Made by a program: the position numbers and the translations under genes. Positions 1 to 64,000 of a DNA stretch of 64,000 bases are shown one piece after another. Source of the stretch: Hysterangium stoloniferum (lineage: Eukaryota; Basidiomycota; Agaricomycetes; Hysterangiales; Hysterangiaceae); the NCBI GenBank assembly GCA_015178975.1, contig WHVD01000262.1, forward strand, positions 22,278 to 86,277, given 5' to 3'. Below the pieces are notes generated by a model. That model was given only the letters and a program-made list of their open reading frames with translations, searched no databases and was not told the DNA's origin. The number at the start of each line of letters is the position of its first letter. The first letter of the stretch is position 1.

Positions 1-66
1 CATATAAAGCCAGGAGGTCCTTGGTTCAATCCCAGGCTCAGTCAGTTCTTTTCTATGCCTTTAACA
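1..66 (+). mobile_element. TRIM-T LTR, 3' end only (copy T1)
   Basis: This matches the last 66 bp of LTR-T copies elsewhere in the window: the second half of the tRNA-like unit (B box GGTTCAATCCC at about 22-32), a T-run, then TTTAACA. It lies in the pol-side part of Gyp-G copy 1, and the related sequence of Gyp-G copy 2 near 63200 runs across this point without it. The left end and TSD are outside the window, so solo LTR versus longer element cannot be told. Confidence 0.85.
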
Positions 67-822
67 CCATACTCTTTTCTTTAGAGATAGCAGTCGTGGG
101 GGCGGCAAGGATAGTCCCATCTTCGTTCTGTAAAACTATGCCCTCCACAATCCATTCCCCGTCCTCTAGATCCCCAGTAAAGATGGGTATTAACCTAACC
201 GACTCGGGCTCTATCATGCAATCTTCTAGGGTTCTCGCGACTCTCTCAGCGCACATACCCTTGTCGGGTTTGGACGTTAGATTAGTTGGTGCGATTAGTT
301 CGTCTTCCAGCAAGATCTTGTTGACTGAAAAGGCCAATGGGACAGGTTCGTTGGAGGAGCTGGCAGGAATGAATCCCATCCTTCCAGGGAGGATTAGTCT
401 TGATCCAGGGGTTGGTCTCACAACGTTCCTATCTCATAGTTGATATGGAAGTCTTCTCCTAAGAGGATAGGTACGGTCATCCCTCGTACTACATAGGTTT
501 CTGCGTTGAATCGCAGCAGGGTCCCTTTATTGTCCTTAAGGTAGATGGGGACGTTAATATAACCCAGTACTCGGGCACTCCCGGTAAGCTGTATTAATCG
601 CAGTTTAAGTCCTTGCTTCAGCTTAGGTTGATCCTTCAGTTCTTGGTAGAATTCCTCTGACATGAGAGACAAATCGGCTCCAGTATCCAGTCTAATTTTG
701 ATTGGTTCTTCCCAATCGGGATTCCCTACTCCTCCGAGTATATGTAGTGCTGAAATGCCAACACTAGAATATCCTCCCGGTGGCTCCCTTTTTCGGTATA
801 CGATTGAGGAGTCCTCTTTCAT
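67..822 (-). pseudogene. pol: Gyp-G1 retroviral-type aspartic protease
   Basis: This stretch encodes the retropepsin that would cleave the Gag-Pol polyprotein. The active-site motif LDTGADLSLMS lies near 705-735, and the flap and C-terminal part follow (VPILLGEDFHINYEIGTL, ending at 421). There the homologue in Gyp-G copy 2 reads GTLRDQP, but this copy has TGA for the arginine CGA (418-420), followed by a frame slip. The downstream linker stays readable in another frame to 67, where the TRIM-T LTR interrupts it. The CGA-to-TGA change fits CpG decay. Family identity is solid; non-functional. Confidence 0.85.
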
Positions 823-900
823 TAGCTTACTGGATTGGGGATATTGTATTCTAGGTCGTTTTGCCTCTTTTCTAAGGGCTAGTTCAGTGTTCCAATGGAG

Positions 901-2668
901 TCATCTGTTCGAGGCAATCATGTCTGTTTCCCCTTCCGAGTCTGATTCATCACTGATCAAGAGGTCAGGAGGAAGTCCAGGGTCGAAAGGAAAGGTTTCC
1001 TCCTCCATGTTGTTCCTTATGTCCTCTATGAGATGTTGCTTGTTAAGGCAGGCAACCCGATCAATAGACATTTCCTCGTCCGCGATTTCTTCAATCGATG
1101 GTGGTATATTGTTTGAGGAATTCTTAAACCCTGACAGACCTTCACAGTGCTGACAGTGCACTTCCAAACAATCTCCCCTTTCAACGAAATCCTCGTGAGA
1201 TATAGAAATGTATACTTCCCCACGTTGGGGTTCTTTGTCTCCGGGTGACCTCTCAATTATTTTGTGATCTTCAGGGATAACAGTATAAGCAGGAATGAAA
1301 ATTGATTCGCTTTCGACATTATATACTCGCGTTCCTGTACTTAGTCCGTAAACTGTCTTGTATAGCCTTTGCTCCTCCACCTCCTCTGAAGGATTCTGCC
1401 TGGAGCATAGATTCAATGAGACATAATGAGCCATTTTACCTGAGTGAGGACAGTCGATTTTGAAATGTTCTGTGCTCCCACAAATCCAACACTCTTTGGG
1501 GGGTCTAGCGCTACTCCGTTTGTCACTCCTCTCGAAGAAGAGCTTCCCGTGTCATTTCCCTTGTGTCGGATCGGTCCTTCCTGCTCTGGGAGTCCTCGTC
1601 ATGCCCTTGTCATCTATTTCGCTGGAGAGGACCTGATGGGGGTGGATGGAATCGGGAGAAGTTGGAGTATGCTCCAGGGCCTCCAATTCTGATTCGTTTT
1701 TTTCCGTGACCATGACTCGAGGTCTAATGGGGCAAAATCTATCTCTATGTGTTTGATTCCAGGTATTAATTAGAGCTTCCTGTAAGTTATTGGCATGTGC
1801 TTGGAGGCTCATGATATCATCGATGGCTTGCCCTTGTATTAAGTATAACCATTCCGTGGGCAAGGTAAGTATTAACTGGCAGGTCTCCTCTTCCTTTTCT
1901 TGGTAGAATCCGTATAGAAATCTGTAGAGTTTAACTCTTCTTTGAATATACTGCATGGAGGTTTCACGGTCGTGATGGGGCTGGCGAAACCTCATTTCTT
2001 CCCATTCTAAGGACAGGGATTCACACTATCGTGTACCCAATAACCCTTCGACTATGCTCCAAAGGAAGGACCTGTGCAATCGACTGAATTCAGTGCGATG
2101 CTCATGATCCAAAGTAGTCCACCAGACTTTTGCGTTCCCTTTAAGTCGTCTGGGAAGAGCGATGCCTAGAATCATTGTCATGGATTCTGAGATTTCCGAC
2201 AAGCTCATAACATCCATTATGTAGTCCAGTGCCTTATATTGTGAGCCGTCATATTCAGGGAGATCTGACCATCTGATTTTGAGATCATTGGTGTTCAAGG
2301 TCAACTTCCTGGTTTCGGTCTCGGGAGCGGCACTCTTAGTATTCTTATTAGTACTTGCTGGGCCTCCTTGGTTTCTCGGGTTTCACCTTCTCTCGTCCCA
2401 GTCTCTTCTGTGGTCCAAATTGCTGGATCCATCAGAAAAATCCCCAGGCAGTCCTCCTGGGGAAAGAAGGGGGCCCATGAAATTGGCAAAGGTGGGAGAG
2501 TGTTGTTCAGGTAAGAAGTTCCCCTCCCGGGTATTTGTCCAGTGATTCCTTCAATGAAGGTGGTAGCAAAGGAAGAACGGTTTCGATTTGCAATGGATCT
2601 AATAGGGATGTTGGAGTGACTAACCGTCGTAAATGGGGAAGCTACTTCAGACCCGAAAGCAACTCGAC
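901..2668 (-). pseudogene. gag: Gyp-G1 Gag, C-terminal two thirds
   Basis: Three open blocks in different frames (2304-2026, 1995-1552, 1434-901) read as one decayed Gag. The first holds a retrotransposon Gag core with WWTTLDHEH near its end, and the second continues it (LPTEWLYLIQGQAIDD). A CCHC zinc knuckle, CWICGSTEHFKIDC (C-x2-C-x4-H-x4-C), lies at about 1452-1493. The block 1434-901 is an acidic spacer before protease. The N-terminal part is displaced to 9213-10240 by the Chromo-C1 insertion. Stops and frameshifts between blocks make it a pseudogene. Confidence 0.75.
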
Positions 2669-2673
2669 GGCGG

Positions 2674-2975
2674 TGTAAGGGTGACTCTCTAGACCACACT
2701 GACTCGCACTATGACTGAGTTGGGGCACTAGCAGAGGGAATCTGAAGTAAGTTTTATACCTATCTGTTATATACATACAATGTACATTATTACTTACCTA
2801 GCAGAGGGAATCCGAAGAGAAAAGTCTAAGGAACCCTCGGCTAGCGAGTGACTAACTAAAGGTGCAGCTGAGTTTGAAAATGTGATAAAAACAAGGTACT
2901 CTTATCCTTGACTTATGAGACTATATTAAGAAAGGTCAGGGATGAATTTAGAAAACTTGAGATTGTCCCCTGACA
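2674..2975 (-). repeat. Chromo-C1 3' LTR (LTR-C)
   Basis: 302 bp, TGTCAGGGGACA...CCTTACA on the minus strand. It matches the 307-bp partner at 8906-9212 apart from a small indel near the CCTTACA end and scattered changes, and the Chromo-C2 LTR at 44235. Confidence 0.92.
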
Positions 2976-2992
2976 TCACCCCCCCTTTTAAG
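2976..2992 (-). other. Polypurine tract of Chromo-C1
   Basis: Minus-strand CTTAAAAGGGGGGGTGA directly precedes the 3' LTR, the expected place for the plus-strand primer. Chromo-C2 has the same arrangement at 44219-44234. Confidence 0.8.
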
Positions 2993-3094
2993 ATATGGTG
3001 TCCCGACATGCTGTTGCTGCCAATAAAGTCCAGGCTTGACCTTTTGAAACTCTGGAATCTGGGTCACTCGTACTATGGTGTTTGGAGGTTGTCT

Positions 3095-3687
3095 TTATCC
3101 TCGAATAGGGCCCTGAGTTGTTACTGCCTCTGGATGTCGTGTGTGGAAGTCTGCTGTCAGAGTGGGAGCGAATACCATATATCCTGGTTCCCAGCTATTA
3201 TGTTCCATGCCAAAGCCTTGCCATTTTATGAGGTATTCAATTCGCCCATATCTCCATCTACTATCCAATACCTTCTCAACTTCATACTCCACTTCTCCTT
3301 CCACTACTATTGGATCTGGTGGTGGTTGAGAATGGCGGCCAATCATTGGATCCTCAATTTTTGGTGTCAGTTTCACCACATTGAATACTGGGTGGAGTCT
3401 ATTCATTGACTTGGGCAGTTCCAACCTATAGGCAATTGGTGAGACCTGTTCAAGTATCTTGAATGACCCTAACCGAAGGTGTGAAAGCTTTTTTGAGGGT
3501 TGGGCCATTTGAATATCACTGGCATCTAGGAAAACTTGGTCTCCTGCCTTGAAGTTTGGTGCTGGGGTTCGCCGACAGTTGTAGTACTTTGTCATCTCAT
3601 CCTCTGCTTTAGCCAATGCTGCTTTTGCCTCCTCAAGAGTTTCAGCCATTCGATCTCGAAAATCATTTGCCGATTCCACCTTGCTGG
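3095..3687 (-). pseudogene. pol: Chromo-C1 integrase C-terminus with chromodomain
   Basis: 194 readable codons. An integrase C-terminal SH3-like GPY/F-type region (LRLGSFKILEQVSPIAYRLELP) is followed by a chromodomain around residues 131-165, with aromatic-cage style residues in EVEKVLDSRWRYGRIEYLIK and the WQGFG..HNSWEP motif. In chromoviruses this domain is thought to steer integration to marked heterochromatin. A frame break separates it from the integrase core at 3689. Confidence 0.88.
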
Positions 3688-3688
3688 A

Positions 3689-4717
3689 TCAAAGGTTTGG
3701 TTCAAAACCCATTCGTGGATGACGTCCACAGTCTAACATAAATGGTGTCTGTTGTGTAGATGCATGGATATGGTTGTTGTATTGAAATTCTGCAAGTGGG
3801 AGAAGGTCAACCCAGTCTGATTGGCACTGATTCACAAAAATCCGTAGATATGTCTCAAGCTCTTGGTTGACTCGTTCAGTTTGTCCATCAGTTTGAGGGT
3901 GGTAAGCTGTGGAATAGGCTGGTTGAATCCCAAGGAGCCGATATAATTCCCGAGTGAAATGGCTTGCAAACTGTGATCCACGGTCTGAGATGATTCTCTG
4001 TGGGAGTCCATGATGCTTCCACACATCCTTAAAAAAGATCCGAGCTGCACCCACAGAGTCAACAGTTTTGTGTGTGGGCAGGAAATGTCCCCGCTTTGTC
4101 ATGAGATCTACAATTACCATAACTGAATCATATCCTTGAGATTCAGGTAGGTCAACTATGAAGTCAACACTGGTTGTATCCCATCGGTCTGCTGGTGTGG
4201 TGTTTGGGTGTAATTCCCCAATTGGCATTTGACGCTGGAACTTGGTGTGTATACATGTGTCACAGGTCTTGACATATTGCCCTATATATCGTGATATGCC
4301 TGGCCACCAGAAGTTGCGACTTACTAGCTCTAAAGTCTTCCATCGTCCTGCATGGCCAGCAACCCGAGAGTCATGGTGCTGTTCCACAATCCTACGCCTC
4401 AGTTCTGGGTCGGTTGGGACATATATTTTACCCCGATACAACACCAATCCATCTTCCTCTGACCATTCCATTAATCTGATAGATCGGCCACCAGATTTCT
4501 GGAGTTCCTTCACTGCCTTGATCACCGCTTCCTCCTGTTCACCCTTCTCATTTCCTTGGTGAATAGCAGTGAGGAATTCACGTTCTGGCCCATGTATTGA
4601 TACGCCCTCCATGGCTCGAATTGCAAAGAACTCTGGCTTAAGTAGAGTGATGTTTGAGTTGTCTCCTTCACCTGAACCATGGTCAGACCGGCGAGAAAGT
4701 GCATCTGTTTTACCCAT
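3689..4717 (-). pseudogene. pol: Chromo-C1 integrase core
   Basis: 342 codons. The N-terminal zinc-binding H-H-C-C region (QHHDSRVAGH ... CDTCIHTK) is followed by the DDE core: DFIVDLP, then ISDRGSQFAS, then HPQTDGQTERVNQELE with the catalytic Glu. All three acidic residues are present. The start is a frame break inside the RNase H-integrase linker rather than a true initiation codon, and it overlaps the next block in another frame. Confidence 0.88.
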
Positions 4718-5624
4718 AGAGCACCCTGCCAGGGTCGGTGGTGCAGTTGGAAATCAAAATGTGCCAGGAACAGCGACCATCGGGCCTGTCTTTGGTTTAG
4801 CTTTTTTGAGGACATGAAGTACTCGAGGTTTTTGTGATCAGTCCATACCTCCACTGAGTGCCGTGCCCCCTCTAGGAAATGTCTCCACTCATCAAAGGCA
4901 CGAATCACTGCCAGCATCTCTTTGTCATGGATCTCATAATTGCGTTCAACAGCTGACAAGCTTTTTGAGTAAAAGGCAACAGGATGCCACTTTCCATCAT
5001 CCAGCTGTTGTGAGAGGACTGCTCCAGTGGCATAGTCTGATGAGTCAGCTTCAACTCTAAATGGTTTTGAATCATCAGGCATTGTCAGAATTGGTGCATT
5101 TGTAACCAGATCCTTGAGGAGAAGGAAGGCATTGTCCTCTGTCATGGTCCACCTCCAGTTGGTTTCCTTTTTTGTGAGATCAAACAGTGGTCGCGCATGG
5201 TGGGAGAAATCTGATATGAATCGCCTATAGAAGTTGGCAAAACCAAGGAATGCCTGTACCTCTTTCCGACTGGTAGGAGTGGGCCAATCACGTACACCTG
5301 ACACCTTGATTGGGTCCATCTCTGCTTGGTTTTCAGAGATGACTAGACCAAGGTATTCAATCTTTGTCTTTTCAAACTCACATTTCTCTGGCTTAAGGTA
5401 GAGCTTATACTCACGAAGACGCTCTAGAACCAGTAATAGGACACGCCCGATGTTCCTCAAGCGTCCTGGTGAAAATGAGGATGTCATCCAGGTAGACACA
5501 GACAACTCCTTCTGCAATCAAATCTCGGAAGATGTCATTCATCATAGTCTGAAAGGTTGCTGGGCTATTAGTGAGGCCAAAAAACATGACTAAGGGTTCA
5601 AATAACCCTCTATTTGTTCGGAAA
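4522..5624 (-). pseudogene. pol: Chromo-C1 RT C-terminus and RNase H
   Basis: The block nearest the LTR-K insertion reads [18 protein letters not shown] and the RT active site VYLDDILIF. After a frame break it continues with the RT thumb (LGFANFYRRFISDFS) and RNase H (FRVEADSSDYATGAVLSQQ, NYEIHDKEMLAV, WTDHKNLEYF). Catalytic residues of both enzymes are present, but the frames are broken and RT is cut by the insertion at 5625-6267. Confidence 0.87.
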
Positions 5625-6267
5625 TGTGAAGGGTATGCATATATCATGATTGGACTGTGGAATAATACATATATCATAGTATTTTATTATTTAATTCTTA
5701 CTCTTTTTCCCTAACTCTCTATATCTTTCGAGCATACCCATATTTCTTAGTTTGAAGTCTTGTGTATATCTATGGGCGCTCTCGGCGCTAAATCTCACTC
5801 AGACATCTTTTACCCAGCAGACACCACCTCGTAAACGACCCAGACGTTGAATAGCGAGAGGTGTCAAGGGTAACATCTAAGCTACCTATAAGGGTAGCGT
5901 TATCTAGTCTCCTGACATACTTAGAACTCGAACCGCGAAGGTCGAGTTCCACTCTAAGGTCTTTGCGCTCGTCAACGCTATAGTCGACTCGCGCTATTAT
6001 CTCTTTACTTCAGATATTCGGCTTCTCATTGATTATCTATTTACATTTAGCTACGAGTTGCACCGTAAAGGTCAACTCTTCGTTCTCTCATTCTAGCCGT
6101 CAAGAGCAACTGTACAGTTGCTCTTGTGACATGTAGCGTGTCTCCTTGCTAGTACTGTCAGTCTAGCAATCTACAGTATTGTACTGAACGGTCAATACTT
6201 TCTAATAGTAGTTGAATAAACACTATTCTTCGTATATTGAGCGGTAGGAATCTAACGACTCTTCACA
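5625..6267 (-). repeat. Solo LTR-K (copy K1) inside Chromo-C1 RT
   Basis: 643 bp beginning TGTGAAG and ending CTTCACA, with a 5-bp duplication GGAAA on each side (5620-5624, 6268-6272). Removing it restores the RT stretch between GDEWKAAF and RTNRG. Its right end, reverse-complemented, matches the left ends of the LTR-K copies at 48212 and 56208, so it lies in the opposite orientation. No coding sequence. The internal repeats GAGCAACTGTACAGTTGCTC and AACTCGAACC/GGTCGAGTTC are palindromic. Confidence 0.9.
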
Positions 6268-6769
6268 GGAAAGCAGCCTTCCACTCATCGCCATCCTTAA
6301 TGCGAACATTGTTGTAGCCCCATCTGACATCAAGTTTTGTGAAATACCGTGCCCCTTTTAATCAATTCACCAGTTCTGAAATAAGTGGGAGTGGATATCG
6401 ATTTTTTATGGTTTGGGCATTCAATGCACAATAGTCTTGTACAAGTCGAAGGGAGCCATCCTTCTTCTTGATGAAGAAAACTGGGGATGCCATGGGTGAC
6501 TTAGAAGGACGTATCCGACCAGTTGCAAGGTTCTCAGCAATAAAAATATCCAGCTCTGTCTGTTCATTGAGGGACATAGGGTAGACCTTGCAATTGGTTG
6601 ACTTTGCATCAGGGATTAGTTCAATTGCATGGTCCCAAGGTTTTCTATCAGGCAATGAATTAAATTACTCCTTGGAGAACACATCTTCAAAGGTGTGGAG
6701 ATACTCAGGGACAATGTCTCGAAAACCTTTTGGGCTCGGTGTATTAAACCTTGCACTAGCCTCTGCTAG
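6268..6769 (-). pseudogene. pol: Chromo-C1 RT N-terminal part
   Basis: The reading includes [17 protein letters not shown], then [19 protein letters not shown] and KNRYPLPLI, the conserved fingers region of Gypsy RT. The usual RDYR is changed to QDYC. Stops lie at about 6660 and 6360. It joins RT block 4522-5624 once K1 is removed. Confidence 0.85.
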
Positions 6770-7630
6770 TCACTGAGACACTGTGGCAGATGCTCGAATC
6801 TGACTTGGAGTCAATTCTGGGTGCAGCACCGTGACAAATACCCGATCTCCATCTTCAATTAAGTCCTCTATTTGGTCTTCAACCTCATCAGACTGATCAG
6901 GTAGTAAATCAGGAATTGGCTCTTCTGTTTCCTCAGATGTGAAGACTGGGGCAGGGGCATCTCTACAAGCTTGTAAACATCTAATCTCTTCACGTGCCCT
7001 GAGGGTTGAGATTTTACACTCTTTACAGTGTGGGTTACAACGGGTCATTTTGACTTCTTGTGTCTGCCAATTGATCTCTGGGTTGTGATCCCGAAGCCAG
7101 GTATAGCCAAGTAAAAGGGATTCCTTCCCAAGCTTGGTGACTGCAAACAATGCCTTTTCTGAGTGATCCTTGTAGCGGAGGACCAACTCAGCAACTTCAG
7201 TGATTGAACCTGCTTCATTGGGTGTCCCATCAACATTGTATACATGAATTGGGTAGATGAGTGATCTTGTGGCAATTCTGTTTTCATACACATAGTCTCG
7301 GTCAATGAATAGACCAGTTGCACCACAATCAACCAATGCACGAGTCGATCGGAGAAGACCAGTGTCAGTTGTTTGGAGCTCGACTTTTAGGTGTAATGAT
7401 TTCACAGTTGCCGTTGAGGCAATAATGAGAGATTTTGGAAGACGACATTCCCAAACTGGTCTTCTACGATGTGAATGGACTGAGGGAGACTTGGGTGGGT
7501 TAGGTATGACTTGAATTCCAGTGTTCTCACTCAACAGAGGTTCAACTTCTGATGTATTAACTGTACATACATCATCAACAGAGAGGACACTGAATCTATT
7601 TGAAAGTGGCAGCGAGGGCATACCTTTCAC
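6770..7630 (-). pseudogene. pol: Chromo-C1 aspartic protease region
   Basis: 286 codons. The retropepsin-like active site is ALVDCGATGLFID (about residues 100-112), with Cys where most relatives have Ser or Thr. LLLGYTWLRDHNPEINW, about 75 residues later, is the typical second half. A cysteine-rich patch (CNPHCKECK) and an acidic linker follow, then a stop before RT. Single protease domain, acting in Gag-Pol maturation. Confidence 0.83.
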
Positions 7631-8766
7631 TCGCTGCAGTTGGGAAAACCCGAAGCAGGCTGTAGGTCAGCCCCTCGAGGAGAGTCATCTGCTTCGGCCA
7701 CCCTACTACAGGCAATTCGGACATCCGCTTCTGCAAGAAGGATGTCCATGGCCATGTCCTGTCCCTCTTCATCAAGGCTAGTAAGTAAGGAGCGGATTCT
7801 TTGTAGTTTTCGAGGGCAGTCATGACTGAGATGACCCGGCTGACGACACTTGAAACAGAGTGTTGAGGGAAGACCCCGGCCTTTTGTCGCATCAATGTCC
7901 ATCGCGTCGGTCGGCCTAGAGGAGGGTAGTGTCGACGTGGAATGTGGGGGAAGTGGGGGAACAACGCGAGGGAACATCAAAGGTTTCAGTGTGACCGGTC
8001 ACATTGTGACGCCTGCTGAATGAAAAATTTCATTTGCATTTCGATTTCGGTCGAAGCGGGAAGCGGTGTCATACCAGCCTTGCTCGTCGTCGTCCTTCGG
8101 GCGGTTCTCCATCATCACAACCTGGGTCTGGATATGTGGTAAGAGGCCATGTCGATATTTCATCACAATGGCTAACGCGTCTTTGTAACCTGCAAGGTCA
8201 ACGAGTTTGCGAAACTCGTCTGTGTACTCGTCGACCGTTCTTCGGGCTTGATGGTACGTCGTTCCTTCTAACTTGATACGGGCCATAGCTGTTTCGTCAG
8301 CTGGAAAGAACTCGCGCTCGAAGGTCCGCACGAAGGTCTCCCATGACGGCACCACATCTCCTTGACTCCACGACTTCATGAGCCGATTTGCGAAAAGGGC
8401 GGCTCGACCCATCTTCATGAATGACACCACCCATTGAACCTTCGTCTCGTCCATCTGGAACTTCGACCCATTCATGCTGATGTACAGCAGACACGAGTTG
8501 TAGAAGGTACGTCTGCCAGATCGATCACCGTCGTACACGTTCAGAAGTGGAACCTTCGGGCCTGAGTTGGTCGAAATGGCAGCAGAGATTGACGTAGGTA
8601 ACGCGGGCGGCTGTGGAGGATTCGTTGGTGGTTGTGTTTGTACAGTGAGTTGCTGAAGAATTTGCTGCAACAGGTCCGTATTTTGCTTCTGGGAGGCTTG
8701 GAGATCTCTAATGTCGTTACTGTGCTGTTCCAGCACCTGGTGGGGATCGGTAATAGAAGTCGACAT
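7627..8766 (-). pseudogene. gag: Chromo-C1 Gag
   Basis: The start at 8766 (MSTSITDPHQ) gives 255 codons: a coiled-coil-like N-terminus, a proline-rich spacer, then a retrotransposon Gag capsid region (FEREFFPADETAMARIKLE, RRTVDEYTDEFRKLVDLAGY). A stop and frame change follow near 7999, and the next block (7980-7627) holds the CCHC zinc knuckle CFKCRQPGHLSHDC. Length and order match Gag of fungal chromoviruses. Disrupted. Confidence 0.86.
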
Positions 8767-8905
8767 AATAGTAAAAATGAGGGGAGGGGACCGCGTGTAA
8801 ACTCGAAGTAGATTAGATCTGTATAAAGGTTTGAATTCGCGATCTTGAATATGGTTCGAAAAATAGCGGCGGTGACTCCGGTCACTTGATGTGAGACTTT
8901 TCTTC

Positions 8906-9212
8906 TGTAAGGGTGACAGTCATCTCTAGACCACACTGACTCGCACTATGACTGAGTTGGGGCACTAGCAGAGGGAATCCGAAGTAAGTTTTATACCTAT
9001 CTATTATATACATACAATGTACATTATTACTTACCTAGCAGAGGGAATCCGAAGAGAAAAGTCTAAGGAACCCTCGGCTAGCGAGTGACTAACTAAAGGT
9101 GCAGCTGAGTTTGAAAATGTGATAAAAACAAGGTACTCTTATCCTTGACTTATGAGACTATATTAAGGAAGGTCAGAGATGAATTTAGAAAACTTGAGAT
9201 TGTCCCCTGACA
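8906..9212 (-). repeat. Chromo-C1 5' LTR (LTR-C)
   Basis: 307 bp; its outer end TGTCAGGGGACA abuts GGCGG (9213-9217). The internal side reads GAAGAAAAGTCTCACATC; I cannot assign a primer tRNA. Confidence 0.92.
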
Positions 9213-10240
9213 GGCGGAGGGTATCCGGCTCTTCTTTCCTTCATGGTCTATCTGAAGTTCCTGGTCCATAGTCATCCTGAGGTGACACGCCGAGAGTCTT
9301 GCTTCTGCTGGTCAGAAGGACGGGTGCAATAGATTTCTCGTGAAGTCTTCCCAAGATCTCCTCCCTCGTATCCTAGGGAAAACTCTCGAGGATAGATTTA
9401 TGGTTGAGAGAGCAGAGAAAGCTAGTGCCGGGGGATCCTTGGAGATCTCAAATGAAGGTTTCAGACGTGTGAGCCAGGGAAGTGGGTACCTGGGTACTAT
9501 TGTTATACGAGTGGAGAACTTCCATGAACAACTTGTCTCGTTTCTCACGACGGTGAATCAGCCTATGTCGCAGGCTGTGGTAGGTGAATGGGAGGTTCGG
9601 AGAGGCTTCGTATAGGGATCTTTCCAGTGTACGCATATAAAGATACCGATAATCCACCTTAGGTACATACTGTTCCACCCTGATCTAGGATCACGTGTAA
9701 GATCTGTAACATGCGATGGTGCATGGCCACTAGGTCAAGAATCTGTTCGAATAACGCTAGCCTTATACATCCCCTTCCGGTGACATCAATGGTGACTAGT
9801 TCCTCAGACCACTCGGGGAGTTGCTCCGCCAGCTGATCTAGAGTACCAGTTTGGGAAAAGAAAGAATCGGTAATCACGATGCTATTCAACCTGCCTAACC
9901 AGACGGATACCTCTTTAGGCATATTGGGGTATCTGTCTAAGTAGTCCGCAGCTACTGCGTCAACCTCCTTCTCTTCAATTTGTTCCGAGTAGTATTTATC
10001 CCACTTGTCATTTGCTGGCTCAGCGAAATATACCTGACCCCTAAAGGGATTCTGCAGCATTACTTGAGGCGGTGGAAATTTTAGACCGGTGTCATTTCTG
10101 TTCGCTCGAGCGGTAAGGAGTCCGAGAGTTTCCAACGACTTAAAATAAGAGTTATCCTTGCTCGTTCCAGCAGAATTACTTGCGGGAGGCCCGCATTCAC
10201 CTTGTGAAGGCTCCAAAACGGTATCGGCTTCTTGAGTCAT
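9213..10240 (-). pseudogene. gag: Gyp-G1 Gag, N-terminal part
   Basis: The start MTQEADTVLEPSQ at 10240 gives 193 codons to 9659, then a frame change and readable sequence to 9448. It lies ~185 bp downstream of the 5' LTR-G and primer site, the expected place for Gag. I see no named motif in this N-terminal part. The gene resumes at 2668 beyond Chromo-C1. Confidence 0.65.
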
Positions 10241-10410
10241 TAGAGACGATTTTCATGTCGTGACATTACTGGGTAGTCCTAAGTCGGGGTATTCCTTTCT
10301 CGTCCGAGAGGCACCTGAAGGTGTAGGAATTCAGGAGGTTCCACCACTGGTTAAGGTCATAATACTACTACTAGCTGAGCGTTCATGTGGATCACAGTGA
10401 ATGAGGGTCC

Positions 10411-10424
10411 GGCCCGGATCACCA
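10411..10424 (-). other. Probable primer-binding site of Gyp-G1
   Basis: Directly inside the 5' LTR, the minus strand reads TGGTGATCCGGGCC, starting with the TGG expected opposite a tRNA CCA end. The primer tRNA is not identified. Confidence 0.55.
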
Positions 10425-10425
10425 C

Positions 10426-11107
10426 TGTAAAGGGTCGAGTAGTTTATTACTCAATGTGCGATCGTTATCGACTAACGATAGTACGAATTACAACCGACTA
10501 GTAGTTTGAAGTGATCAAATATAGATTACAATTGACCCTTAAGGTGCAATCGGTAGATAATTACAAGAGCGGATCAACCTTACGGTACAATCTGATTGCA
10601 TAGCTAGCTGGGCCAATGGCCAAGTAGCGGAGAGAAAGTATATATTGTGAGAGAGAGAAAATATCCTAAGAACGTGAGCTATGATGGATATTCTTACCGT
10701 GCGAACCAAGAGGTAGAAGTAAAGTCAAGTAGTAGTAACCGACTTCGACTGTTTCAGTGCGAAGTGTAGTTACCGTAGATTTAGAAAGAGAGATAAGGCG
10801 AAGACTAGTTTTAGACTAGACCCCAGACCAGTACTTGCGTGTGCAGGTGATGGTTGTCGGGGTTGAAAAGTGTCTGAGTTTTATCGCGTGTGACTACTAC
10901 TGTGACATGCGCATACTTCTTGTGGGCGAGAGCGCTCACAAGCATACATGGACTCTTGAACTAAATAAAGGGGGTTTGACCCGTATTTATGAGATATAGA
11001 AATAGAATAAAAATATAGAACATAAAGAAAATAATGAAATTATAAAGTGGCTAAGGAGTAAGGCTTAGAGCCTTTAGCCGCACCTCCTATGTGACCTATC
11101 CTTCACA
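10426..11107 (-). repeat. Gyp-G1 5' LTR (LTR-G, 682 bp)
   Basis: It runs TGTGAAGGATAGGTC...CCCTTTACA on the minus strand. Flanking pentamers differ (ACCAC inside, ATCGG outside), which fits a 5' LTR of an element whose other end is off-window rather than a solo LTR. Related copies: 44619-45287 and 47790-49106. Confidence 0.82.
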
Positions 11108-11145
11108 ATCGGTTTATGCCATTTTTTCATCATCCAATACCCGAA

Positions 11146-12108
11146 GGTAGGCATCACTTTAGTTCAGCACCTTATGTAATCATATTACTAAGTGCCAAGA
11201 GTGGCCAAATTTGTAAATCAAATTTTTGAAAAATTTATTATGAAGTCAAAAAATAAATTGGAGGGTCACTATACAGAGAATTCTTGAATATCTGGGTAAT
11301 AATCTCTAGGATTTTCATCATTTTCATCATTTTCATCATCTGAGTCCAAATCATGAGTAAGATCTGGTAGAGGTTCTTCCTCAAAGTCATCAAGAAAGCC
11401 CACCAAGATGAGAGATCCATCTTCTTCATCCACAATAAATGCTTTCTCATACATCCTTTCATTGCTTTGATTTAGATTGAGAGAAACTGGTTTGCAATTG
11501 AAGTCATTATCATCTGGGACATCCTTGATTGTCACTGAGGGCTTTTTTTGTGCCTTGGATCTAAGGTTTTTTATGTGAGATTGTGTAGCTTTAGACTTCT
11601 GAGGCATGGTAGTAGAACTGTGCAACTGCATGTTTGCTACTGTGCTGCTTATGTAATGTGGCCTGTGATCAAGTGCATGGCTTACTGCACAAGTACATAT
11701 GCAACTATACCCTCTTTTTCTTAGGAGAATTTTTATGTAAGTAATATAGGTACATATATTTGAATTTAATACAACTATGTACTAATTCAATACAGTTTTC
11801 TTTCCCAAGTTTAGGCCCTTAAAATAAGGCTGCCCAATATATCACATGATGATTATGTAAGCAGCCAATACTGTCGAAATTTTGAAAATCTCAGAATCAG
11901 AGACTCAAAAAAAAAGTTGTAAGTCCTACTACTTGGCAAGGGTGAATTATTTTTCAAGTTTTAAACCTGAGAACTGGAGGAATGGATCCCAATCCACTTC
12001 CCTAGGCTTTAATTACAGATTATCTATGTTGTGGAAGCACAGAAAGGAGTGTGATCAGGTCACTTTTTTGCTTACATAAACAGGTGCCAAACTAAAGCGA
12101 TGCCTACC
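11146..12108. mobile_element. Small DNA transposon with ~34-bp terminal inverted repeats
   Basis: The left end GGTAGGCATCACTTTAGTT and the reverse complement of the right end GGTAGGCATCGCTTTAGTT continue as imperfect inverted repeats through GCACCT..TATGTAA. The octamer TTATGTAA and close variants recur in the interior (about 11172, 11650, 11735, 11855, 12071), like subterminal transposase sites. It contains one acidic ORF (11269-11607). No matching target duplication is visible. Likely an internally deleted element of a family I cannot name. Confidence 0.65.
11269..11607 (-). CDS. Short acidic ORF inside the TIR element, unknown function
   Basis: 112 codons from MPQKSKATQSH. The N-terminus is basic (Lys/Arg-rich), then comes a strongly acidic tail with DSDDENDENDEN and a final DYYPDIQEF. 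It may be the surviving N-terminus of a transposase, judging from its position between inverted repeats, but no catalytic motif is present. I do not recognise the family. Confidence 0.4.
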   Translation of the reverse strand: MPQKSKATQSHIKNLRSKAQKKPSVTIKDVPDDNDFNCKPVSLNLNQSNERMYEKAFIVDEEDGSLILVGFLDDFEEEPLPDLTHDLDSDDENDENDENPRDYYPDIQEFSV

Positions 12109-12205
12109 TTATATAATGTCAATCTACAAGTCCCCTAAATCCTCCTGCCTCTCAACTTTACTCGGCATCAACAACTCTATAAGTCTTTATGAAGTTTATT
12201 GTCAG

Positions 12206-12556
12206 TGTGAGAGATATGGTGAAATATACTCAGGAAATATAGTCTGGATAAGCCCATACTATATTTCCATTATTATTTCTACTTTCTCTCTATTTTATTA
12301 TACACTTATATTTAGTTCGATGACCTATGTATGCGGTACATCGACTCTTGTGGGTGCATACATGCCAGACTTAATTCTAGGTCTGTAGTTAGAACTCAGA
12401 CACTTTTTATCCCACAATCACAACTTACCCAGACACCAGTTAGTGTCCTGTAAGTTGTGATTGGGGTATCATCTCGACCGTCACAGATGGACTTAACTAT
12501 CTACGCAATCAGAGTTTCAAACTGTACCAGTTGAAACTCCATCTATATCTCAACCA
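12206..12556 (-). repeat. LTR-K fragment (copy K2)
   Basis: It begins TGTGAGAGATATGG and follows, with scattered changes, the reverse complement of the right-hand half of K4 (56208-56837), including the stretch CTTACCCAGACACC. It is cut off at about 12556, where LTR-M sequence begins. The 97 bp to its left (12109-12205) show nothing recognisable. Confidence 0.75.
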
Positions 12557-12951
12557 ACATTCAAAGGTAACTTTCGACAACTCTTTGACCTATCGAATTC
12601 AACTCGACAAACCGAACATTAATTGACACCATTGAATATCTTTCGACATGTCTCATTTTGACGTCATATATAATTTCATAATTAGTTCATAACATAGTCA
12701 TAACGATACGACAAAAAGCATAAAAGGGCTACGAAAGAAGCGAGGAAAGTCAGTCGAAATATCTGTATATTAGTGATATTAGTAATCTACTTTGTCGTAA
12801 CTTCTTCGACAAATACTTCCGTGAGTTCTTGTGACTGGTAATAGCCTCTTACTTCATCGACAGGGCGAATATATACTTCGTCGAACGAGGCTTTTGAGTT
12901 CAATTAGTAGAATATTATTCGACTTTATCGAAGAATAATCGATTCGTGACA
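12557..12951 (+). repeat. LTR-M fragment (copy M1)
   Basis: 395 bp matching the reverse complement of the Gyp-M LTR at 50252-50680 (shared ACATTCAAAGGTAACTTTC ... CGATTCGTGACA). The first part is missing at the LTR-K junction. Rich in TCGA, like Gyp-M itself. Confidence 0.78.
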
Positions 12952-13589
12952 GGGTAGAGATAAACAGTGTTGTCATCGTAAGGATGTGAAATGATCATTA
13001 AATTCAATAAATAGTCTTGTAAGCTCTAAGAAGAGTGGGAGCGTTACGAAGGTCATTGCCGTTTAACCAAGTGTCCTCCTCCGGTCCATATCCTTTCTAT
13101 CGAACCTGGAAAAGGAGTCGATTTCGATGCTTTTTGTGCCCTACTATAGCTTCTACTTTGTACTCCTCGTCATTACGATTGAGTTCTCGAGGATTCTTGA
13201 GTAGCTCCCTGGATCTGAATTCCTTAGGGGAGAGGTAGTACTTTTTAGGATGGTCTCGATTAATCACTGGATGTAATTGATATTCCGAGGGAATGCGGAG
13301 TCGGAAGACTTGAGGATTGATCTTTTCCAAGACCTCAAACGGCCCTATCTGTCTTTGTATAAGTTTCCTTCCGGGTCCTTTGGCTTCGACAAGCTCGAGA
13401 GAATGGGGATTAATCAGAACATAATCTCCCTCTGAGATATCTTCCACCAATCTCCATCTCTTATTGTAACTGCGAGCTTGGGTTTCTTGTGCTCACGCAA
13501 TTGAATCCCATGCCACTTGTCGATGATTTTCCAATTCTAAGATCCATTGGTCAGCTACAGGGCTATCCAATAATTCTCTGGGAACCACA
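12952..13589 (-). pseudogene. pol: Gyp-G3: integrase C-terminus and chromodomain-like tail
   Basis: The end of a third Gyp-G copy, stopping at 12998. Readable parts are VEDISEGDYVLINPHSLELVEA, IGPFEVLEKINPQVFRLRIP (integrase C-terminal GPF motif), then EEYKVEAIVGHKKHRNRLLFQ and a chromodomain-like WKGYG..EDTW tail in another frame. Nearly the same DNA lies at 59510-60140 in Gyp-G copy 2. It is broken off at 13589 by a Cop1 LTR inserted after GGAACCACA. Confidence 0.82.
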
Positions 13590-13977
13590 TGTTAAAACTG
13601 CCTCCACTGTCTCCAAGACCTTCTGGAACCTTCTAGAACCTTCTAGAAGCTTCCAGCATGTTCCAGAGTATTTCCAGTTCATTTCCCATGACAGCTGTCA
13701 ATCAGCTGTCACTTTGTATTCCAGCTGTCAATCAGCTATCAGTTTCCATTCAAGCTGTCAATCAGCTGTCACTTATGACAGCTGTCAACCAGCTGTCAAC
13801 CAGCTGTCACTTATGATAGCTGACAAGCCTACTGATGTATAACATATATAAGCTTGTAGTTAGTGACCTGAATAGTAACAACTTTCCTCAGACTTGTGTG
13901 TGTCACATGTCACAGTAAGTCACAGGTCACTTTTAACAGGTTATGGGCCCCGCGCTCTAAGCGCTCTAGTACAGTAT
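13590..13977 (+). mobile_element. Cop1 5' LTR-A (A1, 13590-13938) with 39 bp of leader
   Basis: A complete 349-bp LTR-A (TGTTAAAACTGCC...TTTTAACA) followed by the Cop1 primer-binding site GGTTATGGGCCCCG and the start of the leader. The leader is cut after AGTAT by the LTR-B of Cop2-1. The rest of this Cop1 copy is not next to it. Confidence 0.9.
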
Positions 13978-14282
13978 TGTTGAAACAGTTGAATAACTCT
14001 TGACAAACACCCTGTGAGTGTGAGGAAAGTAAACACTTAATGTATTCAACTGTGAAATAACTACATACCTGTGAGTGTGAGGAAAGTAAACACTAAGGAG
14101 ACTTTCCCACACCCACAGTGGAGTATACTACAGGGTGCTTACCTAAGCACCTACACATCAGTTACCTTACTAGGTAACTCACTCAATACTGCACCTACAG
14201 TGCTGGGAAAAATACTACAAATATCAGAAAAATATAGGGAACATCATAGACTATGTAAGAGCTGTAATATCATACTCTAACA
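13978..14282 (-). repeat. Cop2-1 3' LTR (LTR-B, 305 bp)
   Basis: On the minus strand, TGTTAGAGTATG...TTTCAACA. A ~27-bp block beginning TGTGAGTGTGAGGAAAG occurs twice. It is the same LTR as 20624-20928 and the fragment at 44528-45330. Confidence 0.9.
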
Positions 14283-14303
14283 CTCCCACCTGATGAGACA
14301 GCT

Positions 14304-16233
14304 CTATGCTAGTCCCAGTAGTTTTCGTAAGTATTCTACCTTTGGCTTAGCCAATGGTTTTGTCAATAAATCAGCAGGCATCTCTGAAGTAGGGAGATGA
14401 ACAACTTTGATCTTCCCACTATCAACTTCCTGCCTTAACCAATATGTTCTCAAATCCAGATGCTTCATACGGCCATGATGTTCAGGATCTCTGGCAACTG
14501 CAATAGAAGATTGGTTGTCAAGATACAAAGTGGATGCAGTCTTTTGAGGATATCCCAATTCCTCAAATAAGTTTCGCAACCATAGCACTTCCTGACCAGC
14601 TGACACTGCTGCAATATACTCTGCTTCAGTAGTAGAGAGAGTTACAATTGTCTGGAGTTTGCTCTGCCAGCTAATGGCTCCAGTACCCATCTTAACCACA
14701 TATGCACCAGTAGATTTTCCAGTTGACTTATCACCTCCATGGTCAGCATCTGAATAAGACACAAACAATTCCCTGTCATTACTAGGGCCAAAGGTCAAGC
14801 CCAAGTCAAGGGTGCCTTTGAGATATCGAAAGAGATGTTGTACTGCTAGCCAATGAGCCTTTCCTGGATTGTGATTAAATCTGGCTAATACTCCAACAGT
14901 ATAGGCAATGTCTGGACGAGTGGCAACAGCCAAATACATAAGAGAACCAACAGCATGGATGTATGGAATGTCCTTCATGTATGCAATCTCTTCAGGAGAC
15001 ACTGGAGCCTGGTCTTTACTCAATTTTGAGTTAGGTATCATAGGTGTACCAATGGGATTGCAGTCAGCAAGACCATAACGCTGTAACATGTCCAAGATGT
15101 ATTGACGCTGTGATAGAGTAATAGTACGCTTTGTCCTGTCTCTTTCAATGCCAACACCTAACAAGTAAGAAATAGGACCAAGATCATGCAATTTGAAGTG
15201 GCTCTTTAGATCATCTTTGAGCTTTTTGATAGCCTCCTTGGATTTAGATGCAATAGTCATGTCATCTACAAATACTGGTATAATGACTTTGACATCACCC
15301 TTTTGGAAGACCCAAATGCTATGATCGCATAGCACTTGTTTGAAACCCAAACTGAGTAGGACAGCATTCAACTTCTTGTGCCAGATACGAGGTGACTGGC
15401 GTAAACCATATAGTCCTTTCAGAAGAAGTAAGAACTCATCACGAGCACCTTGGTGAAAACCTTCAGGCTGCAGCAAGTATACTTCCTCTTCAAGTTCACC
15501 ATTCAAGAATGCAGAGGAGATATCTACACTCTCAAGTTCCATGTCCTCCAGTGCAGCCAATGCTAGGACAGCACGCAAAGTGGCCCATTTGGCAGTAGGA
15601 GCAAAGGTATCAGTGAAGTCAAACCCTGGTCGTTGTGCATAGCCTTTTGCAACAAGACGAGCTTTGAACTTGTCAATTGACCCATCCTTCTTACGCTTGA
15701 TCACAAACACCCAACGAGAGCCAATAGCTTTACGACCCTCAGGTAGTTTAGCAAGGCGAAAAGTGCCATTTTCAAGCAGGGATTGCATTTCTGCATATGC
15801 AGCATCATACCACTTGTCAGCATCAGGACTTTGTAAGGCCTCTTTGAGAGTTCTCAGTGCATCATCATGAGCACTGGCCTTGTAGGCAAACTCAAAGGCT
15901 TCATCCACACCAATGTAAAGATCTCCCTTACTGGCAGCTAGGGCTTCTTCCTCAGACTCAACTGGAGGAGGAGAATGTAGTGGAGAATCCTCTGCCTCAT
16001 CACTGGACTCAACTACAGGAGTAGATTCTCTATAGTTGTGGATGTGAGCAGGGTCAACTTGCCAGAAACGCTTAGGAGGAACTCTGTTTCTGGGTGGATT
16101 GCGACGTGGTTGAGGAGGAGGACTCGGTGAACGTTCAGAATGTTCAGAATTAGAATCAGAGTTGGAACTAGGACCAGGAGGCAAAGCATTATTCTGACCA
16201 TCTCCCACTGGATTTGGTTCCTGTGGAGCTCCC
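14304..16233 (-). pseudogene. pol: Cop2-1 reverse transcriptase and RNase H
   Basis: One open frame of ~640 codons. Order: Pro/Ser-rich linker; Copia RT (RWVFVIKRKKDG, RLVAKGYAQRPGFDFTDTFAP, active site VFVDDMTIAS); RNase H (SYSDADHGGDKSTGKSTGAYV, LSTTEAEYIAAVSAG, LDNQSSIAV). Catalytic Asp pairs are intact. It ends with AKPKVEYLRKLLGLA, 20 bp before the LTR. The frame is clean but cut at its N-terminal side by solo LTR A2 and then by Cop1-A, so no full polyprotein can be made. Confidence 0.9.
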
Positions 16234-16582
16234 TGTTAAATGTGACCTGTGACTTACTGTGACACGTGACACACACAAGTCTGAGGAAAGTTGTTACTAT
16301 TCAGGTCACTAACTACAAGCTTATATATGTTATACATCAGTAGGCTTGTCAGCTGTCATAAGTGACAGCTGGTTGACAGCTGGTTGACAGCTGTCATAAG
16401 TGACAGCTGATTGACAGCTTGAATGGAAACTGACAGCTGATTGACAGCTGGAATACAAAGTGACAGCTGATTGACAGCTGTCATGGGAAATGAACTGGGA
16501 ATACCCTGGAACATGCTGGAAGCTTCTAGAAGGTTCCAGAAGGTTCCAGAAGGTTTTGGAGACAGTGGAGGCAGTTTTAACA
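16234..16582 (-). repeat. Solo LTR-A (A2)
   Basis: 349 bp with TSD CTCCC (16229-16233 and 16583-16587) in Cop2-1 pol. Its HSE block is a variant of the usual one but still has seven alternating GAA/TTC units. Confidence 0.93.
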
Positions 16583-17016
16583 CTCCCATCTGATTAGGCT
16601 GGGCTCCCACCTGAATAGACCTAGAGGGTCCAGGAATAAACAAATCAATAAATTGTGGAGTATCAGGAAGAACATCAGGAGCAGTAGGAGTAGAAGGTAT
16701 GGCAGGTTTAGACAAGCCTGGTAAGACTCTCTCATCAAAGACAGCATTATTACTGATAATAGTCTTCTTAGTCAAGGGATTGTAAAACATCCAACCCTTA
16801 TAATCTGGAGGATATCCAATAAAGACACATTTCTGTGTATGAGAGCCAAGTCCAATACGTTGATCCTTCTGTACATGCACATAAGCAGTACAGCCAAATA
16901 CCCTAAGATGTGATACTTCTGGTTTCCTACTATGCCAAACAGTATAAGGCACAGAATGCTTAAGAGCAGTGGTAGGTGAGCAGTTGCGCACATGAGTAAT
17001 GGCAATGACAGCATGT
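16583..17016 (-). pseudogene. pol: Cop2-1 integrase C-terminal region
   Basis: It reads NCSPTTALKHSVPYTVWHSRKPEVSHLRVFGC...FIGYPPDYKGWMFYNPLTKK, the Copia integrase tail and linker to RT. It is continuous with 14304-16233 once A2 and one CTCCC are removed. Truncated at 17016 by the Cop1-A LTR. Confidence 0.88.
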
Positions 17017-17354
17017 TGTTAAAACTGCCTCCACTGTCTCCAAAACCTTCTGGAACCTTCTAGAACCTTCTAGAAGCTTCCAGCATGTTCCAGGGTATTC
17101 CCAGTTCATTTCCCATGACAGCTGTCAATCAGCTGTCACTTTGTATTCCAGCTGTCAATCAGCTGTCAGTTTCCATTCAAGCTGTCAATCAGCTGTCACT
17201 TATGACAGCTGTCAACCAGCTGTCACTTATGACAGCTGACAAGCCTACTGATGTATAACATATATAAGCTTGTAGTTAGTGACCTGAATAGTAACAACTT
17301 TCCTCAGACTTGTGTGTGTCACGTGTCACAGTAAGTCACAGGTCACTTTTAACA
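17017..17354 (+). repeat. Cop1-A 5' LTR (LTR-A, A3)
   Basis: 338 bp, one 11-bp CAACCAGCTGT unit shorter than the 349-bp form. It contains the seven-unit heat-shock element (17048-17080), the CAGCTG repeat block and a TATATAAG box. Confidence 0.92.
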
Positions 17355-17368
17355 GGTTATGGGCCCCG
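17355..17368 (+). other. Cop1 primer-binding site (half-tRNA type)
   Basis: GGTTATGGGCCCCG starts right after the LTR. Apart from one position it is complementary to the anticodon arm of initiator tRNA-Met, the half-tRNA priming known for Drosophila copia. A small hairpin GCGCT-CTA-AGCGC follows. The same site starts the Cop2 leader and the TRIM-T interior. Confidence 0.75.
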
Positions 17369-17600
17369 CGCTCTAAGCGCTCTAGTACAGTATAACGTTT
17401 TGCAAACTCGCTTCTTTTGAGTAAGTTTCAACCTATACTTTATATTCCCCTGCCAGGCCCAGCCTTATTGCTGTTGCTAGTAGGGAGGAACTTGTACGCC
17501 ACTAAGGCTGAGTTTCCCTCGAGACTACCGTCTGGACCTCGAGTTAAATACCTTTTTTCCCAACTTCTTTGCGAGTTTGCTCTCTCTATACTTGTATACA

Positions 17601-19906
17601 ATGTCATCTTCCATCCCCCAATTCCCTAAACTCAACTCTCATAACTACAATACCTGGTCTGGTGAGATGCAGGCTTGGCTTCGTGCCCAGGGTGTATGGC
17701 GCATTGTTGAGGCTTCCTCCATTGCCCCTGCACTATCCTCATCTCCTACAGAGGCCCAGCAAACTGCATTTGATGCTTGGGCTCTCAAATCAGACAAAGC
17801 AGCAGGTTGGATGTACTTGAGTGTTGAGGATGATCAAAAGATTCATCTTAAAGGGATTGAGGGTGATCCGGTCAAGATGTGGACCAGTCTGTGTGATGTA
17901 CACTTGCAGAAGCGCCCTGGCATGCGTTTCAATGCATATGATGATCTCTTCTCCATCAGAAAGGAAGAGAATGAGAATTTGCAAACTCTGATGAATCGGG
18001 TGGATATAGCCATCCGTGCCATCCAGGATCTGCGCCCATTGAATTTTGATCTTGCCAAACTTGATGAGGAGCTTGCATCAATGGCAATGATCAGGGCACT
18101 TCCTGAGCAGTTTGACAACTTTGCCTCTTCTCTTCTTATGATGGACAAGCTGGACAAGGCTACTATCCAACAAGCCTTTGTCACAGAAGAGTCACAACGC
18201 CGTCATCGTGCTTCACAAGCTCCTACAGTTGCATCTGCACTGGCTGTAAAGGACAATGCATCCACTGCATTTCTCAAATGTACTTTCTGTTGCATGACCA
18301 ACCATACTATGGAAAAGTGTCATAGATTCATTAAGATGCAGCAGGAAGCACAGGAGAGTGTCCGTACCAATCGTACTAAAGGAAAGAAGGCAAACAGGAC
18401 TCAGGAGATAATGTCTCAGAACAATGTTGAATCTGCTGGAAATGCACGTGCTTTCTCCTCATCCAATTCCCCCACCCTGCAGAATGATTCTGACTTTGAT
18501 TGGCTTGCAGACACAGGGGCCAGTAGTCATATGACTCCCCATTGTCACTGGCTGCGTAACTACACAGCATTATGCGTACCAATCAAGTTAGCAGATCATA
18601 GTATTATTTACTCTGCAGGAGTTGGAACACTGGTTTTTAATCCAGTTGTAAATGGAAAGGAATTGCGATCTGTTGAGTTTACAAGAGTCTTGCATGTACC
18701 ACAATTGCGTAGTAATCTACTATCTTGTCTTTACCTTACAAAGTGTAAAGGTCTACTCATTGAGATTGACCAAACAACCATATGTTTCAAATGCTCTGGA
18801 CAGACTCTGTTCACAGCCAGAGTTACTGCACAGAATGCAGGCATCCTAAATGGTGTTACTGCACCTATTATTGAGCAAGCTGGTGCTGTCTCCACTCTCC
18901 CCTTTGATATCAATCTCTGGCATCACCGTCTTGGACATCACAGCTATGCTGATGTCCAGAAGATGATCAGAGAAGGATTGGTGGTTGGCTTAAACCTTGA
19001 CTCAAAGGAACAACCTGATCCTATCTGTGAACCTTGCCTTGCTGGCAAAATGACTGCCAGTCCATTCCCTATCTCACCAAGTCATTCTCAGACACCACTT
19101 GAACTTATTCATAGTGATCTACATGGACCACTTCCTGTGCAAACAACTGAGGGTTATCACTACTGGATAACCTTTATTGATGATTGCACCAAGTTGCGAG
19201 CGGTTCTGTTCTTAAAACGGAAGAGTGATGCATTTGAAGCATTCAGGAGATACAAAGCTTATGCTGAGAATCTTCTGGGTTGCAAGGTCAAAGCTCTGCA
19301 AGATGACAAAGGGGGGGAATACATGTCAAATGCCTTTATCAAGTTTACAGGTGAATGTGGAATAGCACGCCGTCATACCACTCGCATGTTAAATGTGACC
19401 TGTGACTTACTGTGACACGTGACACACACAAGTCTGAGGAAAGTTATTACTATTCAGGTCACTAACTACAAGCTTATATATGTTATACATCAGTAGGCTT
19501 GTCAGCTGTCATAAGTGACAGCTGGTTGACAGCTGGTTGACAGCTGTCATAAGTGACAGCTGATTGACAGCTTGAATGGAAACTGACAGCTGATTGACAG
19601 CTGGAATACAAAGTGACAGCTGATTGACAGCTATCATGGGAAATGAACTGGGAATACCCTGGAATATGCTGGAAGCTTCTAGAACCTTCTAGAAGGTTCC
19701 AGAAGGTTTTGGAGACAGTGGAGGCAGTTTTAACATCGCAACCGCCCTCAACAGAATGGAGTTGCAGAACGAGCCAATCGCACTATGGCTGATCATGTCA
19801 CTGCCATGATGCATAAAGCGCGCATGCCTGCTTCATTCTGGAACCATGCTGTGGCATCTTATGTCTATGTATGGAATCGTCTGCCTACTGCACCATTGCC
19901 CAAAAC
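17601..19906 (+). pseudogene. gag-pol: Cop1-A Gag, protease and integrase (truncated polyprotein)
   Basis: ATG 17601 (MSSSIPQFPKLNSHNYNTWSG). Gag runs ~225 residues to a CCHC knuckle, CTFCCMTNHTMEKC. Protease WLADTGASSHMT and the GAG-pre-integrase H-H-C-C (LWHHRLGHHS ... CEPCLAG) follow. In integrase, the first Asp (HSDLHGP) and DDKGGEY are present. Solo LTR A4 (19387-19735) splits it at RRHTTR, and the frame resumes at 19741 to 19906. Sequence is close to Cop1-E, so this is a young copy. RT is lost. Confidence 0.9.
19387..19735 (-). repeat. Solo LTR-A (A4)
   Basis: 349 bp with TSD TCGCA (19382-19386, 19736-19740), antisense within Cop1-A integrase. Confidence 0.93.
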
Positions 19907-20290
19907 TATTAAATGTGACCTGTGACTTACTGTGACATGTGACACACACAAGTCTGAGGAAAGTTGTTACTATTCAGGTCACTAACTACAAGCTTATATA
20001 TGTTATACATCAGTAGGCTTGTCAGCTGTCATAAGTGACAGCTGGTTGACAGCTGGTTGACAGCTGTCAGAAGTGACAGCTGATTGACAGCTTGAATGGA
20101 AACTGACAGCTGATTGACAGCTGGAATACAAAGTGACAGCTGATTGACAGCTGTCATGGGAAATAAACTGGGAATACCCTGGAACATGCTGGAAGCTTCT
20201 AGAAGGTTCTAGAAGGTTCCAGAAGGTTTTGGAGACAGTGGAGGCAGTTTTAACAGACCCCCCTGATCTCACATGTCTCCAAAGAAAAAG

Positions 20291-20326
<36 letters not shown>

Positions 20327-20623
20327 TGCTAAACTACAGAGAGTAAGAAAGAAAACAAGAAACTAAGTCCTTATACCCATTCCATCACGGCAAAATTGAA
20401 CCTTGGGAGTAGATAGAGGCTTGGTTAGAATATCTGCAATTTGTTCTGCAGTAGGAATATAGGAAGGAGTAATACACTTGGCATTTACAGCATCCCTAAG
20501 CCAATAGTAGCGCAGGTCAAGATGTTTCATCCTTCTATGATGCTCAGGGTTCTTAGCAACACTGATGGCAGACTGATTGTCAATGTGTAGAGTGGAGGGT
20601 TGATCAACTTGGTAGCCAAATTC
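19907..20623 (-). mobile_element. Cop1-B: 3' LTR-A (A5) and RNase H tail
   Basis: LTR A5 (19907-20255; the terminal TG has become TA), then a GGGGGGTC polypurine tract and a (GA)n microsatellite. The last ~87 codons of Cop1 RNase H follow (20363-20623 minus; ends DGMGIRT). Cut at 20623 by LTR-B2. Inserted into Cop1-A after CCCAAAAC. Confidence 0.87.
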
Positions 20624-20979
20624 TGTTAGAGTATGATATTACAGCTCTTACATAGTCTATGATGTTCCCTATATTTTTCTGATATTTGTAGTATTTTTCC
20701 CAGCACTGTAGGTGCAGTATTGAGTGAGTTACCTAGTAAGGTAACTGATGTGTAGGTGCTTAGGTAAGCACCCTGTAGTATACTCCGCTGTGGGTGTGGG
20801 AAAGTCTCCTTAGTGTTTACTTTCCTCACACTCACAGGTATGTAGTTATTTCACAGTTGAATACATTAAGTGCTTACTTTCCTCACACTCACAGGGTGTT
20901 TGTCAAGAGTTATTCAACTGTTTCAACAGGTTATGGGCCCCGGCTTCTAAACCGGTGATAACCTAAGCAGTCACAATAC
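20624..20979 (+). mobile_element. Cop2 5' LTR (LTR-B2) with primer site and leader
   Basis: LTR-B at 20624-20928 in plus orientation, then GGTTATGGGCCCCGG and an inverted repeat GGTTAT...ATAACC that could fold around the primer site. Cop2 coding sequence does not follow; the sequence changes at about 20980. Confidence 0.82.
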
Positions 20980-21446
20980 AAGGTATGAGGTCATACTAAT
21001 AGATGATACCTCATATTCTAACACCACCCCTTGACCGAATACCTCTATTCTCCTTGGAATAGCCCATAGTTTGGGGTTGTTTTCGATTTAGGTTTTGACG
21101 AGGATGTGGTGGTCGCGAGTGCTGGAGTGGAATTGCCTTTACTCTTCGCACGAGCACGATCTCATCTTGACTGAGCTTTCCGACGACGTAACTCAGTTCC
21201 CTCCACAGAAATTGAAGCATACTGAGGGGCGATGAACGGAAAGGGATAATGCGGGGCGATGGCATTGGCATAAACCGGAAGGGGAGTGGGGCGATTCCTC
21301 TTCTTATGGTTGGCGGCAATGCGGCGTCTAACCGCAGCGGGATTCTTGGAACGACAGGCCGAGGCTTGGTGTCCCTTGGCAGAACACTTCCCACACTTAA
21401 CGGATGGGGAGGCCGACTTCTTCTGCACGGCCTCAGATGCGCGCAG
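20980..21446 (-). pseudogene. Zinc-knuckle protein remnant with an LTR-like 3' end
   Basis: On the minus strand, about 88 codons (21428-21162) contain CGKCSAKGHQASAC, a C-x2-C-x4-H-x4-C knuckle, followed by a basic tail; downstream reading needs another frame. Then come a purine tract (CAAGGGGTGG) and TGTTAGAATATGAGG, which resembles the start of an LTR and contains an inverted repeat GGTATGAGGTCAT/ATGATACCTC. It may be the Gag end of an unassigned Copia-type element. Cut on the right by TRIM-T2. Confidence 0.5.
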
Positions 21447-21600
21447 TGTTAGAAATGGGAAAATACAATATCTATATGTGACAGACTGTTATAAGACCCA
21501 GGCTTGCCATCAGTTATATAAACTGTTATAAGAGCACAAGTTGGCAACATAAGTCCTTATATATATGTATATATAATCCATCATATAATACTAGACTATA

Positions 21601-21674
21601 GGTCCAGTAGCTCAGTGGTTAAGAGCACCTGCATATAAAGCCAGGAGGTCCTTGGTTCAATCCCAGGCTGGGTC
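21601..21674 (+). tRNA. tRNA-like unit in 5' LTR of T2
   Basis: 74 nt. The acceptor stem GGTCCAG pairs with CTGGGTC (with wobbles), the D arm is GCTC...GAGC and the T arm is CTTGG-TTCAATC-CCAGG. A box TAGCTCAGTGG and B box GGTTCAATCCC fit Pol III promoters, and TTTT follows 4 nt after the end. The anticodon arm is irregular (extra nucleotide; the U33-consistent reading gives AUA), so I treat it as a tRNA-derived unit, not a decoding tRNA. Confidence 0.8.
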
Positions 21675-21918
21675 AATTCTTTTCTATGCCTTTAACAGGT
21701 TATGGGCCCCGTTCAGCTTCATCTGCTGCGTAGGGTATAGACTAGATATTGATTTCAGGGGAAGTGTTAGAAATGGGAAAATACAATATCTATATGTGAC
21801 AGACTGTTATAAGACCCAGGCTTGCCATCAGGTATATAAACTGTTATAAGAGCACAAGTTGGCAACATAAGTCCTTATATATATGTATATATAATCCATC
21901 ATATAATACTAGACTATA

Positions 21919-21992
21919 GGTCCAGTAGCTCAGTGGTTAAGAGCACCTGCATATAAAGCCAGGAGGTCCTTGGTTCAATCCCAGGCTGGGTC
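21919..21992 (+). tRNA. tRNA-like unit in 3' LTR of T2
   Basis: Same 74-nt unit as in the 5' LTR, with intact A and B boxes and a following T-run. Confidence 0.8.
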
Positions 21993-23816
21993 AATTCTTT
22001 TCTATGCCTTTAACAGCTGGTTGTACCTTCCACCATTCACCAGGTTGCTTTGGAACACGCTGAGAGCGACGAAGCTGTGGTTCTGGTGCAGGTGGAGGAG
22101 GTAGTTGAATGGGTTCAGGAAGTGCAGGAATCTGAGCAGGAGGTGCAGGAATATAAGCAGGAGGTGCAGGAATATGAGTAGGAGGGACAGAAATATCATT
22201 ATCCTCCTCTACTTCTGGCACAAATAAAGGAATGTCAGAGTTTGGTATATTTGGGAAAAGCCTAATATTAGGCATTGGTCCAGTAGTAGATAGACCAGGA
22301 AAGTGGCGTTCATCAAATACAGCCCGTTCAGAGATGATAAACTTCTTTGTAACAGGGTTGTAGAATTGCCAACCTTTGTATCCCACAGGATAGCCTAGAA
22401 AGAGGCATTTCTCCATGTGTGACTGAAGTGACTTCCTTTTGTCCTTTTGAATGTAAACATAGGCAGTACACCCCCACACTCGCAAGTTGCTCACATCTGG
22501 TTTCTATTTGTACCATTGCTCATAGGGTGTAGTTTTAGGCAATGGTGTAGTAGGCAGACGATTCCATACATAGACATAAGATGCCACAGCATGATTCCAG
22601 AATGAGGCAGGCATACGCGCTTCATGCATCATGGCAGTGACATGATCAGCCAAGGTACGATTGGCTCGTTCTGCAACTCCATTCTGTTGAGGGCGATTGC
22701 GAGTAGTATGACGGCGTGCTATTCCACATTCATCTGTAAACTTGATGAAAGCATTTGACATGTATTCACCCCCTTTGTCATCCTGCAGAGCTTTGACCTT
22801 GCAACCCAGAAGATTCTCAGCATAAGCTTTGTATCTCCTGAATGCTTCAAATGCATCACTCTTCCGTTTTAAGAACAGAACAGCTCGCAACTTGGTGCAA
22901 TCATCAATGAAGGTTATCCAGTAGTGATAACCCTCAGTTGTTTGCACAGGAAGTGGTCCATGTAGATCACTATGAATAAGCTCAAGTGGTGTCTGAGATT
23001 GACTTGGTGAGGTAGGAAATGGATTGGCAGTCATTTTGCCAGCAAGGCAAGGTTCACAGATAGGATCAGGTTGTTCCTTTGAGTCAAGGTTTAAGCCAAC
23101 CACCAATCCTTCTCTGATCATCTTCTGGACATCAGCATAGCTGTGATGTCCAAGACGGCGATGCCAGAGATTGATATCAAAGGGGAGAGTGGAGGCAGCA
23201 CCAGCTTGCTCAATAATAGGTGCAGTGGCACCATTGAGGATGCCTGCATTCTGTGCAGTAACTCTGGCTGTAAACAAAGTCTGGCCAGAGAGTTTGAAAT
23301 GCATGGTTGTTCGATCAATGTGTATGAGTAGTCCTTTGTGTCTTGTGAGATAAAGACAAGACAATAGGTTACTGCGCAGTTGTGGTACATGCAAAACTCT
23401 TGTAAGCTCCACAGATCGCGATTTCCTTCCATTTATAACTGGGTTGAATACCACAGAACCAACTCCTGCAGAGTAGATAACAGTATGATCTGCTAACTTG
23501 ATTGGGACACATAATGGTGTGTAGTTACGCAGCCAATGACTATGAGGAGTCATATGACTACTAGCACCTGTATCAGCAAGCCAATCATAGTCAGAACCAT
23601 TCTGCAGGGTGGAGGAATCGGATGAGGAGAAAGCAAGTGCATTTCCACTATATTCAACATTGTTCTGAGACATTGTCTTCTGAGGCCTATTTGGCTTTTT
23701 CTTTCCTTTAGCACGATTGGTAAGGACACTCTCCTGTGCTTCCTGCTGCTTCTTGATGAAGCGATGACACTTGTCCATAGTATGGTTGGTCATGGAGCAG
23801 AAAGCACATTTGAGAA

Positions 23817-24060
23817 TGTTAGAAAACATGAGTAATGTAGAAAATGAATAGCCAGACTGGGGATTGAACCCAGGATCTCTCGATTACATAACGAAGGTGT
23901 TAACCACTACACCATCTGACCTTGGGTAGGTTTGGTCTTACACTGTACTTAAGGATATAACCCTAAGTGCCATTCCTATTAGATCATATACACACTGAAC
24001 TCAGAGCTGTACACCATATGGTCCCAGTTGGAACAATGGTTGGTATTATATAATCTAACA
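23817..24060 (-). mobile_element. Solo LTR-S: a second tRNA-bearing LTR family
   Basis: 244 bp, TGTTAGATTATAT...TTTTCTAACA on the minus strand, with perfect TSD GAGAA (23812-23816, 24061-24065). No visible similarity to LTR-T outside the tRNA-like part and the ends. Inserted in Cop1-C just upstream of the zinc knuckle. Size, ends, TSD and an embedded tRNA-like unit mirror LTR-T. Confidence 0.85.
23850..23921 (-). tRNA. tRNA-like unit in LTR-S
   Basis: 72 nt on the minus strand. The acceptor GGTCAGA pairs with TCTGGCT, the D arm is GTGT...ACAC and the T arm is CTGGG-TTCAATC-CCCAG (all pairs). A box TGGTGTAGTGG; B box GGTTCAATCCC; TTTT shortly downstream. The anticodon arm does not fold into a standard 5+7+5 shape. 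Different tRNA ancestor from the one in LTR-T. Confidence 0.78.
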
Positions 24061-24409
24061 GAGAAATGCAGTGGGTGCATTGCCCTGAGACATTGTCTCT
24101 TGAGTGCTATTTGCCTTCTTCCCTTTAGTCTGATTGACTTTAAAGAATTGGGGAATGGAAGATGGCATTGTAGTATAGACGCAGCAAACTCGCAAAGAAG
24201 TTGAGAAAAAAGGTATTTAACTCGAGGTCCAGACGGTAGTCTCGAGGGAAACTCAGCCTTAGTGGCGTACAAGTTCCTCCCTACTAGCAACAGCAATAAG
24301 GCTGGGCCTGGCAGGGGAATATAAAGTATAGGCTGAAACTTACTCAAAAGAAGCGAGTTTGCAAAATGTTATACAGTACTAGAGCGCTTAGAGCGCGGGG
24401 CCCATAACC

Positions 24410-24758
24410 TGTTAAAAGTGACCTGTGACTTACTGTGACATGTGACACACACAAATCTGAGGAAAGTTGTTACTATTCAGGTCACTAACTACAAGCTTAT
24501 ATATGTTATACATCAGTAGGCTTGTCAGCTGTCATAAGTGACAGCTGGTTGACAGCTGGTTGACAGCTGTCATAAGTGACAGCTGATTGACAGCTTGAAT
24601 GGAAACTGACAGCTGATTGACAGCTGGAATACAAAGTGACAGCTGATTGACAGCTGTCATGGGAAATGAACTGGGAATACCCTGGAACATGCTGGAAGCT
24701 TCTAGAAGGTTCTAGAAGGTTCCAGAAGGTTTTGGAGACAGTGGACGCAGTTTTAACA
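24410..24758 (-). repeat. Cop1-C 5' LTR (LTR-A, A6)
   Basis: 349 bp. The inner end TTTTAACA is followed on the minus strand by the primer site GGTTATGGGCCCCG and the standard Cop1 leader. The outer flank GAAAC belongs to Cop2-2. Confidence 0.92.
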
Positions 24759-24771
24759 GAAACAGGCAAAG

Positions 24772-25022
24772 TGTTAAAGGCATAGAAAAGAATTGACCCA
24801 GCCTGGGATTGAACCAAGGACCTCCTGGCTTTATATGCAGGTGCTCTTAACCACTGAGCTACTGGACCTATAGTCTAGTATTATATGATGGATTATATAT
24901 ACACATATATAAGGACTTATGTTACCAACTTGTGCTCTTATAACAGTTTATATAACTGATGGCAAACCTGGGTCTTATAACAGTCTGTCACATATAGATA
25001 TTGTATTTTCCCATTTCTAACA
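24772..25022 (-). mobile_element. Solo LTR-T (T3)
   Basis: 251 bp with TSD CAAAG (24767-24771, 25023-25027) in the Gag-protease linker of Cop2-2. Confidence 0.93.
24795..24868 (-). tRNA. tRNA-like unit in T3
   Basis: Same unit as in T2, on the minus strand; A and B boxes intact. Confidence 0.75.
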
Positions 25023-25027
25023 CAAAG

Positions 25028-25469
25028 GCCAAAGTTGAGCAGAAGAAAAAGGAGTATAAAGAAAGAAAGACTGCTAAGGCTGACAAAGCTAATGCGTCTG
25101 ACAAGGTATCAGAGGAGAAGAAACCAGAGAGTGCTGGAAATGCAAGTGTTTCTATCCCTGACTCTACCGATCCATCTTGTGCTCTCCTTGTCAATGCTAG
25201 TTCTGACTGGACTGCTGACACAGGTGCTTCTTCGCACATGACTCCCCATCGTCATTGGTTTTCAAGTTATACCCCGTTTCAAACACCTATCCAAGTTGCA
25301 AATGGACAAATAGTTATGTCTGCAGGGATAGGAGCAGTGCGGTTTAAGCCTAAAGGGAATGGAAATGTAATAATAGAGTTTGAAAGGGTTCTCCATGTTC
25401 CCCATCTCACAAGTAACCTCCTCTCCGTCTTGTATTTGACAAAGAGAAAGAATTTCCGTGTCTCTATCT
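25028..25469 (+). pseudogene. gag-pol: Cop2-2 Gag tail and aspartic protease
   Basis: A lysine-rich linker (VEQKKKEYKERK) is followed by protease with SDWTADTGASSHMTPHRHW and the later half FERVLHVPHLTSNLLSVLYLTK. The frame is open from the T3 junction to 25469, where solo LTR A7 splits it after RVSIL. It resumes at 26069. The D-T-G active site is intact. Confidence 0.88.
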
Positions 25470-25627
25470 TGTTAAAAGTGACCTGTGACTTACTGTGACA
25501 CGTGACACACACAAGTCTGAGGAAAGTTGTTACTATTCAGGTCACTAACTACAAGCTTATATATGTTATACATCAGTAGGCTTGTCAGCTGTCATAAGTG
25601 ACAGCTGGTTGACAGCTGTCATAAGTG

Positions 25628-25878
25628 TGTTAAAGGCATAGAAAAAAATTGACCCAGCCTGGGATTGAACCAAGGACCTCCTGGCTTTATATGCAGGTGC
25701 TCTTAACCACTGAGCTACTGGACCTATAGTCTAGTATTATATGATGGATTATATATACATATATATAAGGACTTGTGATGCCAACTTGTGCTCTTATAAC
25801 AGTTTATATAACTGATGGCAAGCCTGGGTCTTATAACAGTCTGTCATATATAGATATTGTATTTTCCCATTTCTAACA
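25628..25878 (-). mobile_element. Solo LTR-T (T4) inside LTR A7
   Basis: 251 bp with TSD AAGTG (25623-25627, 25879-25883). It shows that TRIM-T moved after this LTR-A copy had inserted. Confidence 0.93.
25651..25724 (-). tRNA. tRNA-like unit in T4
   Basis: Same unit as in T2, on the minus strand. Its downstream A-rich plus-strand stretch is a seven-base T-run on the transcribed strand. Confidence 0.75.
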
Positions 25879-26063
25879 AAGTGACAGCTGATTGACAGCT
25901 TGAATGGAAACTGACAGCTGATTGACAGCTGGAATACAAAGTGACAGCTGATTGACAGCTGTCATGGGAAATGAACTGGGAATACCCTGGAACATGCTGG
26001 AAGCTTCTAGAAGGTTCTAGAAGGTTCCAGAAGGTTTTGGAGACAGTGGAGGCAGTTTTAACA

Positions 26064-27025
26064 TATCTTTCATTCCACCATGTCTTTCTATTTGAGAAAG
26101 GTCTTGCGTTTCACTGCCACAGTCAATGAACATAACCAGGCCTATTTGGATGGAATGACGGTACCTATGACGGATTATGCAGGTCTTGTTACAACCTGTC
26201 CCTTGGACTCCACACTTTGGCATCGTCGCTTTAATCATCTCAATCATGCCGATATCCAGAAGCTCCTCAAAGGTGATTTGGTTGGTGGGATAAAGATTGA
26301 CTCTCACACGTCTCCTGATCCTATTTGTGAACCTTGTTTGGCTGGAAAACAGAACAGAGTGATTAATAAAATAGCAACAACACGCTATACTAAACCACTT
26401 GCACTCATTCACAGTGATGTTCATGGTCCCTTGCCTACACAAACTGTGGAAGGGTTTCGCTACTGGATCACTTTCATTGATGATGCCTCACGCTATGCTT
26501 CGATTGCATTACTCAAAAATAAGAGTGATGCCTTTCAGGCATTTAAGCAATATAAGGCTAAAGTGGAGAACTTGCTTGGTCAGAAGATCAAGATATTCAG
26601 AGATGATAAGGGTGGAGAATATATGTCTAAGGAGTTTGATACCTTCCTTTCCACTGCTGGCATCAGCCGGCAGCATACTGTGCGGAATGAACCACATCAG
26701 AATGGGGTTTCTGAACGCTTCAACAGAACATTGGAAGAAGGGGCTACTTCAATTATGGCTGAATCCCACCTCCCTCCCTCATTCTAAGGACATGCTGTCA
26801 TTGCCATTACTCATGTGCGCAACTGCTCACCTACCACTGCTCTTAAGCATTCTGTGCCTTATACTGTTTGGCATAGTAGGAAACCAGAAGTATCACATCT
26901 TAGGGTATTTGGCTGTACTGCTTATGTGCATGTACAGAAGGATCAACGTATTGGACTTGGCTCTCATACACAGAAATGTGTCTTTATTGGATATCCTCCA
27001 GATTATAAGGGTTGGATGTTTTACA
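26064..27025 (+). pseudogene. pol: Cop2-2 integrase
   Basis: GAG-pre-integrase H-H-C-C (LWHRRFNHLNH ... CEPCLAGK), then the D-D-E core: HSDVHGPLPTQT, RDDKGGEYMS, NEPHQNGVSERFNRT. TAA replaces the Trp codon after PPSF (26785-26787), and the frame continues beyond as GHAVIAITHVRNCSPT to KGWMFY at 27025. The chimeric element then follows. Otherwise well preserved; one nonsense change plus insertions make it dead. Confidence 0.9.
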
Positions 27026-27691
27026 TGTTAAAACTGCCTCCACTGTCTCCAAGACCTTCTGGAACCTTCTAGAACCTTCTAGAAGCTTCCAGCATGTTCC
27101 AGAGTATTCCCAGTTCATTTCCCATGACAGCTGTCAATCAGCTGTCACTTTGTATTCCAGCTGTCAATCAGCTGTCAGTTTCCATTCAAGCTGTCAATCA
27201 GCTGTCACTTATGACAGCTGTCAACCAGCTGTGAACCAGCTGTCACTTATGACAGCTGACAAGCCTACTGATGTATAACATATATAAGCTTGTAGTTAGT
27301 GACCTGAATAGCAACAACTTTCCTCAGACTTGTGTGTGTCACGTGTCACAGTAAGTCACAGGTCACCTTTAACAGGTTATGGGCCCCGTGAGCTTGGTGC
27401 GCTGCATAGGGTATAGACTAGATATTGATTTCAGGGGAAGTGTTAGAAATGGGAAAATACAATATCTATATGTGACACACTGTTATAAGACCCAGGTTTG
27501 CCATCAGTTATATAAGCTGTTATAAGAGCACAAGTTGGCATCATAAGTCCATATATATATGTATATATAATCCATCATATAATACTAGACCATAGGTCCA
27601 GTAGCTCAGTGGTTAAGAGCACCTGCATATAAAGCCAGGAGGTCCTTGGTTCAATCCCAGGCTGGGTCAATTCTTTTCTATGCCTTTAACA
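27026..27691 (+). mobile_element. Chimeric element: 5' LTR-A, TRIM-T interior, 3' LTR-T
   Basis: 27026-27374 is a complete 349-bp Cop1 LTR-A (A8). 27375-27440 is the 66-bp TRIM-T interior, which matches the T8/T9 interior by eye. 27441-27691 is a complete LTR-T (T5). A single TSD TTACA (27021-27025, 27692-27696) brackets the whole, and removing it restores the Cop2 frame KGWMFYNPLTKK. So two unlike LTRs arrived, or now sit, as one unit at one target site. Confidence 0.92.
27595..27668 (+). tRNA. tRNA-like unit in T5
   Basis: Same unit as in T2, plus strand; both boxes intact. Confidence 0.75.
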
Positions 27692-27696
27692 TTACA

Positions 27697-29169
27697 ATCC
27701 CTTGACTAAGAAGACTATTATCAGTAATAATGCTGTCTTTGATGAGAGAGTCTTACCAGGCTTGTCTAAACCTGCCATACCTTCTACTCCTACTGCTCCT
27801 GATGTTCTTCCTGATACTCCACAATTTATTGATTTGTTTATTCCTGGACCCTCTAGGTCTATTCAGGTGGGAGCCCAGCCTAATCAGATGGGAGCTCCAC
27901 AGGAACCAAATCCAGTGGGAGATGGTCAGAATCATGCTTTGCCTCCTGGTCCTAGTTCCAACTCTGATTCTAATTCTGAACATTCTGAACGTTCACCGAG
28001 TCCTCCTCCTCAACCACGTCGCAATCCACCCAGAAACAGAGTTCCTCCTAAGCGTTTCTGGCAAGTTGACCCTGCTCACATCCACAACTATAGAGAATCT
28101 ACTCCTGTAGTTGAGTCCAGTGATGAGGCAGAGGATTCTCCACTACATTCTCCTCCTCCAGTTGAGTCTGAGGAAGAAGCCCTAGCTGCCAGTGAGGGAG
28201 ATCTTTACATTGGTGTGGATGAAGCCTTTGAGTTTGCCTACAAGGCCAGTGCTCATGATGATGCACTGAGAACTCTCAAAGAGGCCTTACAAAGTCCTGA
28301 TGCTGACAAGTGGTATGATGCTGCATATGCAGAAATGCAATCCCTGCTTGAAAATGGCACTTTTCGCCTTGCTAAACTACCTGAGGGTCGTAAAGCTATT
28401 GGCTCTCGTTGGGTGTTTGTGATCAAGCGTAAGAAGGATGGGTCAATTGACAAGTTCAAAGCTCGTCTTGTTGCAAAAGGCTATGCACAACGACCAGGGT
28501 TTGACTTCACTGATACCTTTGCTCCTACTGCCAAATGGGCCACTTTGCGTGCTGTCCTAGCATTGGCTGCACTGGAGGACATGGAACTTGAGAGTGTAGA
28601 TATCTCCTCTGCATTCTTGAATGGTGAACTTGAAGAGGAAGTATACTTGCAGCAGCCTGAAGGTTTTCACCAAGGTGCTCGTGATGAGTTCTTACTTCTT
28701 CTGAAAGGACTATATGGTTTACGCCAGTCACCTCGTATCTGGCACAAGAAGTTGAATGCTGTCCTGCTCAGTTTGGGTTTCAAACAAGTGCTATGCGATC
28801 ATAGCATTTGGGTCTTCCAAAAGGGTGATGTCAAAGTCATTATACCAGTATTTGTAGATGACATGACTATTGCATCTAAATCCAAGGAGGCTATCAAAAA
28901 GCTCAAAGATGATCTAAAGAGCCACTTCAAATTGCATGATCTTGGTCCTACTTCTTACTTGTTAGGTGTTGGCATTGAAAGAGACAGGACAAAGCGTACT
29001 ATTACTCTATCACAGCGTCAATACATTTTGGACATGTTACAGCGTTATGGTCTTGCTGACTGCAATCCCATTGGTACACCTATGATACCTAACTCAAAAT
29101 TGAGTAAAGACCAGGCTCCAGTGTCTCCTGAAGAGATTGCATACATGAAGGACATTCCATACATCCATG
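27697..29169 (+). pseudogene. pol: Cop2-2 integrase tail, linker and RT
   Basis: NPLTKKTIISNNAVFDERV, then a Pro/Ser-rich linker, then Copia RT with RWVFVIKRKKDG, RLVAKGYAQRPGFDFTDTFAP, LYGLRQSPR, active site VFVDDMTIASKS and YLLGVGIERDRTKR. Open to 29169 (PYIH), where the Cop1-D LTR cuts it before RNase H. It differs from Cop2-1 at only a handful of residues (for example SEG for SKG, LQQ for LLQ). Confidence 0.9.
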
Positions 29170-29518
29170 TGTTAAAACTGCCTCCACTGTCTCCAAAACC
29201 TTCTGGAACCTTCTAGAACCTTCTAGAAGCTTCCAGCATGTTCCAGGGTATTCCCAGTTCATTTCCCATGACAGCTGTCAATCAGCTGTCACTTTGTATT
29301 CCAGCTGTCAGTCAGCTGTCAGTTTCCATTCAAGCTGTCAATCAGCTGTCACTTATGACAGCTGTCAACCAGCTGTCAACCAGCTGTCACTTATGACAGC
29401 TGACAAGCCTACTGATGTATAACATATATAAGCTTGTAGTTAGTGACCTGAATAGTAACAACTTTCCTCAGACTTGTGTGTGTCACGTGTCACAGTAAGT
29501 CACAGGTCACATTTAACA
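29170..29518 (+). repeat. Cop1-D 5' LTR (LTR-A, A9)
   Basis: 349 bp. Heat-shock element at 29201-29233, CAGCTG repeat block from about 29268, TATATAAG at 29424-29431, CACGTG near 29484. Confidence 0.92.
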
Positions 29519-31541
29519 GGTTATGGGCCCCGCGCTCTAAGCGCTCTAGTACTGTATAACGTTTTGCAAACTCGCTTCTTTTGAGTAAGTTTCAGCCTAT
29601 ACTTTATATTCCCCTGCCAGGCCCAGCCTTATTGCTGTTGCTAGTAGGGAGGAACTTGTACGCCACTAAGGCTGAGTTTCCCTCGAGACTACCGTCTGGA
29701 CCTCGAGTTAAATACCTTTTTTTCTCAACTTCTTTGCGAGTTTGCTGCGTCTATACTACAATGCCATCTTCCATTCCCCAATTCCCTAAAGTCAATCAGA
29801 CTAAAGGGAAGAAGGCAAACAGCACTCAGGAGACAATGTCTCAGGGCAATGCACCCACTGCATTTCTCAAATGTGCTTTCTGCTCCATGACCAACCATAC
29901 TATGGACAAGTGTCATCGCTTCATCAAGAAGCAGCAGGAAGCACAGGAGAGTGTCCTTACCAATCGTGCTAAAGGGAAGAAAAAGCCAAATAGGCCTCAG
30001 AAGACAATGTCTCAGAACAATGTTGAATATACTGGAAATGCACTTGCTTTCTCCTCATCCGATTCCTCCACCCTGCAGAATGGTTCTGACTATGATTGGC
30101 TTGCTGATACAGGTGCTAGTAGTCATATGACTCCTCATAGTCATTGGCTGCGTAACTACACACCATTATGTGTCCCAATCAAGTTAGCAGATCATACTGT
30201 TATCTACTCTGCAGGAGTTGGTTCTGTGGTATTCAACCCAGTTATAAATGGAAGGAAATCGCGATCTGTGGAGCTTACAAGAGTTTTGCATGTACCACAA
30301 CTGCGCAGTAACCTATTGTCTTGTCTTTATCTCACAAGACACAAAGGACTACTCATACACATTGATCAAACAACCATGCATTTCAAACTCTCTGGCCAGA
30401 CTTTGTTTACAGCCAGAGTTACTGCACAGAATGCAGGCATCCTCAATGGTGCCACTGCACCTATTATTGAGCAAGCTGGTGCTGCCTCCACTCTTCCCTT
30501 TGATATCAATCTCTGGCATCGCCGTCTTGGACATCACAGCTATGCTGATGTCCAGAAGATGATCAGAGAAGGATTGGTGGTTGGCTTAAACCTTGACTCA
30601 AAGGAACAACCTGATCCTATCTGTGAACCTTGCCTTGCTGGCAAAATGACTGCCAATCCATTTCCTACCTCACCAAGTCAATCTCAGACACCACTTGAGC
30701 TTATTCATAGTGATCTACATGGACCACTTCCTGTGCAAACAACTGAGGGTTATCACTACTGGATAACCTTCATTGATGATTGCACCAAGTTGCGAGCTGT
30801 TCTGTTCTTAAAACGGAAGAGTGATGCATTTGAAGCATTCAGGAGATACAAAGCTTATGCTGAGAATCTTCTGGGTTGCAAGGTCAAAGCTCTGCAGGAT
30901 GACAAAGGGGGTGAATACATGTCAAATGCTTTCATCAAGTTTACAGATGAATGTGGAATAGCACGCCGTCATACTACTCGCAATCGCCCTCAACAGAATG
31001 GAGTTGCAGAACGAGCCAATCGTACCTTGGCTGATCATGTCACTGCCATGATGCATGAAGCGCGTATGCCTGCCTCATTCTGGAATCATGCTGTGGCATC
31101 TTATGTCTATGTATGGAATCGTCTGCCTACTGCACCATTGCCTAAAACTACACCCTATGAGCAATGGTACAAACAGAAACCAGATGTGAGCAACTTGCGA
31201 GTGTGGGGGTGTACTGCCTATGTTTACATTCAAAAGGACAAAAGGAAGTCACTTCAGTCACACATGGAGAAATGCCTCTTTCTAGGCTATCCTGTGGGAT
31301 ACAAAGGTTGGCAATTCTACAACCCTGTTACAAAGAAGTTTATCATCTCTGAACGGGCTGTATTTGATGAACGCCACTTTCCTGGTCTATCTACTACTGG
31401 ACCAATGCCTAATATTAGGCTTTTCCCAAATATACCAAACTCTGACATTCCTTTATTTGTGCCAGAAGGAGAGGAGGATAATGATATTTCTGTCCCTCCT
31501 ACTCATATTCCTGCACCTCCTGCTTATATTCCTGCACCTCC

Positions 31542-31890
31542 TGTTAAATGTGACCTGTGACTTACTGTGACACGTGACACACACAAGTCTGAGGAAAGTT
31601 GTTACTATTCAGGTCACTAACTACAAGCTTATATATGTTATACATCAGTAGGCTTGTCAGCTGTCATAAGTGACAGCTGGTTGACAGCTGGTTGACAGCT
31701 GTCATAAGTGACAGCTGATTGACAGCTTGAATGGAAACTGACAGCTGATTGACAGCTGGAATACAAAGTGACAGCTGATTGACAGCTGTCATGGGAAATG
31801 AACTGGGAATACCCTGGAACATGCTGGAAGCTTCTAGAAGGTTCTAGAAGGTTCCAGAAGGTTTTGGAGACAGTGGAGGCAGTTTTAACA
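31542..31890 (-). repeat. Cop1-E 3' LTR (LTR-A, A10)
   Basis: 349 bp, matches A11 over its whole length by eye. Confidence 0.95.
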
Positions 31891-31985
31891 GACCCCCCTG
31901 ATCTCACATGTCTCCAAAGAAAAAGAAACAGAGAGAGAGAGAGAGACTTTGCTAAACTACAGAGAGTAAGAAAGAAAACAAGAAA

Positions 31986-34900
31986 CTAAGTCCTTATACC
32001 CATTCCATCACGGCAAAATTGAACCTTGGGAGTAGATAGAGGCTTGGTTAGAATATCTGCAATTTGTTCTGCAGTAGGAATATAGGAAGGAGCAATACAC
32101 TTGGCATTTACAGCATCCCTAAGCCAATAGTAGCGCAGGTCAAGATGTTTCATCCTTCCATGATGCTCAGGGTTCTTAGCAACACTGATGGCAGACTGGT
32201 TGTCAATGTGTAGAGTGGAGGGTTGATCAACTTGGTAGCCAAATTCACCTAGGATTTGCCGCATCCAGGCAATCTCCTTGCCAGCTTCTACAGCAGAGAC
32301 AAATTCTGCTTCAGTTGTAGAAAGTGTGACAATACTTTGCAGTTTACTACTCCAGCCAATAGCACCTCCAGCCATCATAGTCACATAACCCCCAGTGGAT
32401 CTTCCAGAATCAATACAATCACCATGAGCAGCATCAGTGTATGTGGTGAATAATTCAGAGCCACATTTGCCAGAGTAATGCAACTTGTAATCCAGTGTAC
32501 CTTTTAGGTATCTGAACAAGTGCTTCACTGCTGTCCAATGCTTTGGTCCAGGATTGCCATTAAAACGTGCCAAGTAGGACACAGTATAAGCAATATCTGG
32601 ACGGGTCATAGTAGCCAGATATTGTAAAGACCCAACAGCACTGAGATAAGGAACACTACGCATGAAATCCACCTCTGCAGCATTCTCAGGACCCATTTCT
32701 TTGGAAAGAGATGTACCAGGTGTCATAGGTGTGAGAACTGGATGACAGTCAGACATGTTATAACGCTCAAGCATGTTGAGGATAAACTGTCGCTGATCAA
32801 GAGTAAGGAGACGCTTAGAGCGATCTCTGCCAACTCCCACACCAAGTAAATAAACAGTGGGTCCAAGATCACGGCATTTGAAATGCAGGGACAATTGCTT
32901 GACAGCTTTGTCAATGGCAAGAGTGGACTTGGATGCAAATGTAATATCATCAATGTAAATGGGTACAAAGATCTTGACCTCTCCATTTGAATAAATGTAA
33001 ACAGAGGTATCAGATTCAATTCGTTTGAACTCCATTTCAGTAAGTGCACCATGTAATTTGATGTTCCATTGACGAGATCCCTGCTTGAGACCATAAAGTG
33101 ATTTCAAGAGTCTGAGAACCTTATTAGGACCTCCTTGATGGAAGCCTTCAGGTTGTCTCATATAAATTGTCTCATCAAGGTCACCATGAGTGAAAGCGGC
33201 AGAAATATCAACAGAGCGCAAGTCCATGTCTTCAATGGCAGCTAGGGCCAGAATCAAACGCAGAGTGGCAGGTCTAAAAGTAGGTGCAAACACTTCATTA
33301 TAGTCAATGCCAGGACGTTGTGAGTATCCTTTGGCAACAAGACGAGCTTTATAACGCTCAATTGTGCCATCTGCATTGTGTTTGACTTTAAATACCCAAC
33401 CAGAACCAATTGCCTTTGCACCAACTGGAAGATCAACAAGTTCCCATGTCTTGTTCTCTACCAGTGTACTATACTCTGCATTGATAGCTTCTTGCCATTT
33501 ATCTGCATCATCACCTTTCATAGCCTGCTTGTAGTTTTGTGGATCAGCAGTTGAAGCTGTTCCAACAAACTGTACTTCCTCATAATCAATGTCTTCATCA
33601 TCATCTTCAGCTAGAGCTGGAGCTGGTTGTACCTTCCACCATTCACCAGGTTGCTTTGGAACACGCTGAGAGCGACGAAGCTGTGGTTCTGGTGCAGGTG
33701 GAGGAGGTAGTTGAATGGGTTCAGGAAGTGCAGGAATCTGAGCAGGAGGTGCAGGAATCTGAACAGGAGGTGCAGGAATATAAGCAGGAGGTGCAGGAAT
33801 ATGAGTAGGAGGGACAGAAATATCATTATCCCCCTCTACTTCTGGCACAAATAAAGGAATGTCAGAGTTTGGTATATTTGGGAAAAGCCTAATATTAGGC
33901 ATTGGTCCAGTAGTAGATAGACCAGGAAAATGGCGTTCATCAAATACAGCCCGTTCAGAAATGATAAACTTCTTTGTAACAGGGTTGTAGAATTGCCAAC
34001 CTTTGTATCCCACAGGATAGCCTAGAAAGAGGCATTTCTCCATGTGCGACTGAAGTGACTTCCTTTTGTCCTTTTGAATGTAAACATAGGCAGTACACCC
34101 CCACACTCGCAAGTTGCTCACATCTGGTTTCTGCTTGTACCATTGCTCATAGGGTGTAGTTTTAGGCAATGGTGCAGTAGGCAGACGATTCCATACATAG
34201 ACATAAGATGTCACAGCATGGTTCCAGAAAGAAGCAGGCATACGCGCCTCATGCATCATGGCAGTGACATGATCAGCCATAGTGCGATTGGCTCTTTCTG
34301 CAACTCCATTCTGTTGAGGGCGATTGCGAGTAGTATGGCGGCGTACTATTCCACATTCATCTGTAAACTTGATAAAGGCATTTGACATATACTCCCCCCC
34401 TTTGTCATCCTGTAGAGCTTTGACCTTGCAACCCAGAAGATTCTCAGCATAAGCTTTGTATCTCCTGAATGCTTCAAATGCATCACTCTTCCGTTTCAAG
34501 AACAGAACAGCTCGCAACTTGGTGCAATCATCAATAAAGGTTATCCAGTAGTGGTAACCCTCAGTTGTTTGCACAGGAAGTGGTCCATGTAGATCACTAT
34601 GAATAAGTTCAAGTGGTGTCTGAGAATGACTTGGTGAGATAGGGAATGGACTAGCAGTCATTTTGCCAGCAAGGCAAGGTTCACAGATAGGATCAGGTTG
34701 TTCCTTTGAGTCAAGGTTTAAGCCAACCACCAATCCTTCTCTGATCATCTTCTGGACATCAGCATAGCTGTGGTGTCCAAGACGGCGATGCCAGAGATTG
34801 ATATCAAAGGGAAGGGTGGAGACAGCACCAGCTTGCTCAATAATAGGTGCAGTGACACCATTGAGGATACCTGCATTCTGTGCAGTAACTCTGGCTGTAA

Positions 34901-36113
34901 ACATAGTCTGTCCAGAGTGTTTGAAATGCATTGTTGTTCGATCAATGTGTATGAGTAATCCTTTGTGCCTTGTGAGATAAAGACAAGACAGTAGGTTACT
35001 GTGCAGTTGTGGTACATGCAAAACTCTTGTAAGCTCCACAGATCGCGATTTCCTTCCATTTATAACTGGGTTGAATACCACAGAACCAACTCCTGCAGAG
35101 TAGATAACAGTGTGATCTGCTAACTTGATTGGGACACATAATGGTGTGTAGTTACGCAGCCAATGACTATGAGGAGTCATATGACTACTAGCACCTGTAT
35201 CAGCAAGCCAATCATAGTCAGAACCATTCTGCAGGGTGGAGGAATCGGATGAGGAGAAAGCAAGTGCATTTCCAGTATATTCAACATTGTTCTGAGACAT
35301 TGTCTTCTGAGGCCTATTTGGCTTCTTCTTCCCTTTAGCACGATTGGTAAGGACACTCTCCTGTGCTTCCTGCTGCTTCTTAATGAAGCGATGACACTTG
35401 TCCATAGTATGGTTGGTCATAGAGCAGAAAGTACATTTGAGAAATGCAGTGGATGCATTGCCCTTTACAGTAAGTGCAGATGCAACTGCAGGAGCTTGTG
35501 AAGCCCGATGACGGCGTTGTGACTCTTCTGTGACAAAAGCTTGTTGGATAGTAGCCTTGTCCAGCTTGTCCATCAGAAGGAGAGAAGAGGCAAAGTTGTC
35601 AAACTGCTCAGGAAGTGCCCTGATCATTGCCATTGATGCAAGTTCCTCATCAAGTTTGGCAAGATCAAAATTCAATGGGCGCAGATCCTGGATGGCACGG
35701 ATGGCTAGATCCACCCGATTCATCAGAGTTTGCAAATTCTCATTCTCTTCCTTTCTGATGGAGAAGAGATCATCATACGCATTGAAGCGCATGCCAGGGC
35801 GCTTCTGCAAGTGTACATCACACAGACTGGTCCACATCTTGACCGGATCACCCTCAATCCCTTTAAGATGAATCTTTTGATCATCCTCAACACTCAAGTA
35901 CATCCAACCTGCTGCTTTGTCTAACTTGAGAGCCCAAGCATCAAATGCAGTTTGCTGAGCCTCTGTGGGAGATGAGGATAGTGCAGGTGCAATGGAGGTG
36001 GCCTCAACAATGCGCCAGACACCCTGGGCACGAAGCCAAGCCTGCATCTCACCAGACCAGGTGTTGTAGTTATGAGAGTTGAGTTTAGGGAATTGGGGGA
36101 TGGAAGATGACAT
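31986..36113 (-). CDS. gag-pol: Cop1-E Gag-Pol polyprotein (1,375 aa)
   Basis: The start is ATG at 36113 (MSSSIPQFPK); an upstream in-frame TTG is less likely because Cop1-A and Cop1-D start at the same ATG. Gag is ~1-225; CCHC knuckle CTFCSMTNHTMDKC 227-240; protease D-T-G 305-307; pre-integrase H-H-C-C 442-480; integrase Asp 507, Asp ~569, Glu ~606; proline repeat 769-800; RT ~850-1130 with YIDD 1053-1056; RNase H Asp ~1226, Glu ~1268, Asp ~1303. All catalytic residues are present and no stop occurs. No frameshift separates Gag and Pol, as is usual for many Copia elements, so another way of making excess Gag would be needed. It ends DGMGIRT, about 95 bp before the 3' LTR, with a (GA)n tract between. 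Confidence 0.96.
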   Translation of the reverse strand: MSSSIPQFPKLNSHNYNTWSGEMQAWLRAQGVWRIVEATSIAPALSSSPTEAQQTAFDAWALKLDKAAGWMYLSVEDDQKIHLKGIEGDPVKMWTSLCDVHLQKRPGMRFNAYDDLFSIRKEENENLQTLMNRVDLAIRAIQDLRPLNFDLAKLDEELASMAMIRALPEQFDNFASSLLLMDKLDKATIQQAFVTEESQRRHRASQAPAVASALTVKGNASTAFLKCTFCSMTNHTMDKCHRFIKKQQEAQESVLTNRAKGKKKPNRPQKTMSQNNVEYTGNALAFSSSDSSTLQNGSDYDWLADTGASSHMTPHSHWLRNYTPLCVPIKLADHTVIYSAGVGSVVFNPVINGRKSRSVELTRVLHVPQLHSNLLSCLYLTRHKGLLIHIDRTTMHFKHSGQTMFTARVTAQNAGILNGVTAPIIEQAGAVSTLPFDINLWHRRLGHHSYADVQKMIREGLVVGLNLDSKEQPDPICEPCLAGKMTASPFPISPSHSQTPLELIHSDLHGPLPVQTTEGYHYWITFIDDCTKLRAVLFLKRKSDAFEAFRRYKAYAENLLGCKVKALQDDKGGEYMSNAFIKFTDECGIVRRHTTRNRPQQNGVAERANRTMADHVTAMMHEARMPASFWNHAVTSYVYVWNRLPTAPLPKTTPYEQWYKQKPDVSNLRVWGCTAYVYIQKDKRKSLQSHMEKCLFLGYPVGYKGWQFYNPVTKKFIISERAVFDERHFPGLSTTGPMPNIRLFPNIPNSDIPLFVPEVEGDNDISVPPTHIPAPPAYIPAPPVQIPAPPAQIPALPEPIQLPPPPAPEPQLRRSQRVPKQPGEWWKVQPAPALAEDDDEDIDYEEVQFVGTASTADPQNYKQAMKGDDADKWQEAINAEYSTLVENKTWELVDLPVGAKAIGSGWVFKVKHNADGTIERYKARLVAKGYSQRPGIDYNEVFAPTFRPATLRLILALAAIEDMDLRSVDISAAFTHGDLDETIYMRQPEGFHQGGPNKVLRLLKSLYGLKQGSRQWNIKLHGALTEMEFKRIESDTSVYIYSNGEVKIFVPIYIDDITFASKSTLAIDKAVKQLSLHFKCRDLGPTVYLLGVGVGRDRSKRLLTLDQRQFILNMLERYNMSDCHPVLTPMTPGTSLSKEMGPENAAEVDFMRSVPYLSAVGSLQYLATMTRPDIAYTVSYLARFNGNPGPKHWTAVKHLFRYLKGTLDYKLHYSGKCGSELFTTYTDAAHGDCIDSGRSTGGYVTMMAGGAIGWSSKLQSIVTLSTTEAEFVSAVEAGKEIAWMRQILGEFGYQVDQPSTLHIDNQSAISVAKNPEHHGRMKHLDLRYYWLRDAVNAKCIAPSYIPTAEQIADILTKPLSTPKVQFCRDGMGIRT

Positions 36114-36355
36114 TGTAGTATACACAGAGCAAACTCGCAAAGAAGTTCAGAAAAAAGGTATTTAACTCGAGGTCCAGACGGTAGTCTCGAGGGAAACTCA
36201 GCCTTAGTGGCGTACAAGTTCCTCCCTACTAGCAACAGCAATAAGGCTGGGCCTGGCAGGGGAATATAAAAGTATAGGCTGAAACTTACTCAAAAGAAGC
36301 GAGTTTGCAAAACGTTATACTGTACTAGAGCGCTTAGAGCGCGGGGCCCATAACC

Positions 36356-36704
36356 TGTTAAATGTGACCTGTGACTTACTGTGACACGTGACACACACAA
36401 GTCTGAGGAAAGTTGTTACTATTCAGGTCACTAACTACAAGCTTATATATGTTATACATCAGTAGGCTTGTCAGCTGTCATAAGTGACAGCTGGTTGACA
36501 GCTGGTTGACAGCTGTCATAAGTGACAGCTGATTGACAGCTTGAATGGAAACTGACAGCTGATTGACAGCTGGAATACAAAGTGACAGCTGATTGACAGC
36601 TGTCATGGGAAATGAACTGGGAATACCCTGGAACATGCTGGAAGCTTCTAGAAGGTTCTAGAAGGTTCCAGAAGGTTTTGGAGACAGTGGAGGCAGTTTT
36701 AACA
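36356..36704 (-). repeat. Cop1-E 5' LTR (LTR-A, A11)
   Basis: 349 bp promoter-bearing LTR. On the minus strand, in order: heat-shock element, CAGCTG repeats, TATATAAG (36442-36449), CACGTG, end TTTAACA, then the primer site. Confidence 0.95.
36641..36673 (-). promoter_or_regulatory. Seven-unit heat-shock element in LTR-A
   Basis: 33 bp made only of alternating TTC and GAA triplets, each separated by exactly 2 bp: seven contiguous units on the minus strand. This is the binding pattern of heat-shock factor trimers (three units already suffice). It lies about 190 bp upstream of the TATA box. It is present in most LTR-A copies (for example 17048-17080, 29201-29233) and shortened in A14. Confidence 0.8.
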
Positions 36705-38571
36705 CCTCCTGCTCAGATTCCTGCACTTCCTGAACCCATTCAACTACCTCCTCCACCTGCACCAGAACCACAGCTTCGTCGCTCTCAGCGTGTTCCAAAG
36801 CAACCTGGTGAATGGTGGAAGGTACAACCAGCTCCAGCTCTAGCTGAAGATGATGATGAGGACATTGATTATGAGGAAGTACAGTTTGTTGGAACAGCTT
36901 CAACTGCTGATCCACAAAACTACAAGCAGGCTATGAAAGGTGATGATGCAGATAAATGGCAAGAGGCTATAAATGCAGAGTACAATACACTGGTAGAAAA
37001 CAAGACATGGGAACTTGTTGACCTCCCAGTTGGTGCAAAGGCAATTGGTTCGGGTTGGGTGTTTAAAGTCAAACACAATGCAGATGGCACCATTGAGCGT
37101 TATAAAGCTCGTCTTGTTGCCAAAGGATACTCACAACGTCCTGGCATTGACTACAATGAAGTGTTTGCACCTACTTTTAGACCTGCCACTCTGCGTTTGA
37201 TTCTGGCCCTAGCTGCCATTGAAGACATGGACTTGCGCTCTGTTGACATTTCTGCTGCTTTCACCCATGGTGACCTTGATGAGACAATCTATATGAGACA
37301 ACCTGAAGGCTTCCATCAAGGAGGTCCTAATACGGTTCTCAGACTCTTGAAATCACTTTATGGTCTCAAGCAGGGATCTCGTCAATGGAACATCAAGTTA
37401 CATGGTGCACTTACTGAAATGGAGTTCAAACGAATTGAATCTGATACCTCTGTTTACATTTATTCAAATGGAGAGGTGAAGATCTTTGTACCCATTTACA
37501 TTGATGATATTACATTTGCATCCAAGTCCACTCTTGCCATTGACAAAGCTGTCAAGCAATTGTCCCTGCATTTCAAATGCCGTGATCTTGGACCCACTGT
37601 TTATTTACTTGGTGTAGGAGTTGGCAGAGATCGCTCTAAGCGTCTCCTTACTCTTGATCAGCGACAATTTATTCTCAACATGCTTGAGCGTTATAACATG
37701 TCTGACTGTCATCCAGTTCTCACACCTATGACACCTGGTACATCTCTTTCCAAAGAAATGGGTCCTGAGAATGCTGCAGAGGTGGATTTCATGCATAGTG
37801 TTCCTTATCTCAGTGCTGTTGGGTCTTTACAATACCTGGCTACTATGACCCGTCCAGATATTGCTTATACTGTGTCCTACTTGGCACGTTTTAATTGCAA
37901 TCCTGGACCAAAGCATTGGACAGCAGTGAAGCACTTGTTCAGATACCTAAAAGGTACACTGGATTACAAGTTGCATTACTCTGGTAAATGTGGCTCTGAA
38001 TTATTCACCACATACACTGATGCTGCTCATGGTGATTGTATTGATTCTGGAAGATCCACTGGGGGTTATGTGACTATGATGGCTGGAGGTGCTATTGGCT
38101 GGAGTAGTAAACTGCAAAGTATTGTCACACTTTCTACAACTGAAGCAGAATTTGTCTCTGCTGTAGAAGCTGGCAAGGAGATTGCCTGGATGCGGCAAAT
38201 CCTAGGTGAATTTGGCTACCAAGTTGATCAACCCTCCACTCTACACATTGACAACCAGTCTGCCATCAGTGTTGCTAAGAACCCTGAGCATCATGGAAGG
38301 ATGAAACATCTTGACCTGCGCTACTATTGGCTTAGGGATGCTGTAAATGCCAAGTGTATTGCTCCTTCCTATGTTCCTACTGCAGAACAACTTGCAGATA
38401 TTCTAACGAAACCTCTATCCACTCCAAAAGTTCAATTTTGTTGTGCTGGAATGGGTATAAGGACTTAGTTTCTTGTTTTCTTTCTTACTCTCTGTAGTTT
38501 AGCAAAGTCTCTCTCTCTCTCTCTCTCTCTCTGTTTCTTTTTCTTTGGAGACATGTGAGATCAGGGGGGTC

Positions 38572-38909
38572 TGTTAAAACTGCCTCCACTGTCTCCAAAA
38601 CCTTCTGGAACCTTCTAGAACCTTCTAGAAGCTTCCAGCATGTTCCAGGGTATTCCCAGATCATTTCCCATGACAGCTGTCAATCAGCTGTCACTTTGTA
38701 TTCCAGCTGTCAATCAGCTGTCAGTTTCCATTCAAGCTGTCAATCAGCTGTCACTTATGACAGCTGTCAACCAGCTGTCACTTATGACAGCTGACAAGCC
38801 TACTGATGTATAACATATATAAGCTTGTAGTTAGTGACCTGAATAGTAACAACTTTCCTCAGACTTGTGTGTGTCATGTGTCACAGTAAGTCACAGGTCA
38901 CATTTAACA
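38572..38909 (+). repeat. Cop1-D 3' LTR (LTR-A, A12)
   Basis: 338 bp, directly after the polypurine tract TCAGGGGGGTC. Followed without a gap by Cop1-F RT sequence. Confidence 0.92.
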
Positions 38910-39124
38910 GCTTTCACCCATGGTGACCTTGATGAGACAATCTATATGAGACAACCTGAAGGCTTCCATCTGTTAGAAATGGGAAAATACAATATCTATA
39001 TGTGACAAACTGTTATAAGACCCAGGCTTGCCATCAGTTATATAAGCTGTTATAAGAGCACAAGTTGGCATCATAAGTCCTTATATATATGTATATATAA
39101 TCCATCATATAATACTAGACTATA

Positions 39125-39198
39125 GGTCCAGTAGCTCAGTGGTTAAGAGTACCTGCATATAAAGCCAGGAGGTCCTTGGTTCAATCCCAGGCTGGGTC
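39125..39198 (+). tRNA. tRNA-like unit in T6
   Basis: Same unit as T2; one change (GAGT for GAGC) weakens the D stem. Confidence 0.72.
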
Positions 39199-39441
39199 AA
39201 TTCTTTTCTATGCCTTTAACAGGTTATGGGCCCCGTTCGCTTGGTGCGCTGCATAGGGTATAGACTAGATATTGATTTCAGGGGAAGTGTTAGAAATGGG
39301 AAAATACAATATCTATATGTGACAAACTGTTATAAGACCCAGGCTTGCCATCAGTTATATAAGCTGTTATAAGAGCACAAGTTGGCATCATAAGTCCTTA
39401 TATATATGTATATATAATCCATCATATAATACTAGACTATA

Positions 39442-39515
39442 GGTCCAGTAGCTCAGTGGTTAAGAGTACCTGCATATAAAGCCAGGAGGTCCTTGGTTCA
39501 ATCCCAGGCTGGGTC
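39442..39515 (+). tRNA. tRNA-like unit in T7
   Basis: Same as the T6 unit, including the GAGT change, as expected for LTRs of one insertion. Confidence 0.72.
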
Positions 39516-41059
39516 AATTCTTTTCTATGCCTTTAACACCATCAAGGAGGTCCTAATAAGGTTCTCAGACTCTTGAAATCACTTTATGGTCTCAAGCAGG
39601 GATCTCGTCAATGGAACATCAAGTTACATGGTGCACTTACTGAAATGGAGTTCAAACGAATTGAATCTGATACCTCTGTTTACATTTATTCAAATGGAGA
39701 GGTGAAGATCTTTGTACCCATTTACATTGATGATATTACATTTGCATCCAAGTCCACTCTTGCCATTGACAAAGCTGTCAAGCAATTGTCCCTGCATTTC
39801 AAATGCCGTGATCTTGGACCCACTGTTTATTTACTTGGTGTAGGAGTTGGCAGAGATCGCTCTAAGCGTCTCCTTACTCTTGATCAGCGACAATTTATTC
39901 TCAACATGCTTGAGCGTTATAACATGTCTGACTGTCATCCAGTTCTCACACCTATGACACCTGGTACATCTCTTTCCAAAGAAATGGGTCCTGAGAATGC
40001 TGCAGAGGTGGATTTCATGCATAGTGTTCCTTATCTCAGTGCTGTTGGGTCTTTACAATACCTGGCTACTATGACCCGTCCAGATATTGCTTATACTGTG
40101 TCCTACTTGGCACGTTTTAATTGCAATCCTGGACCCAAGCATTGGACAGCAGTGAAGCACTTGTTCAGATACCTAAAAGGTACACTGGATTACAAGTTGC
40201 ATTACTCTGGTAAATGTGGCTCTGAATTATTCACCACATACACTGATGCTGCTCATGGTGATTGTATTGATTCTGGAAGATCCACTGGGGGTTATGTGAC
40301 TATGATGGCTGGAGGTGCTATTGGCTGGAGTAGTAAACTGCAAAGTATTGTCACACTTTCTACAACTGAAGCAGAATTTGTCTCTGCTGTAGAAGCTGGC
40401 AAGGAGATTGCCTGGATGCGGCAAATCCTAGGTGAATTTGGCTACCAAGTTGATCAACCCTCCACTCTACACATTGACAACCAGTCTGCCATCAGTGTTG
40501 CTAAGAACCCTGAGCATCATGGAAGGATGAAACATCTTGACCTGCGCTACTATTGGCTTAGGGATGCTGTAAATGCCAAGTGTATTGCTCCTTCCTATAT
40601 TCCTACTGCAGAACAAATTGCAGATATTCTAACCAAGCCTCTATCTACTCCCAAGGTTCAATTTTGCCGTGATGGAATGGGTATAAGGACTTAGTTTCTT
40701 GTTTTCTTTCTTACTCTCTGTAGTTTAGCAAAGTCTCTCTCTCTGTCTCTCTCTCTGTTTCTTTTTCTTTGGAGACATGTGAGATCAGGGGGGTCTGTTA
40801 AAACTGCCTCCACTGTCTCCAAGACCTTCTGGAACCTTCTAGAACCTTCTAGAAGCTTCCAGCATGTTCCAGAGTATTCCCAGTTCATTTCCCATGACAG
40901 CTGTCTGTTAGAAATGGGAAAATACAATATCTATATGTGACAGACTGTTATAAGACCCAGGTTTGCCATCAGTTATATAAACTGTTATAAGAGCACAAGT
41001 TGGCAACATAAGTCCTTATATATATGTATATATAATCCATCATATAATACTAGACTATA

Positions 41060-41133
41060 GGTCCAGTAGCTCAGTGGTTAAGAGCACCTGCATATAAAGC
41101 CAGGAGGTCCTTGGTTCAATCCCAGGCTGGGTC
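41060..41133 (+). tRNA. tRNA-like unit in T8
   Basis: Same unit as T2; both boxes intact. Confidence 0.74.
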
Positions 41134-41378
41134 AATTCTTTTCTATACCTTTAACAGGTTATGGGCCCCGTGAGCTTGGTGCGCTGCATAGGGTATAGAC
41201 TAGATATTGATTTCAGGGGAAGTGTTAGAAATGGGAAAATACAATATCTATATGTGACAGACTGTTATAAGACCCAGGTTTGCCATCAGTTATATAAACT
41301 GTTATAAGAGCACAAGTTGGCAACATAAGTCCTTATATATATATATATATATAATCCATCATATAATACTAGACTATA

Positions 41379-41452
41379 GGTCCAGTAGCTCAGTGGTTAA
41401 AAGCACCTGCATATAAAGCCAGGAGGTCCTTGGTTCAATCCTAGGCTGGGTC
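41379..41452 (+). tRNA. tRNA-like unit in T9
   Basis: Same unit with two changes: AAAAGC in the D arm and TAGGC for CAGGC at the T-stem end, which alters the B box (GGTTCAATCCT). Probably a decayed Pol III site. Confidence 0.68.
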
Positions 41453-41475
41453 AATTCTTTTCTATGTCTTTAACA

Positions 41476-41522
41476 GATATTCTTCGTATATAGAACGGTT
41501 AGAACTTCCACCACTCTTCATA
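41476..41522 (-). repeat. LTR-K end fragment
   Basis: 47 bp matching the reverse complement of the LTR-K left end at 56208 (GAAGTTCTAACCGTTCTATA). It abuts Chromo-C2 at CTGATGATTC. Confidence 0.75.
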
Positions 41523-42912
41523 CTGATGATTCAAAACCATTTAGAGTTGAAGCTGACTCATCAGATTATGCCACTGGAGCAGTCCTCTCACAACAGCTGG
41601 ATGATGGAAAGTGGCATCCTGTTGCCTTTTACTCAAAAAGCCTGTCAGCTGTTGAATGCAATTATAAGATCCATGACAAAGAGATGCTGGCAGTGATTCG
41701 TGCCTTTGATGAGTGGAGACATTTCCTAGAGGGGGCACGGCACTCAGTGGAGATATGGACTGATCACAAAAACCTCGAGTACTTCATATCCTCAAAAAAG
41801 CTAAACCAAAGACAGGCCTGATGGTCGCTGTTCCTGGCACATTTTGATTTCCAACTGCACCACCGACCAGGGTGCTCTATGGGTAAAACAGATGCACTCT
41901 CTCGCCGGTCTGACCATGGTTCAGGTGAAGGAGACAACTCAAACATCACTCTACTTAAGCCAGAGTTCTTTGCAATTCGAGCCATGGAGAGCGTGTCAAT
42001 ACATGGGCCAGAACGTGAATTCCTCACTGTTATTTGCCAAGGAAATGAGAGGGATGAGCAGGAGGAAGCAGTGATCAAGGCAGTGAAGGAACTCCAGAAA
42101 TCTGGTGGCCGATTTATCAGATTAATGGAATGGTCAGAGGAAGATAGATTGGTGTTGTATCGGGGTAAAATATATGTCCCAACAGACCCAGAACTGAGGC
42201 GTAGGATTGTGGAACAGCACCATGACTCTCGGGTTGCTGGCCATGCAGGACAATGGAAGACTTTAGAGCTGGTAAGTCGCAACTTCTGGTGGCCAGGCAT
42301 ATCATGATATATAGGGGAATATATCAAGACCTGTGACACATGTACATATACGCACCAAGTTCCAGCGTCGAATGCCATTTGGAGAATTACACCCAAACAC
42401 CACACCAGCAGACCAATGGGATACAACCAGTGTTGACTTCATAGTTGACCTACCTGAATCTCAAGGGTATGATTCAGTTATGGTAATTGTAGATCTCATG
42501 ACAAAGTGGGGACATTTCCTGCCCACACACAAGACTGTTGACTCTGTGGGTGCAGCTCGGATCTTTTTTAAGGATGTGTGGAAGCATCATGGACTCCCAC
42601 AGACAATCATCTCAGATCGTGGATCACAGTTTGCAAGCCAATTCACTCGGAAATTATACCAGCTCCTTGGGATTCAACCAGCCTATTCCACAGCCTACCA
42701 CCTCAAACTGATGGACAAACTGAACAAGTCAACCAAGAGCTTGAGACATATCTATGGATTTTTGTGAATCAGCACCAATCAGACTGGGTTGACCTTCTCC
42801 CACTTGCAGAATTTCAATACAACAACCATATCCATGCATCTACACAACAGACACTATTCATGTTAGACTGTGGGCATCATCCACGAATGGGTTTTGAACC
42901 AGACCTTCGATC
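41523..42912 (+). pseudogene. pol: Chromo-C2 RNase H and integrase
   Basis: RNase H pieces DDSKPFRVEADSSDYATGAVL, YKIHDKEMLAVIRAFDEW and WTDHKNLEYF are followed by a TGA in place of Arg or Trp (41819-41821). The integrase zinc region (QHHDSRVAGHAGQWK) ends at a stop near 42305, and after a frame change the DDE core follows (VDFIVDLP, ISDRGSQFAS). The third acidic residue's region (TDGQTEQVNQELE) is in a second frame. Several breaks; dead. Confidence 0.87.
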
Positions 42913-43164
42913 TGTTAATGGCATAGAAAAGAATTGACCCAGCCTGGGATTGAACCAAGGACCTCCTGGCTTTATATGCAGGTGCTTTTAACCACTGAGC
43001 TACTGGACCTATAGTCTAGTATTATATGATGGATTATATATACATATATATAAGGACTTATGATGCCAACTTGTGCTCTTATAACAGCTTATATAACTGA
43101 TGGCAAACCTGGGTCTTATAACAGTCTGTCACATATAGATATTGTATTTTTCCCATTTCTAACA
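42913..43164 (-). mobile_element. Solo LTR-T (T10)
   Basis: 252 bp with TSD CGATC (42908-42912, 43165-43169) in Chromo-C2. Confidence 0.93.
42936..43009 (-). tRNA. tRNA-like unit in T10
   Basis: Same unit as T2 on the minus strand, with one change in the D arm (AAAAGC). Confidence 0.72.
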
Positions 43165-43528
43165 CGATCCAGCAAGGTGGAATTGGCAAATGATTTTCGA
43201 GATCGAATGGCTGAAACTCTTGAAGAGGCAAAAGCAGCATTGGCTAAAGCAAAGGACAGGATGACAAAGTACTACAACTGTCGGCGAACCCCAGCACCAA
43301 ACTTCAAGGCAGGAGACCAAGTTTTCCTAGATGCCAGTGATATTCAAATGGCCCAACCCTCAAAGAAGCTTTCACACCTTCGGTTAGGGCCATTCAAGAT
43401 ACTTGAACAGGTCTCACCAATTGCCTATAGGTTGGAACTGCCCAAGTCAATGAATAGACTCCACCCAGTATTCAATGTGGTGAAACTGACACCAAAAATT
43501 GAGGATCCAATCATCAGCCGCCATTCTC

Positions 43529-43878
43529 TGTTAAAACTGCCTCCACTATCTCCAAGACCTCCTGGAACCTTCTAGAAGCTTCCAGCATGTTCCAGGGTAT
43601 TCTTAGTTTCATTTCCAATGACAGCTGTCAATTAGCTGTCAGTTTCCATTCAAGCTATCAATCAGCTGTCACTTCTGACAGCTGTCAACCAGCTGTCACT
43701 TTTGACAGCTGACAAGCCTACTGATGTATAACATATATAAGCTTGTAGTTAGTGACCTGAATAGTAACAACTTTCCTCAGACTTGAGTGTGTCACATGTC
43801 ACAGTAAGTCACATGTCACAGTAAGTCACATGTCACAGTAAGTCACATGTCACAGTAAGTCACATGTCACATTTAACA
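43529..43878 (+). repeat. Solo LTR-A (A14), divergent
   Basis: 350 bp with TSD TTCTC (43524-43528, 43879-43883). More diverged than the other LTR-As: the HSE block is shortened, some CAGCTG units are lost and a 17-bp minisatellite has expanded (43791-43870). Confidence 0.93.
43791..43870 (+). repeat. 17-bp minisatellite in A14
   Basis: GTCACATGTCACAGTAA repeated 4.7 times, where other LTR-As have about one unit. Confidence 0.88.
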
Positions 43879-44234
43879 TTCTCAACCACTACCAGATCCA
43901 ATAGTAGTGGAAGGAGAGGTGGAGTATGAGGTTGAGAAGGTATTGAATAGTAGATGGAGATATGGGCGAATTGAATATCTCATAAAATGGCAAGGCTTTG
44001 GCATGGAACATAATAGCTGGGAACCAGGATATATGGTATTTGCTCCCACTCTGACAGCAGACTTCCACACACGACATCCAGAGGCAGTAACAACTCAGGG
44101 CCCTATTTGAGGATCAAGACAACCTCCAAACACCATAGTACAAGTGACCCAGATTCCAGAGTTTCGAAAGGTCAAGCCTGGACTTTATTGGCAACAACAG
44201 CATGTCGGGATGCCATATTTTAAAAGGGGGGTGA

Positions 44235-44527
44235 TGTCAGGGGACATTCTCAAGTTTTCTAAATTCATCCCTGACCTTCCTTAATATAGTCTCATAAGTC
44301 AAGGATAAGAGTACTTTGTTTTTATCACATTTTCAAACTCAGCTGTACCTTTAGTTAGTCACTCGCTAGCTGAGAAATACTTAGACTTTTCTCTCTCTGC
44401 TAGGTAAGTAATAATGTACATTGTATATATATAATAGATAGGTATAAAGCTTACTTCGGATTCCCTCTGCTAGTGCCCCAACTCAGTCATAGTGCAAGTC
44501 AGTGTGGTCTAGAGAGTTGCCCTTATA
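44235..44527 (+). repeat. Chromo-C2 3' LTR (LTR-C)
   Basis: 293 bp starting TGTCAGGGGACA after AAAAGGGGGGTGA. The end is CCTTATA instead of CCTTACA. Confidence 0.88.
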
Positions 44528-45357
44528 CCTGTATAGGTGCTTACATAAGCACCTAGTAGTATAGTTCACTGTGGGTGTGGGAAAGTCTCCTTAGTATTTA
44601 CTTTCCAATCACACTCATTGTAAAGGGTCGAGTAGTTTACCACTCAATGTACGATTGTTATCGACTAACGATAGTACGAAATACAATCGACTAGTAGTTA
44701 AGATGTAGATTACGATCGACCTTTAAGGTATGATCGGTAGATAATTACAAGGGCGGATCGACCTTACGGTACAATTCGATTGTGTAGCTAGCTGGGTTGA
44801 TGACCGAGTAGATAAGAGAAGGTATATATGGTGCGAAAGAGATAGAATATCCTAAGAGAGTGAGTTACAATGGATATTCTTACCACACTAGGCAAGAGCT
44901 TGAAGTCGAGTCGAATAATAGTAGCTGACTTCGACTGTTTCAGTGCAAAGTGTAGTTACTGTAATTCTATGAAAAGAAATAGAGTAGAGGTTTGTTTTAG
45001 ACAAAACCCCGAACCAGTACTTGCATGTGCAGGTGATGGTTGTCGGGGTTGAAAGGTGTCTGAGTTTTATCGTGTGACTACTACTGTGACATACACATAC
45101 TTCTTGTGGGCGAGAGTGCCCACAAGCATACATGGACTCTCGAACTAATAAAAGCGTATTTATGAGTGATAAAGAGAGAAATAAAAATATAAAACAAAAA
45201 GGAAATAATAGCATTATAAAGTGGCTTAAGGTCTAAGGCTTAAATTAAAGCCTTTAGTCGCGCTTCCTATGTGACCTATCCTTCACACTCACAGAGGTGT
45301 TCTGCAAAGGGTTATTCAACTATTTCAACAGGTTATGGCCCCCAGTTTCTAAACTAC
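44528..45357 (+). mobile_element. Decayed LTR-B (B3) with primer site, split by LTR-G2
   Basis: 44528-44618 and 45288-45330 match the second half of LTR-B2 (GTGGGTGTGGGAAAGTCTCC; TTATTCAACTATTTCAACA). A degenerate Cop2 primer site GGTTATGGCCCCC and leader start follow. Old copy, truncated at its left by Chromo-C2. Confidence 0.8.
44619..45287 (-). repeat. Solo LTR-G (G2 LTR copy)
   Basis: 669 bp between CTCAT (44614-44618) and CTCAC (45288-45292), a TSD with one later change. Same LTR as Gyp-G1's at 10426-11107. Confidence 0.87.
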
Positions 45358-45848
45358 TACATCTAGTTGCTATCTGTGCAATCCATCACTTCCCACATTT
45401 TTATTGACAACTTCTATTATCCAAAACACTTTCCATCGCATTTAGATCTTATTTCTGGTAATATCTCTGTGATTTTGGACTTGCTTTGGTCACTTTCTGC
45501 ATTCACCCTACCCTCCTGCCCTTGCACGCATTTTTCACTTATTAAGTGCCCACTTAGCACTGGTTGCCTTATAAGGAAATATATTCCTATCTCCAAAAGT
45601 CAAAAACCTGGTCATCCAATTTTCATTTTTGAGTCAACATATTTTTTGTCACTTTTGTGACTCTTGTGACTCATCTGTCACTCTCCCTCTTGCCATTTCT
45701 GGAACTTCACAGTGTTGTCTGGCTTTCTGCCACATTGTTTTGCTTTTTATCACAGGGTCTTTTTATATACATTGGTTTTGAACTGTTGGCATAGTGTATT
45801 TCAGTAAGCCTGTGTTTTTACCTTCCTTGCAATATCACAGTAACTCTG
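45358..45848. other. Unassigned AT-rich stretch
   Basis: About 490 bp between the LTR-B3 leader and Cop1-G. I see no domain, no LTR match and no convincing gene; a 97-codon open stretch here has low-complexity composition and no recognisable motif. Confidence 0.5.
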
Positions 45849-46086
45849 GCGGTGCTGCCTCCACTCTTCCCTTTGATATCAATCTCTGGCATCACCATCT
45901 TACATACCACAGCTATGCTAATGTCCAGAAGATGATCAGAAAAGGATTGGTGGTTGGCTTAAACCTTGACTCAAAGGAACAGCCTGATCCCATCTGTAAA
46001 CCTTACCTTGCTTGTAAAATGACTGCCAATCCATTTCCTACCTCACCACGTCAATCTCAGACACCACTTGAGCTTATTCATTTTAT

Positions 46087-46970
46087 CCTCAAAGTTTATT
46101 CAGTCTGATTTTAATTATATTAATGGATTTTTAGAGTTTTATCATTGACCAGCCCAATAAAGCAAGAGCACTGTTGGCAGCTCATCCCCAGTTGGCCTAT
46201 GCTCTATTCCAAGTGCTCCTAGTTAATCAAATTGTTGATCCTGCCATCCTACATGTTTGTGATAACACTCCACTCTGAATCAGACTCTAAACATCTTTTC
46301 AGCATATGATTGCAGCAATTGCACAAAACGCCGCAGGATCTGCATGTGAAGAGTAGTATAAGTTCTGACTGTTCTATATATGAAGAAATGAGTAGAATGG
46401 GAAGATAGATGATTCGAGTGGAGGCCTCGACTGCTATAGTTCGAGGCCTGAAGTATTAGATAGCTCAGATAATGCTACCTATGTGGTAGCTGACATGTTA
46501 CCCTGATCACCGCTCGTAGTAGACCTAGTTTATGTCTTATGAGTGGTGGTGCTTGGGTAAAAGTGTGCCTGAGTTTCATTTGGTGCCGAGTGCACCCACA
46601 AGTATACACAAAGCTTCGAACTAATGAAATGGTGCAATATTCGAAGAATATAAAGAATAGGAAAATATGAATAAAATGTGTAAAATATAAATAAAATAAA
46701 AGGAGTGTTTTACCATAATGAAACTGTGGTAAAAGCATACTCCTCACACTGCATCACCACTTACCCAACAACATGCCCCACCTGTTCACCCTCACAACCC
46801 CATTCCAGTCTCCACAGTGCCGGCTCTAGCCTTGCCTCCACACCTCCTTCCATGCACCAAGTTGCCATATCCACACCAGCAGCCTCCCTCTTTGGGAATG
46901 TATGGGCTTCCACCATCTTCCACGTATATGGGGTACCCACCACTGCCACCAAGTGCAATACATGGACCAC
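46087..46970 (+). pseudogene. Captured CSTF2-like hinge-domain exons (mRNA 3'-end processing factor)
   Basis: Spliced reading: FILK, intron 46094-46134, then SFIIDQPNKARALLAAHPQL and AYALFQVLLVNQIVDPAILH, intron 46255-46302, then HMIAAIAQNAAGSASPLTQQ and a Pro-rich tail rich in PHQQPP and YMGYPPLPP. The middle matches the hinge of cleavage stimulation factor 2 (PQLAYALxQ ... IVDPxIxxxxL), which binds CSTF3/symplekin-type partners in polyadenylation. Both ends join Cop1 integrase in frame (ELIH before, HGPLPVQT after). LTR-K3 splits the third exon. Retained introns point to a DNA-level origin. Confidence 0.78.
46345..46748 (+). repeat. Solo LTR-K (K3)
   Basis: 404 bp, TGTGAAGAGTAG...CTCCTCACA, with TSD CTGCA (46340-46344, 46749-46753) inside the captured exon. 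Shorter and more diverged than other LTR-Ks. Confidence 0.87.
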
Positions 46971-47789
46971 TTCCTGTGCAAACAACTGAGGGTTATCACT
47001 ACTGGATAACCTTTATTGATGATTGCACCAAGTTGTGAGCTGTTCTGTTCTTGAAACGGAAAAGTGATGCATTTGAAGCATTTAGGAGATACAAAGCTTA
47101 TGCTGAGAATCTTCTGGGTTGCAAGATCAAAGCTCTGCAAGATGACAAAGGAGGAGAATACATGTCAAATGCTTTTATCAAGTTTACAGATGAATGTGGA
47201 ATAGCACACCGTCATACTACTCGCAATCGCCCTCAATAGAATGGAGTTGCAGAACAAGCCAATCGTACCTTGGCTGATCGTGTCACTGCCATGATGCATG
47301 AAGCGCATATGTCTGCCTCATTCTGGAATCATGCTGTGGCATCTTATGTTTATGTATGGAACCGTCTGCCTACTGCACCATTACCCAAAACTACACTCTA
47401 TGAGCAATGGTACAAGCAGAAACCAGATGTGAGCAACTTGGTTGCTTTGAAACATGCTGAGAGCGATGAAGCTGTGGTTCTGGTGCAGCTGGAGGAGGTA
47501 GTTGAATAGGTTCTTCAATACTAGGAGGAGGCAAAGGTGGTTCAGGAAGTGTAGGAATCTGAGCAGGAGGTGCAGGAATCTGAATAGGAGGTACAGGAAT
47601 CTGAGCAGGAGGTGTAGGAATCTAAGCAGGAGGTGCATGAATATGAGTAGGAGGGACAGAAATATCATTATCCCCCTGTACTTCTGGCACAAATAAAGGA
47701 ATGTCAGAGTTTGGTTTATTTGGAACAAGGCTGATATTAGGCATTTGTCTAGTAGTAGATAGACCAGGAAAGTGGCGTTCATCAAATAC

Positions 47790-49106
47790 TGTAAAGGGTT
47801 GAGTAGTTTACCACTCAATGTGTGATTATTATCAACTAACAATAGTGCAAAGTACAATTGACTAGTAGTTATATGTAATCAAGATGTAGCTTACAATCGA
47901 CCTTTAAGGTGCGATCAAAAGATAATTACAAGGGTGGATCGACCTTACAGTGCGATCCGACTGTGTAGCTAGCTGGGCCAATGGCCAAGCAGATGAGAGA
48001 AAGTATATATTGCAAGAGAGAGAGAATATCCTAAGAAAGGGAGCTACGATGGATATTCTTATTGCGTGAAGCAAGAATTTGAAGTCGAGTCTAATAGTAG
48101 TAACTAACTTCGACTGTTACAGTGCGAAGTGCAGTTACTGCTGATCTGGGAAGAGAAATAGAGTGAAGGTTAGTTTAGACAAGACCCCGAACCAGTACTT
48201 GCGTGTGCAGGTGTGAAGAGTGGTAGAAGTTCTAACCATCCTATATACGAAGAATATCGACCATTGAAGTACGATACCATGATGTATTGACTATCTAAGT
48301 CTAATACGGACCGAACACGTATTGACTACTTAGTGCAATACGGTAGAGAGAAGTAGCTATCTAAAGTAAGGTAGATAGCTAGAACGAATAAGCAGAATTG
48401 ACTGGTTAAGTGTGATTCTGGACAACTGCTCGAGTGCAAGTAGAGTAGTTAGAGAGTCGAATAATAGAGTAGCGTGGATGTAGTCCACGCGAGTTGAGAT
48501 AGGGATTGAGTTTCAACTGATACAGTTCGAAACTCAGTTTGAATGTGTAGCTAAAGCCCGTCTGTGACGGTCGAGATGATACACCAATCACAACTTACAG
48601 GACACTAACGGGTGTCTGGGTAAGTCGTGGTTGCAGTGTAAAAAGTGTCTGAGTTCTAAACTACGGGCGCTAGAATACATACGTCTGCGTGTGCGCCCAC
48701 AAGAGTCCATGTACCGCATACATAGGTCGTCGAACTAATTATAGGTATAATAAAAGAGAGAAAAATAGAAATAATAAAGGAGATATAGTAAGAGCTCATC
48801 CGACTATATTTCCTGAGTGTATTTCGCCATACCTCTCACAGCAGGTGATGGTTGTCAGGGTTGAAAAGTGTCTAAACTCTCGCATGTGACTACTACTGTG
48901 ACATGCGTGTACTTCTTGTGGGCTAGAGTGCCCACAAGCATACATGGACTCTCGAACTAATAAAAAGGGGTATGACCCATATTTATGAGTGATAGAAAAG
49001 AAAAGAAAAATATAAAACATAAAGGAAATAATGGAATTATAAAGTGGCTAAAGGGTAAGGCTTTTAGAGCCTTCAGTCGCGCCTCCTATGTGACCTATCC
49101 TTCACA
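47790..49106 (-). repeat. Solo LTR-G (G3 LTR copy) carrying LTR-K5
   Basis: Perfect TSD AATAC (47785-47789, 49107-49111). LTR-G sequence is 47790-48211 and 48846-49106 around the nested K5. Confidence 0.9.
48212..48840 (+). repeat. Solo LTR-K (K5)
   Basis: 629 bp, TGTGAAGAGTGG...CCTCTCACA, with TSD GCAGG (48207-48211, 48841-48845), nested in LTR-G3. Confidence 0.92.
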
Positions 49107-49273
49107 AATACAGCCCATTCAGAGATGATAAACTTCTTTGTAACAGGGTTGTAGAATTGCCAACCTTTGTATCCTACTGGATAGCCAAGAAAGATGCATT
49201 TCTCCATGTGTGACTGAAGTGACTTCCTTTTGTCCTTTTGAATGTAAACATAGGCAGTACCCCACACTCACAG

Positions 49274-50251
49274 GTGAATGGTGGAAGGTACAACCAGCTC
49301 CAGCTCCAGCTGAGAATGGTGATAAGGATATTGATTATGAGCAAGTACAGTTTGTTGGAACAGCTTCAACTGCTGATCCACAAAACTACAAGCAGGCTAT
49401 GAAAGGTGATGATGCAGATAAATGGCAAGAAGCTGTCAATGCAGAGTACAATACATTGGTAGAAAACAAGACATGGGAACTTGTTGACCTTCCAGTTGGT
49501 GTAAAGGCAATTGGTTCAGGTTGGGTGTTTAAAGTTAAACACAATGCAGATGGGACAATTGAGTGTTATAAAGCTCGCCTTGTTGCCAAAGGATATTCAC
49601 AATGTCCTGGCATTGACTACAATAAAGTGTTTGCATCTACTTTTAGACCTGCCACTCTGCGTTTAATTCTGGCCCTAGCTGCCATTGAAGACATGGATTT
49701 GCACTCTGTTGACATTTCTACTGTTTTCACTCATGGTGATCTTGATGAGACAATTTATATGAGACAACCTGAAGGCTTCTATCAAGGAGGTCCTAATAAG
49801 GTTCTCAGACTCTTGAAATCACTCTATGGTCTCAAGCAGTCATCTCGTCAATGGAACATCAAATTACATGGTGCACTTACTGAAATGGACTTCAAATGAA
49901 TTGAATATGATACCTCTGTTTACATTTATTCAAATGGAGAGGTCAAGATCTTTGTGCCCATTTACATTGATAATATTACATTTGCATCCAAGTCCACTCC
50001 TGCCATTGACAAAGCTGTCAAGCAATTGTCCCTGCATTTCAAATGTTGGGATCTTGGACCTACTATTTATTTACTTGGTGTGGGAGTTGGCAGAGATCGC
50101 TCTAAGCATCTTCTTACTCTTGATCTGCGACAGTTTATTCTCAACATGCTTGAGTGTTATAACATGTCTGACTGTCATCCAGTTCTCACACCTATGACAT
50201 CTGGTACATCCCTTTCCAAAGAAATGGGTCCTGAGAATGCTGCAGAGGTGG
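49274..50251 (+). pseudogene. pol: Cop1-G reverse transcriptase
   Basis: GEWWKVQPAPAP to HGALTEMDFK-stop (49897-49899), then continuing to PENAAEV at 50251. The RT active site reads YIDNITFAS instead of YIDDITFAS. Other replacements relative to Cop1-E: ERYKARL to ECYKARL, SQRPG to SQCPG, RSVDIS to HSVDIS, SKRLL to SKHLL. It is cut before RNase H by LTR-M2. Confidence 0.9.
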
Positions 50252-50680
50252 TGTCACGAATTGATTATTCTTCGATAAAGTCGAATAATATTCTATTAAC
50301 CGAACTCGAAAGCCTCGTTCGACGAAGTATATATTCGCCCTGTTGATGAAGTAAGAGGCTATTACCAGTCGCGAGAACTCATGGAAGTAATTGTCGAAGA
50401 AGTTACGACAAAGTAGATTACTAATATCACTAATATACAGATATTTCGACTGACTTTCCTCGTTTCTTTCATAGCCCTTTTATGCTTTTCGTTGTATCGT
50501 TATGACTATGTTATGAACTAATTATGAAATCATATATGACATCGAAATGAGACATGTTGAAAGAGATTCGATGGTGTCGATTAATGTTCGGTTTGTCGAG
50601 TTGAATTCGATAGGTTGAAGAGTTGTTGAAAGTTACCTTTGAATGTTTGTGACAATACATGACATGTGACAGTTGTGACA
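50252..50680 (-). repeat. Gyp-M 3' LTR (LTR-M2, 429 bp)
   Basis: TGTCACAACTG...CGTGACA on the minus strand, directly after the purine tract AAAAGGAGGATAC (50681-50693). The outer flank is Cop1-G RT (GGTGG). Partial second copy at 12557-12951. Confidence 0.83.
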
Positions 50681-50781
50681 GTATCCTCCTTTTGTGACTG
50701 AGCCCATGAGGTTGGAGTTTGAAAAGTTTTTTTATTTTATTTTTATTTTTAAGTTACATCTATTTTCGTGTTCTTCAATCA

Positions 50782-51616
50782 ATGTCTGATATAGAAGTCG
50801 ATCAACTCAAATCAGGATCCAAGTTTTTGGGTTTTGAGGATAGGAATGAGATTGTTGATGCAGTTGGTAAGTCGTTTCTGGGATTTCTTTAAAATTAGTT
50901 AATTAGTTATTTTTTAGAAGAAATTTCCAAAAAACGGATTGAAGATTGCGAAGAACCATACAATAAGGCGACTCGTAAAGGAATTGGGATGCAATGGGAA
51001 TTTGAGGCAAAATCGGATAATTCGTAATTTTTTGGTTTTGTTGAATTTTGTTGAATTTTGGTTATTCATTTTTCCCAGTTGCACAATGTGTTTTAACATG
51101 AATTTTGTGTGCAAGAAAAGTAACGCGTCGTCGAATTGCGATCCGTGCAATTGATTGCATTGGGCTTGCTACTGGACCGTGAATAGGCCAGCCAGAAAAC
51201 CGCGTCATAATCGAAAAAAGAGTCGAAACGTCATCGAAGAATCGGAAGACGAAAACGAAGATGGTAGTCCAGGAATTCAAAAGCTTGGACAAAGGAAAAA
51301 TAGTCGTCACAAGGTCATGTCAAGAATGTCGAATTTTTCTAGACAGTCGAGAAGGTCGGAACATCGGTCGGATAAGGACTTTGAGAAAGAGATAAAATCG
51401 ATTGGCAAAAGGATGTCGAAATTAGAAGATACCATGGAAGACTTAATCGGTGAGGTGAAAGCGTTCAGAAAGGATTTTTCGGTTTTGTCGAAGAAATTGG
51501 TCGAAAGTGGTGATTTTAGTGAAGAGACTGACATTAGTGTGAATAGTGGTAGATTTAGGAGGGTGTGGTTTGATAAGATGGAGGAATTGAGAGAGGAAGG
51601 AATTGAAGATTTGTAG
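50782..51616 (+). CDS. Antisense accessory gene of Gyp-M: Zn2Cys6-like, coiled-coil protein
   Basis: ATG 50782 (MSDIEVDQLKSGSKFLGFED). Intron 1 is 50867-50917 (GTAAGT..TAG) and intron 2 is 51024-51078 (GTAATT..CAG). The joined frame gives EEISKKRIEDCEEPYNK, then cysteines spaced C-x2-C-x6-C-x8-C-x2-C-x6-C, the fungal Zn(II)2Cys6 pattern. Within the last x6 one codon is TGA (51152-51154). Beyond it the same frame runs to 51616: a basic patch, an acidic stretch (EESEDENEDG) and a heptad-like region (KRMSKLEDTMEDLIGEVKAF). Exon phases agree at both introns. It lies opposite to pol between integrase and the 3' LTR. Role unknown; DNA binding is only suggested by the Cys pattern. The TGA may be decay (CGA or TGG origin) or may lie in an unseen intron. 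Confidence 0.68.
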
Positions 51617-51723
51617 TTACTTTTAAATTTTGATATAATTGATGTTTTTTGCGTTTTGATATGTTTTTCGATTTTGTCGAAAAGATGTCGAAATAAGTGT
51701 CGAAAGATAGTTGAATGAGATTT

Positions 51724-52794
51724 TTAATGTCGTGGAAGATTTGGATATTTTTGGTGAAATTCTTCGATAAGGTCGAAAGCATGTTCGAGATCTTGAGAGC
51801 CTAACCACAAAGTTTCTTCGTCTGTTCCTTCGTAACCTAACCAAGCAACTAAATATCGTAATGAATCCTTATATCTTTTATCGAATTTTGAATCCAAAAT
51901 TTCTCGAATTTCATATTCGGGTTCTTCTTCAACATAAATCGGAGGAGGAGGAGGTTGTTTTCGATTTGGGAAAGTATTGGGATAAAATGGTTCTAACATC
52001 GAAACGTGAAAGACGGGATGAATTCCTTTGAGGTGATTGGGGAGTTTTAATGTATATGAATGAGATCCTGGTTGAGCAATGATTTCAAATGGGCCTAATA
52101 ATTTTTCCGATAATTTTTTTGATGGTCGAGTCGTTCGAATAAAGTCGGATCGTATGAAGACTTGAGAATGGATCGGAAAGTCGAAAGACTCTTTTCGATG
52201 TATGTCGGAATATTTTTGATAATGTATTTGTGCTTTCTGAATATTTGATTTGAGATGTTTATGTAGAGCTTCGAGATCTGTCGTATAATCGCGAGCTAGA
52301 GCGGAAGCTAGATCTTTTTCAGGGTGAATTTCTAACAATGGATGATAACCTTTATTAGCAAAAAATGGCGTTTCACCAGTTGTTTCGGAAGGTGCATTGT
52401 TGTAAGCGAATTCAGCTAAAGGAAGTAATTCGGCCCAATTGTCTTGTTGATAATTGGAATATATTCGTAAATATTGTTCGAGGGTTTGATTGACTCGTTC
52501 GGTTTGTCCATCACCTTCAGGATGATAATAACCGGAAGTGAAATGCAATTTCATGTCGAGTGCTGTTCCGAGAGATCGAAAGAAATGCGACACGAATTCG
52601 GATCCTCGATCAGAAGTTACATGACTGGGGACTCCATGTTTTGAAAAGACATGTAACACGAAAAGTCGAGCAAGTTCGGGAGCGTTGATCGTAGTATAAG
52701 TTGGAATGAATATTGCTTGTTTCGAAAGTCGATCAACGATTACGAGTATTGAGTCGTAACCATTTGAGGTCAGTAATTGTTCGATAAAGTCCAT
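51724..52794 (-). pseudogene. pol: Gyp-M integrase core and chromodomain
   Basis: 356 open codons: MDFIEQLLTSNGYDSILVIVD (first Asp), VTSDRGSEFVSHFF (second), HPEGDGQTERVNQTLEQYL (Glu), the GPFEIIAQPGSHSYTLKLP C-terminal motif, then a chromodomain (EPEYEIREILDSKFDKR ... YLVAWLGYEGTDEETLW). All catalytic residues are present. It belongs to the longer Pol and is cut off from its N-terminus by a nonsense codon just upstream. Confidence 0.88.
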
Positions 52795-53430
52795 TGAGAT
52801 CGAATGCCATGGTCGAAGAGGGATCAGAAGTTGCTTAAGTAATCCAACGGGTCGATGTCGTGGAGTTTTTGATTTTGTACACGTTACGCATGATTAAATA
52901 AAACTTTGAATACCTTGTCGGAGTCGTGGCCAAAAGAAATCTCGGTATATTGTTCGATACGTTTTCGTTTGACCGAAATGGCCTGCAGTAATATGATCGT
53001 GTTGTGATTGAAGAACTCGAAGTTGGAGAGTTTGATAATCGGGAACATAAATTCTGTTTCGGAAACATAAAAAGTCTTGTTCGTTCTTTTGCCAATCTTC
53101 TTCGGTACTGTCGGAAATCTGTCAAATCTTGTCGAGAGTAAATTGATCTTCTTTTTGAGCTTTAAATATATCTTTCAATAGTTGATCTGTATCCATAATA
53201 AGAGTAGCTTTTCTCGCTATTGGAAGATAGTATGTTGCATGCAAGGAAGCTTGAATTTGCTCATTCGTAAATACCGGTCGAAGATTAGTCGGATTCTTTT
53301 TCGAGTAGTTGGGTTCATTCGGATAAACGTCATTTCTTCTGGAAAGAACATCTGTTTTCAAATTTAGTTTCCCCGGTCGAAATCGAATAATCAAATTAAA
53401 GGTCGATAAATATTTTGCCCATCAAGCTTG
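52795..53430 (-). pseudogene. pol: Gyp-M RNase H end and integrase zinc region
   Basis: Reads RFRPGKLNLKTDVLSRRND (end of RNase H), a spacer, then in another frame QHDHITAGHFGQTKT ... FFWPRL ... CVTCTKSK, the H-H-C-C zinc site of integrase. A stop lies just before CVTC and a frame change at about 53122. Disrupted. Confidence 0.8.
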
Positions 53431-53991
53431 TCATCGAGACAAAATTCGAGTTGTCGCAAAATATTTGAGATTCTTGTGATCCATTAAAACTTCAATTGGT
53501 TCTTTTGTTCCTTTGAAATAATGTCGCCAAATTTTGAAAGATTCGAATATTGCCAATAATTCTTTATCGTAAGTGTCGTAATTGATTTCGGAAGTCGAAA
53601 GAGTTCTTGAATGATAAGCGACTGGATGAATTTCATTATCGGGAGTTTGCATAGAAAATATTGAAGCTATGGCATGATCAGAAGCATCAGTTTCGAGTAT
53701 AGGTTTATAGTCTGGATTCCAATGAATTAAAATTGGAGCTGTAGTAAATTCTTTTTTCAAATAGTTAAATGCATATCGACATTTTTCATCGAAATGCCAT
53801 TGAACCTTTTTTCGAGTAAGTTGAGTCAACGGTAAAACAATTTCAGAATAACTTGGAATAAATCTTCGATAGAAATTTGCAAATCCTAAAAATGATTGAA
53901 TGTCGCGGACTTTTTGCGGTTCAGGCCAGTCTTGAATAACTTTGATTTTTTCTTCGTCCATATATACACCTTGAGGAGAAATAACATACAT
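53431..53991 (-). pseudogene. pol: Gyp-M RT thumb and RNase H
   Basis: 186 codons: DIQSFLGFANFYRRFIPSYS (RT connection), PILETDASDHAIASIFSMQ (RNase H first Asp), NYDTYDKELLAIFESFKIW, MDHKNLKYF. Frame breaks on both sides separate it from RT proper and from 53394. Confidence 0.86.
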
Positions 53992-54088
53992 ATCCTAGAA
54001 ACTCGACACTGGTTTTGTGAAATTTGCATTTTTCGGGTTTTGCAAATAATCGATTTTGTCGAAGCCGTCGAAGAACTTCTCGAACTTG

Positions 54089-55456
54089 TCATAAATGTTC
54101 CTCGAGATTGTCGGAAAATATTAGTATGTCGTCGAGATAGATAATTACCCAAATATCAAGTAAATCTGAAAATATTTCATTCATTAATTGTTGAAAGGTT
54201 GCTGGAGCATTACATAGTCCAAAAGGCATAACCAAATATTCGAAAGATCCATATCGAGTCCGAAAGGCTGTTTTCCACTCATCTCCTGGAGCATTCCTAA
54301 CTAAATTATAAGCACCTCGGAGATCGATTTTCGTAAAATATTTCGCCGTTCGAAGTCGATCCAAAAGATCAGGAATTAAAGGAAGCGGATATCGATTTTT
54401 CCATGTGATTTTATTAAGTCCTCGATAGTCGACACAAAGTCGTAGGCTTCCGTCTTTCTTCTTAACGAACAAAATCGGTGTGCCGGCGGGAGATTGCGAC
54501 GATCGAATAAACTTCTTCAAAAGGTTCTCTTGGAGATATTCTCGTAGCACTTGAAGTTCTGTCTCGGATAATGAATAGATCGGACCCATAGGTGGAACAG
54601 TTCCTTCTTCTAATGGGATAGCGTGATCATAACTTCGATGTTGAGGTAAAGCTTCAGCTTCTTTTTTGTCGAAAACATCTGAGAAGTCGGAATATTCGGT
54701 CAGAACGTTCGGTATGTCAAATGATGTCGAAGTTGTAGTTTTTGCACCAGAGGCCTTACAAGTCTTGAAAGATTCATCACGAATGAAGACCACAAAGGTT
54801 TGAGAATCTTTTGCTTTCGCAGCTCGTAAGAAAGTCTTTTGATTGACTATATTGATATTCGGATTAACAGTCTTGGATTTCGATTCTTCACGGATTTTCT
54901 CAGATGTCAATGAATGACTCGCCGAGGTTGAAGCATGCTTCTCTTCCGATAATGTTTCGATTGACGGTTGAATCGGATGCGGATTTGTCGAAGGTGTCGA
55001 AGTAGGTTCGAACAATATACGGCCAGATCGCCAGTCAATTACAGGATTGTATTGCTTCAGCCAGTTGAGTCCTAATACCACTTGACAAGACGAGTTGAGA
55101 TTGGTTAGAAAGAATTGTAATTCTTGAATTTGTCTGGATGGAAAATAAACTTGTAATGTAGTTGTATACGTGATTTGTCCTGATGTCAGAGTCGATCCGT
55201 CAATTAATTTTAATGATAACGGATTTTTCAGTTGGTCGAAAGATAGATTATTTTGTCGTGCAAACATTTTGTCCATAAAAAGATGACTAGATCCTGAATC
55301 AATTAATGCTTTCATTTTTGGAATTTTTTTCGATTTAAGTTCAATAATTAAAGAATCAGAAATTGTTACCGCTCGTAATATTACACAGGAATCTTTTTCA
55401 GCGTGATCGAGTCTTCTTTGATACTCATCACATGCCTGAAGAGTATCCCTTTTCAA
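54089..55456 (-). pseudogene. pol: Gyp-M aspartic protease and RT
   Basis: 455 codons open. Protease [11 protein letters not shown] near residues 52-62, [15 protein letters not shown] later. Then the RT entry [70 protein letters not shown] and active site IYLDDILIF. Everything needed for catalysis is visible, but a frame break after NLEEHL separates it from the thumb. Confidence 0.9.
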
Positions 55457-55549
55457 TTTTCCGATTTAACATTCAATGCTTGATTCGACTGGTCGGATTG
55501 AGTTGTCAAATCTTGAACTTCAACGATTCATCCTTTTGCAATTTGACAA

Positions 55550-56207
55550 GTTTTTCTTTTTGGACAATCCCTTGCCGAATGACCTTTCTCCCCACATAAT
55601 ATACATAACCCTTCCTTAAATCTTCTGTCTCATTCGGTAGGAAGTAATCGTCCATCGGGTCCTAGAATTGTCAAAGATGGTTTCGTTTGAGTCGAAGGCC
55701 TAAATGTTCTTGAAGTCGAAGTTGTCGGTTTAGAAGTCGAAGTTGTTCGTGATGTCGAAGGATAAGTCGTAGGCATCGTCGATTGTCTTCTTTCAAATCT
55801 TTGTGGAGTCAAACTTGATTCTGTTTCACATTGTCGTTCATTCTCTCGCATCCAATAGTAAGAATCAAGTCGAAGGGCTGCCGTTCACAGTTCGGCAAAA
55901 CTTTTGGGCTGAACTTGAAGTTTCACTATTTCATCCTTAATTCGATTTGGAAGTCCTTTATAGAATCGTTGTCGTAAAGTGAATTCGTCATATCAAGTTT
56001 GAGCAGCGAGACTTATAAATTGAATCGAATACTTCACAACATGATGATGAGCTTTCATTCGAAGATTATCGAGTTTTTCTTCGGCTTCTCCTTCTGCATT
56101 GATTTCTCCAAACTGAGCATATAATTCATCTAGAAAATCGAGATAATCCACAAGGAAAGATGGCGGAGGAATTGGGGGATTTAATAGAAAAGGTTGCCAC
56201 CACTCTT
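55550..56207 (-). pseudogene. gag: Gyp-M Gag (C-terminal part) with zinc knuckle
   Basis: Gag core WWQPFLLNPP, EEKLDNLRMKAHHHVVKYSI, TLRQRFYKGLPNRIKDEIV, with TGA codons at AQT-stop-YDEF and AEL-stop-TAA. A Ser/Thr-rich spacer (TYPSTSRTTSTSKPTTST) follows, then knuckle CILCGEKGHSARDC at about 55565-55610. The N-terminus is lost at LTR-K4. Confidence 0.82.
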
Positions 56208-56837
56208 TGTGAAGAGTAGTGGAAGTTCTAACCGTTCTATATACGAAGAATATCGACCGTGTAGGTACGACACTAAGATGTATTGACTGTCGAAGTCTAA
56301 TACAGAATGAACGTGTATTGACTACTCAGTTCAATACGGTAGAAGGAAGTAGCTATCTAGAATAAGGTAGAGAGCTAAAACGAATAAGTAGAATCGACTG
56401 TCTAGTGCAATTCTGAACGACTGCTCAAAAGTAGAGTAGAGTACTAGAGAGTCGAATAATAGAATAGCGTGGATGTGGTCCACGCGAGTAGTGATAAGGA
56501 TTGAGTTTCGACTGGTACAGTTCGAAACTCTGATAGAGTAGATAGCTAAAGCCCGTCTATGACGGTCGAGACGATACACCAATCACAACTTACAGGACAC
56601 TAATGGGTGTCTGGGTAAGTCGTGGTTGTGGTGTAAAAAGTGTCTGAGTTCTAAACTACGGGCGCTAGAATACATAAGTCTGGCATGTGTGCACCCACAA
56701 GAGTCGATGTACCGCATACATAGGTCGTCGAACTAATTATAGATATAATAAAAGAGAGAAAATAGAAATAATAAAGGAAATATAGTAAGAGCTCATCTGA
56801 CTATATTTCCTGAGTGTATTTTGCCATACCTCTCACA
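56208..56837 (+). repeat. LTR-K (K4)
   Basis: 630 bp, TGTGAAGAGTAGTGG...CTCTCACA. Flanking pentamers differ (CTCTT left, GTGCC right): Gyp-M Gag on one side, an unrelated gene on the other, so this is a junction rather than a simple solo insertion. Confidence 0.88.
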
Positions 56838-56862
56838 GTGCCCCCCAGGTCGAAGAGCTATG

Positions 56863-58296
56863 TCAAAGAAGATGTCGAAGGACGCTTGGAACTCCTCCCC
56901 ATGCATCCTGCGATGAACCCCCAAGGTGTAGGATAGCGTTGCCCCAGGCGAGACGCTTGGCACGAAAGGAAAGAGCGATGTCCTCCCGCCTCAAAGCGTC
57001 ATTGGCGGATGTCAACCCATCCAGTTTTTGGATCGACGAGACCCAACGACCGTAGGCCTTCTGGCGCATTCAAATTATGGCACGAACGCGATCAGCGGAA
57101 GCGTCAGTTATATGGGCAATGAGAGGGGGTTGAGGGTGTAGTGATGGCGGGGTAGGAGTGATGAGCGGTGTGGAGCTCATGTCTCCCCCAAAGGGGATTC
57201 CTCTCGAGGTGTCCGAATCCGGCAACAGTTGCTCCAACAAGTCAACGAGGTCCACTGCAGAGTGGGTTGGTGTGTGGTCAGGAAGAACACAAGAAGAGTT
57301 GACAAGTAAGGACCGAAACATGGAAAGTTCCACCCGTTCGATATCCTCCGCTAAACGCAGCTGTTCCTTAGGGTCGTTGACGCATAAATAAAATGCGCTC
57401 ATGCGGTCCGACAACGTGAGAGACCCGCTATACCCCTGGATATGCCCTTTAAGAAGGGGGTGCCACAGGGTTGGTCCCAGTCGCGTTAATGTGCGTCCCA
57501 CAGTGAAGATGTCGGAGGGGTAATTAATGGACACGCGCATCCAACTTGACTGGAAGGGACAGGAGGGGCCAGCCGTATCCTCAGAGTGGAGGGGAGAGGA
57601 CAGCTGTGGCGGGGGGCTGCGAATGGGGTGGACCGAGGGGGGGTCCATGACAAGGGGCTCGTCGGCCTGAGTATCGGTTCTTCGTTTCCCTTTTGCTTTT
57701 TCACTTAAGGGGGGAGGCTCCTCGAAGGCTTCCATTGCCGGGGGGGTTCCTTGGAGACGTCTATGGCTGAGAGAGGCGCTTTGAGGACTTCCTCCATAGG
57801 CATTGCGAGAACTTCCGGGATAGGGTGATCAACATCCATTAATGTATCGTTAGGATGCTGAATGGGGCTTCCCAGAGAAATGCAAGGGGAGTAGGGAGAG
57901 GTGGGTGGTGGACTCCGCGTTGTCAAGGAAGTGAGGAGAATGTTAGACACCGCAGGGACCAAAGGTGTCGGAGTAGAGTGGGAGGCGATGAGAGGGTCAG
58001 GTGACGTGCAGAGGGGTGAGATTGGCTGCGGTGCTGGAGGAGGCTTGGGTATGGATGAGGATGGTGATATAAGACAATGTCCTGCGAAGGGGAGGGGTAG
58101 TGGTATAGGGGGAAGAGAAGGCAGCTCGGAGGATGGTACAAGACTTCCCGGTAGCTCCAAAAAGGGTGTAAAGCGCTGTAATGTGGGTACAGAAGAGACC
58201 GGTGGAGGTGGAGGGAGATGAGAGGAAGTGGATGGGATTGCAGAGTCTGCTGGACGATACCCTCTCCAAACTCTGACGGAAGTTGGTAGCTTTCAT
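56863..58296 (-). pseudogene. Unrecognised gene Y (decayed)
   Basis: Reading needs three frames. A Pro/Ser-rich N-terminal half (58160-57705, for example PNDTLMDVDHPIPEVLAMPM) is followed by 221 codons at 57735-57070 (SEKAKGKRRTDTQ; RMSAFYLCVNDPKEQLRLAED; DLVDLLEQLLPDSD), then MRQKAYGRWVSSIQKLDGLT at 57069-56863. More GC-rich than neighbouring elements. I do not recognise a domain; it could be a host gene or an accessory or Gag gene of an unlisted element. Confidence 0.45.
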
Positions 58297-58305
58297 CGTT
58301 GGTTA

Positions 58306-59346
58306 GGATCACTCATGAAGAAGTGAATGTTGTCAGGGAGTAGGAAACCTTCATGGCAGTCAGCACCGAGGTACTTGCTGTCGTAGGCAGGGTAGCGAGA
58401 TTGGTCGTCCTCCGAGTCAGATGAAAGATCACCGGGCCCCATCCGGTAGGTCCGTTCCTGAGGTCCACGTTGTGAAGGGGGTCTGGGAGGTAATGCAACT
58501 CCATCTCCACGTCACAATGCAATGCTTTGTAATTTGATCCTCCGTATTTTGTCCCAATCGTAGAAGGTGACCCCATCTTTTCCTTTCCTACTTTTTTGTC
58601 CTACACTCCGAACACATGGTGTGCCCCCGTCGCTGCAATCCGTTTCAGCGAAATCCATCCATTTATGACCCGAAGGGGGAGCGATGATTGAAGGATTATC
58701 GTGCCCTTCCATTTTCCTCCATTCCTGCCATGTCCGCCTTGAAGGGACATTATCCCTAGTCCCCATCCTCCGCTGTCCTTCCAAGTACTCCTCTCTCCTC
58801 TTCCGTTTAAGCGTTTTCAATTCCTCCTGAACCTGCACAGAGAAAGCCTCAGACTGCTGTTTCTTTTTGATCTCCTCTTCGGTAGAAGGGAAAATACTAT
58901 GAGAAGGTGGTGGGGTTTCGCTCCATGTTCCCGAGGGAGCCCCCCAAGTATTAGAGGACCATGGTGCAGCTTTTGAAACGGAGTCTGTCCGCGTAGGATT
59001 CGTGGACGATGAGGTCTCCTCCACGCACATGCTCGACAGTTTCTGTTCAAGGTGATGGGGCAGAAGGAACTGTAGTTTGAGGTCGAGGTATTCTTTTAAA
59101 ATTGGGAAATCGGGGCCTGGGAAGAGGAGCGTATGGAGTAAAGGCGGTTCCGTTCCCCGAGTTGGTGGACATTCCCGCGATGTCGCCCTGCACAGCGGAG
59201 GGTATTGGCAAAGGCGTTCCAGAATTACTCGTGGAGTGCTCGACTTGTTCAGTGCGAGACGGTGTGGTAGAGGTATGAATAGGTTGAGGTCGCGGTATTC
59301 TTTTGAAGTTGGGGAACTTGGGTTTGGGTTGTTGCTCCTGCGACAT
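58306..59346 (-). pseudogene. Unrecognised gene X (decayed)
   Basis: Start MSQEQQPKPKFPNFKR at 59346. The motif FPNFKRIPRPQ occurs twice (near residues 11 and 80). After a frame change at about 59050 it continues with a charged helical stretch (EEELKTLKRKRREEYLEGQ-like, basic) and WMDFAETDCSDGG. It apparently ends ...GFLLPDNIHFFMSDPNQR in a third frame near 58307. It lies in tandem with gene Y, 10 bp upstream of it. Function unknown. Confidence 0.45.
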
Positions 59347-59542
59347 AGTGTACTGATTAGAGAGGTTGACGTGGAGGGAAGAGATGGGGGGAATAAAATT
59401 TTCTTTAGCGAATTTACGTATTTTATATTAATTTCAAGTTCTGCTCGGTTATTGAAGTGGAAGGCCAAGGGGGAAGAAAGTGGGGGGGGTAGAGCTAGAA
59501 GTAGATAAACAGTGTTGTCATCGTAAGGATGTGAAATGATCA

Positions 59543-60247
59543 TTAAATTCGATAAATAGTCTTGTAAGCTCTAAGAAGAGCGGGAGCGTTACGAAGGTCA
59601 TTGCCATTTAACCAAGTGTCCTCCTCCGGTCCATATCCTTTCCATCGAACCTGGAAAAGGAGTTGATTTCGATGCTTTTTGTGCCCTACTATAGCTTCTA
59701 CTTCGTACTCCTCGTCGTTACGATTGAGTTCTCGAGGGTTCTCGAGTAGCTCCCTGGATCCAAATTCCTTAGGGGAGAGGTGGTACTTTTTAAGATGGTC
59801 TCAATTAATCACTGGATGTAATTGATATTCCGAGGGAATGCGGAGTCGGAAGACTTGAGGATTGATCTTTTCCAAGACCTCAAACGGCCCTATCCATCTT
59901 TGTATAATTTTTCTTCCGGGTCCCTTGGCTTCGACGAGCTCAAGAGAATGGGGATTAATCAGAACATAATCTCCCTCTGAGATATCTTCCACTAATCTCC
60001 GTCTCTTGTTGTAACTGTGAGCTTGGGTTTCTTGTGCTCGCGCAATCGAATCCCGCGCCGCTTGTCGGTGATTTTCCCATTCTAAGATCCATTGGTCGGC
60101 TACAGGGCTATCCGATAATTCTCTGGGAACCACAGGGTCATCCCCTCCTAGACAGCTAGACATTCCTCTTGGTAAGTAGCCCATCAGCAAAAAGGCCAGT
60201 GCATAGCTTGTTGAGCTTTGAACTGTCGAATTGTAGGTATGAGCCAC
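59543..60247 (-). pseudogene. pol: Gyp-G2 integrase C-terminus and chromodomain-like tail
   Basis: AHTYNSTVQSSTSYALAFLLM, then VEDISEGDYVLINPHSLEL, IGPFEVLEKINPQVFRLRIP and HPVIN. After a stop near 59805 the frame shifts to VEAIVGHKKHRNQLLF, WKGYGPEEDTWLNGNDL and the end ALLRAYKTIYRI, stop at 59543. The last part has the W-x-GY..ED-TW pattern of chromodomain-type tails. Confidence 0.83.
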
Positions 60248-60256
60248 TACTTGAGT

Positions 60257-61234
60257 CTATTTAGACCATTCCTCCTTCAAAGAGGTGCAGTACGCTCTGA
60301 GCATTTGCTCCACAATAGCATTAGCGTTCTCCGTTTGACCGTCGGTCTGAGGATGGTGGGACGAGGATACTGCAAGGGCACTTCCATATACTTTGCAGAT
60401 TTCTCTCCAGAACCTACAGGTCCATCTCTTGTCTCGATCACAGATTATCCTTGAAGGCAGGCCGAAAGGAGCGGCTACTTTATTCACGAAGATTCGCGTG
60501 AATCCTTCTGCAGATAGATCTGAAGTGGTGGGTTCACAGATTAAGAAACGCGTGAGTTTATCCACGGCGACAAAGATGGCGGAATAACCACCCTCTGTAG
60601 AAGGAGGCAATCCGGTAATCAGGTCCATCGAGACAACCTCAAATGGCCTTAGGGGTACATCTGCTGGTCGAAGAGCTCCTTGTCGAGCGGAATGATCAAT
60701 TTTAGTTTTCTGGCATATGTCGCAGCTGCGAGCGTACGCCACGCAGTCCTGCAACATCCTCGGCCAGAAGAAATGGTCTTTCATCAGATTAAAGAGCCTG
60801 TGGCTGCCTGCATGAGCTCCTTCAAAAGGATTATTATGTATCAGCTTGGGTATGGTTGTCGTCATGCTGCTAGGAACGCAGATTCGACTTTTCCAGTCCG
60901 AATCTCGAAAGAACAATAGCTTATTCTTGCCGATAAAATAATGCAAAGGAGTGGCTACCATGTTTGGAGAAATGGGATCGGCGGTGTAATAATTCCTAAA
61001 GGTGGGATCTTTCTGGTATCCATTGCGAAGTTCCTTAGCGTAATTCTCATCGATCTCTATAAGCAATTGTGGATTCAAGAGAGTAAAATCCGCCTCATCA
61101 GTCTCATCATTTCTGGGAAGGTTGTGCAAGTCCCATTTCGTTTGGGGGACCTCTTCGACGGTTCCGACAGGTTCAACTAACTCGTAATGAGTGAGAAAGA
61201 CGGCCTTTTCCGCTGGTTTGTTCTCCCATAACAT
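60257..61234 (-). pseudogene. pol: Gyp-G2 integrase
   Basis: 325 open codons. Zinc region IHNNPFEGAHAGSHRLF ... CDICQKTK. DDE core: SMDLITGLPPSTEGGYSAIF, IICDRDKRWTCRFW, SHHPQTDGQTENANAIVEQ. All three acidic residues are present. Separated by stops from RNase H upstream and from the C-terminus downstream. Confidence 0.87.
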
Positions 61235-61263
61235 CTCGTTGTCATTCCGGTTATAAGAATCCG

Positions 61264-62676
61264 CTACGATTGGTAAGAGATCGTCTCTCGCGGGGCTAGC
61301 ACAGTCAGGTACTCAAGGAAGTCTAGATAATGGGTCAACGTTGCTGTGTATCCGTCCTGCTCTATGAAGGATTTCCAGACCGGGGTATGCAGCGTATACT
61401 GCCCCCCATGCGGCCAGTCAACGATTAGTATTCTCGTAAGATCTGGCCCATTGTAATATCGCATGGTCAGTGATCAAAAGGATATGTTCTCCCTCGATAA
61501 AGGGCTGGAAATGGACCAATCCTTCTTTAGCAGCTAACGCTTCTCGCTCTGTGGCTGAGTAGTTACATTCCGCTTTATTAAGCGTACGGCTCCAATAGGC
61601 GATAACGTGTTCGACTGTGACACTGGTGTCATCAAAATCTGCAGCCCAGGAATCCATCCAGGTGAATTCCGGCTCCTTGGTTTTATAACGAGTAACAAAA
61701 ATGGGGACGTCTCGTGATTGATCGAAAGCTGCCCTTGCTTGGGCATAAATTTTGTATCCTTTAGGTCCTTAAGCATCATTTTTTGTATTTGCTGGAGGCA
61801 ACATCCCAGCACGAAGTCCGAAGTGTCTGTGTATAACCTATAAGGCATACCGCTCGCAGGGTGTCCAAGTACTGGAGCTGAACTCAACGCAACTTTGATG
61901 TCTTCAAAAGCTCGGGCGTGTTCTGAATCCCAATGCCAACGAACTCCTTTCTTTAAGAGGTTGAAAAGTGGAGCAACCGTCCAGGAGTAGAATGGTATGT
62001 AAGCAGAGAAGTACAGAACCATTCCGAGAAAATGTTGAAGGTCTGCTATCTTAGAAGGTGTGGCTAATTCCAATATAGCAGCGACCTTTTCTTGATGGGT
62101 CGAAAAGCCAAGTCTAGACACCTTATGTCCTAGTAGTAGAATCGAATTATACCCCATGTAGCACATTTTGGGCGAGAGAGTGATTCCCGCTGCAATGATG
62201 GCTTGTAGGACCTGGTCCAAATGCTCTAGATGATCGTCCCATGTCTTAGAAAAGATCACGATGTTGTCAATATAAACTAGGCAGAATATCCATAAGTAGG
62301 GTGCAAGTACGGTTTGCATAACCCTTTGGAATATAGAAGGTCCATTATGAAGTCCAAAGGGCATTCTCCTGAATTGCCACAGTCCTCAATGGGATCTGAA
62401 GGCTGTCTTCGGCTTATCTTCCTCTAATATTTCAAGTTGGGTAAAACCAGCTAGTGCATCGAAAGAAGATAAGATGTTGGATCCCGAGAGCACCTGCATG
62501 ATTTCCGATTGACGCGGCAGCAGAAATTCATCAGGAACCATTAGGCTGTTCAACTTTCTATAGTCAATCACTACTCGTGGTTTCCCATTGCGATAGACGA
62601 CAAAGGCTGGCGCCCCCCAAGGACTCTTGGACGGTTCAATCACTCCCTGTTGGAACCAAGTGTCCATGTTCGTCAA
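61264..62676 (-). pseudogene. pol: Gyp-G2 RT and RNase H
   Basis: RT fingers: WFQQGVIEPSKSPWGAPAFVV, KPRVVIDYRKLNSLMV. After a frame break at about 62370: MPFGLHNGPSIFQRVMQTVL and the active site LVYIDNIVIF, where the second catalytic Asp is Asn. Then LQHFLGMVLYFSAYIPFYS and RNase H YRLYTDTSDFVLGCCLQQ, a frame break, ECNYSATEREALAAKEGL and LITDHAILQWA. Inactive RT by sequence. Confidence 0.88.
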
Positions 62677-64000
62677 TGACTTTCCTATTAGCCGGGGAGG
62701 TTGGAAACATTAACATTGAAATGGGTTGTGCGCCATCTTTTAAGGGGACATTGACCTTGACATCTACTTGTCCTAAACGCCCGTCTACTCCAAAAGCTAG
62801 GATGTTCTTAGTTAATACTGACTCCAAGTGGGAGAAGACATCGGTAGGGATGTCAGGACCTAAATTAACTAGCTTATGCAGATCTTCTGCATGAAACGTT
62901 TCCGTGGTGGCAACTTCTGACATTTTGGGGCCTGCCAGGTCGAAATCGTCTGCGAGTTCCCGTTCCAGGGGCAGCCTGGAAGATTGAGGATTAAGGACAC
63001 GTTCCTCTTCTATTCTTGATAGACTTTCGACGAGATGGGCGATCTTAGTTGCTGTCGACTGCATTGATGCCCTCTCAGTCAAAGATCTAGGAGTCTGGGC
63101 CCATTTGTTCGCGTCATGAATTAATCCAACGGTTTCCCCTCGTCTGATGATTCTTGGCGTCAGAGAGGGATTAGTGAGAGGTATCGCGGCACATTCCCTA
63201 GAGATGGCAGTGGTGGGAGCAGCTAGTATACTCCCATCGTCGTTCTGCAAGACAACTCCCTCGACTATCCATTGGTCACCAATAAGATCTCCTACAAAGA
63301 TTGGTACTAATCAAGCTGATTCCGGTTCTATAGTACAATCTTGTAAGGCCCATGTGACTCTTTCAGTATGCACTCCTTTGTCTGGTTTGGAAGTCAATTC
63401 AGACGAGTCATTGGCTAATTCCTCAAAGGGGATCTTGCTAATCGAAAAGGTTAAAGGCTGCGGCTTTTTGGAAGAACTGGCTGGAATAGATCCTGCTCTC
63501 CCAGGCAAAATCAATCTGGAACCCAGGGGTTGGTCTCGCAGTGTCCCGATCTCATAGTTCACGTGAAAGTCTTCTCCAAGAAGGATCGGGACGGTCATAC
63601 CTCGGACAACATACGTCTCAGCAGTAAATTTGAGGAGTATACCGGTGTCGTCCTCGAGATAAATGGGGACGTTGACGTATCCTAATACTTTGGCATTACC
63701 GGTAAGTTGTATGAGGCGCAGCTTGAGTCCTTGCTTGAGTTTAGGGCGGTCCTCTAGTTCCTTATAGAAATCCTCCGAGATTAAGGAGAGGTCAGCTCCG
63801 GCGTCCAGCCTGAATTTTAATAGGATTTGAGGCTTCTGAATTCCCCTACGCATCCATAGACGTGTAATGCTGAAATCCCAATACTGGAATATCCACCCGG
63901 AGGGTCCCTTCTGCGATAGATAATAGTCGAATCCTCTTTCATAAGTCGACTGGATCGGGGGTATTGAACTCTAGGTCTTTTGCTTTCTTTTCTTGCAGCC
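62636..64000 (-). pseudogene. pol: Gyp-G2 protease and end of Gag
   Basis: Protease FRLDAGADLSLISEDFYKE has D-A-G where Gyp-G1 has D-T-G. VPILLGEDFHVNYEIGTLRD and the long linker follow to VDVKVNVPLKDGAQPISM. A stop at about 63308 and a frame change near 63850 interrupt it. The rest of Gag (63854-64000) continues off the window. Confidence 0.82.

Follow-up and report, generated by a model that had tools for sequence, protein, structure and literature searches.

The LTR family T in the genome of Hysterangium stoloniferum, a false truffle of the Hysterangiales (Agaricomycetes), is very probably a Helenus-type TRIM copied and inserted by a Copia element, X. Its RNA was probably made by Pol III, and hybrids between the two elements would have arisen by plus-strand transfer at a shared primer-binding site (PBS). 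Judged by its sequence, T is a new member of Helenus in a new host order, Hysterangiales. It also seems fairly probable that the genome directly documents the reverse transcription of a Pol III-type TRIM inside the particles of its Copia partner. In this reading, the two elements exchanged LTRs when plus strands were transferred between molecules at the half-tRNA PBS that they share, and hybrids formed on the PBS side only. This concerns the autonomous mover of TRIMs with a small-RNA promoter: in a single genome, a PBS common to both elements and a set of TSD-flanked hybrids indicate a named partner next to the TRIM.

The T family and its tRNA-like unit

The window, i.e. the whole 64-kb stretch of DNA that was analysed, was searched with blastn using the LTR at 21447-21697 as query. 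Ten full LTR-T copies with 97-100% identity and one edge fragment were recovered. They formed three two-LTR elements, three solos, one hybrid and the edge fragment, the same set as listed in a preliminary description of the sequence. The two-LTR form of 251 + 66/67 + 251 bp given there was confirmed, with one copy of 253 bp. The two-LTR element of 569 bp was non-coding. Its interior of 66/67 bp held little besides the PBS and the polypurine tract, in agreement with the earlier statement that only these two sites lie between the LTRs. The termini of LTR-T were TGTTAG...TAACA. The following features were located in the window, including a solo LTR of a second family, T2:

1-66, plus strand: LTR-T 3' end at the window edge
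21447-22015, plus strand: two-LTR TRIM (T-INT-T), 569 bp, LTRs differing at 1 of 251 positions, without TSD
21447-21697, plus strand: 5' LTR-T of element 21447-22015, TGTTAG...TAACA, 251 bp
21601-21675, plus strand: tRNA-like unit of the 5' LTR-T (ARAGORN Tyr-ata; Rfam RF00005, 48.6 bits)
21608-21618, plus strand: box A TAGCTCAGTGG, invariant in 76 copies
21653-21663, plus strand: box B TGGTTCAATCC, invariant in 76 copies
21680-21683, plus strand: TTTT tract shortly downstream of the tRNA-like unit, without variation in 76 copies
21698-21711, plus strand: PBS GGTTATGGGCCCCG, 14-nt complement of the host initiator tRNA-Met anticodon arm
21757-21764, plus strand: polypurine tract AGGGGAAG, recognised from the sequence
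21765-22015, plus strand: 3' LTR-T of element 21447-22015, with tRNA-like unit at 21919-21993
23817-24060, minus strand: solo LTR (244 bp) of T2, a second Helenus-type family, whose tRNA-Thr(tgt)-like unit spans 23849-23921
24772-25022, minus strand: solo LTR-T, TSD CTTTG
25628-25878, minus strand: solo LTR-T sitting in an LTR-X, TSD CACTT
38971-39538, plus strand: two-LTR TRIM with identical LTRs, TSD CCATC
40906-41475, plus strand: two-LTR TRIM adjoining a truncated LTR-X, without TSD
42913-43164, minus strand: solo LTR-T, TSD GATCG

TSDs of 5 bp flanked all three solos in the window, one of the three two-LTR elements (38971-39538, CCATC) and the hybrid at 27026-27691 (TTACA); none was found at 21447-22015 or at 40906-41475. 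The edge piece at 1-66 probably belongs to a full LTR that extends beyond the window, since TRIM-to-T junctions lie at C182:21764 and 22083, just before the window start at C182:22278. Among the catalogued copies, TSDs were found at 13 of 20 solos, at 4 of 6 two-LTR elements and at both longer arrays, which hold four and five LTRs. At another locus (L030:1501-1933), two LTR-T in inverted orientation were located 5 bp apart, one of them truncated.

ARAGORN called a tRNA in all ten full LTR-T of the window, and the units scored 39-49 bits with the Rfam tRNA model against a cut-off of 29. The tRNA-like unit that the preliminary description had placed in every full LTR was thus recovered by both programs, with a length of 75 nt as called instead of the 74 nt given there. 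The anticodon loop measured 8 nt and the anticodon was called as ata. All 11 Rfam hits in the window were tRNA, and the 5S rRNA that characterises Cassandra LTRs was not among them. The searched assembly comprised 111 Mb in 554 contigs. LTR-T gave at least 64 listed matches, and the true number lies above 64 because just 40 of 318 candidates were scored. From fetched loci, 80 copies were obtained after duplicates had been removed by flanks alone, 76 of them distinct by genome coordinate. A tRNA was called in 80 of 80, so the loss of the tRNA-like arms outside the window, named in the preliminary description as one of the observations that would speak against its reading, was not encountered. 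The closest source candidate for the unit was tRNA-Cys(gca), with 51 of 72 positions matching, among 31 tRNA genes compared, a small sample and not the full complement; this match is too weak to name the origin of the unit. A search for the unit in viral contigs gave no match.

Box A, box B and TTTT had no variable site in the 76 copies. Variable sites numbered 27 of 154 in U3, 6 of 75 in the tRNA-like unit and 6 of 22 in the remainder of the LTR. That the tRNA part varied less had a permutation P of 0.02 (0.05 with the AT repeat left out; 0.005 in the set of 80 copies) in a test that is weak, as it treats copies as unrelated, ignoring shared ancestry, and as the copies were picked by similarity. 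A TATA-like stretch was present in U3 upstream of the tRNA-like unit. It would suit a reading that is possible though rather doubtful, with the same TRIM and partner, in which Pol II transcribes T from an ordinary LTR promoter and the tRNA-like unit is either a passenger or has a role in packaging or targeting. T-runs were not significantly depleted in the remainder of the TRIM (P 0.42), and their shortage was rejected as proof of Pol III use. By the standard of this host, TTTT makes a short terminator: it is shorter than the first T-run downstream of 7 of 8 host tRNA genes examined, and a Pol III transcript of T would have to pass the first TTTT. Both points are in line with Pol II transcription, and Pol III function is unproven also according to Kojima 2024 (PMC10886601). 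However, the invariance of box A, box B and TTTT in 76 copies argues against this reading, as do two further LTR families in the genome that have a tRNA-like unit at the same place and TTTT soon after it. Nothing consistent was seen, in the few host tRNA genes inspected, of an upstream TATA that is common to them and matches the LTR.

Hybrids between T and the Copia element X

The chimera partner named in the preliminary description was real and proved the most informative part of that description. Its other LTR, LTR-X (27026-27374), is the LTR of a Copia element in the same window, located at 31542-36704 on the minus strand:

27026-27691, plus strand: hybrid X-INT-T, composed of LTR-X (27026-27374), the TRIM interior and LTR-T (27441-27691), TSD TTACA
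31542-36704, minus strand: Copia element flanked by two identical LTR-X of 349 bp, TSD GGAGG and 14 nt of the PBS in common with the TRIM; proposed autonomous partner
31986-36140, minus strand: Copia open frame, 1384 aa, containing domains for gag, integrase and reverse transcriptase (RVT_2)

The Copia frame looks intact, and Copia X appears to move TRIM T. LTR-X (e.g. at 27026-27374) contains many imperfect CAGCTGTCA-type repeats, and its length differs among copies.

Three of four pattern sites for host initiator tRNA-Met (iMet) genes were tRNA-Met. The anticodon arm of the host iMet was complementary to the PBS over 14 nt in the TRIM and over 17 nt in the Copia element; the first 14 nt of the interior are identical in the two elements. 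The PBS of T2 complements the iMet 3' end over 14 nt, CCA included. LTR-to-PBS junctions with the iMet anticodon-arm PBS numbered 103. Among the 100 listed, 31 had other LTR ends, which suggests that several more families use the same primer site.

A query joining the X end to the TRIM interior was matched at full length in 16 of 40 scored matches; the remaining 24 ended right after the PBS. X-INT-T was present at no fewer than 16 places, and all 16 continued into LTR-T, in one case truncated. Eight had their own 5-bp TSD: TTACA (in the window), CCTGG, GATTT, ACGCG, ATCCA, CTGTC, AAAGA and TTTAT. Two further ones were part of TSD-flanked composites, X-INT-T-Copia-X on C259 (ATCAC) and T-Copia-X-INT-T on C2 (TTTTT, low complexity). 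A TSD was not found at the other six (L033, L037, L040, L042, L045 and the truncated one). Junctions in the opposite direction, from T into the Copia interior, accounted for 6 of 57 T-to-PBS junctions, each confirmed by alignment. TSDs were found at three of these six, comprising one of three simple T-Copia-X elements (AGAGA, AG-rich flank) and two of three composites; two of the three TSDs (AGAGA, TTTTT) lie in low-complexity flanks. The X end was X-specific in 10 of 12 hybrids, which places the switch within the final 8 nt of the LTR or within the 14 nt of PBS common to both elements. The other two hybrids had a T-like base close to the X end.

On the polypurine side, a pattern admitting all four combinations gave 140 junctions, and the 100 listed were all cognate. 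Neither of the two exact hybrid junctions was found genome-wide on this side, in searches with exact patterns, which mutated junctions would escape. Upstream of the 76 T LTRs, the TRIM polypurine tract was present in 35 cases and the Copia polypurine tract in none. T2, which has a different PBS, was used as a negative control. Its 20 exact junctions comprised 18 with its own end, one with a variant of its own end and one other; an X or T end was found at 0 of 20, under a pattern that excluded A as the first base. Three X-like junctions, on C88, C540 and, with a G, C58, were rejected as X-INT-T hybrids after fetching. The first was a piece of Copia leader next to T, and the other two belonged to T3, another tRNA-bearing LTR family.

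Proposed transfer step and alternatives

In normal reverse transcription, plus-strand strong-stop DNA re-anneals at the PBS. Because the TRIM and the Copia element have the PBS in common, plus-strand strong-stop DNA from either element can pair with the other element's minus strand. The observed anatomy, TSDs, junctions and PBS matches are consistent with the following course. The T RNA would probably be a Pol III transcript driven by the tRNA-like unit, with its boxes A and B, in the 5' LTR. Pol III would read through the weak TTTT of the 5' LTR and stop at the TTTT of the 3' LTR, which would make R roughly 80 nt long and the genomic RNA about 400 nt. This RNA would enter Copia particles, be primed by the iMet anticodon arm, be reverse transcribed and be integrated with 5-bp TSDs; the PBS and the TSDs are directly visible in the copies. 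Copia strong-stop DNA on the TRIM minus strand would yield X-INT-T, and the reverse would yield T-Copia-X. A plus strand that reaches its own PBS and then anneals elsewhere would yield composites and T-INT-T-INT-T arrays. Polypurine-side hybrids would not be expected under plus-strand transfer. The hybrids on the PBS side fit such intermolecular transfer, which points to TRIM and Copia RNAs in the same particles. From the sequences we infer that the two RNAs were packaged together, that plus strands were transferred between the elements and that T was transcribed by Pol III.

Two interior subtypes alternated in the 4-LTR array (TSD GGTTG), and LTR subtypes were mixed in the 5-LTR array (TSD TCTAG). 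This mixture argues against clonal expansion of one element and speaks for the assembly of both arrays from different templates before insertion, with recombination among copies as a possible alternative.

Hybrid formation by homologous or microhomology recombination of unintegrated nuclear cDNAs, or by template switching at R as proposed by Sabot and Schulman, is considered unlikely. TSDs are predicted by these routes too, and the T-like base in 2 of 12 hybrids indicates that the switch was not always strictly within the PBS. A switch at R, however, predicts chimeric LTRs, whereas the X and T LTRs of the hybrids are otherwise whole, and both hybrid directions join at the PBS, the site of plus-strand transfer. 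Post-integration recombination of neighbouring elements, as thought for most LTR complexes and favoured for Cassandra arrays by Kalendar 2020 (PMC7215508), would agree with the dense nesting of copies and with several complexes without TSDs, but is improbable given matching 5-bp TSDs at 8 of 16 hybrids and two composites, each expected by chance at about 1 in 1000, and given that X and T are similar only over about 8 end bases and the 14-nt PBS.

If plus-strand transfer at the shared PBS is the true route, the same step would let TRIMs change their partner or primer site, as suggested by the PBS types of T2 and T3. The count of PBS-side versus polypurine-side hybrids is a simple genomic test that is applicable to other TRIMs.

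Relation to known elements and further tRNA-bearing families

TRIMs bearing tRNA sequences were named Helenus, with TRIMp3 as the proposed class, by Kojima 2024 (PMC10886601). That source gives 113 families in Pucciniales and others in Agaricomycetes, animals and Selaginella. Their PBSs are described there as mostly complementary to the tRNA anticodon loop and fungal TSDs as 5 bp long, with some fungal families primed by the initiator tRNA anticodon arm. Pol III drive is an inference in the same paper, Copia was inferred for fungal Helenus from PBS likeness and one cross-species match, and how the dependence on the partner is maintained is stated to be not known (PMC10886601).

T shares with Helenus as published a size below 1 kb, a tRNA-like unit with boxes A and B in each LTR, only a PBS and a polypurine tract between the LTRs, an iMet anticodon-arm PBS, 5-bp TSDs and the presence of several families in one genome. 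The preliminary description was right in reading T as a fungal TRIM with a tRNA-like unit in each LTR, analogous to Cassandra. Its statement that no described family is like this did not hold, as Helenus has the same anatomy, and T as an undescribed kind is ruled out by the Helenus literature (Kojima 2024, PMC10886601). Mobilisation by Copia, as proposed for fungal Helenus, is suggested for T by the shared PBS and the TSD-flanked hybrids with Copia X. T differs from published Helenus in its host order, Hysterangiales, and in a partner indicated by hybrids within the same genome. In the main text of Kojima 2024 (PMC10886601), the strings 'chimer' and 'Hysterangium' do not occur, and Table 1 lists no host from Hysterangiales. 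In the open-licence literature searched, no report of hybrids between a Helenus TRIM and its partner was recognised. Rice Dasheng and RIRE2 are a precedent for hybrid elements.

Cassandra, a plant TRIM, resembles T in that each LTR carries the unit of a small-RNA gene, LTRs occur in tandem arrays and no proteins are encoded (Kalendar 2020, PMC7215508). It carries 5S in its LTRs and its partner is called unknown in that source, whereas T carries a tRNA and has an indicated partner. TSD-flanked multi-LTR complexes were attributed to template switching at R by Sabot and Schulman 2007 (PMC1950507). Like the T composites, they are multi-LTR structures with TSDs and are read as co-packaging of two RNAs. 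They involved related elements and a switch at R, whereas here a TRIM and a Copia element meet at the PBS, whichever of the two comes first, and exact hybrids on the polypurine side were absent. Reverse transcription primed inside the initiator tRNA instead of at its 3' end is known for Ty5 and Drosophila Copia, as cited in PMC10886601; they share this internal priming with T but are autonomous. Wheat Cereba and Quinta were proposed as an autonomous/non-autonomous pair from shared motifs, according to PMC11302176.

T2 has an interior of 169 bp, with at least 40 matches listed of 424 candidates, and one T2 element, at L103, was flanked by the TSD CAACT. The third family, T3 (L130:173-480, L129:377-490), has a 128-bp LTR with a tRNA-like unit (Ile-tat in L130) and an anticodon-arm PBS. 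T3 and T2 were 84% identical over 95 bp of LTR and 88% over 68 bp of interior, and their PBS types differ. In L130, the 5' LTR of T3 was of another type, giving a hybrid-like structure. Many intron-bearing tRNA-Lys(ctt)-like genes of 94-95 nt were also observed (L101, L102), clustered on C112 at about 0.91-1.22 Mb and often paired ~420 bp apart; they could be gene arrays or another repeat. Within the window, GC content fell to 0.37 at 50001-54000, with a GC skew of ~0.2, and Gypsy-type frames were present in this stretch.
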